From assembly GCA_025201365.1 (NCBI GenBank), contig JAIXMF010000004.1, positions 124,001-188,000 of the forward strand: a stretch of DNA of 64,000 nt. Direction: 5' to 3'. The DNA comes from Syncephalis plumigaleata. Its lineage: Eukaryota; Zoopagomycota; Zoopagomycetes; Zoopagales; Piptocephalidaceae. Each line of letters opens with the position of its first letter. Within the stretch, counting starts at the first letter, position 1. Below, in pieces: positions 1 through 64,000 of the stretch. The position numbers and the translations under genes were made by a program. The notes under the pieces were generated by a model. The model saw only the letters and a list, made by a program, of their open reading frames with translations. It had not been told where the DNA came from and ran no database searches.

Positions 1-95
1 ATCGCCCATTCTTTATTGGGATCACCCGTGCGTACCTGTTGGTATGCCTCGGTGAGTTCGCGACTATGAGCGGAAAAGTTGACAGCCAGCGACAT
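1..95 (-). CDS. Abp1/drebrin-like actin-binding protein, N-terminus only
   Basis: A minus-strand ATG at 95 opens a frame that runs off the left edge. The 31 visible residues begin MSLAVNFSAHSRELTEAY and continue with QQVRTGDPNKEWA. This is the start of an ADF-homology domain of the Abp1/drebrin-like type: a short lead, H-S-R-E, an A-Y pair, then a G-D-P...W turn. Family members bind F-actin and link actin patches to endocytosis, usually with C-terminal SH3 domains, which lie outside the window. A coactosin-like protein is the main alternative. Confidence 0.6.
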   Translation of the reverse strand, partial: MSLAVNFSAHSRELTEAYQQVRTGDPNKEWA

Positions 96-965
96 GGTAT
101 TTGTATACACGCGCGTATATAGTAGCAATAGAAGTGGTAGGTTTCTTTTACGAGTAGCAAGTGGTTAAAGGAATGAATATTGTAATGAAAACAAGTGATA
201 GTAGTAGTAGTAGTAGTAGTAGTAGTTGACTGTGATGGAATGAGTGGTACGCCAAGAATAGACAAGGCGGATCGTGTGTTGATGTATACGTGTGATGCGA
301 TGCGATGTGGATGGGCTATCACCATTGACAATGACATGTTTCCTTTAGGAGTGTGACGACATTATAACGCACGTTGCCAACCTGGTGAAACTTTGATTTA
401 TTAGACAATTTAACGTAGCATCTATACTATAACTTCTTTGACATCTGCATTGCTATTTTTAGGACGAATCCTCTGGATATTCGATATCACCAAACACCGA
501 GTCCAACAATGAGGTATACGGCGGTGGTGGCTAATCATGCATATCATTGTATATATGTCAATGGTTTGTTATTCTATATCATCATTTTGTAACTTACTCG
601 GAACGTCTTAATAAGTTATACTTCCATTCCAATAGAAATATCGGATATAGTAATCCTGACAAATGGCTGTTGCATAGCTGGCGAACAGAGTAAGGATCGG
701 TAAGTTTGGTCTGATAAAGCTGACAAAGCGCTGCCTTCAAATACTAATGGATAAATAAATAAGTAAACAATAGTAGTCATTGACGATTGTCATGTCACTT
801 CTTACACGTTCATGTGAGACTAATTCGGTAAGCACATTGGAACAATGGTGACTTTCACTAAGGTAAATATCACGAGCCGATGCTTCTAGACTCGTTAGTC
901 TAGATTAGAATTTCACGTATTATGTTAGTCTTGTTGATTAAGTTATCGATGGCATCATACTGCTA
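96..965. other. intergenic stretch without recognised gene
   Basis: AT-rich DNA upstream of the Abp1-like start, with a short (AGT)n microsatellite near 200-227. I see no convincing exon here. Confidence 0.5.
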
Positions 966-1280
966 TTACCGTGTAAGCTCCCATTCATCCTTCTTATTAA
1001 TCATATAGCTATTGACTATACGAGCAATACGATCTGGACTAAGCGGTGGTCGATTAGCATAGTAAGCATTCATTGCTTGAATACATTCTCTACTATAAAG
1101 ATTGTCACCACACCACCACTATCATCATCTTCATCATTATCGTAGAATGTTTGTTTACTTCCCAAGTAAATCGGTAATGGACCCTATAGTTATATAGTGT
1201 CAATTGGAGATGAATACCCGATAATGATATAAATAGTTAGCACTTACATAGACTGATCCTGCTAATTTATCGAGTGACAT
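966..1280 (-). CDS. small hypothetical gene, splicing unresolved
   Basis: An ATG at 1280 starts an 11-codon exon (MSLDKLAGSVY) with a clean GTAAG donor at 1247. A matching acceptor at 1184 joins in frame to GPLPIYLG. A further exon-like stretch ends at a stop at 966-968 and reads CGDNLYSRECIQAMNAYY, then RIARIVNSYMINKKDEWELT, which looks like helical protein. The join between the second and third pieces does not keep phase with the visible GT/AG sites, so either one base is missing or the second exon ends differently. No family recognised. It lies upstream of, and in the same direction as, the Abp1-like gene. Confidence 0.3.
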
Positions 1281-1857
1281 GCTAATTTACTAGTCAGCAA
1301 AATAGTAAAACAAAATGGTATAAACGAATGAACGATAAGGAAATCGTATTACTCACTAGTTTCTTGCTGTGTTAAATACTCGATATGCCCACATATGACT
1401 AAGAACAGCTACAAGCCAATTGGTTCATGCACCCTCATAATGACTCGTCATTAACAAAGTTTCATCATTGATGCGAGGATACGTATAGTTTAAGTATGCA
1501 ACGCCATTTCTTCTTTTCATTTGATAACATGTTACCGAATGGAGAATGATTCTTGCTCGTTGATTATTCAATGTGTGTGCGTGGGATTGTTATGCCCGTA
1601 TTCTGACTAGAAGTCTTCTCATTTCAACTTCCACCACGCTATCGCGTGTATTCTCCGTGTTTCTTTCGATTCTCGTTACTAGCTCATTCCTTGCTTGCTT
1701 GCTTATTTAAATATAACTCTAATCTGTTACTTTTCACTTCATGCTATTGACTAATTACTCTTTCGTGACTCGTCGTTGTCTTCCTAGTCCCTTCTCGATT
1801 GTCAAACGCGTTCAGCAACGTTCTGTTATTTCTGTTCGTGAAATAACTCATAACAAT

Positions 1858-3219
1858 ATGTCGGATACTACGTCGTCTAGACCACCGGCTGAAACGCCAC
1901 GTCCTTCTGCCTCGTAAGTTAATATGAACGACACACACATACACACACTTGCTAGTTAGTGATACTTGATTTATCCATGTCATCCTAATATAATGATATA
2001 TCACTTTAGTCTATTAATGGCAGCACCATGGCAGTATGCATTACATAGCAATACTAGTCGTCAATCTATGGATTATCGTATTTTAATGCTAAAACGGTAA
2101 CAAGAAATAGTTATTGCTTGAAACATCGATGAATCTAATCAATATTAAATCTTTATTAGATCATCTCGTGGTACATTTAGTAATATGCAGGCATTTCCAG
2201 GTAATCCTATACTATACTAGATTATAATAATGTGAATACATTCTAATATGTATATATACTATCATTACTAGGTGGAGCAATGGAGAAGGCTGATCAACAG
2301 AATGATTGGTCTTTGTTGATGCCTTCATTCAAGCCACTGGACGATATGGATTTGGCCTATCGTATTTGTGCACTACGGGAAACATTCGAGGAGACAGGCA
2401 TTCTAATTACCGAACCATCAGTAGTTGGACGTTTCCCACTTGAACAATTGGCGAATTGGAGGAAACAGGCAAGTTAATCATTCATAATGAATGAACAGCG
2501 CCGACATTATTTCTTTTATTTATTCATATTATATTGCTATTTAGGTATATGCTAATCCGCAAACATTTCTTGATATTTGTCGTGAACATCATTTGCAACC
2601 GGCCATCCATCGCTTATTGTACTTTCAACGATGGATCACACCCAAAGTGGAGAAACGTCGCTTCGATACGCGTTTCTATCTGATCACCCTAACAGAAATG
2701 GAATCCCGTGCACTTGGCGTATTTAATACACCATCCTATACGACATCAACTGACTTGGAATACTCGTCTAACAGCTCCTCTACCACTGGTAGGAAAACAC
2801 TCGAGTATCATGATGGTAATGAAACGGTGGCTAGTGCATGGTATACACCGCAAGAAGCTATATCTGAATATCTAGCCAAGCGTATTAGTTTCATGCCACC
2901 TCAATGGTGTATGCTTGAAGATCTAAGTCAAATACCCGACATTAATCGTATAGCCACTCAATTAAATACACTATCCGTGCCCACTTACTCACCCGAATTC
3001 CATCGCACAGATGGTGAGCATCTCTACGCCATTCTACAGGATGATTGGCGTCATCCTGCTTTTCAACCAAGCAATACCGCAACTGCTAACTCGAATGATA
3101 AACCGATTCATCAGTTAAACTTTAAGATTGATGGAAAGGTGGCGCGTATTCAACAGCGAATACGTCAAATGGATACTACTCCATCGACGGTAACATCTAC
3201 TCCTACAAACAAATTATAA
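1858..3219 (+). CDS. Nudix hydrolase, NUDT19-like
   Basis: Five exons: 1858-1913, 2010-2096, 2160-2200, 2272-2468 and 2545-3219. All join in phase to give 351 residues, the usual size for the NUDT19 group. The Nudix fold starts with a strand reading MDYRILMLKRSSRGTFS, then FPGGAME. After the insert typical of NUDT19 comes the metal-binding part of the Nudix box, RETFEETGILI. NUDT19-type enzymes hydrolyse CoA and acyl-CoA diphosphates, often in peroxisomes. I do not see a clear C-terminal PTS1, since the end is PTNKL. The fourth intron uses a GC donor (CAG|GCAAGT at 2469). The frame has no breaks, unlike the neighbouring kinase gene. Confidence 0.85.
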
Positions 3220-3669
3220 AATCGATTATACATGATGAATAATGATTTAATGGTATAGTAATAGTAGTAGTAGTAGTAGTAGGTAATAGTTTATTAATGA
3301 ACAGGTTACACATAAACATTAATAAATGATGATTGCTTATTGGCTTTTCAAAGGTATAATAACACTAAACAATATGGCTACTATTATTAACATGATGATA
3401 ATGATGAAGATGAAGTCAAAGAACTATAACCATATTAACGATATGTGTACATATCACAAAAGTCGCGTTACAGCGCAAAGGGGAGGAGCGGACTAGAATG
3501 AGATGGGTCGTCATTACGATTATTAAGGGAGGACAGTAAAGAAAACTAACAAATCAACAAACAAACAAACAAAGAAATAATAAATGATCTCATAGAAGCA
3601 TAGAATAGATGACAATAATCGCTATTGCTTATCCATGTTTATCAGCTAATCTACTTGTTTACATAAACG

Positions 3670-3709
<40 letters not shown>

Positions 3710-4329
3710 TGTGTAGCAATGCAACGTGTAGATTCTAGATAACACATGTCTATCCATCTGTCAAATAAGATAATATAAAATATCAATGAAATGAATGACT
3801 CAAGAACAAAGTGAAATAGGAAATGCTAGTCGTAATATCATCATCATGTAACAATGATGGTTACCATTAAACAGCCATCATTATATACTATAAGCAATAG
3901 AACCACAATAAGCGAAGAAATAAAGAGAGAGAAAGAGAAAGCGAGAGAGAGAGAGAGAGAGAAGGAAATGATAAATGATGCCAGAAATCAATCAATCAAT
4001 CAGATCTAGAACAACAAAAATAGGAATCTAATACGAGGACAAATTACGTAAACGCACGAAATAGGAAAAGGCTACTGTTACTGTGTTACTGCTATCACTG
4101 CTGTTGCTATCACGGGGGCTATTGCTGTTGGTGTGGCTCTCACCATTGTAACATATTATTTTCAAATCAAGGAAAGCAAAAAAAGAAAAACAGATTAGAA
4201 CGTAATAAGCCAAGAGGATAGAGTAAGTGAGAGAAAGAGAAAGGTAATGAATGTATGGCACGACACTTCTATCCAATATGCTAACTAATGAAGTACAATA
4301 ACTAACTAATTAACTAACTAACTAGCTAG
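3220..4329. repeat. intergenic spacer with microsatellites
   Basis: Convergent spacer between the Nudix and WNK genes. It holds (AGT)n near 3258-3281, a long (AAT)n run near 3670-3706, a GA-rich tract near 3925-3962 and a TAACTAAC-type run near 4300-4330. No gene seen. Confidence 0.6.
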
Positions 4330-7300
4330 CTAATTCTCTGTATCATTGAATGAAGGCGCAGATCGATCAGCCATTCGTTTCTCGCGTAAATCCTGTACTA
4401 GTTGCTCCCATTCTACCATGTGTGTTCGAGCCATTTCCTCGGCTTCTCGGCGTTGTCTCTCCCATAGCTCGATCAGTTTGGGATCGCTTACATCGACACC
4501 TACGGCTGCGGTCATTGCATCATCGTCATGCCATAGAGGTTCGCAAGTGGATGATCGAGGTGATGATGATCGATCAGCACCGGTACCAGTACCAGTACCA
4601 ATACCAATACCACGTAATGGTGACATGGGATGAGTGACCGAGTGATCCAATCCATTACTACCGCGAGGTATACTAATGGATAGATCATTTTTAATACTAT
4701 TATTGATACTACTACTATTACCAATAACTATCGATTGTTCCATAGTAGTTTGCGAATAAGGACGAATGGTGGGATCATTCGTTAATGATGTACATCTATA
4801 ACTGCATCATCATGATGATTAGTATTCAGCATGGGATCCACGATGACACCGATACCCGCGGTAGATGGTGATCGTGCCACCAATACTTCAGCAAAACCGG
4901 TCGATGTCGTACTAGTCTTCCTGATGATGGTCTCCTTTAATTCGCCAGGTGATGCGACCGATGAGCCACCACCATCCAGTCTAGGTGAACCGAATAGCGG
5001 CGATATCATGGACGTGTCACCGGTGGCTGTAGTGCCATCAGTGGTTAAATCACCATGATCACTTCTGGGAGATGAGGCAAAGGACATACCACGCATACGT
5101 GTAATATGAGCTATGGATGCTGTGTCGTAGCCATGATGTTGCTGTTGTAAATGTGTACGATGATTGACTGATGCAACATTAGTAGCGGTCATTTGTTTTA
5201 CTTTAGCGGCAGCAACACTCGCCGCTCCTTGTTGCAAGTGCATGGACGACGACGACGACGATACACGTTGAGATACAGGCATGGATGATGATGATGTTGA
5301 CGTGTCGCGATATCTGCGTACAATTCACCAGGTGTATTTGGTGTAGTATGAGGATACGACGAGTATTATAGAATTTCTCGGTTAGATCGTTAGACGATGA
5401 GTAGACTGATGGTAAATGTGATACATTCCCGGATAGTTCGACATTACTACCACCAAATCCATGAAAAGCACTAGAATCACCGGCATAGGATCTTCCTCTT
5501 GGTCGAGTAATGATAGCTGTGCTGAGTAACCATCAGTCTCTGACAATGAAGCAGACAATGGTGTAGGACTAGGGAATGAAGAGCTAAAATGACTAGTCGA
5601 GAATGATGATCCATGATGATGTTGATGTGATGCTGATGATGTGATGATGTTGCTGATGATGCAGTAATTCAAATGGTATTGCACCCGATGATGCAGATCG
5701 TCTATGATGTGGATGAACCGGTACAGGTCGTGGCATGATATTAGTAAAGGGCGATGACGCATTAATACTGCCATCAACCGGTGAATGTTGTTGAAGATGA
5801 CTAGCAGTAAGGAGTGCATTAGGCGGATAATGACCAGGACTATTTGGTGTGCAATTACCACTGCCACTTGACATGGCAGCCAGTGCCGGTGACATCATTT
5901 GCTGGTAGGCGTGGTATCGTGCTAGTTGCGATTGAGCATCGTCCGGTTGACTTCTACCCGATGACGATGCACGTCGCATGCCGACTAGCGAGGAACACGA
6001 CGATGACATGTGTCCGCTCTCCGACGAGTTATGCGATCCAACCATCGTGTTAATGGCGAGTTCCGGTTGTACCTTGCCTCGTTCAACGGCACGTCGAATG
6101 TTGCACACGGCCAATTCGCGGTCATCTTCATCGAGCACTTGTTCCCGTACCATTTCATTTACAACATCCTCCGGTGTGTCCTGATCGAGTATAAACGGGA
6201 ATTTAATACACTTGTGCTTAGCTTCACCCGCTCGTCTGCTTATCATTTTAAGCAATAGTGTATTCGAGTCGATTCGTTTCACAAAGTCAACTTGACCATG
6301 ACTCGGCGTGGATGTTGCTGCTGCCGGTGTTGACGCATTCTCGGAACGAGTTGCTATCGTCGACGATGGTATACCAAGTTGCGTGGCAAGATTAGGCGTG
6401 GTGGGTGGATGGCGTAATGTTGACGGTGCGCTCAATACCTCGGCATAGGTGGTGGTAGCATTACTCGTGCCACTACTGGACAGCGACACTTGCTGCGCCA
6501 TTTGACGTGTGATATTGGATTGAGCCAGTTGCGATGGATCCATACATGGTTGTTGCATGGATATTTGTCCAAATTGACTGGCATCTAACGAGACGGTTCG
6601 ATGTATATCCGCATTGTTCATGGATGGCGTGGATGGCGTTGATAATTGCAGGTTGTGATTAATAGCCAATGCTGAATTGCTAGCACCTAGATCTGAGCTA
6701 TTACACTGCGATATCAATCCGGCTGATAATGCACTAATGGAACCACCATTACTTATACGAGAATGGAGATTATCTAACTACCGATATCGATACCGTTACT
6801 GAGCAAGCTACCGGCATCAATGGAACCACGACGTAATTCCGGTGATGCAACACCATGAGGTCCCCCAACCAATGAGTCCGATGTCGTGCTACCAACCTCG
6901 ACGGCCGTCAAGAACGGATGATTGAGTAGATCGGTGGCAGATGGTCGTTCATCCGGATTAAATCGTAAGCAAATCTCAATTAATTCGCGTAATGGACCTT
7001 GCTCGATCTTGTCCAACGATGCCGGCTTAATACCGTTGGTGACCTTTTTGTAGATCTGAGCCTGATTGGAGCATTCACTATACGGGTACTCCTTGGTGAC
7101 CATCTCGAGAACACACATGCCAAAGGCGTATACGTCCACCTTCTCGTCATACCTCTCGTCGTATAACTCGGGTGCCATAAATTCGGGCGTACCAATCACC
7201 GAGGTAACATGACGGAATGGCTTTACCGTGGCAAGTCCAAGATCACCAAGTTTCACCTCGCCTGTATTACCGTTGACGAAGATGTTCTCGCACTTGAGAT

Positions 7301-7822
7301 CACGATGTATGACAGGCGGTTGACAAGTGTGCAGATAGGAGAGTCCGCTCAACACTTGGCGACATATGTGTTTGAGGAACTTTGGACGTATACCACCCGT
7401 TGTCTTACGTAGATAGCGTTTGAGTGTGCCGGACGTCATGAGTTCCGTGACAAAGTAAACGGTCTCACCGCCATTAGCAGCTTGGGCCGCCCATGCATGA
7501 TGCAAGCGAATCACATTCGGATGACGGAGTGCACTGAGTAAGGCCACCTCGGCCCGTAGCTTATTAGCATCGAGATCGGTTAGATGGTCACTCGCAACTG
7601 ATTCCACGCTACTTCCACGCCCTCATCCTCGTCGAATGCCCGCCACACACTCTTGTATGCTCCCTTGCCTAATGGTTCGGCGTAGCGTACAAAGCGACCG
7701 GATGGATCTCGATCAACTACCTTTGGTGGTGGCTCATCGTCATCATCGTCACCTTCTTCCGCTTCTCGTATTCGATCCTTTTCAGTAGTGCGGGAAGAGG
7801 AAGAAGCATCACTAGGAGTCAT
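4330..7822 (-). CDS. WNK-family protein kinase, frame broken about eight times
   Basis: From ATG 7822 an acidic lead reaches the kinase domain. The glycine loop is GKGAYKSVW, with the lysine in strand 2, and VAWN replaces the usual VAIK. This is the displaced catalytic lysine that defines WNK kinases. [16 protein letters not shown] and [11 protein letters not shown] follow (about 7300-7150). Near 6290-6140 lies an OSR1-C-like domain ([18 protein letters not shown]). After a long Ser/His/Gln-rich tail comes a coiled segment, [19 protein letters not shown], before the stop at 4330. WNKs relay osmotic and chloride signals. The reading moves through the three frames near 7600, 6770, 5640 (twice within a His/Gln tract), 5500, 5365, 5310 and 4800. 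Each move is equivalent to one lost base, with no plausible intron at the joins. It is either a gene with assembly deletions or a young pseudogene. Confidence 0.8.
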
Positions 7823-10800
7823 ATCGACGATGCTTATTTTAAGAAGAGAAAATACGTAATTAGAGGAGCAAGCCAAGAAAAGTATAAAACAAAGAAAAAA
7901 GAATGTAAAATAAATGCGAATGGGAGAGAGGTGTGAGTAATAGGATGACTAAAAACAGCAGTAACAACAACAATACTAATACTAATACTAATACTAATTG
8001 TTGTACTAAAAAACAACAACAAAGATGACAACAATAACAATCACAGATGGTTGTAATTGATAATAAGGATGACCACAATATTAACTAATAATTATAGTAA
8101 TAGTAATATGGTCACGGCTTGTTTTCCCACTGAGAATATAAAATTGGCCTTTTCTTTTCTTTTCTTATATGTATGCCAAGCTATTCTCCTACTATGATTA
8201 TACGTTGTAATGACGAGTAAGCATGAATAGATAAATATATATACATTAGTAAGGTTGTATGACTATAGACATACTAATTTGGTACAACAATCACTTACCT
8301 GTTCTTTTCAATAGATAATATGAGCTATAATAGACTAATATCTATAGAGAAAAGGGAAATAGGGAAAGGATGAGAGGATGAACTAGCTATTATATATATT
8401 TGTATATATATACCAATCTATCAAGAGCACTAGATAAATGTCTAATGGATTGCTGTCAGAATGAATGTAAATAAAATTAGTAAGAGTAAATGATATGAAT
8501 TACATTGACTTACATTATAATTGGATATAACAATGGCTTATATAGAAGCAAATTTGAACTATCCTATAATCAATAGTATGATATGCGTGTGTGTGTGTTT
8601 GTATGTCTGTGCTGGTGTGTATCCTTCTTTCTTTAGATAAAGACCACGTCACGATAGTAGTAAGTGTGTCGCCAAAATAACGGCAACAAGCGATCAATCT
8701 GTTCAAGGTCTACGGCTACCTGCCACTTATTCATACCAGGCAGGTGTAACCGCAATAATGACGACAAAATGATAAGTTCTCTCTTTTTTCTGCTTCTAAA
8801 TCGAATGGAAGCCCGTGGTTACGTCTAAATAAGGAAGAGTGTACGACACTATGTCAATCGCCGCTAACTAATAGATATGACGATAGATAGTGGATTGTTG
8901 AAATAATGCAATATCCGTTAGTCATGGCATTTAATATGTAGCGTTGCATCGTATTACATTATAAAACAATGTAATGATATCTTTTGATATAAAATGAATA
9001 AACTTACCGAATGCTATTGCAACACCAACGAGGATTAATGCAAATAGTCGTTCTAGTGAGCAATAAGCTATTGAATAGATATATATATATGTAGTTGATG
9101 TTTGTTTTGACGTAGGTTCTTTTTCTTGCCAAGGAAAGAAAGAAAGAAGAAGAGGCTGTCAACAACTACGATTGTTATAGTGGAACAATAGCGGTTAGGA
9201 CGAGATCAATCTGGAATTGATGAGAGCGTCAATTAAGCGGAAGGAGACAGTGAGCGGATAAAGTCGACGATTGCAGGTCGTGTAACAAAAGTCAATCCTA
9301 TTGCGACGAGCAGACTACTCGTAGAACGTCCAGACGTAAAGATTGGTGCGAAGGATAATAAACGTGTATGCGTAGTATTATAAACGCGAACTACAACTAT
9401 AAAGTGGTGAATAGCGCAGACAGCCAAGTAATTGCAAAGTGAAGCGATGCTCGAATAGATAAACGAATAAATGAGAAATGAATCAATAGTGGACCACGCT
9501 AAAGGATGAGGATAGTGGTTCACTTTTGAATAAAGTGAAAAGAGAGAATTGCAGAATATTGATGAGCGTGTATGATTTGGTGTGCGTAGTAAAAGAAGCA
9601 AGGAAGGAAAGGAGAAAGATAGAAAGTTAGTTACTTGGACAGACAGACAGACGAACCAACGAAGCAGAGAGAAATGAAATCTCAGTGGAAAGTGGAGGGA
9701 AACTATGAATTGTGAGGAAGAGTGAGAGAGAAAGAATATGTGGTGCCTAAAGTGAAAGTGAGTTGTGTTGTGTTGTGTTGAGTGAGAGGGAGAGTAACGG
9801 GGATGAGAAACGAATGCGTATTTCGACTACGACAGTGGCAACACTACTCTTTGACTAAGCTGGGCAGCGATGGCGGAGACAAGCGGCGATTAGTTGACTG
9901 GAAGCACGCTTACCTACACTGAAGCGCGTGAGTGTTCTTTGATACACACACGCACGCAGACGCACACGTACGCACGCACGCAAATAAGCACGCACGTACG
10001 CGCACACCAAAAGAAGAAACGGGCGTGTAAGCCAAAGTCAAAAGAGAGTAGAACTAGGAAAATAAAGGAAAAGAATAGAGAAGAAGGAGAAGAAGGAGGA
10101 GGAGGAAGAAGAAGCGTTGATAGACAAATGGTGCGATAGAGGATATATTGCTATTGAGTAAAAAAATCTGGAAAAAACTGCGTACGGATAAACGTTGTTA
10201 CTGGGGATAAGCGTAAAAAGTGCGTAGAAAGAAAATACGCTTCTTTAACAGTGGCTGCTCAATTGGTATCACTATCTATCTATCTATCTATCTATCTCTC
10301 GTTTACTACTACACAATCTTGGCATTATACGGATACGGATGATGATGTGATGATAATGACGACGACGATCGTCTTGTTATGTGGTATAGATTCATATGAA
10401 CATTATCCATTAGTGTCTATATATTGTACTCATAGTATCGATTCATGGCGTGACCATTAAAGAAGCGTACTGCTATTGATTGCACATCAAAGGAACAATT
10501 AACATTGACGAAATGTATGCCTACCCATATCATGTCACACTATTGTTTGGTCACTTGAACAATGGCATCAAAATGGTATTGACCTCAACCATGTTGGATG
10601 CTCATCATTGCCATACACGTCCATCTATTATACGCGCGATTAATAATAACGTTATACTATCCTCCGAGATAAGGCCAATAGTATCAAGTGGAATGAATAT
10701 AAATGACGCTCGTCTCCTCACTTGCTGTCCAGTCTGAAAAATCGACACTAATGTATGCATCTACACTAGTCTCTATTATATACTGGTTGAGATTGGCACA

Positions 10801-13130
10801 TGCTTGAGTTACTCGCATACACAATGGTCCTTTGTCGTTTCATTCCAGCTAACAAGAATGCTTCCATCTTACCTTTTCTTTCTCCTGGAATAGTTGTAGT
10901 AGATTAAGGTAAAAAGAATACAATGCAAATTAGAAGCATTCTAAAGGGAAGAAGAAATGTTATTTTGTCATTATAGTGAATATAAAACAATAAAACTCGA
11001 TGAATTCATGTCGATTGCAATAGGATCCAAGTTAAAGATATGTATATACTGGTACTGTTATAGTTGTATACTACACGTCGAAAAGAATGTTAATGAAGTA
11101 GGTTACACCATCAACATACGCGCACACATACTAATCAAATGCTCGAGTGTAGTTTTATAGCTAATAATCAGTTTGAAATTATGTATACTAACTGACATGC
11201 ACATTTATTCAATTATGTCTATGCTAAATAGGCTGTCACAGTTCAATGATGTAGTACACTTGATGCCATGTCCTATTCCAAGTCTGTTCCATTCAAATGT
11301 GATCAAATAGCGTAGGATAGAGGACACACCATGGAATTCCAATTGTACAGCCTCACTTTTTGTCGTATGATCGTGTGGCTGTTACAGCGTTGTGGCACAG
11401 AGAGTAGCCCCACATTACTGACAAGTATGGTTTAATTGTAACTTGCGCCTTGTTCTTTTCGCTCTTTTCGCTCTCTCTCGTTCTCCGTCCTTTTCTTTCC
11501 ACTCAAATGGATATCCGAAATAGTCGTGCCTTTTCTTCGCCTTTACGTATTCACCACATTTCCCGTAAACAGGTTGACACGTGAAAACCAATTCAATGTC
11601 TGCAGGTGTAATGATAAACATGCGTCAAGCATCAGTAGCACTACTGTTACCATCACTGCTATATCATAATGTCACTGCTTCTTTAGAATGTGTTCCCTAG
11701 ACATTTGTTTATAAGCATCCCTCTGGCTATGCTAACCATCCACTTTCATATTGTTATAATTCTACTGCTTAAAGTGCCTGGTTGCCTTCTTTTGCTTCTT
11801 GATTATTTCCTACGTTTTAACGTTTATTCCGTCTACACTCATTACTCACTATTATTGCGTCGTATAAACACGTCAATTATCATTAGGGAGAAAGAGGAAA
11901 AGTAACATATACTATATGCCATTAACTATAATCACGAGGGTATGTCCAGTTGATCGATTGATTGATTGCTATCAGTGTTGTTACTCCATTTTACTATTCA
12001 CGATTTCACTATTATTATTGTGTTTCCTCGTACGTCGTCGTATGAGGGAGGAATTCGCATTCACACAATTCCCTTTCTTTTCCTTTCTTTTATTTCATCG
12101 ATTCACCAAACTACTGAACCACAATCCCGTATTTCTTCAAGTTCTCACGCCTGCTCATCTATTCTATACGATTGCTGCATCGTGTCCCCGTCCTATTCTA
12201 CTCTTACCGCCGAAACACATATACGGACATACTTTTGTGTTGAACGTAGGAAACGTATTTGATATTCTGCGCTTCGTTGCTGACTGTTTAGTAGGTATGT
12301 AAACGAGAAAAGGTAAACAAATAGAGAAGGATGAGAAGTATTATTATTATTATTATTATTATAAGCGATAGCCATACGTCAGCCAGCAATGACTGTCAGT
12401 CTGGTCTACTTTGTTGCCGTCTCGCAAGAATGGCCACTAGTACTGTTAATGACATAAGTTGGTGAAACCTATATATACGCATATATATACGCATATATTG
12501 CTTACAAGTTGCTTGACGACCTGTGTTTAAATATATACACTTGGTTTATATTGAATGGGATGTTGATTGATTGATTGATACACGAGTATACTCTCTGCTA
12601 TGTTACTCTGCTCACTACAATCCATTCGCTTGTATCATGAATGATACATGACTACCCCTTTTTTCCTAAATCATGAGCTTATCCTGCAGTCAGTCTATTC
12701 TTTCATGCATTTGGATACATGTCATTGATTTGAAATGTGTGCAATAACCATGGTTGGTCTATTCGCAAATGCAGCTTTATCAAGTGAATCAGATTCTCTA
12801 CAGTTTATTGTGCTTCATTGGATGTAATGACATGTGATAATCGAGTACGAACGAGCACAAGGTTTTTGAGTGCTGATGATGTTATTGCGTATTCCCTTCT
12901 ATAATTATACACTTGCTAACAATGCGTGTCTTACATTGATGCTGTCCATTATCATTATTCGTTTATCCATTGGATTAGGTTAAATAACGTTCATTAGCAT
13001 ACGGTCCGTCATTCTATTTGCATATTATCGCTTCACTCAACACCCTCGCCCCCTTTACTTACTTGCTTACTCGCTTTCTTACTCATCATCGTCAATTCAT
13101 CCATTCCACGTCTCGATTATAGGTGATAGC
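7823..13130. other. long gene-poor region
   Basis: About 5.3 kb between divergently placed WNK and bHLH genes. I find no protein-like reading with splice support. Features seen: TA-rich runs near 8390-8410, a purine-rich strand near 9600-9830 and 10030-10110, CA/CG-rich repeats near 9940-10010, (TATC)n near 10268-10290, (TTA)n near 12340-12362 and a T/C-rich tract before 13131. It may hold long 5' leaders or regulatory DNA for the two flanking regulators. Confidence 0.5.
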
Positions 13131-14495
13131 ATGATTAATGCACCAGTTTTTACTGCTAACGAGCTCAACCCGTCATCCCTGCCCTTGAGCAGTTGGATAC
13201 AACATGGTCAAGCGTATGCTCAACAGCAACAATATGAACAGTCATCGAGTGGTATTCCGGGTTCACAGCAGGCACAAGTTCGACCGAGAGCCCTTATGCC
13301 ACCCTCTACATCACCCGCACTACAAGCGAGAAAACCCATTTGGATGACATCAGCCGCGGTAATCGACTCGTTACCACTTGGTAGTCAGGATATACCGACG
13401 AAATCAATATCACCGATTAGTACAATGTCGCCACCACCACCACCACCTACGAGTACCGGATCACCGGTGGTTAATGCGGCCATGATCAATGCAGCGGCCG
13501 CACACTTGGCAGCTTCAGCCCGTAATGGACCTACATTCTCTGATAATTCGCCATTCGCATCACCTCATACACCACTCGATGCGTTCTTTCGTCCAGCTAC
13601 CACCATTGCCTCTACCGAGAGCATGTCCACCATTGGAACACCCAATAGCGCCAGTCTATTCAACCCGTTTGAACAGCGATATATCACGGATTTCTTGAAC
13701 AAGTTCACGTTTGATAGTCATGAACTGAAGAACGATTCGAGTTTGTCGAGATCATCATCGACACAGAAACACTCGGTGTCAAGCGGTAACAATCGTAATG
13801 ATAATGACGCCTACCCTAGTCCCGAACCTAATCGACCTGAGAATTCGCTCAAACTACTTGCTTCACATTCCATTGCTCGTGCGAATTCCTCATCATCGGC
13901 ATCCCCTAATATTAATACTAGTCATAGTATTGGCAGTGCTACACCCTCCCTTACTAGCTCGACTGATGTAAAGATTGAAGCTGAAACATTATTGCTTACT
14001 CCATGCAAGATGTAAAGAGTGCTCGATCGTCCGTGAAACGTAAACGTAAAAACGTCGACGAGACAGAACAACGAAAACGAAGCCTAGTTGCTACATCGAT
14101 CAGATGTAACGACAACTCATCGGAACACGCACAATTGCAATGATCAATGGTGAGAGCAAGCTTGCATCTTGTATCCTTCGGGAGATGACAACAAGACTAG
14201 CATAAACGACAATGTAACCGATAGTGCGGGTAATCAAATTAAAAAGGAGCTTCTAACGGAGGAGCAGAAACGATTGAATCATATTCGATCGGAACAGAAA
14301 CGACGCGATGCCATTCGTACGGGATTTCAAGATTTGGGCGAGATGGTACCAGCACTGCGCGGTGCACGTTACAGCAAGAGTGTCATGCTAGACGAGACAG
14401 TAGCGTGGATTGCGAAATTGGAAGCCGATTGTCAAAAGATGCAAAATGATATTAATTTATTGGAGGCCAGATGTATACGACAACAGCCATCATAA
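13131..14495 (+). CDS. bHLH transcription factor, frame broken about three times
   Basis: The first 290 residues are Ser/Pro/Gln-rich, starting MINAPVFTANELNPSS, as in an activation or regulatory region. A Lys/Arg-rich patch (SVKRKRKNVDETEQRKR, near 14020-14080) could be a nuclear signal. The DNA-binding domain lies near 14270-14480: basic segment KRLNHIRSEQKRRDAIR, helix 1 FQDLGEMVPAL, then a loop and helix 2 SKSVMLDETVAWIAKLEAD. The H-x3-E-x2-R pattern in the basic region predicts E-box binding, and the type resembles fungal Ino4/Mlx-like factors. Reading shifts frame near 14000, 14145 and 14165, each equivalent to one missing base. The acceptor-like TTATAG just before the ATG suggests an upstream untranslated exon. 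Confidence 0.8.
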
Positions 14496-14654
14496 CAACT
14501 ATACTAATATGTCAACTATTCTCAAATTCTATTGCTACATTATTACTATGGCGATAACACAATATCCATGAATACTACAGTCAGCCAGTGATTGTAGTTT
14601 CTTTTTGATCATACTTCATACTTTTATTCATGCGAGACCTTGTAAATAGATCTT

Positions 14655-14771
14655 TCATAGTTCAAAGTATCGAATAACAACAACAACAACAACAACAACA
14701 CTAATAGTAACTCGACTGAATATGGTGCATTCACCAGTTCCCGAGTTACAGATACTTTGAACATACTATGA
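14655..14771. repeat. nested inverted repeat downstream of bHLH gene
   Basis: Left arm 14655-14671 (TCATAGTTCAAAGTATC) pairs with right arm 14751-14771 except for a 4-nt bulge. Inside, GTAACTCG (14707-14714) pairs with CGAGTTAC (14742-14749). An (AAC)n run lies between the outer and inner left arms. It could fold as a two-stage hairpin in the 3' UTR. Confidence 0.6.
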
Positions 14772-15015
14772 TGGGTCCAGGTCGATCATGTTTGAGTCAC
14801 TTTCTTTTTTCTTTTTAGTTTTCGCTGTAAATTACGATAAAAATACTATTAAATAGGTTTTCTCTAACATTAGAATGGATGAATTCATATTATACTATCA
14901 TTGGATTAGCATGCAATGTCAAATTATACCGAGTTTATCTACATATATATTAATGCGATTTAGAATGAAAAGTGTAAATCATCAAGGTTAGAAGTGGTCA
15001 TTCATTAGCCTAATG

Positions 15016-17139
15016 CTACACCTCTTCTATGATGGGCACGATCACTCTGGCGGGTGCTCTCATGTTAGGCTTCTCCTGGTTGGGAACATTTACGACAACT
15101 GAATCGGTGGGATTATTATTTCCAATGGTAGTTAGTCCAGAGAGTGGCTCATGCACCGACGAGTGTCTTTTCGTGTTACTTGGCCAATTGACGCCAAGGG
15201 CAGCTATGAAAATAAATGCTCGTACGATGCCGCTCACGTCGAAGGCGGTATCAGCGGTGGCGGTCGTTTCATTATTATTATCCGTTCCATGTTGAGTCCA
15301 ATTGATGGTAGTGACCAGGTATATAATAAAGGTGGCACTCGCTAATCCCGTGAATAAACATAGCTATTACAGCGCGTATCATGGTTAAAACGGGCAAATA
15401 AACGTATACTAGATTATTACCTGAGTAAACCGCGTATAACTATTTGGATGATTCCTCAGCTTGTGTATATGATATAAAAACCACATACCTATTAGTTTAA
15501 CATTTGTTATTAGCCATTGCTCATACAAATATCCATCTATATACTATACTTACAAAAACCTGCAAATATCAAACTGTCCACTCCCGACATTGCAGCCAAG
15601 ATCAGAAAGGAGCGGTTACGAATAACGAGATCTGTAACTGGATCACTTATTTCTTTTACGTCGTACATGCAGATAAACACAAATGAAATGGTATTTGTAA
15701 CTAGAACTATCAGCAGAACAATGCGAAAAGCAATGATGGCTCTTTTCGAGTACAAGTAAATGCCCACACTCGACCTGTTACATGATTAGAAAGGATCTAT
15801 AATAGTAATAGTAGGATATATATACACCTACCAATGAAAAAGAATTATATTAAAGATGATAATTGCAATGTAATTGTTAATTGGCATTTGGAATCGAAAC
15901 AGATCCACTCGGTGGATAAGATGATAGCACAGTGCTAAATTCAACGTTAGTCATAGATATCTATATCATGATAGTCGGCTCTACTCCTTACAGAAACAAT
16001 AAAATATTGTGATAACGAACGAGAATGTAAGCAGATTATACTCGTATTCCTTCATTCTAATCAGCATCACTATCCGGGCAACCGCATAGATTAGAGCGGC
16101 AATAATCTACGTAGATAACAATGGCAATAGCAATAACAATTAGAGGACATCAATTTTGTTCGATGCACCATTGCTACTTACTAGGATAATGCTAATCCAT
16201 CTATATGCAAGATGACCCTTCGATATGAATTTTTCATTCATACTACCAAGTTCTAATGATAATTTACGAATTAGATGACATATATCCTGTCAAGTATTCG
16301 TGTTATAAATTACCATGCTCCGCGATGTAATGAAAGTCGATAAAGTTCCCGTAGAGCAGTAATGATGTCAGTGGGGTAACGTAGTTATAGGAAGGTATGA
16401 TGCTAACCGGAATGGAGAGCGACTTGATCACCTCGCTAAAGTAGTTGTCCACTCGATAGTGAACATACTCGGGCCAGAGTTCCACTATATAATCCAGATA
16501 ATCCAGCATTATTATCAGTTTGATTGGTGGAAATTTCGCGGCAGCAAATTGTTTCCTAAGTTCCACGACGGCATTGGTGGTCTAGATCGCGTTAACGACA
16601 TGGGGAGGGGAACAATCGTGGTGTTCACTTACATTTTGCACTGACGTACAACCATTTCCCCAATACTGCGTATAATCCCATATGATGGCAATGTTGCTGT
16701 AGTTCGCCGCTCGTTCAAGTAGATCTTGCACTTCTAGCTGGGAAGTGTCAACCGGTTTGATCTCACATGTTTTGTACTGATATCGATTCAGGAAACCCCA
16801 GCGTATTGCCAATCCTTCGAGACGATCGTAACTCTGCGGATGGAGAAATGGATCGTTGGTAGGCTCGGTGGCCACAGTACCATTGGAGAGGAGTATTGTA
16901 AGTTTTGCTTTAACATTGTAGGAATGCACCAGCAAACACACTAGTAGAGATATGCAAATTGAATGCTTTTAGCTAAATACATGAATGCTAACTTCTTAAA
17001 TGATTGCAAAGGAACAGTAAAAAATGCCGAGAAATGCGTATGTATACATCATATACACCGGTGACAGCAATTCAGCGCCTATTAAATAGGAAATCATAAA
17101 GCACCTAGCATGTTTAATGAGGAAACTCCACTTTGCCAT
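15016..17139 (-). CDS. putative 7TM receptor with extracellular domain
   Basis: A multi-exon minus gene ending at a TAG at 15016-15018. The exon read from 16941 (CLLVHSYNVKAKLTILL) looks like the end of a signal sequence. A start at 17139 (MAKWSFLIKHA) is my guess. About 200 residues of Cys-containing, soluble-looking sequence follow (for example ANYSNIAIIWDYTQYWGNG), possibly a periplasmic-binding-like ectodomain. Seven hydrophobic segments then follow over exons separated by 55-70 nt introns (16258-16309 region, then acceptors near 16130, 15935, 15780, 15500 and 15360). The last is GIVRAFIFIAALGVNW, followed by a hydrophilic tail. All internal exon joins checked keep phase. It may be a class C-like sensor. 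It resembles the two 7TM genes at 48-51 kb only in overall plan. Confidence 0.55.
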
Positions 17140-17534
17140 TCGAGTTCTTTGTTCTCCACCGTCAATGGACACTACCGTGTAACAATACGTTTTCCCAGTC
17201 AATCCCACAAAGGCCTACTGTTCCATTGGATTAGTGGCAAACATTGCACTCGACAATCACAAGTTACGTTTTTGTTCAACCATCCCACCAATAGCTACTT
17301 GTCAATCTAGCAATATTTTGCAATAACTTGCCTAATTTTGCCTATTGCATATGTTACTTATGTTTTATGCACAATACACATTACTACATTTAGCGATTCA
17401 TGAGATATATATATTTATTTACGAAATGCTTATAGGTGATAATGAATAAAAGTTCTAATGTTAAACTTGTATGCGATGTCGTTTTTTTACAAATGAATAT
17501 TGCTTACTTTCTTTCTTGCTTGCTTGCTTGTTTG

Positions 17535-18784
17535 TTATCGACAAGCTCGAGCAATCGCTTCTAATAGAGCAGGTGCCGTACGCTTTGGTAGTTTACAGTT
17601 ATTTTTCAAATGTCCACTAAGTCCACAATTGAAACATGTCACAAATGCATACGTAGTCGCGGTAGTCATGACCGATATATTGTCGCAACTATACGATTGT
17701 CGCCTATGCGATTGAGCTTGATTGCTAATGGAATCATCCGTATTGCCTTATTGTCGAACGATTCGCTACTACTATCGTGCTGTATATTAATCGTGGACGG
17801 ACGTCGATTGCGCGAATAGATTGATCGTTGCGGTCTAAATCGTGCAAATTGACGTGCTAGATCGTCAAAGTCTTGTATCAATTCCTGAATACGTTCCTCA
17901 TATCGCCTTTGCATTCGTTGTCGACCTGCTGCACGGGTACGATTTAACGAGGTCGTACAATGGAGTGGATTGCTTAGTGATTGCGACATGGATGTAACAT
18001 TTGCAGTAAAATGCGATGAAGGTGCCGAAGAGAGCGATGAAGGCGAGGATATAGTTCGAACAGGGTCAACTAGCAACTGTGACGCTAGTTCCCGTGTTGA
18101 TGACGCGTTCCCAGTTGCTTGATTCGTGATGTTCCCATTATGAATGTCGCTAGTGGCACCAATTACCACGCCTTCACGATTATTATTAATTATTATTATT
18201 ATTGCTCTGATTCGAGTTTGATCTCTGGATGGACCAGGTTCTGGTCGGGCAAGATGAGCAATGTCATCGGCAACAAACGCGCAAAACACCGCTTTACCTA
18301 GCTCGGAACCAACATCGTCCACCACCGCTCGTGTTTTCCGATAAATTACAACGAGATATCGATCGAGGAATTCTGATCGTGACGGTTCAGCCAGTTGAAA
18401 TAGCAAATACGAGTAGAATCGATGAGCGTGGGCATAGGCGCTTTCCTCCGGTTTACGAGTGAATTGTCTCCAGGTGTTCAACAACAAATGGTGTCGATTT
18501 GGCGGGCCAACAGCACGGGAGAACTCACGACGGAATACACGCCATTTACCGTTGGCCAGATGAGGATGCGCGCTAAACCATGACTGCCACGTATCCGAAA
18601 GGTAAAGATACGCTAGACGAGGCCAGTTGTACCGAGGCCAGCCATTGCTTTTGGCGCAGGATTCGAAATTATCAAGCCACACTTCCACGTCGTCTTCATG
18701 CTCTCCCCAGAATATACTGGGCCTAAGAGCCATACTCAATTTCAACGGTGTAACGGTGGATGATTTACGATAGAAGGCAAGCAT
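17535..18784 (-). mobile_element. gag-only retroelement-derived gene (fossil)
   Basis: A minus-strand reading of about 400 residues resembles a Ty3/gypsy Gag. It has an N-terminal region with the typical retrotransposon-gag lay-out (DTWQSWFSAHPHLANGKWRVF, then a WRQFTRKPEESAYAHAHRF segment), an Arg-rich linker, and a C-terminal CCHC zinc knuckle of form C-x2-C-x4-H-x4-C (CFNCGLSGHLKNNC) near 17600-17640. No protease, polymerase or LTR is seen beside it. It appears to carry about one break. It is unlike the Gag of the intact element at 26-31 kb, so it is an older relic of another family or a host-captured gag. Confidence 0.65.
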
Positions 18785-18945
18785 ATTAAATGAGAGTAAG
18801 GTAGATGAGTTTTTGCTAATAGGAAAATGGAAATAATAAATCTGGATGATGCGGTTATAACAATAGGAGTTGCTAACAAGAAGTCAATCTACAGGCAGGA
18901 TAGGAATGACAAGCGATGCTTTTAAATGAGAATTAGCATGCTTAC

Positions 18946-19005
18946 CTCCTGCATAGCAGTTGGCCCGGGTATCTCGCTGTCACCACTAAACTGTAGAGCA
19001 TTCAT
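18946..19005 (-). CDS. possible isolated 20-codon exon
   Basis: An ATG at 19005 opens MNALQFSGDSEIPGPTAMQE, which ends exactly at a GTAAGC donor (18945 downward). It lies upstream of the gag-like reading on the same strand. I cannot show that it joins that reading in phase. The rest of 18785-19638 shows no supported gene. Confidence 0.25.
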
Positions 19006-19638
19006 ATGAACTCGGTCGGCATCTTTACTCACGCAAAAGCATCGTTCTTCAAACGGTATCGAATTTCGATGTTATCTGAAGGAAGCCTTTGAATATGCAC
19101 GCCCCGCCCTACATCTTATCTATTGTCAGTATTGTTCACACAACTCGTGTGTTGTCTGTGCTCATGCATTTGTTGTACGATGTTTCTTATTCAATTGGTA
19201 GTGTAAATAACATTGACCATGTCTTTTCTACTTTATGCATGCAGCAAAGGAGGTGAAGCCACAAGGATGCAAGAAGTCTGGTGCATGCTTATTGCATATT
19301 CTCATTATCAATGTGAATCCTGCACTACTGCTATTATTACTGTATTTCATTGATTATCCGGCACAGGCACTTGAGATATTCGATTTTGTCATATTTATTT
19401 TTAAACAAATCGTATTACTTTGGTAAATGCGATTTACTACAGCTGTATCATTAACGGAGAAGTCATGGAATAGTTGACATTCGATGATAGAATATCTAGA
19501 TAGAATGTAATAAACGGTAATGGCCGAATGAAGATGATATCAAATGTGTGGCAATTCCAACAAGTATGAAATGGTAAACCAAAATAAAAAATAAAAAATA
19601 AAATCATTAGCATTTCTTCTTTTTCAAACACATATTTC

Positions 19639-21998
19639 ATGGCTGAACCTTCAGTAATACCAGGTAATCTATTGTTCTATAGACACAAGCCAAGATTAGT
19701 TGTATTGAACTAACGATAACACTATTTATACAATATGCTAGAGGCTAAAACAATACGCCAACGCGTCTATTTAAGCGGTTTAGTTGACAATGTCAAACCG
19801 GAGGATATAGAACAGCGGCTTAAACCTTTCGGCACTCTTAGTGACCTTTGTATTTCCTATGATTCTACCGGTGGTAAGCAATAGAACTGACAAATGACTT
19901 TTCTTACTTACAATATATATATATATATACGTGTATAAAGAATGGTGTCGCGGATTCGCACATGCCACATTAGATATCACCGATAAGAATTGGCAGAGAT
20001 GTAAGTAGTGATAATGTAGTTGAACACCATATCTACTCGCATTAACAACGGATTAGGTGTCACCACGTTGAATGGCGCAAAATGGAAGGATAAAAAGCTA
20101 CGCATTGAAAAGGCTAAAGATGATTATATGAAACGGTATGTATTCGAATGGTGCAATTAGTATATAATCAATTAACAAAGTATTGATTTATTAAAGGCGC
20201 GAAACTGAACTGGCAATGATGGAAGAGCAGGAACGTAAGCAAATGAAGCAATTTAAGCGGAAAGCACTCGTGAAACACGCCACCGACATGAGTTTGGTAA
20301 CGGATCGAGAGGTGGAAGCTCGACCAGGCTGGAAACGCGGCAGATATGGTCGTGCCATACGTGTAATGCGTCTTCGACAACCAGATGGCAGTATGATGGT
20401 ATATGATCCGGGCATGTATAAAAACAATCTGGAAAAGCTATTCGGTTCAGAGAGACCATTACCAGTCGAGAAATTGACATGGTTCTATCCTGAACAATCA
20501 TCTGAGCAATCAGTAAAACAGACGAACATGTCAGATGTGGAGCAGTATATCGAACAAGCAACAGTAGAGGAAGAAGAGGAGAAGAGGAAGAAGAAGAGCA
20601 TTCACCGCAAATACTAGATACATTATCGAATGAATGAGCGAGTCAGAGAATGAAACAATGGAGGATGTTGAAATGACTACAGAACATCCAACTGAAGTAC
20701 CATCGGTAAGATTACAAATGAGTGTATATTACTCTTATAATAATGATATTAACAAATAACTAGGATGACAATAATGATGATGATTTAGTAATCGATAGTA
20801 ATAGTAATACTAATGTTGAAGAAGAATCAACAAATGCAAATGAAGTAGATACAAGTGAAGAGAAGGCTAGATCATTGAATATTCTTAAAATGATGTTTGG
20901 TGAATCAACAACTGCACAAACAACAGGAGCAATAACTGATTCTAATGAAATTGGTCGTGCTAATCCTAATGAATCCATAGAGTAATTATTATTACAGTAT
21001 TATTAGCGTATATCTACTAATCGTATAACATTGAACATATAGTGCCCATTTAATCGATTTTTATGGCGTGATATGACACAATTCGATCCAGATAATCCAG
21101 ATTCATTGATTTAATACTACATCCTGATGTTCCTGTAATACCAATAATTGATGAGGAACCAACAATCAATGAAGGTAACTATACATATATATATATATAT
21201 GAGTAAGTGTTTATTAATTATCATCTTGTATACAGAGAACCATTTACATCAGGCGACCCTTTCTGAAACGGCCATGCCTGAAGTGGGGATGACAAGCATT
21301 ACACGGTTAAGGGTGATCTCAAGTCCATGTTCCAGTTATCCTCCCAGAACAACGCTACATCTAATGGTAATGCTATACACATTGCATATACACATATGTA
21401 TGATGAAGTTAACAATGTAGAAATAGATAATGCACAACCATTCAAGCTATTTAATGATCCACCTATGGAGATGGAAGCACCGAGTACATTTAGTTTCGAC
21501 TTTTCTGCTATGATTGTAAGTAGTGAAACAAGAATCAAGTATATAGATATCATTGCTTACTCATATCATTATTGTACATGTAGGGTGCACCTGCCACACC
21601 AAGAATACAAACAACGAGCAAACCATCCTCTACATCGACAACAGCTACATTGCCACCTACATTCTTTTTCGCTCACTTTGATCAACCATTATTATTGCGA
21701 AGGTTAGTTAAATAGATCAGTATTACAGAAATGTAATCTAACATATTATTACCCTGTATATAGATCGGTCTATCGTGACAGAATATATTTATACGTACTG
21801 GTAGTTTGTAAGTTGTTGTTTTTTTCCTAGTTGATATTCATCTAATCTTTTCTCTATCTATTCAGAGAGGATGTCACTAAGCATTGGGAAGCTATGCGAC
21901 AAGGTTTAACGCAAGACTTCAAGCAAAGACATAAATACGCGATACGTATGCGTAAACGACAACAACAGACTGCACGTCGTAGTGAGACTCGTCATTAA
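19639..21998 (+). CDS. NOL8-like nucleolar RRM protein, several frame breaks
   Basis: Exons 19639-19663, 19742-19873, 19941-20000, 20057-20135 and 20197 onward join in phase. The N-terminal RRM begins RVYLSGLVDNVKPEDIEQRL and ends KWKDKKLRIEKAKDDYMKR, the junction typical of NOL8 and its fungal relatives, which act in nucleolar pre-rRNA processing. An acidic middle (EARPGWKRGRYGRAIRVMR, then Glu-rich) and the motif LNILKMMFGES follow. The C-terminal exons read FFFAHFDQPLLLR and DFKQRHKYAIRMRKRQQQ, matching the conserved basic NOL8 tail. Reading slips by one missing base near 20596, 20631, 21105 and 21280. Two splice joins (near 21040 and 21865) are also one base short of phase. Confidence 0.7.
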
Positions 21999-22191
21999 TA
22001 GCCATGTTTTCCTTTCTCTTCCCTCTTTCCTCCTCTACTTATACCATTAATAAATGTTATTTGCATTGCTGTTTATCAATTTATTAGCATGATAGGGTTA
22101 TAGTGTAATTTACGATTGATATAAGGTAAATAATGTGTTTGTTTTCAATGATGATATATCTATGATAGAATATTGGACATATTACACGGTC

Positions 22192-24205
22192 GATTCGTGT
22201 GCCCATAACTTGAATGTACGATCAAATCCTGCCGAGGCAATAAACTTGGTATCTAACAAACGAGTTACATAATGATATTCTTATTACAAATGATGAATAA
22301 CTTACCTTGTCCAATGGACACGCTAGTAACACGACCCTCATGTCCCACTAGTGTCTTTTGTAATCGCCAATCACCCGATGACCATAATTTAACTGTGCCA
22401 TCATACGAGGATGAAGCGAGGAATAGACCGGAATGACCACCCGATTGATACGGTTGATCAGAATGGTAGAATTTCACATCTGATACTAGTGATGTATGTG
22501 CAGCTACCGTATAAATCGATTGTAACTTGCGAACATCGAACACTTTAATGGAGTGATCTCCACTACCCGTGACAATCTGGTGTCTATTATTCAATTTGAT
22601 TAATTGATATTATATATATCTTGTATAGTATACTATTATTGATTACTTACCCGTTGGGTGACCATGCAATACCTAGCACTTCTTTAACATGACCCTCTAG
22701 CACCATTACTGAACGACCAGTTCTCAAATCCCATACACGACCCATAGCATCGAGACCACTGTTATCATCAGTGATTAGTAGTAGTTCATTGCAATTACAA
22801 TAATGCTGCTGCTATTTTACCCTGTGGCTACTAGTGCACCATCTTCTTGGAAATCAATCGCGTATACTTCATGCGAGTGTCCTTCCTGCAGTAATAGTTC
22901 ATCACCACGTTCAACATCCCATAAACGCCATGTTGTATCGAAGCTGGCCGAGCCCAATAGCGACCCGATGGATGATAGGCCACACGACACACACGATGTG
23001 AATGTCCGCGTAGCGTGTTCAAGGGTCGATCCCGTTCAAGTGACCATAGATTAATGGTACCATCGGCACTACCTGTTGCTAGATTAGCACTATCCGCACC
23101 AAGTTGACGAGTGGCCTGTGGATGGAATGCCACCGACACTGCTCTATCTGTGTGTCCACGATAAGTTTGCAATGATGTACACAATGGCACCTGCCACAAT
23201 TGACATAATCCCGTCCATCCTGCCGTGGCTAATATGAACCATCTGGTGATAGTGCACACTGTGCCACTGTTCGATCATCGCCTACTTGTGAGCTGTAATT
23301 GACGTATTCCTAATGTAAAGAATAGAATGATATGTTACTAGGATAATAAGGAATGAATACTTTACTATTAGATTACCTGTATCTTTTTATAGAAATCTTG
23401 ACGTGTTGTTTTCAATTGACGCAATGGTAATTCATACGCTTGACGTAATTGTGCTATACGATCGCGTGCTCTATTAGTTAATGTTCATTAGTTAGTGTTA
23501 GTGATTCCTATATACAGTTTACTACCGTGGCAATGAGTATTTAGCAATCCATTGTCGTGCTGCTAATAGTGCCGTTGATCCTTCCGTGTAGAACTCTTCC
23601 TGTTCCTCTTCCGCTTCCTCCTCCTCTCTCATTTCTACATCCTCCATTGCCTCAGCATCCAATGGTATATCGGCACTACGTGACATTATATCACGAAGAC
23701 GATCTCGTCGTTCTGCTGGCTACTCATTGTTCAATCATTGTGTATTAATATTCCTTATTATTAATAATGATGATGGATTAACTTACACCTTCACCGAATA
23801 AGCAAATGGGCTGATTCAATTCACGTAGCTGCATCTTGACACGAGTATCATCGGTTGGTACGGCTAGTGTACGTGCACGACGTTGTCGTTCAAACGATTC
23901 TATCAAGTTACTATTCTCTAGTCGAGCACGTTCCGACGATTCAGAAGGATCATAATAATTGTCAACCTCGGCTGTTTACATTGCTTGATTAGTTGATTCT
24001 AGTATTGCAATCAAGGAATATCACTTGCCTAGATTCTCTAAAAGAACACCTTCATTATCATTCTATAACACAATCAATACTATGATTAGTACTGATGTTT
24101 ATCTGATAGTAATATACGAATAAATACCCCAGATTCTGCTTGTTCTAGACGGACACGCTTGGATTCACGTCCAGCATTGTCGCCTGTAGTTATTGGACTT
24201 GCCAT
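22192..24205 (-). CDS. PRP4: U4/U6 snRNP protein Prp4 (PRPF4), WD40
   Basis: The start [20 protein letters not shown] at 24205 is followed by the conserved Prp4 N-domain: [29 protein letters not shown], and a helical stretch ending FYKKIQ. WD40 repeats then run to the TAA at 22192. Recognisable pieces are [54 protein letters not shown] and the last blade [15 protein letters not shown]. Prp4 sits in the U4/U6.U5 tri-snRNP with Prp3. At least eight short introns, one with a GC donor (24028). Two one-base-short breaks lie near 23232 and 22957, both at places where TATTT would restore the family sequence SGRYLGSASFD. A short duplex with a host-wide deletion bias is discussed in the findings. Confidence 0.85.
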
Positions 24206-24471
24206 AGTAAAGATAATAGTAGTAATTACGAACAAACAAACAAGTGAATAAAATAGAAACGAATAGGATTCCGATTGTTGTTGTTGTTTACAAGAAAAAA
24301 CGCGATGATGATTCAATTGATTAGGTTTATTTACAATATATTGATCAACTTAATACTGGATCTACCATTGTCACTATATGATATTGAATAGAGATAGCTC
24401 ATTATACTCGCTCGTCTGCTCTCGTTCTAGTCAACTTATCCGTCTATCCATTCCACTAGGTCAATATCAAC

Positions 24472-24815
24472 ATGAAGTTCTCTGCCGTTGTCGCTCTCAC
24501 TAGTCTGACCGCCGTTGAAGCTAGCCCAATAGGATGTGTCGTCGTGCTGTTGTCGAACGCCGTGCTCCAAATCCTGATCCTACTGTTCCTTTCACTCATT
24601 CTTCTAACGTCTCTTAAGTGGACAAGACAAGGACATCATCAAGTAGATATTATAGGTATTCAAGTCAAGAATGGATTGGTGCAAGACCCTTTAGTGTCCA
24701 TACATTCAAGTCATTATTCCTTGAACCAAGAAATATATCTACAAGATCATTTAATCATTTATTGAATAAATATGTCAATTTATATATGCCATACAATCAT
24801 TTCAATAGAATATAG
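24472..24815 (+). CDS. compact secreted protein, paralogue of the micro-exon gene
   Basis: ATG 24472 opens a signal peptide, MKFSAVVALTSLTAVEAS. Two readings follow. Either a one-base slip leads to a dibasic-rich peptide (RRAVVERRAPNPDPTVPF), or an intron ends at TCTCTTAAG (24616) after a good branch-like TTCTAACG. From 24618 the frame [18 protein letters not shown] continues to the stop at 24815. That last part (24620-24776) is nearly the same as the terminal exon of the gene ending at 38233. The leader before the ATG (TCAATATCAAC) also matches the leader at 25398-25408. No micro-exon array is present here. Function unknown. A small secreted or effector-like protein is inference from the signal peptide. 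Confidence 0.5.
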
Positions 24816-25262
24816 CCAACCATGATGGTTGTAACAGGTATAAGTGTCATCATTGGCAGAGTATTCTGAAATGATGATGATGTGTAGATTCAGACAATAG
24901 CAGACACACAGTTACGCGCTATGGCAGACATTAACAATGGCAAGTCAGCGTATATCTCATTGTATAATTAGCATCAGTAAATGTAACATCTGTAATCAAT
25001 CAATGAATAGTGCTGTCATACTGATAGATACTAGTAGTAGTCATTGTAGATTAGGTAAAAGTGTCTAGATGTAAGCAATTCGATTGCGTATCTACTGTTC
25101 GATATCCATATGAATGACATGACACAATTGCTGCCTGTTTGATGTTCATTAGGACAAAGGCGACATTCATGCATGGTAGCATCATTCAGAAGCAATTATT
25201 GGATATGTGATGATATCGATTTGTCTATTCTGCAGGCATTGTTGTATTACGCCTATTCCACC

Positions 25263-25270
25263 TATAAATA
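25263..25270 (+). promoter_or_regulatory. TATA-like box of the micro-exon gene
   Basis: TATAAATA lies about 145 bp before the ATG at 25409. Downstream, CAG|GTGTGT near 25310 and a pyrimidine-rich tract ending CATTAG at 25396 look like a 5' UTR intron. Confidence 0.45.
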
Positions 25271-25408
25271 AACAATGCTAATCGATTCATCTTACCATCA
25301 TCATCATCAGGTGTGTCTACTCTTTTTATTCTATTCTATACTCATTACTCCATTTCGTTTGTTTGTTTGTTTGTTTCTCTCTTGCTCTTCCATTAGGACA
25401 ATATCAAC

Positions 25409-25486
25409 ATGGAATCATCTGCTGATAACAATAACAATAGCAAGCCTATAGTCAATGCTGCAACATCCGTATCATCAAATTCCCTG
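25409..25486 (+). CDS. first coding exon of the micro-exon gene
   Basis: 26 codons from ATG 25409 to CTG|GTATTT at 25486. The leader GACAATATCAAC and the codons for Met, third-position Ser and Ala align with the start of the gene at 24472, but the hydrophobic signal peptide is not kept. Asn/Ser-rich. Confidence 0.6.
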
Positions 25487-28400
25487 GTATTTCTATCATC
25501 ATCATCATCATCGATACTAGTCAACATACTAATCGTAATACTATTATCTAATGGTCTTTCTAATGACAATCAGTAGATGGTAAGTCTATATCGTATGACA
25601 TTGATTGCGATACTGATGATGATGCCACCTATGATGCTGTCAATCATAGCTGGTGAGTTAAACAACGAGTGAGCATGACATATGTCGTGTTGACTGGAAT
25701 GTAAATCAAAATCATATGTTACTATTATAAAAGCAGACGTAAGTTGATATTCTGTCTAAATAAACATACAATGTACTAATTGCAATACTCGTATGATAGG
25801 AGGTGAGTTGTGAATCACGATGATACTTTGCCATACGCTCATTGGAATGTGGCAATCGATTCCCGTATGATTATCATGCATAGGAACACGTAAGCTACTA
25901 GTATCATTGTAATGAGCCATTTGATTCACGTATGATTGCATGTATTAGTGGGTAAGCGAGCACTCGTTGGAATGTGGCATTCGATTCACCGATGATGACG
26001 CGTAATAGATTGTAAGTGGGCGGTATTCTGATTGCAGTATACGTCATACTAATTGCAATGGCACAATTGCTTCACTTGTCATTCCACACACACACACATA
26101 TGACAGCATGTATGTGATCATTTCGATCATAGCCTATGATGTGCTCATTACAAGTTGACATGTCATGATACGTGTACGATGACTGGTAACAGGATGTAAG
26201 TTGCTAGTCTAGCATCATCGTATAATGTACTAATAACAATAACTGTAACAACCTATACGTGCTCTGAATGGTTCAAGGATAAGATAATCTTTTTATTTAA
26301 TAAATGTGTAGAGTATTTATAATAAATTGTGATTACAAATGTTTTACAAACAAGTTGTAATCGTACTCACGATTCGGTTATCGTTACCGAACTATTCTCA
26401 TGAAAAATATAAGTAAGAGGAAAATGTTTTCATCACATCCCCCTCCTTAGATCAATGCCGACTCGGCATTGTGTTCGAATTCCTGAACGAGCTCCTGCGC
26501 ATTTATTAAGTCGTCTTTGGATTGCCAGGTCTTTTCGTGGTCTGCGTATCCTTTCCACTTAACGAGGTATTGTATCTTACCGCGTTTCACGCGTTTGCCT
26601 ACAATGGCTTCGACCTCGTATTCTTCTTCTCCGTTTATTATTTCTGGCGGTGGCGGTGGTGGATAGCGGTTAGTGAATTCGTCTGGATTCGCTTCATATC
26701 GTTTTAATACGCTAACGTGGAATACATCGTGTATTCTCATGTCATCGGGTAACTGTAGTTTGTACGCTACTGTTGACACGCGCTCTATAATCTTGAAAGG
26801 GCCTGTAAATTGATGTGACAGCTTATACTTTGGCCTGTCACGCTCCATGTCTCGTGTCAAGTTCCTTGTTGACAGAAGAACTTGATCTCCAACTTGAAAT
26901 TCCATTTCCCGTCGTTTCTGATCAGCGTTATACTTTTGTCTTCCTTGTGCCTTCTTCAGCGCATCTCGTGTTGTTAAATAAATGTCATTTAACTTCTGTA
27001 AAAATGCTACAGTGTCTTCTACGTTAGTGTCATTTTTGAAGTTGTGTGGTCGCGTCAGATCATCTGGCATGTACGGATGATGGCCTAAGTCGGCGTAAAA
27101 GGGTGAGTAACCTGTTGACGATTGTTTGGCATTGTTGTAAGCGAATTCGACTAGTGCCAAATGTTGATCCCAATCATTCTGCTGATGATTGATGCAGGTA
27201 CGTAACAGCTGCTCTAATGTACGATTAGTGCGTTCCGTTTGGCCGTCTGTCTCGGGATGGAAGGCTGTAGACATAAGGATACGAACGCCGAGTAGCTTGT
27301 GTAGTTCTTGCCAGAATTTGCTTGTGAATTTCGCATCGCGGTCACACACAATCGAGCGGGGCATACCATGTAAACGCATGATGTTGTTGACAAACAGCTG
27401 CGCAACGTCAACTGCAGTCGCCGTTGTCTTCATAGGTATGAAGTGGGCTCGTTTCGTGAAACGATCTACAACGACAAAGATAGCGTCATAGCCTGCCTTA
27501 GTACGTGGTAATTGTACTATGAAATCCATGGAAATGTCGTGCCATCTTCCTTCGGGTATCGGTAAGGGCTGCAAAAGACCAGCAGGTAGTTGCTGCGAGT
27601 GTTTCGTGCGCTGACATATCTCACAAGATTTGATGTATCGTTTAATCATATTTGATAGACCGGGCCAATAGTATTTGCGTTTGACTGCCGCTATTGTCTT
27701 TTCTTCACCAAAATGTGCGGCTAATGGTGCATCATGATGATCGTTGAATATGTCCAGGTAGAGATTGTCGTAGTTGGGAATACACAATCGTGGTTCTACT
27801 CCCTTCATTTCGTATATTAATCCTTCGTCGTCGCACCTAAAATGCCGTAATATCTTACGTGTAGCCTTATTAAAGGCTTTCTTCTCCCCCATAACTATAG
27901 ACTTTACTCCTGTAAAGTAATCATCGTTATCGTATCCTGCCAGAATGCGTTGCTGGAAAGTGGAAGGCTCGATTGACTGTAAGGTACTACATACATCAAC
28001 TATGCGACGAGATAACGCGTCAGCTACGACGTTCCTGCTACCGGGTTTGTAACGGACGTCAATCTTGAAGTGGCGCAATATATCGACCCATCGTTTTTGT
28101 CGTGATAACAATACGCTTTGTTCAAGTAGACGTGTAAGTGACGAATGGTCTGTATAAAGGGTAAAACGATCATAAAGGAGGTAAGGGCGCCATGTCTTTA
28201 CGGCTGCAAGGATTGCTAACATCTCCTTGTCGTACGTAGAGTAGTTCTTCTCGGCGTCTTTCAACATACGTGACATGAAAGCAACAGGGTGTTCAACGTC
28301 ATCTATCTTTTGAGACAATACAGCACCGATTGCGGAATTGGATGCATCGGTAGAGACGATGAAAGGCACGGTAACATCAGGTATCGCTAAGACAGGTGCA

Positions 28401-31400
28401 GTAACGATAGCTTTACGCAATGTATCAAATGCTAACTGCTGCTCCTCCCCCCATGTAAACGGTACATCCTTCTTAGTCAATTGACTTAGATGTCGTGCAA
28501 TATCTGCGTATCCACGGATGAACCGTCTATAATACCCGGTTAATCCTAAAAATGACCGCAATTCCTTCAAATTACTGGGTACTGGCCAATCGGTAATGGC
28601 CGCTACTTTATCATGTAAAGGCTTTATGCCTTCACAACCAATATTATGTCCCAAGAATTCCACCTCCTCTTTACCGAACTCACACTTGCTCAGTTTCGCG
28701 TAAAGCTTATTTTTACGTAGTAATTCTAATACCTGTCTCAAATGCAATTCATGTTCCGCATGATTTTTACTAAAAATCAGTATATCATCTAAGAATACTA
28801 CTACACACTTGTCTAGCAAATTGTGAAACACGTTTTGCATTAAACGCATGAATACAGATGGTGCATTAGTTAAACCGAATCCCATTACTGTCCATTCGTA
28901 ATGCCCATAGCGCGTTCTAAACGCTGTTTTATGAATGTCATCTTCATGTACTCTAATTTGATGATATCCACTTCTCAAGTCGATCTTTGAGAACACCTTA
29001 GCCCCATGTAATTGATCGAACAATTCGTCGATCAATGGTAGCGCATAACGATCACGTATCGTTTGTGCATTTAGCATTCGATAATCCACACACATACGCA
29101 AATCACCCCCCTTCTTTTTCACAAACAGTACGGGTGCACCGAATGGTGATGTACTTGGCCTAATAAAGCCTTTTGCTAATAAATCATCTAATTGTCTTTT
29201 TAACTCATCTAATTCTTTCTTTGCTAAGTGATATGTGGGCCTGAATGGTGGCTGCTGATGTGGGATTAGATTGATACGTATATCAATATCGCGCTTAGGC
29301 GGTAATCCCGGCGGTAACTCGTCCGGTCCCACATCGGCGAACTCACTCAACAATCGGGCGTAACGCCCGTGCAATGGGTTATTTTCTTCTTTTGCCTCTT
29401 TTACCATTGCCAATAAAAATACATCATCTTTTCCTAACCGTTTCACTTCTTCTAACGACATCAGTGTAGATTTGACATCTCGATCATCTAAGTGATCATC
29501 CGTAGCGTTTGTCATTGATTCAATGGCACCTGAACTCCAATCTATCTGTGCCTCGTGTTTCCGTAACCACGGCATACCTAGTATTGCATCATAACTGCCC
29601 AATTTCATTATAGTAAAGTCGACATTTTCTTTAAAATAATCGTAAATTATAGGCACTTTATTAGCAATACCAGATACACCACACTCCATTCCGTTACCCA
29701 ATTTCACATTTGATTGCTTAACCGAGGTACTTACACGCACTTGTGCTTTCTCAGCGAATTCAGCGTTCATGAAGTTTGCCGAAGCGCCTGAGTCGACGAG
29801 CACGTGTGCAGTAACACCATTGATGATGGGTGCTACTGTAAGAACTCCGGAGCTTGCATTCCCTTGTATTAATGAGAACAGGTCGAATCCCGGGGGAATT
29901 TTGGGTGTAGGAGCGGTAGCGGCGTTCCGGTCGTCAGTAATATTGCCGCGTTCGATTACTGACGGTTGTCGTTTCCCTGATCGTTATCAGTGTCATTTTG
30001 GGTTTGGATATTGTTGATTTGTTGGTTGTTGTTGTAGTTGCGGTTATTGTTGAAATTACGATTATTATTGTAGTTGCGATTGTTGTTGTTTTTACGCTGG
30101 TTACAGTTGCGCGCGATGTGACCGCGTCCATTGCACTCGTAGCATCGTATAGCGTTGTTATTACTGTTACGATTGTTGTTGAAACCGAGACTATTTAAAA
30201 CTTGTACTAGCGTATCGAGGTCCATAGGCGTAGGTCCCGTTGTTGCTTTGACGACTGGTTGCGGTGCTATCTGTTGTAATCCATGTTTCCTTGAATAATA
30301 AAATGCTCTTGCTGCCGCGTATGCCTCGTTCAAATTCTTGACGTTGTGTTGAATGGAATCGGCCACGTATTCCGCGGGTAGGGTAAGTCGAAACGATGTT
30401 ACCAGTTCCATGTCGGCTGCATCCGGAATGCGACTGTGTAAGGCGGTGAAACCGGTAATGTGTTCTTCTAAATCGTGCTTTTCGTTCCATCGCAGCCTAG
30501 TTAATTCTAGACGTGCGATATCGGCAGATTTCTTTCCGCCAAATCGTTCTAAGATTCCCTCGCGGAATTGTTGCCAGGTAGTATACGGACTAGCGCTCCC
30601 ACGCACAGATTGGTACCAGATGGCGGCTGCGCCTGATAATTGCTGTGCTGCCATTACCAGCTTTTGCCCGTCTGTCCATTCTCCCAATGTCCATGCATCG
30701 TCGACCATGTTACACCAATACTCCACTGGGTACGCAGGGTTACCTGTGAATTTCTCGGTGTGGGTCAAAGGAGATCGAACGTGACTCATGATGTAAAAGT
30801 TGGAAGTCACGTAAATAGTATATTCTAAAATCTTGTTAGACGTTGGCTGTTAACAGTACGACGAACGTAAAAATAGCGGTACGACGAGCGTAAGAATAGC
30901 GGTACGACGAATCGTAAGAATAGCGGTACGACAAACGTAAGGGGTATCTGTGCGACGAACGCAATATGGCGATGGAAAGTAAACCGTTGCTACCAGTGTA
31001 ACAACCTATACGTGCTCTGAATGGTTCAAGGATAAGATAATCTTTTTATTTAATAAATGTGTAGAGTATTTATAATAAATTGTGATTACAAATGTTTTAC
31101 AAACAAGTTGTAATCGTACTCACGATTCGGTTATCGTTACCGAACTATTCTCATGAAAAATATAAGTAAGAGGAAAATGTTTTCATCACAATAACGATCA
31201 TCATCATTCTCTTCGCATATGATTGCACTAGTATGTAAGTGGACATTTCCATACTAATGCATGATATGTTAATAGCAATGCATCACACACACTCATATAC
31301 ATACATAATAGATTGTAAGAAGTTGGCATTCCAGTCTTACTAGTCGATGTACTCATTACCCTATGACATACAATTCACATATGATTATGAGTAATAGTAT

Positions 31401-34400
31401 GTAAGTGATGATCATTGCAATGTGCGAGCGGTTAATTACAAATTGATTGACGATTCATGTATGCTTCCATGTAACAGAGGGTAACTAGACATTCCTATCG
31501 TGATATGTGATGTGTTAATTGAAATGAGGGACATGGTTCATGATGGATGATTACACGGCATAGACTGTAGGTCGGCATTCTAGTATCAGTATACAGCATA
31601 CTAATCATAGTACTTGTTTATTATTACGAATAATAGGAGGCAAGTCATTACGATGACTATAGGATACAGTATGCTAATTGTAGCATGATACATGATTGAC
31701 TTGTAATAACATATGCAGAAGAAAGTAAGCTAGCATTCCAATAATAATCACAATAATCATAATGCAAATACAATTCATATACGTGTGTGGGTGTGTGTGT
31801 GTGATAATCACACGACTTAGGATGTAAGTTGACACGTGGACTACAATCCTAAAATGTAGCTCACCTATGACTATGGAATACAATAGGCCGTAAGTTATCA
31901 TTTCGATTGAAGCATATGAGACATTAATTGGAGTGTGGAATACAATCCACGTACTATCACGTATAACAGAAGGTAAACTAGCATGTTAATGACAATAGAC
32001 AATGTATGCTAATAAGAGTGTGGCACATGATTTGTATATGAATACGTACAGCGAAGAGTAAGCTAGTATTATGATGACAATGAATGAAGTATTAATTGTA
32101 GTGCGGCATACAATTTCCGTACGATTACGAACGATAGCCTGTAAGCAAGCATTCTAATGACAATCGGACCATGTACTAATTGGAATACGGCATGCGATCT
32201 ACATACAATTATGTACAGAAAAAGGTAAACTAGTATTATAATAACAATGGGTGAAGTATTAATTGTAGTATGACGTATAATTTCTGTATGATTATGAATG
32301 GCAGACGGTAAATGAGCATAATGCCTACAGCATGAGATGGGGCTGATCATAATGCACCATACAATCCTCGTATGATTACCCGTTACAGACAGTAAGTTGG
32401 CATCTTGGTTTCACTATGCAATGATCTAATTGTAAATTGGGGTATGACTCGCTTGTGATTGTGGATGGCAGAAAGTAGGTTAGCATATCAATGTCAGCAT
32501 ACAATCGTCCAACTGTAATTAACATATAACTGCTTATGATTACGTATGATAGACGGTAAGCTTACATATGGATCATGGCATGCAATGAGCTAATCATATT
32601 GTGTTACTCGATTTCTATACAAGACCATAGCAAATGGAGTAAGTTAATATACGATTACAGCCTACGGTGAATTAATATGACACCTAATACGCATATGTTT
32701 ACGCATGACAGATGGTAAGTTTGTATCATGATTACACTATGTGATGTATTAATTTTAATGAATATGATCCATACGTTATTACAAATAAAGGTGGTAAGTT
32801 AACATAATGACTGCAGCATATGGCAGGCTGATTATAACATTCGATTTCTGCATGATTATGAATGGCAGACGGTAAGTGGTCGTAATGATAGCAGCATACG
32901 ATGGGCTGATCATAATGCACCATACAATTCTCATATGATTACCCGTTACAGACAGTAAGTTGGTACACTAATTTCACCATTCAGTGAGCTTACTGTAAAT
33001 TGAAACATAATTCACGTACAATGGTACGTGGTAGATTGTAAGTTAGCATGATGATCACAGAACACAACGAGTTAACGTAACACGTAATAAACGTATGCCT
33101 ATACCTGACAGATCGTAAGTTAATAGATCAATTGCAGCATACGATAGTCCAACTGTAATTAACATATGGCTGCTTATAATTATCCACGATAGACGGTAAG
33201 CTAGTATATTGATTATAGATTTAATGAGCAAATCATATCGTGAACTCAATATCTATACAATTATATGTGACAGACCGTAAGTCAACGGACAACTGCAGCA
33301 TACGGTGAATTAATATGGCACCTAATACATGTATGATTATGAATGGCAGACGGTAAGTGGTCGTAATGATAACAGCATACGATGGGCTGATCATAATGCA
33401 CCATACAATTCTTGTATGATTGCCCGTTACAGGAAGTAAGTTGGTACACTAATTTCACCATTCAGTGAGCTTACTGTAAATTGACATATGACTCGCTTGT
33501 GATTATACGCGGTAGCCGGTAAGTTAGCATGTCAACTGTAGCACGTGAGTTCGTTAAAGTTTAACATATGCTTTACTTTTGATTATGAATGGCAGGGTGT
33601 AAGTCATCGTTATTGATTACGGTATACAGCAAATTAATACTAATGCGGTATACCATTGGCGTATGCTTGTAATGACAGATGGTAAGCCAGCACCATAATC
33701 GCAGCATACGATTGACTGATTGCGATGTAACGCTTTACCGATTTGTGATTATGCATGACAGCCGGTAAGCTATTAGATTGATTGCAGCCTATAACAAGTT
33801 GATTAAATACAATGAATTAATATAACACTTCTTAATACACGTATGATTATGCATGGTAGACGGTAAGTTATCAAGATTGATTATAGCACACGATGGATTA
33901 ATATAGCATGGAATCCATGTACGATTATGCATGGTAGAGGGTCAGTTAACATGTCAGCTGTAACGCATGAGCTCATTAGTATTTAACATATGCCTTACTT
34001 CTGATTATGGATGGCAGATCGTAAGTTATCGCACTGATTAAAACTTACGATAGTCCAATTGTTATTGACATATGGTTACTTATGATTACGTATGATAGAC
34101 GGTAAGCTTATCTAGTGATTATGGCATGCAATGAACTAATCATATTGGGTACTCGATTTTTATATAATTGTATGAGATAGACGGTAAGCTAACACGATGA
34201 TTACAGCATGTGATAAAAACTAATAACGGATTAACATACAACTCTACATATACTTGTACCTGGTAGACTGTAAGTTAGCATATCAATGTCAGCATACAAT
34301 CGTCCAACTGTAATTAACATATGGCTGCATATACTTACGTATGATAGACGGTAAGCTTACATATGGATCATGGCATGCAATGAGCTAATCATATTGTGAT

Positions 34401-37400
34401 ACTCGATTTTTGTATAATTGTATGAGATAGACGGTAAGTCAACATACGGGCTGAAGCATACGGTGAATTAATATGACACCTAATATACGTATGCTTATAA
34501 TTATTAGAAAGTAAGTTTATATACAGGTTTCATCAAATAGTAAACTCATTAAAATGCCCATTACAATTTCATAGCTTTCTGAACGGGGGAAAGTAAGTCA
34601 ATATACAAAATCTAGTATGCAGTGAGCTGATTGTAGTGGTATACCATTGACATATGCTTATGAATGATAGAATGTAAGCTAGCATTACCATTACTGCATG
34701 CAACGAATTAATCGTAATGGGGCATATGATTCACATGTGATTACAAACGATAGAAGGTAAGGTATTATTCAATGTTAATGTTGAATGAACTAATTGCAAA
34801 ATGCTCTATGATTCACGTATAATTACATTTGGTAGTTTGTAAGCTGACATGCTGGTTACAAGATGTGACATGCTAATGGTAATGTCATTAAATGATTCAC
34901 ATAAAACTACAACTGTTAGGGGGTAAGTCATCATTCTGATTACAATCTACGGCATACTGATTGGAATATCACAAATGATTAATGTATGGTTGCATGATAG
35001 TTTGTAAGTTTTTTTATTTTTGCCAATCAGCTTGAGCTGAACCACCATTGTCCTCCATCGGGACGGATAGTTTGTAAGTTAATACCCGAATGATAATGTA
35101 TCATGCACTCATTACAATGGGATGTTCAATCTACGTAGAATCCTGTACAGAAAGACGTAAGTTTTATCGTTTGATGTGGTCAAGCATCTTGTGAGACTAA
35201 TCCACTGCTGTATCTCCTAGTTGGAGGCTGAGAAGCAACGTGTAAGTCATCATTCTGATTACAATCTACATCATGCTAATTATAATACGATATGTGATTG
35301 TATCGCTATTATAGCAAGTAAGTTAATATCCAAATGATAATGCATCATACACTCATTACAATGGGATGTACAATTCACGTATAATCATGTATAGGAAGCG
35401 GTAAGCTTTATCGTTTGCTTTGAGCAAGCATCTTGTGAAGCTAAACCGCTGTTGCATGTCATAGTTGGAGGCTGAGAAGCAGCGTGTAAGTTGATGTCAC
35501 CATTACACTCTACACTATACTGATTGCAATGGGATATGTGCTTGTATTAATATTATAGCAAGTAAGTTGATATCCAAATGATAATGCATCATGCACTCAT
35601 TATAATGAGATGTATAGCCCTCGTATAATCATGCACAGAAAGAAGTAGGTTTTATCGTTTGATTTGGCCAAACATCTTGTGAAGCTAAACCGCTGTTGTA
35701 TGTTATAGTTGGAGGCTGAGAAGCAAAGTGTAAGCTATTGTTCTGATTACAATCTACTGTATACTAATCGGAATGTGACAAATGATTGATGCATGGCCCA
35801 GTTGGAGATTGCGAATCAACATGTAGGTTGATGTCAAGATTACAGTCTACGGTATACTAATCGGAATATCACAAATGATTACCGTATGGCCACATGATAG
35901 CTTGTAAGCTGAACGTGTCAGCTAGTAGACATGAAGCATTAATCATAGTGTGACATACAATTCCCGTATGATCATGGATACTAGGATGTAAGCTAGCATT
36001 GTTAACATTGATACGTCGATCTAATTGCAATGTGGTAAACAACTCGCGTGTGATTACATATAACAGCTTGTAAGTGGGCATTGTAATCACGATATGCGGT
36101 GTACTGATTGCATTATGGCACATGATTCACGTATGGTTGTATGTGGTAGTTTGTAAGTTTATTATTCTTGTTATGACATACGAGACATTAACTGGAATGG
36201 GACACTCAATCCACGTATAATTATACGCATCAGGGAGTAAGTCAGCATTCATGTTGTAATACGATATTGATAGCTGATAGTGATTTGGCATATCATTCAT
36301 ATATATATGCATGTGTGAATAATAGGCCGTAAGCTAGCATTCTAATGGCAATTTGACGATGGACTAATAATCGTAATGATGTGGTGTACACCCACAAATG
36401 ATCATGAATGATAGATGGTAAGAAAGTCAACCTATTCATTGGGATAATCTAGTGGCTAACTGCAGTATAATATCTCATTCGTGTATGCTTACGTGTCATA
36501 GGCAGTAAGTGGACATTCGAATGTTATCGTATGGTAGATTGATTGCCGTATAATGGTATACGTTTCATGTATGGCCACATTCTATAGTTTGTAAGTGGGC
36601 ATTTTGATTGGAATGTGACATACAACTCACCTATGATTATGCGTGATAGGAGGTAAGCAGGCATTCTTATCCCGATATACGACATGCTAATGGCAATGTA
36701 TGACATACGATCCATGCATGATCATGTATGATAGAAGAAGGTAGGCTAACATTCTAGTAGCACGTATTCCCCACTAATTGCAGTATGAAATACTATCCAT
36801 GTCTATGTGATTGCGTATGATAGCAAGTAAGTTGATGTATTATTGCCGTGTATGTCGTGCTAACAACAACATCACCATGCCATATGATTGACGTATAACT
36901 ATTGAACAGAAGGTAAACTAGCATTTCGATCAGAATAGACGATGTGCTCATTGCAATGCGAACACGATTCCTATACACTTCTATACGATAGGATGTAAGT
37001 CGATAGTGCTGCTGCATTCTATGGTGCACTAATCACAAGACAACGTACGACTTACATTTGATTACGTAGAATAAAGGGCAAGTGGACATGTCAATGGCAA
37101 TTTGCAATACGCTAATTACATTGCGGCATTCAATTCCCATATGATTGTGAATGACAGGAGGCAAGTTGGTATTTCTAATGACAATCTATGACGTGCTAAT
37201 TGCAATGTACGCCATATGGATCGTGTATACTCACGTATAATAGCATGTAAGCGAGCACTTTTACTTGCAATATGTGACATGCTAATGACGATATGTGGCA
37301 TACGATTCACGTATTACCGGATTAACAGAAGGCAAGCCAGTGATTTGATCGTGATATGTCATGTGCTAATTGCAATACGACATGCAATCCATGCATAATC

Positions 37401-38233
37401 ACATACAACAGGAGGCAAGTCAATGGATTGATGACAAGCTATGCTATGCTAAATGCAATACGAGTTGACTAATATACGATCATGGGTAATAGAAAGTAAG
37501 CTATCATCTCGACTACAATGGATGATTCATTGATTGCAACATGTAACATGGCTCATTCACAATGGCACAACATAGGATGTAAGTCAAAAGATGGCATAGT
37601 CACGATGCATGATGGACGACTAATCGATGTGTGATATGCAATCCGATACAATCATATCGAATAGCAAGTAAGCTGGTATTCCTGATGACAGTGTATGATC
37701 ACTCAACCATAATGTGCTACTCGATCCATGTGGATTGTAATAATAATAATAATAGGAAGTAAGTGGGCATGCCAATCAATGTATACGCATTACTCATTGT
37801 AATGGGACATGTTCTCCACGTATACTGACATACATCAGATTGTAAGCTATCTTTCCGATTACCATAGACTATCCACTGATTACAATCAATGTACAATACG
37901 ATATGTGTATGATTGTATGATAGCCTGTAAGTGGGCAGTATGACGATAACAAATACCGCATTAATTGTAATGGAATGTACGTTAATTGTTAAGGCATCTC
38001 GAGTAATGGTAAGGCAATGGTCCACAATAATCATACCCATACTAATCCACTATGATTACAGAACAAGACAAGGACATCATCAAGTAGATATTATAGGTAT
38101 TCAAGTCAAGAATGGATTGGTGCAAGACCCTCATTTAGTGTCCATATTATTCAAGTCATTATTCCTTGGTACAACAACAAGTATATCTACAAGATTACTC
38201 AATCATTTATTGAATAAATATGTCGTATTCTGA
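25409..38233 (+). CDS. giant micro-exon gene with single-codon exons
   Basis: A coding exon at 25409-25486 ([18 protein letters not shown]...) is followed by about 92 short units of the form YAG | spacer | GTAAGT. They are separated by mutually related 60-110 nt introns carrying CTAAT/TTAAT branch-like motifs. The spacers are 3 nt (about 75 units), 6 nt (8), 18 nt (1) and 21 nt (4). Only four are irregular (2, 8, 1 and 5 nt). Read in phase 0 they contain no stop codon. The array ends at an acceptor (38061) that opens a phase-0 terminal exon, [18 protein letters not shown], homologous to the compact paralogue. The predicted product is near 210 residues from 12.8 kb of DNA, about 5 kb of which is an inserted retroelement. 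The design recalls schistosome micro-exon genes and aphid bicycle genes but is more extreme. Splicing is inferred only. Confidence 0.7.
25577..26195 (+). other. micro-exon array, block I (before the retroelement)
   Basis: Candidate exons: ATG 25577, CTG 25650, AC 25737 (2 nt, one short of ACG), GAG 25800, GAACAC 25884, TGG 25949, ATT 26009, CAT 26107 and GAT 26193. Each is preceded by AG and followed by GTAAGY, GTGAGT or GTATGT. Intron lengths are about 60-95 nt. Confidence 0.65.
26239..26243. repeat. target-site duplication, left copy
   Basis: ATAAC directly before the left LTR is repeated directly after the right LTR (31191-31195). This is the 5-bp duplication expected of Ty3 integration. 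Confidence 0.9.
26244..26437 (-). repeat. 3' LTR of the Ty3 element
   Basis: 194 bp, starting TGTAACAACC and ending ATCACA on the plus strand (TG...CA ends). The purine tract is the complement of 26438-26452 (TCCCCCTCCTTAGAT). Confidence 0.93.
26447..29803 (-). CDS. Pol polyprotein of the Ty3 chromovirus
   Basis: About 1,118 residues. Domains in order: aspartic protease ([12 protein letters not shown]) at the start; reverse transcriptase near residues 190-370, with FLDDIL in the active-site position; RNase H near 480-600 ([14 protein letters not shown]); the HHCC zinc-binding part of integrase ending CEICQRTK; the catalytic core with DFIVQLP and [14 protein letters not shown]; and a C-terminal chromodomain ([16 protein letters not shown]) that may steer integration to marked chromatin. 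It lies in another frame than gag, and the family is known to make Pol by frameshift or read-through. Confidence 0.93.
29956..30810 (-). CDS. Gag protein of the Ty3 chromovirus
   Basis: 284 residues. The capsid-like region includes [19 protein letters not shown] and [18 protein letters not shown], as in retrotransposon gag domains. A CCHC knuckle ([14 protein letters not shown]) near residue 225 is followed by an Asn-rich tail. Gag packages element RNA into particles. It lies upstream of pol on the minus strand. Confidence 0.92.
30979..30996 (-). other. primer-binding site of the Ty3 element
   Basis: On the minus strand, one base after the LTR, the sequence TGGTAGCAACGG begins. It fits the TGGTAGC start of sites that pair with the 3' end of initiator tRNA-Met. 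Confidence 0.6.
30997..31190 (-). repeat. 5' LTR of the Ty3 element
   Basis: 194 bp, reading as the same sequence as the left LTR, and followed by the ATAAC duplication at 31191-31195. Confidence 0.93.
31232..34510 (+). other. micro-exon array, block II
   Basis: Candidate exons by start: TAT 31232, ATT 31312, TAT 31398, AGG 31478, ACT 31564, GAG 31637 (GC donor), AAGAAA 31719, GAT 31821, GCC 31887, AAG 31970, CGAAGA 32052, CCT 32137, AAAAAG 32219, ACG 32305, ACA 32389, AAA 32472, ACG 32553, CAAATGGA 32631 (8 nt), ATG 32712, GTG 32791, ACG 32869, ACA 32952, ATT 33035, ATC 33112, ACG 33193, ACC 33274, ACG 33350, GAA 33433, CCG 33516, GGT 33596, ATG 33679, CCG 33762, ACG 33860, AGG 33938, ATC 34018, ACG 34099, ACG 34181, ACT 34267, ACG 34348, ACG 34431, AAA 34508. 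Introns are about 70-95 nt. Thr (ACG) codons dominate. Confidence 0.7.
34575..35822 (+). other. micro-exon array, block III with 18- and 21-nt exons
   Basis: Exons: 34575-34592 (18 nt, LSERGK), AAT 34671, AAG 34754, TTT 34836, GGG 34920, TTT 35001, TTT 35071, AAAGAC 35151, 35221-35241 (21 nt, LEAEKQR), CAA 35315, GAAGCG 35395, 35465-35485 (LEAEKQR), CAA 35559, AAAGAA 35639, 35709-35729 (LEAEKQS) and 35802-35822 (LEIANQH). A three-unit module of roughly 240 bp (21-nt exon, CAA, 6-nt exon) is duplicated. Its Glu/Lys/Gln content suggests a helix. Confidence 0.7.
35901..37926 (+). other. micro-exon array, block IV
   Basis: Exons: CTT 35901, GAT 35985, CTT 36067, TTT 36150, GGA 36234, GCC 36326, ATG 36415, GCA 36502, TTT 36588, GAG 36650, AAGAAG 36735, CAA 36824, AAG 36910, GAT 36992, an irregular unit at 37077, GAG 37158 (GC donor), CAT 37244, AAG 37329 (GC), GAG 37412 (GC), AAA 37493, GAT 37576, CAA 37665, GAA 37756, ATT 37839 and CCT 37924. 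A last irregular unit (5 nt) lies at 38004. Confidence 0.7.
38062..38233 (+). CDS. terminal exon of the micro-exon gene
   Basis: After the acceptor GATTACAG at 38061 the phase-0 frame begins [18 protein letters not shown] and goes on to GARPSFSVH. It then slips by one missing base near 38145 into [18 protein letters not shown], ending at TGA 38231-38233. The paralogue at 24618-24815 keeps the same order without the slip. AATAAA at 38214 may act as the poly(A) signal. Confidence 0.65.
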
Positions 38234-38820
38234 CCATTAAGAAAGAAATAGAACCAATTTGTTTGTATATATTGTTTATTTATTATTAGCTCTTGACTTT
38301 ATTGACAATTCATCAGTTGGATACAGACCAGGTAAGTTACTAACTAGAGATGGCAAAAACATATGAATGAATATGTTCAAGTGTTATTACTATATTATCA
38401 TTGCTGTCATCGTTACTTATTGAAGATGCAGCATACAATCAATGTGGTCCAGGCGAGAATGAGAGATGATGATCATCCAGTCATACGTCGACACACCACA
38501 CACACTCGCATCTATTTATACGCATATCATTGATCTTTACTCGATTCTCGTTTATCTTTCCTTGACACACTTACACAACTTGTCTTTTCTCTTTCTTTGT
38601 TCAGTTATACAATCTTATATACATTGCACTTGTAGTTATTCAACAGAATTACACTCGTGATTACAACTAGCAGTGTGCGTGTGTGTTATTTCTTTATTCT
38701 CTAGTGGTATAAGAGCATTACATCGTCGTTGCTGTCTTCGTCTACGTCTCCTTGTTTGCCACTTGGTATTTGTGCGCATATAAACTTGTTTGACGTGTTG
38801 CACGTCGTCGTACAGTTGTC
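38234..38820. other. intergenic, PMT4 upstream region
   Basis: No gene seen. Pyrimidine-rich stretches near 38540-38600 precede the PMT4 start. Confidence 0.5.
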
Positions 38821-41812
38821 ATGACAAGTGCTCAACCTGACAAGGCAGCTCCACTGCCACTGGAGAAAAAGGAAAACAAGGTAGATATGAACGTGAATTT
38901 AAGTGTGATATTTGATAAAGTCTAACTATCGATAGACAACTGTAGTATCCACCACTGTATATACCAGGAATGATTATATAGCACTAGCTATTGTCACTTT
39001 ATTGGCGTTTATAACGCGTCTCTACAAGTTGGCTATACCAGCGGAAGTCGTGTATGTATCAGCGATAGTAGTAGTCGATGCATCTATGTATTGTGATGAT
39101 AACTAACGCGTATATATAACACATATATATTCTTCTATCTAGGTTCGATGAAGTACATTTCGGTAAATTCGCCTCGTATTACCTGCGTGGTACATACTTC
39201 TTCGATGTACATCCACCATTAGGTAAAATGCTATTGGCCGGTGTTGGCTGGTTGGCCGGCTATGATGGCGCATTCCTATTCGATACTATTGGCGATAACT
39301 ATATCACGCATAAGGTGCCGTATATGGCTTATCGCTCGTTTACGGCCATTTGTGGCGCACTAGTTATCCCGATAGCCTATGGCATTATGCGAGAGAGTGG
39401 CTACAGTCTATTGTCGACTACGATGGTCGCTATAATGTTGGCATTTGGTAAGATACTCGTCGTAGATGATTTGTAGTATTCCACATAGGCTTATAGTAAT
39501 GAACATTTAGACAACGCATTGATCACTCAGTCTCGACTAATCTTGCTAGATTCAATGTTGATGCTCTTTATGATCATGGCTATCTATAGCTATATTCGTT
39601 TCTATAAGCTACGATACCAGTAAGTGTAGCATGCGTGTAAATACACTAAGCATTAAATAATAACGAATGATTGTATAGACCATTTACTAGAGTATGGTGG
39701 TTCTGGATGGTATCTACTGGCATCAGCTTGGGTTTAACAACTAGGTAAGATGATGATATAGCTATTATTAACTTTCTTAATAATATATATATATATATGA
39801 ATAGTGTGAAAATGGTAGGATTATTTGTAGTAGCACTAGTAGGCATTTGTGTAGTATGGGATCTATGGAATAAACTAGATTATCGACAAGGATTAACCAT
39901 GGTAAGTAGATGATGATGATAGTAGGATATTATTTCTAATTTAATTAACATACGCTCATTAGCGCCAATGGACACGTCACTTCTTTGCTCGAGTGATTGG
40001 TTTAATCTACGTGCCACTGTTCGTTTACCTCATCTCATTTTACATTCACTTTATGGTATTGAACAAGAGTGGACCAGGTGATGAATTCATGAGTAAAGGA
40101 TTCCAGCGTACACTTATTGGTAGTAAAATACTAAGACACTCGTATTGTAAGATTCATTCTTGATAGTAACAATTATATTCAAGTATCTTACTAATGTGAT
40201 ACTTTATTAGCCATTCGAGATGGTGATGTCATTCGACTACAAAACAACGAGAATCCCGGTTTCTTGCATTCGCATTTCCATAACTATCCATTACGCTATG
40301 ATGATGGTCGAATCAGTACACAAGGTAATTTAGCAATACACAGCATGCAGTACTCGCATTATATTAATATATATATGTATCTATATAGGTCAACAGGTCA
40401 ACACTTATCAGTTCCCTGATAGTAATAATGAATGGCGTGTACAATTGGCGTGTCATACACCGGCTGAAGTGGACATGCTACGTGCACCGTCCAACAAGTC
40501 ATTGGCACCAGGACGCTACTTGTCACGCCCCATTCGTCATGGTGATGTTATTCAGTTGCACCATATTGCCACGAATAAGACAATGGTTACACACGATGTG
40601 GCATCGCCATTAACCACGACTAATACCGAGATAACCGCCGTTGATCTCGATGACCCCGCGTTATCCGGTCGTTTCATCGACTCACTTTTCACTTTAGAAA
40701 TTGATGACGGTGAGGATGCAACCACTAGTAAAACGGGATATGCTACCATTTGGAAGACGCAAGATCAGTTGGTACGTATTGTTCAAGTACGACTGGGTGT
40801 CACCCTACATTCAGGCTCTGCTAAACTGCCAGACTGGGGATTCCAACAATACGAGGTCAATGGTGCCAAAGTGAAAACAGGTTCGGGCAGTGCATGGACA
40901 GCTAAGGATATTATCGGTCAGATTAGTAAGTTATTAATCTTGCTAATAGTAATAATAATGGTATTAACGCTTATTGTATGTATTTAGTAATTGGTCAGAA
41001 GAAAGAACGTCAACCGGTATATCGACCATTTATGAGTAAATTTGTTGAATTACAATCTGCCATGATTATTCATAATGCCGGTCTAACTGAGAAACATCCA
41101 TATCAGTCAGCACCGTACACCTGGCCATTAGTGTTGGGTGGCATTAGTTTCTGGACAAATAATGACACTAGACAACAAATCTACTTGTTGGCCAATCCAT
41201 TTGGATGGTGGTTAAGTGATCTTGCCTTACTTGTGTATCCCACCTTGATTCTAGCCGATCTACTTACACGTCAACGTGGATTTGTGGCCATTGATGAACG
41301 TAAGTCGTGATTATAATTAGTGTTATACACACGTATACATGTGGATGTACTTTTGTAGGCTCACCATTTATTATGTAGCGGTACGTGGTCGATTCTATCG
41401 TTCTGGCGGTTTCCTCATTCTCGGTTGGGCCCTCCACTACTTGCCGTTCTTCTTTATGGGTCGATCGCTATTCTTGCACCACTACTTGCCCGCGTGTATT
41501 ATCGGGTATCTAGCAATTGGTATTATACATCAATTTGCTTGTATACCTGGTATCGATCAATTGTCAAAGAGGATTAGTACTACTACTACTACTAGCACTG
41601 CTACTGATAATAAGGATGTCATAAAGGCACCTACGTTCTATCGAGCTATTGCACCGCCATTGGCGTGGATCACCGCTATTCTTATTGTAACGATGCAGAT
41701 CGGATGCTTTTGGTATTTCAAAGCACCAACTTATGGTCATGACTCGTTAACTCAAGAAGAATGGACTGCTCGTAGATGGTCTCCTGGATGGAATTTCCAC
41801 TTTTCATCTTGA
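38821..41812 (+). CDS. PMT4: protein O-mannosyltransferase, PMT4/POMT1 type
   Basis: Eleven exons (38821-38880, 38936-39051, 39143-39447, 39511-39619, 39679-39744, 39805-39901, 39963-40146, 40211-40324, 40389-40925, 40988-41299, 41379-41812) all join in phase to 777 residues, the usual family length. PMTs move mannose from dolichol-phosphate-mannose to Ser/Thr of proteins in the ER. The luminal loop 1 shows the family core FDEVHFGKFASYYLRGTYFF and FDVHPPLGK. MIR repeats follow, with the LHSHFHNYPLRYDDGRIST signature that separates PMT4 from PMT1/2. Many membrane spans lie at both ends. For the last intron the in-phase acceptor is 41378, not the one at 41358. No frame breaks. Confidence 0.93.
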
Positions 41813-42223
41813 GCAAGTAAAACATGAATGAAATGGCTTTGTTAGTATTTACATCTCTAATTCTAATGTTGTTAATTAACTCATATATATATGTAATACA
41901 ATACTTGATATTAGTTGTGAATATCATCATGCCTACAAAAAAGTAAAAATAGACATCATCGTGGTATTACTGTTTTTGGTAGTAGATGATGATCCCAAAT
42001 TACTCTAAATAGTATACGGTTTCTACAAAAGAACATATAAATAAGCAATACCACATGGCATACTTGCTGTATATACTCCCTTCCATATTCAGCTGTATTC
42101 TACGGAATAAAAAACCAACTAGTTTTTTACTCTCTTTATTACTATTACTTTCTTCTTATTATTCTTCTAAATTTACTGCATTAGAAACGCCATTTTTCCA
42201 TCGTCTAACGAATCGATATCATT

Positions 42224-43389
42224 ATGATCCCATTTAAATCCAATAGTATCAGCAAGCTACTAACCTATACTCTAGTAGTGAGTTCAATTATAAATAGTGC
42301 CGTCGGTAGTGGTAAGATAATTAATTGCGCTTATATCGATGGCTTTTGCTTATTTACGCATCACTTTGTTTAGGCGGATTATTTAAGGGATGGTACCAGC
42401 GTTTCTTTCCATTTGAAGGTCGTGGATTCAACGTGGTGGATCATTTACCAACTGCAGGATATAGTCCAATCTATGCAGAAGGATACTACACACCTCGATG
42501 GGTTGGTCTTATATATTCTGCCACGATATCCTGTGGAGCTAACGACTATATACCAACTCAAATTCTAGAGGTAAAGAGAGCATGACAATAGACACGTATC
42601 TACATGTGCTGATGAATGATTCTAACTATAATATGGCTATATCTATCATTAGCATATCAAATCTATTCCTGCCAACTCCGATGTTGCCGAAATAAAGAAG
42701 CACTTTCCAACCATTTGGAAAGAGTTCACGCACGAGGGTAAGCAATGCTACATCCTAGAGGATAAATGTAAGAAAAACATATTTCTCGACTCGGAAAGGC
42801 TTGCCAAACTTCCAGAACAAGAGAAAAAGAACTTGTTTTCACAAATCATAAATAGTACGTAATTGACAATGCATTAATGGAATCATTACTAACATGATCT
42901 GTGTTATTAGCCATGCGTTACATGAACAATAAGGGATGGTATTTGCATCGAAACTTTGAGCATAGTAAGTCATATCATGCTGTTTACATGACAATACACT
43001 AATACTATACTATAGTATGCTACAACTCGGGAACTATAGTCTTTTCAAGGCTTAATCGTGCAATATCAAGGAGTCTTGCTGGATTTGGAGGAGATCGAGA
43101 TGACCACATTAGTCCTGAACAAGTTGAAGAGTACAGTACTAAGTTCTTGACAATGCTCGTTAATACGTACGCCGGACTTTTCAATAAGAATCCGGAGAGT
43201 ATAACTGCAGGATTAAGCTGGAAATATGCAGATTTATTGCTTGATCCTTCTGGACAAGGGATGTCACAAAGTCCACCCAGTTTCCAAGAACGAAATCGTC
43301 ATCAACTAGTGAATGATCCGTCCACTTATCAAGTAGCACGCCAAAATCGACAACAATTACGACAAGCTCTTGAGCAACCGCATGAATGA
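42224..43389 (+). CDS. secreted protein of unknown function
   Basis: ATG 42224 opens a likely signal peptide (LLTYTLVVSSIINSAVG). Five exons join in phase, with introns near 42316-42372, 42572-42653, 42856-42910 and 42965-43016. The mature part has paired Cys, WYQRFFPFEGRGFNVVDH, and a middle segment PTIWKEFTHEGKQCYILED that faintly recalls the second catalytic motif of RNase T2. The matching HGLWP motif is not seen, so I do not assign that function. The C-terminus is Gln/Arg-rich. It follows PMT4 on the same strand. ER entry and mannosylation are possible but not shown. Confidence 0.65.
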
Positions 43390-43664
43390 ACTACTGGCCT
43401 ACAACATTCGTGGAACTGATATTATTCCGGTATCAGTTTACAAATAAACTATTGACCATCACTTTCGAGTGTTATGGAACAATTAAGCGTAGCTGGTTAT
43501 GTGTTCACAATTATAGATGGAAATAAACAAGTTTAACAACTGTAATTGAATACTGTTGCTCTATACACGTATATTTTATGATAATAATGGTACAAGTATC
43601 ATATGGATACAATCTGAAATGAATGGGATGTCATAGCTATTATGATTATGATTATCAGCATCAT

Positions 43665-45560
43665 CTAGTTCATTGCTCGACGTAATGGTAGAAATCCAAC
43701 GGTGAAACCTGGAAATCCTACTTGACGTGTTGGTGGCCATGCTTGTGAACTAGCCTCTAGGGATGATATCAACGTATCACACCATTTCGAATGAAGTACA
43801 AGCTGTTCAATTTGTTTATTGTCCTGCCAACTTGATAATAATCTATAATGCAAAATGAAATCATTAACAATAGATTTCGTATAGTGAACAAATGACTTAC
43901 GCTTGTCCCGAGGTATTAGAATCATTTGTATTCACCGGTATTACGCAATAGAGCAATTTTATCACTATTACAATATCAAGTCAGATGATTGCTCGTTTGC
44001 TTCGTGTAAATCTATACATGAATGATCTTTTACCTTCCCAATATTCTACAATGTCGTTTGTATCTCCCGCCTGTTTATTCATTACAGGTTGTGCCGTATT
44101 AGTTAGCAAGCGTGTTGACCAATTCAATACCCAGATCTATAATGTCAAATAGTCATCGTTATTCATTGTAGCTCAGCGTGTTAGCAGTTATCATTACCAT
44201 AATACGAGTTTGCTTTGTTGTTTGCTCTTGAATTAGTACACGATAACCAGCGTGAGCCTTGCCAAGTTCCACCAAATCAATGGCAAAGTATTGAATAAAT
44301 GAACATGGTTGCACGTAGTCCTGATTATCGCACGATACATTATTCCTAATGGTTACTGCCCATTTATCGAGTTTCACCTCATTAATCACATCTACTAAGG
44401 GTTAATGATGTCACATTTAATCATTGCTATTTCTCATTATTATGTAGAAACCTACCATTATCTAATCGTGCAATCCCTAATGGTGCTTTACAAGCACGAC
44501 AACTAATCGGCAACCACCAGGATGTTGCATTGCCATCTTGGATCTATTATCAAATATTAGTATAACTATTAGATATACAAACAGTATTCATTATTGATTC
44601 TTTGATATTAATGTCGACAAACCAAGTAGCCAATGCAGATATCTTCATCTACACTGGGTGTTCTGTTATTGCCTGTCTATGAGTTCTTTTCCACAATGAA
44701 TAACAATGATAGTCAATGGTACGTCTCTGCTCATCGAGCAAAAGATTAACCAATTGACATTGTCATCATTAAACATTACACGAAAAAGAGAGCTCATTTA
44801 TTATTGGACTTGAGTATCGACCATAGCAATAAATGATGTGATCATTCCTCGCTACTTTCACGCCAACTGCAATGACGAGGGCCTTCTTTAAGTCCATCTT
44901 ACAATCCTCCTCTTCCTTATCCTCCTTTATTCCTTTACCATAACTTGCCTTATCCACTTGCAACTGGTCCATACGTAATTGATCAGGATGAACAAACAAA
45001 TGAGAAGTCGATACAAGCAATTGACGAATGCGTGGCTTTAATAGGGCCTCAGCCTCGGGCACTATCTTGTATTCCTCCCGATGACATATCCAAAGATCGG
45101 CCAGTTCACGCCAATAGGTCGATGGCATATCTAGTACACGAGCGAATCCTTCATCGTTGGTAGTAACAATACATTCGTTACACTCATGGCATAAGAGTTC
45201 AATGGCATTCAAGTAAGCGCTTGCAGGTATTAGTGATAACTCCGTTGCACTAGATGTCGTCGTTACTTTGGCTTGCCAGGGTATTTTAATATGAATATGA
45301 TCGGACATTGATTGCTGTGACATACATGCCAAATCTATAGAACCTTTCGGCAGTGGAAACGTGAGTGTTTGTGGATGCAGTGAGGTTTCGTTATCTGGCG
45401 ACACTGCTATAGTAGCGGAAGCATTCGTCGCGTTTAACGTAACGCTGCCATTGAAATGCGTTATCGTCGAGTCTTGTCTATTGAAGATTGTCAAGTCTAA
45501 CAATTGAATGTTCGGAAGTAGCTCAACAGTGTAACGAGCAAGCGTTGATTCTGCTTTCAT
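43665..45560 (-). CDS. E3D/UBE3D-like HECT_2 domain protein
   Basis: Minus gene starting near 45560 (MKAESTLARYTVELL; an in-frame ATG at 45575 is possible). The N-terminal beta-rich part contains ELLCHECNECI and LPSTYWRELADLWICHRE-like sequence (MPSTYWRELADLWICHREE), the hallmark of HECT-like E2-binding proteins. Later exons supply a second Cys pair (SCRACKAPLG, near 44490-44540), VQPCSFIQYFAIDLVELGKAH, RVLIQEQTTKQTRIM, IWVLNWSTRLLTNTA and a C-terminal tail, LPLRRAMN, ending at 43665. The family binds E2 enzymes and is implicated in ubiquitin transfer. The exon between 44560 and 44840 is not clearly resolved. Confidence 0.75.
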
Positions 45561-46135
45561 ACTAAAAAAATACAATAATAAACTGACTGATTATTAGGGG
45601 TTCGTTAAGTAGCGAAGAAAGAGAATAAAAGAAGAAAAGTAGTTGCAGCTATAATCACGAAATAGATTAGGTAGTTATGCGTAAATCGTACAGTTTTACT
45701 GATGATTGTTTATTTGATCATATCAATCTTCACTTGTGGATGGCGAGTGAACATAGCAGCATATGCCAGTGTTAGAGACATAACAATAGCAGAATGCTCT
45801 TTAGGGGAGAGTAGGGAGAGATGTTATCGCCAGTTTGCTCTACGTTTACGCTGACTTACGTAAAATTGCGATGCCAGGACAATATTTGATATCACATGAA
45901 CTATGTTCATTATGCTCATGATGCACACCCTGACAAGAATAAACAAGGAGGCATTTGTAATGCATACCTAAATACTCTCCCCTTTGAGCGATAGTTTAAT
46001 GACAAGCTATCGCTGTCGTAACTGACTGTATTCGCCATTTTATGAACGTATATAAACTGCTTCATTTTTACTACACATCCTATCCTGTATCGAACCATTT
46101 AGTCGTTATCCATACCAATAGCAGTCTAGTTCATC
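45561..46135. other. divergent promoter region between E3D-like and ubiquitin-like genes
   Basis: The two genes start away from each other across about 575 bp, so promoter elements are shared or close. No gene seen. Confidence 0.5.
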
Positions 46136-47455
46136 ATGCGGCTCATTATCGAATTGAATCCTCGCACCCTTGCTTTATTACTTCGAGAGAAGCCGGAAGA
46201 AGTCGCCGCGGCATTTGATGAGACATTAGATGAAAAAATTCAAATGAGCCGAATGTTAGCATTACTTGCTGCAATAGAAGAATCGCAAGAAAATCGCAGC
46301 ACATCAAGTCAACAGTCTTCACGAGGTGATAATAATAATGAAGATGCAGAATCATGTACGACAAAAGCCAATGTCGATGATAAGCTCAATAGAATGGATA
46401 TACCTGATTGTAATTTTTCCTTAAGGACGGACAGTCTACTTAATAAGGATCTTACAAGAATAGCCGCTAAACTACAAGCACTGGGAATAAATTGTGACGA
46501 TAATTCAAGCGAGCAAACTACAGCGTCTACTAGTTCTACATCAAGCGCGAATAATGATGGCAATCCAAATGAACAAGCCACGACGTCCACTAGTTCTACA
46601 TCAAGCGCGAATAATGATGGCAATTCAAATGAACAAGCCACGACGTCCACTAGTTCTACATCAAGTGTGAATAATGATGACAATTCAAATGAACAAGCCA
46701 CGACGTCCACTAGTTCTACACCAAGTGTGAATAATGATGACAATCCAAATGAACAAGCCACGGCATCTACTAGTTCTACATCAAGCGCGAATAATGATGG
46801 CAATTCAAGCGAGCAAACTACAGCGTCTACTAGTTCTACACCAAGTGTGAATAATGATGACAATCCAAATGAGCAAACTACAGCATCTACTAGTTCTACA
46901 CCAGGTGTGAATAATGATGACAATCCAAATGAACAAGCCACGGCATCTACTAGTTCTACATCAAGCGCGAATAATGATGGCAATCCAAATGAACAAGCCA
47001 CGACGTCCACTAGCTCTACAGCAAGCGCGAATAATGATGATAATTCAAGCGAGCAAACTACAGCGTCTACTAGCTCTACAACAAGTGCGAATAATGATGG
47101 CAATTCAGAAGAACAAACCACGACGTCTACAAGTTTTAGACCGACTACTAGAAGCACTTTTAGGGAATATACGCGACGTCTGTACACAATAACGCTACGC
47201 TCAAATGTGAATCGTAGACCTTGTATGCAAATATTTATTGTAACACCTAGGGGCAGGACTCTTACATTATTTGTAGATCCATCTGATACAATTCATGATA
47301 TAAAGCTGGATATTGAAGATATGGAGGGTGTTCAAGCAAAGCATCTGTGTTTATTTTATTACGGCAAGCCATTAGATAATCGCCGTACATTATCTGATTA
47401 TAACATTGAGAAAGAGACTTCTCTTCATTCATATTCCAGATTTTGGGGGTGGTAA
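46136..47455 (+). CDS. ubiquitin-like domain protein with Ser/Thr repeat linker
   Basis: A single exon of 439 residues. The N-terminus (MRLIIELNPRTLALLLREKP) is helical and acidic. Residues about 122-330 are a tandem repeat of a 20-residue unit. The C-terminal 75 residues form a divergent ubiquitin: MQIFIVTPRGRTLTLFVDPS, then DTIHDIKLDIEDMEGV, RTLSDYNIEKETSLH. The chain ends SRFWGW in place of the usual LRLRGG, so it lacks the Gly-Gly needed for conjugation. Several ubiquitin lysines are replaced. It is best read as a non-conjugated ubiquitin-like adaptor. Intronless, unlike nearly all its neighbours. Confidence 0.8.
   Translation: MRLIIELNPRTLALLLREKPEEVAAAFDETLDEKIQMSRMLALLAAIEESQENRSTSSQQSSRGDNNNEDAESCTTKANVDDKLNRMDIPDCNFSLRTDSLLNKDLTRIAAKLQALGINCDDNSSEQTTASTSSTSSANNDGNPNEQATTSTSSTSSANNDGNSNEQATTSTSSTSSVNNDDNSNEQATTSTSSTPSVNNDDNPNEQATASTSSTSSANNDGNSSEQTTASTSSTPSVNNDDNPNEQTTASTSSTPGVNNDDNPNEQATASTSSTSSANNDGNPNEQATTSTSSTASANNDDNSSEQTTASTSSTTSANNDGNSEEQTTTSTSFRPTTRSTFREYTRRLYTITLRSNVNRRPCMQIFIVTPRGRTLTLFVDPSDTIHDIKLDIEDMEGVQAKHLCLFYYGKPLDNRRTLSDYNIEKETSLHSYSRFWGW
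46502..47135 (+). repeat. 60-bp coding minisatellite
   Basis: Ten full 60-bp copies and part of an eleventh, all in frame. They encode variants of NPNEQATTSTSSTSSANNDG. Copies differ at a few set positions (S/P, SS/PN, A/T, A/V, G/D), and neighbouring copies share combinations, as expected from unequal exchange. Confidence 0.95.
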
Positions 47456-48190
47456 AAGTGTTTTTATTGATTAACGTAAAAAAAGATAACAAAATTCAAT
47501 GTTAATCATTAGAAATGTTAATAAAATCCATTCTTAGGCAGCTGGATAACCATTGCCATTTTTGATAGAAGGAGTGAAGAGAGGATTGTACAATTGCTGT
47601 ACAGCGTTTAGCGTATATGATGTTTCTCACCCTTCGTTAAATAAAGTATACAGCTAGAAGATCGTACTCAATCCGAGAGAATAAATGGTGGATAGAAATA
47701 AATCGTTTATTATATTGTTACTAGTTCATATTTGTGCAATCGTTGCATGGACGCGTGTCTTGACACATCAGTAACTTTGTCGAGAAGCAGCATCACATTG
47801 GTGCCAAAGCATAAGCAGGAATTGCATGCGACACAAAAGCTATTCGCTCATGTCCGTTTATATCCTTTGTGAATCCATGATGCATATACGCCTGGGTCAT
47901 CGGTCAAGCCAGCATGCGGTCTAGGTACAAAGAGGAATTACCAGCGAGTACATATGTCTTTGTTTCTTGTTTGCGCGATTGTTCATTTTATCTTTCTCTT
48001 TTTCCTTATCATTATTATTCTTCGTCCATTTATTTATTACATAATAATTTATAGTAGTTCGCTAATCGTCTAATAGTTCAATTCTTATACAACATAAAAA
48101 GCCCTATTGTTTAGTACGGGCATGTGTACTTGTAATAATATATAATATAATCCGCCCAAATCCTAGTTGAACCATCGAATTGATAAGATT
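47456..48190. other. intergenic
   Basis: AT-rich DNA with a T/C-rich tract near 47985-48020. No gene seen. Confidence 0.5.
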
Positions 48191-49184
48191 ATGAGCAATA
48201 ACGGCGGTAGCGAGCTGTTATGGGGATACATCTCCTTGAATCCATCGGGGGAGCAGTCAATCTGGGCCTTCCTAATGGAACACGGGAATCTAGAGGATGC
48301 GCGAACACGAGCGCACAGCCATTACATTCAAGCGTTGATGTCTGTCTTCATACTCATTACATTCGTGCGAAATATCTACTACGCGACGATTCTAGTCTAC
48401 TACAAGCCAGATAGCGTTGCCAGTTGGTGCTGTTTCCTACAAGCATTGACGGGAGTAATCTCGAATGCTTTCAATGTAGCCACCGGTCTGCCTGGAGGTC
48501 CATCTTGTCGCGTCTGCAACTGGATATACGCGGTCGGTATCACAATATCTAGCATATGCATCAGCGTGTGCCTACTACTTAGGGCCTATGTCATTACAAG
48601 TAAAAGTAAACTGCTACTAGTCGTTGGCATACTACTCATGCTTCCACTACCGGCGACAGTATGGATTCTTTGGGCCAAGGGCGAATCGATGATTACAGCC
48701 GATGCGGGATGCATCACCGTTTTCCCCTCTTACCTGCCATGGTTCCGCTTGATACTTGACGTCTCCATTAACACGTTATTCTCGGTCATATTCCTACAAG
48801 TCGTGATCCAACAGTATAGAAACATCGGAAGTCGATGCTGGAAACGATTGCAATCCGATGGTATACTGTATCTGCTCTGCGTGGCGGGATCCAACATTTC
48901 CTGCGCGATCATTGTTGCATTCGAATTGCTTGGTGGATTTAGCGAGATGATGTTTCTGGTCGATTGTAAGTCGATTGATGTAAAGCGGTATAAGCACGGA
49001 AAAAGTACTAACGCGTATCCGTTTAGGGGCGGTGACTTCCATGCTGCTTATTCATCAGCATACGGGTATGCGAAAAGCATTCCTCGAGTACGAGGATTCC
49101 TCGCAGTATCAGAATATTCGAAATGCTGTTAAACCATTCCCAATGACAAAAAATAGTAGGAATCAGGTAGTTTCCTTTGATTAG
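48191..49184 (+). CDS. 7TM protein A
   Basis: Exons 48191-48965 and 49027-49184 join in phase. The start is MSNNGGSELLWGYISLN. About seven hydrophobic spans follow: ALMSVFILITFVRNIYYA, WCCFLQALTGVISNAF, YAVGITISSICISVCLLL, LLLVVGILLMLPLPATVW, ILDVSINTLFSVIFLQVVI, GILYLLCVAGSNISCAIIVA and a last one split by the intron. Shared with protein B at 50217: W-C-C in span 2, G-P-S-C in the first outer loop, an R-A-Y end to span 3, a G-C-x5-P-x-Y/YLP outer loop, and an intron at the same site before the last span. The intron branch TACTAAC is perfect. Function unknown; a receptor-like role is inference. Confidence 0.75.
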
Positions 49185-50216
49185 TTTTCTTTGTATCCAT
49201 TAGAGACTAGACAATCCACATAGTATAATGTAAAGAAAGAAAGAATAAATAATAATAAATAATAGAATAATCATTCGAGTCAAATAGATGACTATCGTTA
49301 TAGTGTTTATATAGAAAGTTACCACATACTGCTGTATTGTTCATTGATCGATTATACGCAAAGGAAAGTAATCATCGAATATATACGTGTCTGTTAAATC
49401 TTGTATACCATGTTGAATTTAAGCATGTGCACTTCACCGCCATCAACCTGTTATCGTTCTTTGCGTCAACTGACAAAAATACGCAATGCCGAAATGCCCC
49501 ATCATCTTATGAGTTTCCTTTTTCTATGTGTCACACATGCTTGCATGCAATTGCTATGATGAGACGTATTGGTCGCGTTGAGCAAAGGAGGCAGCCGGTT
49601 TTTGCATTACCTGTTTGATCGCTGAACCGAGTATTATTTTCAAAAAAGCAATATCTTTGCGAGAACATGCGTAAATAGTAAGTAGTTCATGACATGAACA
49701 CTATCCGATAAATCAACCACAATCTAATGATACACTAGTAGGCTAAGCATAAAACAGTTGATTTCGTATATTTATTCGTGCATATGCATATATCTGCACG
49801 TAGCAGATAGCCGAATTCTAGGCAATGATACCAAAATAAATTCACCTATCTAATCATGCATGTGCTAATTTAATAGCTGGGTAAATGGTCTTATCGATAC
49901 ATATGCCATGCCGGTAGCAGTAGTACCGGCAGTAGCAACAGTAGCAGCAGCGGTAGTCGAAATACTTGTGCTTGAACCTGTTTGAACCTCGGACCGTGCA
50001 ATATAAACTAGTTCCATTTAAGTGCCAACCTCAATTGCTATCGGCAATATTAGACCTCTTTATAAATCCGTAATTTTATTTTGTATCCTATTTACTTATT
50101 CCTGATCATACTCTGTTCTATTCTTATTTCGTGATATATAACTATAAATATATATAGAAGGAGAGTAAAGGAAAGGCAAAGCTCGTTCCACTTGTATCAT
50201 AGTATTCGTGGAAAGC
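49185..50216. other. intergenic between the two 7TM genes
   Basis: No supported gene. A GTA/GCA-type triplet repeat with a GCCGGTAG...CTACCGGC-like element lies near 49910-49960. Confidence 0.5.
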
Positions 50217-51267
50217 ATGAATGAGATAGAGGTGTCAAACAGTCTCAATGGATTCGAGTTTCTATGGGAGGTACGTAATGAGATTGTTCCCCTTCGAACA
50301 CGCTACAGAACAGCAAGATTTCAACTTGCCTGTGCCACACTTGTATCGATTATCTTCCTGTACAATACGTGGCATTCGATCCTTGTCGCGTATCGATATC
50401 CGCGTAAGCTAGCGCCATGGTGCTGCCTAATCATAGGTATACTTGGACTAGTAGTGATATGCACTATTGCCGTTCCATCAATAGGATTTGACGGTCCATC
50501 CTGCAACACGACCGGATGGTCCATCGTGGCAGGAGTGGTGCTGTCGACCATGGCCGCGAATGTCGTGCTATTCGAACGAGCCTATATTGCGTGTCGTCGT
50601 GCCAAATGGCTACTTGTTAGCGGTTTGTTTCTCACGTTCATACCCGGTCCTGTCTACATGCTTATCGTCGTTAACACTGGAAGTATCAAGTACACCAACC
50701 TACATGGATGTTACCTCAATTATCCCGCGTATCTTCCATATGTGCGAGCCTTCACCGATCTACCGCAAAATATCATATTCGGCGTAATATTCTGTAGGGT
50801 CATCTATCACAATTACGTGCGACACAGAGAGGAACTATGGAAGGAACTCGTGAAAGACGGCGTAATAACAATGCTCCTTGTTGCACTATCCAACATCACC
50901 TGTTTCATTATCGGCGAGAGCAATGTCTTGGGCGCGTATAGTAGCTTGGCCTACATTACCGATTGGTAAGTAGCTAGTTAGTCGATTAATCGATAAAGAG
51001 GTGTATCTCCACTACGATATACTAATTTAGCGTAGGGTCATAGCATCCACCTTACTTTCCGAGAACATCTACCGAATACATCTTGGACCGCAAACCACCA
51101 GTAAGAAGGGTAGTAGGAAGACTCAGCAATCCATTCATACTGATATGCCACTCGGAGGTATATCAACGACGTGTAGAGCCTATGAAATATCGGGATTATC
51201 CACTTTTCATGGCATGCAGTACACGTTTACAAATTCCGAACATCATCGGCTACAGAATACCGCGTAA
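50217..51267 (+). CDS. 7TM protein B, tandem paralogue of A
   Basis: ATG 50217 (MNEIEVSNSLNGFEFLWEV). Exon 1 ends at GATTG|GTAAGT near 50968. Exon 2 starts after the acceptor near 51034, joins in phase (W-V-I-A-S-T-L-L) and ends at the TAA at 51265-51267. Spans include LVSIIFLYNTWHSILVAY, WCCLIIGILGLVVICTIAV, IVAGVVLSTMAANVVLFERA and WLLVSGLFLTFIPGPVYML. The DGPSC and GCYLNYPAYLPY loops match protein A. The C-terminal tail is Ser/Thr-rich and could be phosphorylated. Confidence 0.75.
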
Positions 51268-51531
51268 TCTACTTCCATTTAATACTAATACTAATACAAA
51301 TAATTTATTGTCGACTAAGTTAATAAAATGAATAATTGCTCTTATATTGTAGTAGTAATCATTTTAGTTATAGTATCAATAAATTAGCACCTTATCAATT
51401 AGTAGAATTTGATTCTATTTTTAATTATTACTATGAAAGCTTATCATGTGCAGTAAGGAAATATCGAAAGAAAGTCGTGTCTCTTTTGTTTTTGTTTTCT
51501 TCTTTTTCTACTACGACTACTACATACGACC

Positions 51532-52675
51532 ATGAATATGTTAATGCGTCGACTCACTCTGGCACGAAATGTCCTGTACGCTTGTGATTCCACGCTACGC
51601 GTCCAAGTAAGCCGATACTTGCAAGTGATCGTAGTAGTGCGGTAATACTGACGTAATACTTTCTTAGTGGCGAGTTGGCCCTAATCTTCTTATGAGAAGC
51701 CATGCCCTATCCACGGTAGGTATATTTTGTTCTGTTACTATTGTTACTATTGTTATTAATAATGCGTCAACTCCTCTACAGTCTTCCGCGGTTGCTCGCT
51801 GGGCCGATTCCTCGTCTCCGTTGGGCACAGCTATGCCGTTGAATCAGAGCAAGGAAACGCTTTCCTGGAAGGAACGAGCAGCACTGACTATGGCGCATCT
51901 TCTCGGCTATAATCGCCCTTCCTCCTTGTCCATTCGCGCTAGTCGTGATTTGTATGCAGCATGCGTAGAGGCTGCCAATGATAAGGCATTCTACGTTCAT
52001 GGTATGTCCCATTATGAGCAATTATATCGTCATCTAATATGCTTATTATCATTGTCATCATTATATATTGGTGTAGCATGCGGATTGCCTGATAATTTCA
52101 ATACCTGGTTTGCCATTACACAGATTCACGTCTGGATGCTTATGGTACGATTACGCCCCGAGAAACATGGCAAGGCATACGCACAGGAATTGGTCAATCG
52201 ATTCTTTGAAGATATTGAGGATCGTATACGTGCACACGGAGTAAGTGGCTAACATAAGAAGATCATTATCTTCACGACATGCTCCCTTACACTAAAAATG
52301 ATCGTAGATTGAACAGAGTAGCATCATTAATAAAATGGTTCGAGAACGTCTTGATGCCTTTCGCGGTGGTGTTCTCGCCTACGACGAAGGAATGTGTAAA
52401 TCGGATGCTGTATTGGCAGCGGCCATTTGGCGGTAAGTAATAGCATTTGATGTGTAATCAAATAGTACAATGAGCCTGCCCTATCCATATTATTAGAATG
52501 CTAATCAACATGTAAATCTACTAGAAATATACCAAATCTATCGCCACTTAACAAGGAATTGGCATTTATCGTACGTCATATGAGACGTCAACTAGCTGCC
52601 TTTGATCAATGGTCGTCTGATCGTCTACTCTACGGCCAGGTGAAGTTTCTGAAGCCCGCTGCCACTCTGGAGTAA
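51532..52675 (+). CDS. CBP3: ubiquinol-cytochrome c chaperone Cbp3/UQCC1
   Basis: Six exons (51532-51606, 51668-51715, 51782-52001, 52077-52240, 52308-52432, 52525-52675) join in phase. The N-terminus MNMLMRRLTLARNVLYAC is a typical mitochondrial presequence. The core has SRDLYAACVEAANDKAFYVH, LPDNFNTWFAITQIHVWML and VRERLDAFRGGVLAYDEGM, matching the Cbp3/UQCC1 domain (PF03981 type). Cbp3 with Cbp6 receives newly made cytochrome b at the mitochondrial ribosome. Length about 260 residues. No frame breaks. Confidence 0.92.
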
Positions 52676-53515
52676 TCATGCCTAGCCACGTGATTTGTGT
52701 ATCCATCACACGCCAATCGTGATGAAGGGAGAGAGGGGATAAAGTAGGGAGGATGTTACGGTGTGGAATGCGGGACATGTAAAGAAGAGGCATAACGAGC
52801 AGGAACAGCATATAATAGATTCACTAATTATTCAAGCTACATGATGCAAGAAGAGTGAGAGAATACTCGTGTCGTCTATGTATACATGTCTATGTACGTA
52901 TGTCTATGTACGGGTGGCATACGTATATGTATGTCTGTGTCCATGTCTGTGTGTCTTCTGCCTGTCTATATTCTTCCTCCTATGTGTGTAATGTGGGCTT
53001 GTATGCAATGCGTCATGAACAAGTAGAAATGATGCAGAAACACTTATCACACTAAAACACACCCTGCTTCTTCCTTTTTCTTTATTAATAATATACCGAT
53101 AACCATTGCCACTTGTGACCTTACAAATACTGCTTATTAACTAACTATCGACACCAATCATTGCTCTCTTGAACTGCTTAATAATACAACGCTTCTTCCA
53201 GCTATTCTATGAAGTTACCATAGTTCTTTCTCTTCTTGAATTCATATTGTAATTAGTGTGCACCTGCTCATACTTTAAGAGGCAGCGAGTATACACAATT
53301 ACCTTTCTACTTTTACCTCTACTACCTCTACTACTATACAGTACAGTTATCTGGTAGTCATACGGATAATAGTGGTACGACTACGATTGACACTGTATTG
53401 TAGTTGGTATTCTTGAACAATTCTCTCCACTTGCATTTCTGTTGTCCGAGCTTTACATCATACTAGTGACCACTATACACACACACAAAAGCATACAAGC
53501 ATACCATCTTCTAAC
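52676..53515. other. intergenic
   Basis: Contains a GT-rich stretch (TGTCTATGTACG repeats, 52870-52960) and an AC run near 53480. No gene seen. Confidence 0.5.
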
Positions 53516-55867
53516 ATGACAACACTTGGCGGCAATGAGACACCGTCGCCTTCGTCTCGTACACCGGCTACATCGTCGCGGCTTCCTTCCTACTTGAACT
53601 CGCTGGATAAACTCGTTACCGCGGGACTGCCACGATTTGGTGGTGGTGTACTGTTTGGCACGGCGGCAACACCTTCTGCCATAACAGGTCCAACTCCTAA
53701 TAAATCAAGCAGCAACAACAACAACAACAACAACAACAATCATAGCAGTAGTGCCTCCACTACAGAACGCAATGAACCGGCCAATATGGAACAAACGACA
53801 TTACCGCCGGTAGTGGCATCAATGCCATCATCGGCTGAACTAGTCTCTCCTAATTTATCGGAGAATGGTAGTAATCCATCTAGTAATTTGGTTCGTAAAC
53901 GTTCAGGAGCCACTGCTGCAGCTAGAGCTCGAGCCAGAGCACGTTTACGCTGGCCCACTTCATTCGAGGATTTGCATCAACTATTCTCGGTCGAGTATCA
54001 ATTTGTACGCGGTCGTTCACTCACTTCAACGGGACGTGTGCTCCTCAAGGAAGGCTATCTACTTAAAGAGGCACCGGGCAAGGCACCAAGCATGCGAAAG
54101 GTAAGTTAACATAGCCTATTCCATATACATACAAATCATTACCATTACTAATGCTATATGCTTCTCCTTAGTTCTTTTTATTTTCAGATATACTCATTTG
54201 TGGTGCACCTATCAAGTCAAATCAACGTAAAGTACGGTCGTCAGTACTTTCGATAACACCCACTGGTAGTGATACCGTGTTAGCAACGAGTACTCCCACT
54301 TCAACTGCTGAACTAGCAAAGGTCGCCGTTAAAGGATCAATATCAACTGAACATCTACTAGCTACTTCGGTACCATTAACATCGTCATCATCGTCATCAT
54401 CGTCATTACCGCAGCATATCCAATTTGTAGAAGCGGATACCCTTAAGAGTAGTAAATCGTTGGATAAAGGCACCACACATCATTTGATGCCACCAACATT
54501 GGACACTACAGGATCATGTTCACTTAGTCGTTCATCATCCATTGGTCAGACGAGTAGTCATGGTGGTAGTCAGACAATGTCAAATACATGTACACCATTA
54601 TTCGAACGACAAATTGTCATTTCTCTAGGGAGTATCAATGTTAATCTAGTGAAGGATAATGGTAAGTTAATAGATATATATATATATATATATAGATTAC
54701 TCATTACTCATTATTACTATTACTATTTAGATCTTGCCATTTCCATAACTAAAGGCAAGGAGAGCTTCACCATACGTACTCGTGATATCGCAGAGAAAGA
54801 AGAGTGGTATAAATCATTCTGTGATGCACTGACTGGTTATCGTGAGTTACAAGCACGTCGTGCTCGTGAACAAACACCCGATCCTGTTGTTGGTATACGT
54901 CGTACTGGTCTGGCAGGTGCCACTCGACATCCCACTCATCGTAGTCGTACCATGGATGAGGGTTTCCGTCGATCATGGGCTGGCTCTACTGTCTCTAGTG
55001 CATTATCATCAATGAACACTACGAAATCACCATTATCTATGGAAGCAATCAATAGTATCAATCATAATAGTAATGGTCACGCCATTAGTCATAGTCATAC
55101 TCATTCGAGTGACCTAAAGATGCACTCAAATGAACGATCCTCTGGCATTTATGACTCGCTACGCTTCTGGCAAGTACCACGCGCACTACAACGTAAGGAC
55201 AGTATGAGCAGTGATATTAGTCGACAAAGTGATCTGGATGGTGTATCATGGGTTCCAGATGATATGGTAAGTCATCTTGTATACTATCATTCTAATAACG
55301 ATGCTTACTACTACTACTACTACCCATCATCTATTCAGGTGGATACGTGTATGGTTTGTAAGAAGATCAAATTTGGTATGATGGTTCGTAAACATCATTG
55401 TAGGTATGTATCATTTGTTAATAGATTAATGAATATGCCACTAATGTCATTGTTTATTTAGACGATGTGGATTTGTTATTTGTTGGAATTGTTCAGAAAT
55501 GCGTAAATCAACTTCACAACCTGAACGTAAAGTACGCACTTGTATCGATTGTATTGCCACTTGTGATGGTACAGGTTGGATGACAGTCGAGTATCAAGAG
55601 GATCGTCAACCATCACAATCTACACCGCAAACACAATCACCTGAAGAGGAACGTGATCTACCACCGATGTTAGTTGATACTACCAAATTATCATCAGTAT
55701 CAGTAGATTCACAAAAATCAGATACTATTGTAACAACTATTACCGCAACTACTAATAATGATAATGATGATGAATTACCATCACCTAATTCATCTCATGA
55801 CATGTTGCTTAATTCCAATGATGATATAGCAACGATAGCATCGATTAAATCTGCTATAACACCATAA
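53516..55867 (+). CDS. PH-FYVE protein with low-complexity insert
   Basis: Five exons (53516-54100, 54172-54661, 54731-55266, 55339-55403, 55462-55867), all in phase. After a Ser/Asn-rich lead comes the first half of a PH domain: VLLKEGYLLKEAPGKAP, then FFLFSDILICGAPIK. An insert of about 130 Ser/Thr-rich residues separates it from the second half (LAISITKGKESFTIRTRD, EKEEWYKSFCDAL). The C-terminal FYVE finger reads WVPDD, CMVCKKIKFGMMVRKHHC, RRCGFVICWNCS and CIDCIA, with all eight zinc ligands. FYVE fingers of this kind bind phosphatidylinositol-3-phosphate on endosomes. No RhoGEF domain is present, so it is a PH-FYVE adaptor. No frame breaks despite many short homopolymers. Confidence 0.88.
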
Positions 55868-56619
55868 TAATGACAATAATGACAATGACTACTATTCACT
55901 GATATATTCATCTATTTGTGTATATTTGTTATTTGTATTGAATGGATCAGTTAATTAGTCAGTCAGCCAGTCAGTCATTGGATTATACAACTTGTGTATT
56001 TTTGAGATATCATTTAACGAGAATAAATTGTATTGCTTTTGCTCTTTTCCTTACATGAATACTAAATATCATACTCTTAGATACTATTTTACGGTTTATT
56101 AATAATAACAAAGCAACAATTGTTCATGTCATTACATCACATGTATTTCATAACATGTTATAACAGTAATAGCAACAATTATGACGCGAGTAAAGTATAT
56201 GGAAATAAATAAATAAATTATGCTAAAATACATCATCTTTATAATCAAGGCTTGTTATTACAACAACAACAACAACAACGATAATGAGTAATGATGATCC
56301 ATATCATGTATACATTAATACAATATTGACATCCTCATTATACTATATGTGTATAGATAACGATTGTTGTAATAGTAAGAGTATAGGTATTGCCTATATA
56401 TAATACGAAGAAAAAGAAAGAAAACTGCAATCCACTAATAATAAATGATGATGATGAGGTGACGTCATACATTCCCACTTTCTATATAGTCAGAAAGTAG
56501 TAAGGGTGTAGAAATGAGTTACATCTCATCACAAGCATAGAAAAGTATGAATAAAATAAGAGATGACAGTAACAACATGATTGTTCCAATTGCTTATGTT
56601 GTTGTCGTCATCATTGTTT
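55868..56619. other. convergent spacer
   Basis: A 3'-to-3' spacer between the PH-FYVE and VAP-like genes, with an (AAC)n run near 56260-56280. No gene seen. Confidence 0.5.
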
Positions 56620-58264
56620 CTATGCATGAGCCATTACTAATGGATTACCGTTGACTGCTGCTGCAGGCATACCCGTATTCGGATTGTAGGTCTCCGTGTG
56701 TAATGGATTACTATTAACACTATCGTGTAGATGTTGATAGCCACCAGTAGTGGACATGACATGATCACCGAATAGTGGCCATAGTAATGCACCAATCCAA
56801 CGAGAGATTGGCATCCAGAATGTTACAATGACGCAGGCCAATAGGAATATGAGTATCTGCGGTAGTAGATCAACAAGACCTTTATCAACTGGATGACTAC
56901 CAGTCATTCGACATGCTCGTTTTCCTCCTGTAGCCATATTATTACTATTGCTGTTGTTACTGTTATTGTTACTCATGGAGTAGTGTTGTCCCATTCGATC
57001 ACGCTAGATAATAATAAAGATGAATCAATTAATATAGACTGTATACATGTATATGAGTGTGTATTATTAATTACCTTTTCCTCGTTGTCTAGACCCACTT
57101 CAACATCACTACCATAACATGATGACACTCGATTACCCACTACTAGAGGTCTATGCACCGGTGAAGCTGATCGGTGTGTACCGATATTATTCGATGAAGT
57201 ATAGCTACTATTAGGACTAATGGTGCCATGATGTTGTTGCTGATACTGTTGTTGCTGTTGTTGATGATATGGTTGATGCTGTTGATGCTGTTGTTGTTGA
57301 TGATGAGGATTATTATTGCCAGTATTACCATGAGTAGTAGCGGTATTAGCAGTATAACTATGAGCGACATTCGTACGACGTGACATGGGCAATTCTAACG
57401 ATGGCATACGAGAGTGCGATAAATGACTACGCATTCGTGGTGAGGCCGAGGTTGAACGTGAGGTATTCGCGGTAGTGGTGGTGGCTGCGACAATTGTACT
57501 AGGTGCAAGATTGACTGTATGAAATGATGATGAACTACTATTGTTACTATGCAGGAGTGGCATTCGACAGTGAATAAAATTCTCTACGATGCGACGTCGA
57601 TCAAAACCTCTCCATTGCTATAGGATATGATATGACATGATATGATAATCAAATAGAAATGTATATATCGGTTATTACTAATTATAACAATGTAAATGAT
57701 TCTATTCTAAATGAATAGCATACCTTTTTAGAGTCCAAATGTTGTGCCTCCTCTTCCGTAAGGGTGATACTCTCAATCATGAAACGATCGTCTGATTGAA
57801 CCGTTCCTTCGCAACGGGCTAATTAATGAAAGTGTTCATATTAGTACATGATGAATGAATAGGAAAGGGATTGATCATATATATACTAACCGAATATCTC
57901 GACACTCTCGCCTGAAGGCCATAACACACCAAGTACTGGACGAACGCTGTAACGATCAGGAGCGTTTGTTTTAAACTTGAATCCAATAGGGGCATCGGCT
58001 GCCACAATTCGTAATGAAACACGACCTACGAGTACCTGACTATTGGTTTTAGATGCTATAATAGCGATAATAGTGATAATAATGGAAATAATACAGGTTA
58101 ATAGACTGTCACGCGAAAAGAGAGTACCTTCTAACGCTTAATGACTTGCTTTGAAATGTAAATTCTGACGGTGACACTCGAATGGTAGCCGAGGTAGGTG
58201 GCGTAACAGGACGCGATAATGACGCTACTGGACTTGAAGAACGACGTGTAGCCGGGTCAGACAT
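56620..58264 (-). CDS. VAP-like MSP-domain membrane protein
   Basis: Minus start at 58264 (MSDPATRRSSSPVASLSRP). The MSP domain begins IRVSPSEFTFQSK and goes on with GFKFKTNAPDRYSVRPVLG, close to the VAP consensus for binding FFAT motifs at ER contact sites. The in-phase join of exons 1 and 2 uses the acceptor ACCAATAG, not the nearer CTATTATAG. After the MSP domain come RFMIESITLTEEEAQHLD, a long Ser/His/Gln linker with polyQ (57220-57300), and a C-terminal anchor (ILIFLLACVIVTFWMP) followed by about 65 residues. A tail this long after the anchor is unusual for VAP, and so is the long linker in place of a coiled coil. Confidence 0.8.
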
Positions 58265-58652
58265 AGTATTGCTAGTCGAGGTATAATGCAGATAATAGCA
58301 GGTAAACGTGGAATGAACACGAGCAAGTGAGTGAACGGCGAGTAAGCTAATTGACGTGGAATGAGGAGGAAAAGATAAAGTGAAGAAATAAAGAGAGCGA
58401 GAGAGACAATAAAAAGAAGAGACGATTCTAAACCTTGGAAAACTTTTGTTAGCCCTCAAAAATAACCCGGTAGTTGATTGGACCGCATTCTCCCCATCAT
58501 TTCATAAACATGTGAAAATCTTCCATAAAGATTCTTCATACTTTATCATCTATTCATAATAGAAAGATGACCTATTTCGTTATCTCTAATAGATCGATAA
58601 CTGATGCTAGTCATGGCGATGTCAATATATGCAGGTTTGTGTGACCAATAAT

Positions 58653-58908
58653 ATGGCACGTCTGCGCTACTTTGATGCCATTCAATTGAACGAGCGCAAA
58701 GGCCAGCCAGTTAGTCAGATGGACAAGGTATGAATGCTACAGGCGATAATGATAGCCATTCATTTGACTAGCATATACTGCTGCAGCTACTACTACTACT
58801 ACTACACTACTGCTCTACACCCAATTGATGATATACTATTGTTGTGATTATTACTTACTTGCTAAAAGAATGAGACTATTGGTATTCGGTTAGACAAGCA
58901 AGTAACTG
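58653..58908 (+). CDS. possible gene start, two exons
   Basis: Exon 58653-58727 reads MARLRYFDAIQLNERKGQ and PVSQMDK up to a GTATGA donor. A second exon, 58869-58908 (NETIGIRLDKQVT), has good acceptor and donor sites and joins in phase. In-frame VCVTNN just upstream after TATGCAG suggests an earlier exon. I cannot find continuing exons to the right, so the gene is partial or broken. No family recognised. Confidence 0.35.
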
Positions 58909-60909
58909 GTGAGTAGCAATTGCAGTGCTATTGTAGTAAAGAGAAAAGGTAGACAAGTGGAATGGAATAAGATGAGTGACGGCACACAATAAGTGGAATG
59001 TCTAAAGAGAAAACAGGAATAGCAACTCCTTTACCAAAAGCGAACAGGATACGAAACCGTCGTTGTAGTTGTGACGGTAATAATATACTATCAATAGAAG
59101 TGGGTGAGTTGTTAGCGAGCGGACCGTCAAATATGAAAAAGAATAGAGAGGAGAGGAGAGTAAGAGAGAGAGAGGAAGCGACGCTTTTCAATGACAAAGA
59201 CTTGGTTCACCAGGGCCACGATTAAATAGAAGAAAAGTGGATGTACGCACACGTATGCACATACAAAGTGGCAACGCAGATATGAAAATGTTTAATTGCT
59301 GCCGCGTTGATCGAGTAGTCCAGTAGACGTACAAGAAAATAGAGACTAGAATAGAAAGGAGAAGGGAAGAAACGATAGTGACAAAGTGAACTTTGCGTTG
59401 ATACCGGCTATGCTTTTCTTACTTTTGTATCTTATATGACGCAATAGATTATTCAGGTGTAGAGAAGAGACTACACACACACGCACACGTACGATAATGA
59501 AAATATGAAGCGTATTGAAAGAGGAAAAAAGGTGTAGGAGAAGAATAGGACTTGTAAGTGGGTGAAGGTGATCAAGTACACTTTTATAATTATTGCCAGT
59601 GCCATTATTACGGTCAGCATTCCTGTATTGTAAACTGGATTCTCAGATCTTGTTTCAATCCTCGCTAATAACGCGTTTCCAATGGAGCATATGAACATGA
59701 TTGCTAACTTGTGGCTCCGTGCAATGTCATGATATTGGTGTTGACGGTACTGAATCACGCTACTCATCCGGTTGGGGAAAGTAAAAAAAACATCATCTAC
59801 TTGAGTGTATACTATCTCGGATGAGCAATAGAGTTCTCTATAATTACCGCTGTACTCGATCTACCTTTCTCCCCACTCACCAACCTAATTGTCGCAATGA
59901 TTGGGGATGATAAGATAGAATACAATGTAAAGATGCCGATGCGATGTGATATGTCATTGCTAGAGAGTGGATCTATTTTCCCGTTCTCGTATTTGAGAAG
60001 TAATAGTAACATCAAGTTTGGTGATATTCCTCAACATTGACCAATTAATTATTTAATGATATGGCTATTTCTCATTTGTAACATTGTTTTAGCAGATATT
60101 CCATTAATGCGATGTCATGTGATCTAGTGGCAAATCCGATGATGATGATGATGATCATATGACGAATTCATGGTTTATTATAGACCTGAAATGCGTATAC
60201 AATTGAGGTAGGCAGATATGTAACAATGTCGCCTAGTAAATGGCCATATTGAAGGATAAACAAACGGTTAGACAGATAAAATGACTACTAGTCCAGTCTA
60301 CGATACTACATATATGTTATGTAATGAAGGAATACAAGCATGCATTAACGTATGCTCATCGTTATCGTATGGTAAATGCTATAAAAGTAATATGCTAGAT
60401 GTCATTCTAATAATGATATGCACGCATACCATGAATAAGCAAACGTTTGTATATGTGTATATCTCCTATTTCCATTCAGTACAGGCCATATATCATCGTC
60501 TGTATCAAATATATTAAATTTGCTTCTGTCAATAAATATTCATAATCACCTGTATACACTTGTCTAAACGCGTTTACATTTGGTCATATCTAAAAAGCAA
60601 ACAACTTAAATCAGTACAATGCAATCGTATCATACTATCATTACATGCATTAGACATTATTTTATCATCAAATCTATTACCATTCAATAGGTTAGTGCAT
60701 ATCGGTCAGCTATTACGACATTTAGCACATCATACACTAGTAGTGTATTACCAGCTGTAAAGGTATACCACATTGTAATTGACACTCCATTGTAGGCAAT
60801 GTTTAATGATACAACGTTCTACGGACTACTTGGTCGACTACACATCGTGGCAACATATGTCGTATGAATGTACCAGATTGAGATATTCACTTTTATTATT
60901 CCTTGATGT
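58909..60909. other. gene-poor region
   Basis: Purine-rich strand with GAGA tracts (59000-59200), AC-rich runs near 59470 and AT-rich DNA. No exon with splice support was found. Confidence 0.5.
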
Positions 60910-61895
60910 CTACATAGTTAATCGATGATTACCTCGAATAAACGCATACTGATCGTAAAGGTCGACCGTCAACTGTCGTCCACTGAACCAGCGGCCATAA
61001 AGCATCTTCACCACTTGCTGTGCATCAGACACGTCATCAAACTGCACGAATATATAGGCGGCACCAGCGGTATCGTCGTCAACTTCAATGTGAATACAGG
61101 TTACGACATCAAAGCGACGACACTCCTCCTCGAACACTTCGCTTAGTGCATCGTCCGCTTCACCGGCAGTGACTGCATTAGCAATACGCACCACAGTAGT
61201 TGTCGTGTTGTCGCTCTTTTGTGCTCGATCATGTGCAACACGAGCTGCCTATACCAGCAATGTTATTCGATATACCAGTACATACGTGTTGCCTACCTCT
61301 TCACTCTGTGCGAGTTTCTGCATTACCGCATAGCGCTGACCTCCTTAATGCTGATGTTTTCTTCATTCAATACGCTATTCAATGGTTCCACCGGTGATAT
61401 TGCCATGGATTGTCCTGTCAAGATATTGGTATAGTATACTTAGATTGCTATGTATGTATGTATGTACATGTATGCTACCTTTGACCATAGTACTCGTAGT
61501 AGCTGTATTGGCTATCGCGGCAGTGATGCTTGAAGTGGTGCCAATCCTTTTAATGCTTCATGCCTTTGATCAATGTACCAGGCACCATGGCCGTAATAAC
61601 ATGAAGATTATTACCGCCTAGCTCGAATTCATTCATTGCTGCTATGGTCATTGGCTCTACTTCATCTGATTCAAATCAATAAATCTAGTGCAATTTAGTA
61701 AATGGATTTATATACATGTCTTTTGCTATCATCTTATCCGTAGGTCCTGTGCTGTCTTGTAGTAGTATTCGTCTAATGTTATTAACAATTTAATGGCTAG
61801 CAACCTAGTGAATGGAATGATCACGTATGCATATATGCTTACAACAAGAATGCAATGCTCAATTTTACCAAATGCATCAATGATAGTTTACAGTG
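60910..61895 (-). pseudogene. PUF60-like splicing factor relic
   Basis: The right part carries a piece of RRM2 (TIIDAFGKIEHCIL near 61850-61890), then PMTIAAMNEFELGG (near 61630-61660), then EENISI...QRYAVMQKLAQSEE (61270-61385). A C-terminal UHM domain, VVRIANAVTAGEADDAL to LYGRWFSGRQLTVDLYDQY, ends at 60910. The order matches PUF60, the U2AF-like poly(U)-binding factor. RRM1, most of RRM2 and the GYGFIEYE segment are missing. The frame is one base short near 61345 and at further points (about 61570 and 61880), so I call it a decayed or partial copy. The UHM itself is intact. Confidence 0.6.
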
Positions 61896-62549
61896 TCAAC
61901 TATACCATACTAAATAAATCGGATCAACATTACAAATACTCGCATACTCCATAATCATATGCAGTATTCGATGAGCATTTTAAACCGTGTATTTAATAAA
62001 TATGTTATACTGATAATGCTTACGGTTAACTGCATAGGAGTAGCAACGAGTAAACAAATAGAATACACGATAGACAATATAATAAACAAGCAGCAACTAG
62101 TAGAATGACTGACTTGTCACGAACGAGCAAGGAATGAGCAAGGAAGGGTGCATGAACACGTATGCCAGTTTATTCGAAGAAGCAGTGTATGCTTGTATGT
62201 GGTAAACAGAGTATGGAGATGGCAGTAAACAAATAAAAATACAAATAAAAGCATGACGTAATAGTGGCATACAAACAGATGACGGAAGAGAGTGGTAAAA
62301 GTGAAAGGTGCATATTACAACGAGAACAGTAAACGCTTAAACATTGATAAATAAGCAGGACAGTGATAGAAAACAAAGGACTAGAACGAACAATAAACAA
62401 GGCTTATTGGTATATAATAATAACGACAAGTGAGCATGTAGATAGGCTAGAGGAAGAGGAAAACAAAGAGATAAATAAATAGCATAGAGATAGTATGCAG
62501 AATAGCTGCTATTGGGAATGTGTATGTTAAAGTGAAAGAGGAAGTAAGT

Positions 62550-62800
62550 GGAATGCGAATGACGCGAATAAGACGCGTATTACTGAGAAAGTGAATAGAA
62601 GGAAAAGAAATAACTAGCATATAGTTAAGAGGAAGTGGACGCGTGTTATTTACTGACAAGTGGAATGTAGTTGGCACGAAGAAGGCACTTACTGTTTAGT
62701 GATGAGGGAAATGACGGGGGAATGTAGTTGGCACGAATAAGACAGTATGTGAAAGAAGTCAACGACAAGTAGAATGCAGTCAAGACTAAGAAGACGGCGT
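62550..62800. repeat. degenerate roughly 60-bp repeats
   Basis: AATGTAGTTGGCACGAA occurs at about 62665 and again about 59 bp later, and weaker versions (AATGCAGTCAAGACTAAG, AATGCGAATGACGCGAATAA) lie on either side. No coding potential seen. The rest of 61900-63138 is AT-rich without recognised genes. Confidence 0.5.
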
Positions 62801-63138
62801 TGATAAAGAAGTAAAGGAAACAGCAATGAAATGGATACTTAGAATGGATTAGTACATCATTAATGCCATTAGACACTAATAACAAACATGTCAATTAGTA
62901 TTAGTGCTTATGATTGCTAGTAATACAAATAAACTAGATATATTTTTATTGAGCATCTTTGAATGGTTCTATTTGAATGACAATGCATTGCTTTGTGTAC
63001 TTGGCTCATGTGTATAGACTACTACAATAAAGATATTGCTACAATGGTGTCAAGACAATGACGTGATGTGTTAGTTGGCGTGTAGATTAGCAATACAATA
63101 TATCATTATATACGAACTACGAAAAATCACATATAAAA

Positions 63139-64000
63139 ATGAAGCTATACAAGCAATCGGTAAGCTAGAACACCTGCCCTTTACTGCTTTTATTGCGATG
63201 CGTATTGACTACAACTTTTTTTACTTATCTTAGCTATATCAAAAGGTGAGATGGGGGTGCTAAAGAATGCGCATTGGTATGATGTCTATCGTCGACGCAT
63301 AACCACGGAAAGCAGCTGGCGCCGTGGTTATTTCAACAGCGTCAGCGTCAAATTCGAGGCAGGTTCCACATTTGAGCCTGTGGCCGTCATCAGACGGTCT
63401 CTCTCGATAGCCACCGGTGTTTTCTTAGAACACAGCCAGCGCGATGGCGAAGAGTGGTTGAATACATGGTATTATATTGAGAATGCAGCGCATCAGGGAC
63501 TTAAGCGCAACCATGGTAAGTTTGCAAGTTACACATTTTCAGATGTAACCAGCAGTTGGGCACCACACAAATGTACTTGCGATCTGGTTCCAGGTCCAAT
63601 ACATTGGCGACCATTACGCCGTTTACATCAAACAGCAATATAACCAGCAAAGCGAGCATTTGCAATCGCTGGTTATATCAACACGCGGCAAAGGGACTCA
63701 ACACGAATACGCTGCTGTGGACATCCTTAAAAAGCCCAAGTAAAGGGTGTCAACGGCAAGTGGGACTTCTATGCGAGAAGTCCCAAAAATAACAATTTTT
63801 TAAGGTAAGTATTATATAATTAACACACAAATATACTAATATTAATTATACAGTAAATATAACTTTATTAGATATAGAAAAAGTTGTCAAATATATCGGC
63901 AACGTTGACGATGGCTGGAATATAATTTGCATTTACGAAACAAACAACAATGTAGCAATATTATATACAGCTAAAGTGAAGGAACGAGGGTCACAACGGT
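63139..64000 (+). CDS. unrecognised gene, runs off the right edge
   Basis: A possible first exon MKLYKQS (63139) ends at GTAAGC. After an acceptor near 63233 the frame from 63251 reads MGVLKNAHWYDVYRRRITTE, WRRGYFNSVSVKFEAGSTF, EPVAVIRRSLSIATGVFLEH and EEWLNTWYYIENAAHQGL. Later protein-like stretches are YIGDHYAVYIKQQYNQQ, VNGKWDFYARSPKNNNFL and, after an intron ending at 63852, DIEKVVKYIGNVDDGWNI. The frames are not continuous (about three changes). The 63250-63750 part is richer in GC than its surroundings. No family recognised. Confidence 0.45.

Follow-up and report, generated by a model that had tools for sequence, protein, structure and literature searches.

Exons of schistosome micro-exon genes (MEGs) measure 6–36 nt and hold several codons each. 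The coding sequence of these genes consists mostly of very small symmetric exons, and their products combine a signal peptide with a fast-changing mature part (excerpts of PMC4350168). The bicycle genes of aphids form a large family of putative effectors with about 17 exons on average, of which the internal ones are nearly all in phase 2, and one aphid gene, megacycle, has more than 100 micro-exons (excerpts of PMC9168663). Individual exons of 1 nt to 3 nt are described for plant APC11 and VPS55, for Drosophila homothorax and troponin T and for rodent NCAM (excerpts of PMC8831610, PMC7392893).

The genes analysed here bring exon size down to one codon, dozens in a row, within a family that numbers at least about 150 genes in a single genome. 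This genome is that of the mycoparasite Syncephalis plumigaleata (Zoopagomycota, Piptocephalidaceae; 32.6 Mb, 383 contigs), and the whole stretch of 64,000 nt in which our gene lies is called the window below. These are almost certainly protein-coding genes of small secreted peptides, with about one residue of the mature peptide per exon, a family known here from DNA and deposited protein models. Copies of its terminal exon number at least 150 genome-wide (of 215 candidates, 150 were scored), and the signal-peptide exon likewise occurs at least 150 times (150 scored of 169, judged by eye), with no stop in any of the 150 scored signal-peptide exons. We read 90 loci (L009–L098), mostly over 1.5–1.9 kb upstream of the terminal exon. 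Exon and intron statistics derive from 73 of these 90; another 12 were unparsed (intronless, or with a weak or no acceptor) and five had fewer than eight introns.

From these loci we delineated the typical gene. The first exon encodes a signal peptide and a propeptide, usually measures 94 nt and ends with CGTCGTG in phase 1. It is usually followed by an exon of 3 nt and often by one of 9 nt, before an exon of 2 or 5 nt brings the frame back to phase 0. Next comes the run of 3-nt exons, with homologous introns of about 80 nt in between, and the gene closes with a stop exon and a 3′UTR exon. In locus L021, for instance, the 94-nt exon 1 is MKFSAIIAIAVAIVALTSLVAVEASPVLERR plus one base, the exons CTC, CTGACGAAGAGC and AA lead to phase 0 (APDEEQ), and nine single-codon exons (TGT TGC AAA GGC GTC ATG TGT CAA TGC) precede the stop exon TAATAAGCG and the 3′UTR exon, giving a product that terminates in APDEEQCCKGVMCQC. 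Composition varies, with His and Gly abundant in L042 and Lys and Ala in L056. The longest intact gene parsed, L100, fits 47 exons of one codon each, an adaptor of 5 nt and a stop exon into about 4.1 kb; its reading frame is open from the ATG to the stop exon in a frame-blind parse. Three loci (L048, L072 and L082) have an extra 5′ block with the propeptide RR-AVVERR-A and two dibasic sites, and related arrays at C58:10437–12682 and C223:612325–614568 contain several consecutive 6-nt, two-codon exons.

The features of the window gene and its surroundings are listed in Table 1. We parsed its array by dynamic programming on donor, acceptor and branch-point scores, blind to frame and with the retroelement excluded, and obtained 92 exons between 25577 and 38008 beyond the ATG exon. 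The earlier note had counted about 92 units, about 75 of them of 3 nt and the others of 6, 18 or 21 nt. Its totals agree with the parse (75 exons of 3 nt, eight of 6 nt, three of 21 nt and one of 18 nt); its size list has to be extended by one exon of 15 nt and by four whose length is not a multiple of three, namely 2 nt at 25737, 8 nt at 32631, 8 nt at 37070 and 5 nt at 38004. The 2-nt exon serves as phase adaptor and recurs in L021, L052, L066, L092, L093 and L097. The two 8-nt units (32631 and 37070) have, as judged by eye, what looks like a mutated form of the usual acceptor, and the frame would be kept if either were skipped. The 21-nt exons at 35221, 35465 and 35709, read with 6- and 3-nt exons in phase 0, encode KDLEAEKQRQ EALEAEKQRQ KELEAEKQS.

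Table 1 Coordinates of the window gene, the inserted retroelement and the neighboring intronless copy.
Feature	Position in the window	Strand	Description
Intronless family copy	24472..24774	+	Signal-peptide sequence, array-like codons, then terminal-exon sequence directly
First coding exon of the window gene	25409..25486	+	78 nt, 26 residues read directly
Micro-exon array, first part	25577..26195	+	ATG, CTG, AC (2-nt phase adaptor), GAG, GAACAC, TGG, ATT, CAT, GAT
LTR retroelement in an array intron	26244..31190	-	gag-like and pol-like ORFs; not part of the gene
Main micro-exon array	31232..37926	+	Mostly 3-nt exons, introns of about 80 nt
Probable stop exon TAATG	38004..38008	+	TAA in the phase 0 of the array; counterpart of NNNTAAGCR in other members
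Terminal exon	38062..38233	+	End as in the earlier note; preceding intron with CTAAT and GATTACAG

The window gene belongs to a long subfamily: the last kilobase of its array is matched fully or nearly so at 16 places, the window included, partially at two further places and in short pieces only at eight more. One paralog, L099, occupies an 8.8-kb stretch of contig C1 and represents the same gene without the retroelement. The two LTRs of this element (26244–26437 and 30997–31190) are identical over 194 bp each and the element is missing from the same place in L099, and its insertion looks recent. Exon 1 of the window gene sits where other members have their signal-peptide exon and is not a signal peptide itself, so the gene lacks one, unlike a typical member. 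In L099, exons of 85, 3, 3 and 2 nt lead to phase 0 and the frame is open for 82 residues, no longer, in the parse. Because exon 1 measures 78 nt in the window and 85 nt in L099, the array of the window copy does not follow the frame of the ATG, and this copy is probably frameshifted; the gene may be a pseudogene or have a different start. The strict codons of the window contain no stop among 58 against 1.4 expected, a number uninformative alone. The architecture is better seen in the relatives than in the window copy. Elsewhere in the window, an ORF at 46136–47455 appears by eye to encode repeats of about 20 residues (NEQATTSTSSTSSANNDGNS-like) and then a ubiquitin-like C-terminal part, and the closest match of a kinase ORF (89%) is in Thamnocephalis sphaerospora, which we take to belong to the same order as S. 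plumigaleata.

Throughout the family, the 3-nt units behave as exons in spacing, codon content and intron structure. Genome-wide, we counted 2171 consecutive YAG-NNN-GTAAGY pairs versus three in a reversed-pattern control, while spacers of 2, 4, 5 and 6 nt gave 2, 0, 2 and 25 pairs versus 3, 2, 3 and 1 in the respective controls; in sister copies, too, spacer lengths keep to multiples of three, as the first reading of the locus would have it. The following YAG–GTAAGY and codon counts cover L009–L099 without L067, whose terminal match is weak, and include the end of the window gene itself as L009; 76 of these 90 counted loci had at least three strict units. In these 76 loci, the nearest YAG lies within 24 nt of GTAAGY in 1082 cases, and the distance is a multiple of three in 1072 of them (3 nt in 962, zero in none) and still in 110 of 120 if the 3-nt distances are left out; 31 further cases exceed 24 nt. 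Among 966 array codons there is a single stop versus 15.6 expected by column shuffling. Stops in the reverse complement are also low (6 versus 21.7 expected), so codon bias contributes to this depletion. CAG, which as a codon would itself form a YAG acceptor, is absent from the 966 codons versus about 9.8 expected from the same columns; TAG is absent as well, and CAA occurs 47 times.

The introns are constrained as well. Between two 3-nt exons we found 854 introns, preselected at 70–90 nt, so that their median of 80 nt (IQR 79–81) is valid within that range only, and 807 of them have a branch motif. The branch A lies 42 nt (IQR 41–42) from the AG, compared with 16 nt in the last intron of the genes. 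Between branch point and acceptor of these 807 introns, AG occurs 140 times versus 1498 expected, an approximately 11-fold reduction (ratio 0.09), while GA is undepleted in the same stretch (1493 versus 1498); AG is also rarer than expected on the upstream side of the branch point (ratio 0.39). Folding of the segment from branch point to acceptor gave no signal of secondary structure (mean z 0.12, 115 segments).

The reading frame leads to the same gene model. In 65 of 73 loci the penultimate exon has a stop in phase 0, and in 19 of 29 genes parsed from the ATG without frame bias the first in-frame stop falls exactly in the stop exon. The other ten fail this open-frame test, and nine of these were inspected; among the failures, one stops one exon early, three are in frame only with another acceptor chosen by eye, four have lost splice sites and two have a disrupted signal-peptide exon. 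Because loci and introns share descent, these counts are not independent. A point against the gene model is that the signal-peptide exons have no excess of diversity at third positions (heterozygosity 0.14, 0.079 and 0.108), and their nearest-neighbor differences comprise 15 synonymous and 54 non-synonymous changes.

Deposited proteins connect these codons into chains. Searching 5.8 billion proteins with one family member and requiring shared 5-residue words, we found four proteins from Syncephalis, one unnamed NCBI entry and two from metagenomes. The S. plumigaleata protein P0124 matches the frame-blind parse of L100 in 40 of 44 single-codon exons, from AAC to AAG and in order: its segment NPINGSMDYVYWKPIVPGYWGPIN corresponds to 24 consecutive single-codon exons without a gap, and the following GLCYTPSMEKECAPEK to the next 20 codons minus four. 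In P0121, QEWNEF equals six consecutive codon exons of L101, after which the protein reads into an intron and leaves the chain, and L101 is likewise open to its stop exon in the parse. Both proteins deviate from the parse just after the signal peptide, and P0122 and P0125 derive from intronless copies. Among the deposited proteins found, two contain a partial chain and none the full one; gene finders and RNA-seq aligners tend to overlook exons of one codon. The joining of long codon-exon runs is supported by these models, P0124 being, in our judgment, the best evidence that the 3-nt units are exons. Such a chain of codons would be hard to obtain in a deposited model without transcript reads. 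Pfam assigned no family to four short peptides and gave one sub-threshold match for a fifth. The two metagenome proteins, P0126 and P0127, from two JGI contigs, are relatives of the signal peptide with 71% and 60% identity, one of which seemingly reads on into an intron, and the family may exist in related fungi too.

Intronless copies carry array codons in the order expected after splicing. Within the copy upstream of the window gene, positions 24540–24575 are identical to the joined exons of L048 and L082 across seven junctions. Ten intronless copies were found, and five of them (L014, L022, L070, L095 and the window copy) match L082/L048 exactly over seven junctions, compared with at most four junctions after shuffling of exon order and at most two with shifted exon windows. 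L086 matches exactly over five junctions, barely above its shuffles (four), and L011, L017, L028 and L049 match over three, hardly or not above their shuffle maxima of two or three. The five seven-junction copies are close relatives and probably go back to one event; in all five the signal peptide is out of frame with the array codons. In the window copy, the array frame meets a TAA at 24615–24617 before the terminal-exon sequence, and the signal-peptide frame, a different one, has no stop for 97 codons and reaches into the terminal exon. The frame of L049 and L086 stays open until a TAA that precedes the terminal-exon sequence; L011 and L028 stop early, and the ATG is absent from L014 and L028. 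The second gene to which the terminal exon was first said to be homologous is this intronless copy of the same family.

The role of the terminal exon had to be revised in part. It had been read as continuing the protein in phase 0; in most relatives it is 3′UTR, because the preceding exon contains the phase-0 stop. This stop argues against the terminal exon being a usual part of the protein, as do stops of the proposed frame in 32 of 150 copies and a diversity without codon periodicity (0.046, 0.043 and 0.053). Against the reading as 3′UTR, all five indel sites in 30 aligned terminal-exon copies measure 3 or 6 nt, and the exon was possibly coding in former times. For the window gene, the assignment of TAATG as the stop exon is less certain than in the relatives because its acceptor is CGAG. 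An AAG acceptor 10 nt upstream would create a 15-nt exon without a stop that leads in phase 0 into the terminal exon, so that the window protein may either end at TAATG or run on as originally suggested.

Paralogs differ by whole units. L052 has four consecutive units fewer than L037, and the aligned introns are 96–100% identical except for the last two (0.74 and 0.91), while L093 has one unit extra and one missing compared with L092, in two places. Within genes, an identity of at least 90% between upstream introns was reached by 58 of 422 pairs of units with the same codon versus 103 of 7171 with different codons, an approximately tenfold difference; the mean identity of upstream introns for different-codon units is 0.66. 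These observations support the proposal, made in the earlier note from the window alone, that arrays grow by duplication of an intron together with its codon. Hypervariability of the codons was considered and rejected: a first comparison of 28 disjoint pairs gave a divergence of 0.154 for codons versus 0.077 for introns, with 73 of 76 differing codons non-synonymous, which resulted partly from units aligned out of register. When single units were compared and an identity of at least 93% was required of both flanking introns (22 pairs, two of which gave no codons), codon divergence was 0.036 versus 0.022 for introns, and 13 of 157 codons differed, none synonymously. We claim only that the codons appear to change at least as fast as the surrounding introns.

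The exon chain, its phase logic, the constraint on splice sites, the differences by whole units and the copies in spliced order are legible in the DNA itself, and a gene built mostly from single-codon exons, as initially postulated, is supported jointly by the depletion of stops and CAG, the branch-point spacing, the exclusion of AG, the intronless copies and the 40 of 44 codons in P0124. We propose that the ordinary spliceosome would remove every intron by intron definition, with a near-perfect GTAAGT as donor, CTAAY as branch point and, about 42 nt further on, the first AG as acceptor. Two complexes could not fit on an exon of 3 nt at the same time, so the introns are probably removed one after another. 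The precursor would be secreted and then cut at a dibasic site, and the peptide might have a role toward the host fungus or competitors. Arrays would expand and shrink through gain or loss of intron-plus-codon units, and therefore the peptide would change by whole residues; the loss of one splice site would merely drop one residue.

Other explanations account for part of this evidence. One of them, that a tandem repeat has expanded within a single large intron and that the transcript skips its intron-derived units, is barely credible: the units are homologous tandem repeats and known from DNA alone, but skipping the whole array would place a phase-1 exon directly before a stop exon with its TAA in phase 0, and the spacers in multiples of three, the absence of CAG, the exclusion of AG, the ordered codons in intronless copies and P0124 would all be left unexplained. 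Insertions of the introner type, in which a self-copying intron invaded ancestral intronless genes at almost all codon boundaries, would fit the homology of the array introns as well as the signal-peptide sequence and similar upstream sequence of the intronless copies. Such insertions would, however, have hit phase 0 and a 3-nt spacing repeatedly, whereas the more similar introns of same-codon units are expected if codon and intron duplicate jointly, and paralogs differ by whole units; we regard this origin as improbable.

A better candidate, although still an unlikely one, is that the arrays do encode protein and are spliced, yet amount for the most part to decaying debris, with a few active masters and most copies, including that of the window, being pseudogenes. 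This would be compatible with the explanation preferred here. In favor of such decay are six of the 29 parsed genes, in which splice sites are lost or the signal-peptide exon is disrupted, the probable frameshift and the retroelement insertion in the window copy and the near-identical copies on several contigs; the 19 of 29 genes that are intact in the frame-blind parse, the equally intact L100 and L101 and the single stop in 966 codons speak against it.

Returning to the reading as functional genes of secreted peptides, we tentatively suggest, as a possibility short of an even chance, that the codon-per-exon genes act as a peptide generator, in which a whole population of peptides could be secreted from each of the at least 150 loci. 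These would evolve by insertion, deletion and swapping of residues rather than by point mutation alone. Nearly every codon forms a phase-0 cassette between similar introns, and therefore unequal recombination between introns or the skipping of an exon stays in frame. P0124, which is still in frame without four scattered codons of L100, could illustrate what exon skipping would look like, the four absent codons reflecting either skipping or a limit of the annotation.

The literature searched, which took in few subscription papers, contained no published parallel to runs of single-codon exons. Isolated micro-exons demonstrate that the spliceosome can include exons of such sizes, but in the excerpts cited at the outset they are described singly, not by the dozen in a row. 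With the Syncephalis arrays, the lower limit of exon recognition becomes directly testable, and they offer a natural system for sequential intron-defined splicing at a fixed branch-point spacing. Recursive splice sites, which define an exon of zero length, likewise place acceptor and donor almost back to back; here 3 nt lie in between, and stops and CAG are avoided. As in aphid bicycle genes, there are many small internal exons and a large family, with a putative role as effectors, but the array exons are in phase 0 and form single-codon runs. As in schistosome MEGs, the coding sequence consists mostly of tiny symmetric exons and the family products carry a signal peptide (in at least 150 exons, by eye), which the window gene lacks. 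Unlike MEGs, the genes belong to a fungus, contain runs of single codons and enter phase 0 after a dedicated adaptor of 2 or 5 nt. We file the Syncephalis arrays as extreme micro-exon genes outside the MEG and bicycle families, and with them a fungus joins flukes and aphids as a lineage with a secreted family built from tiny in-frame exons.
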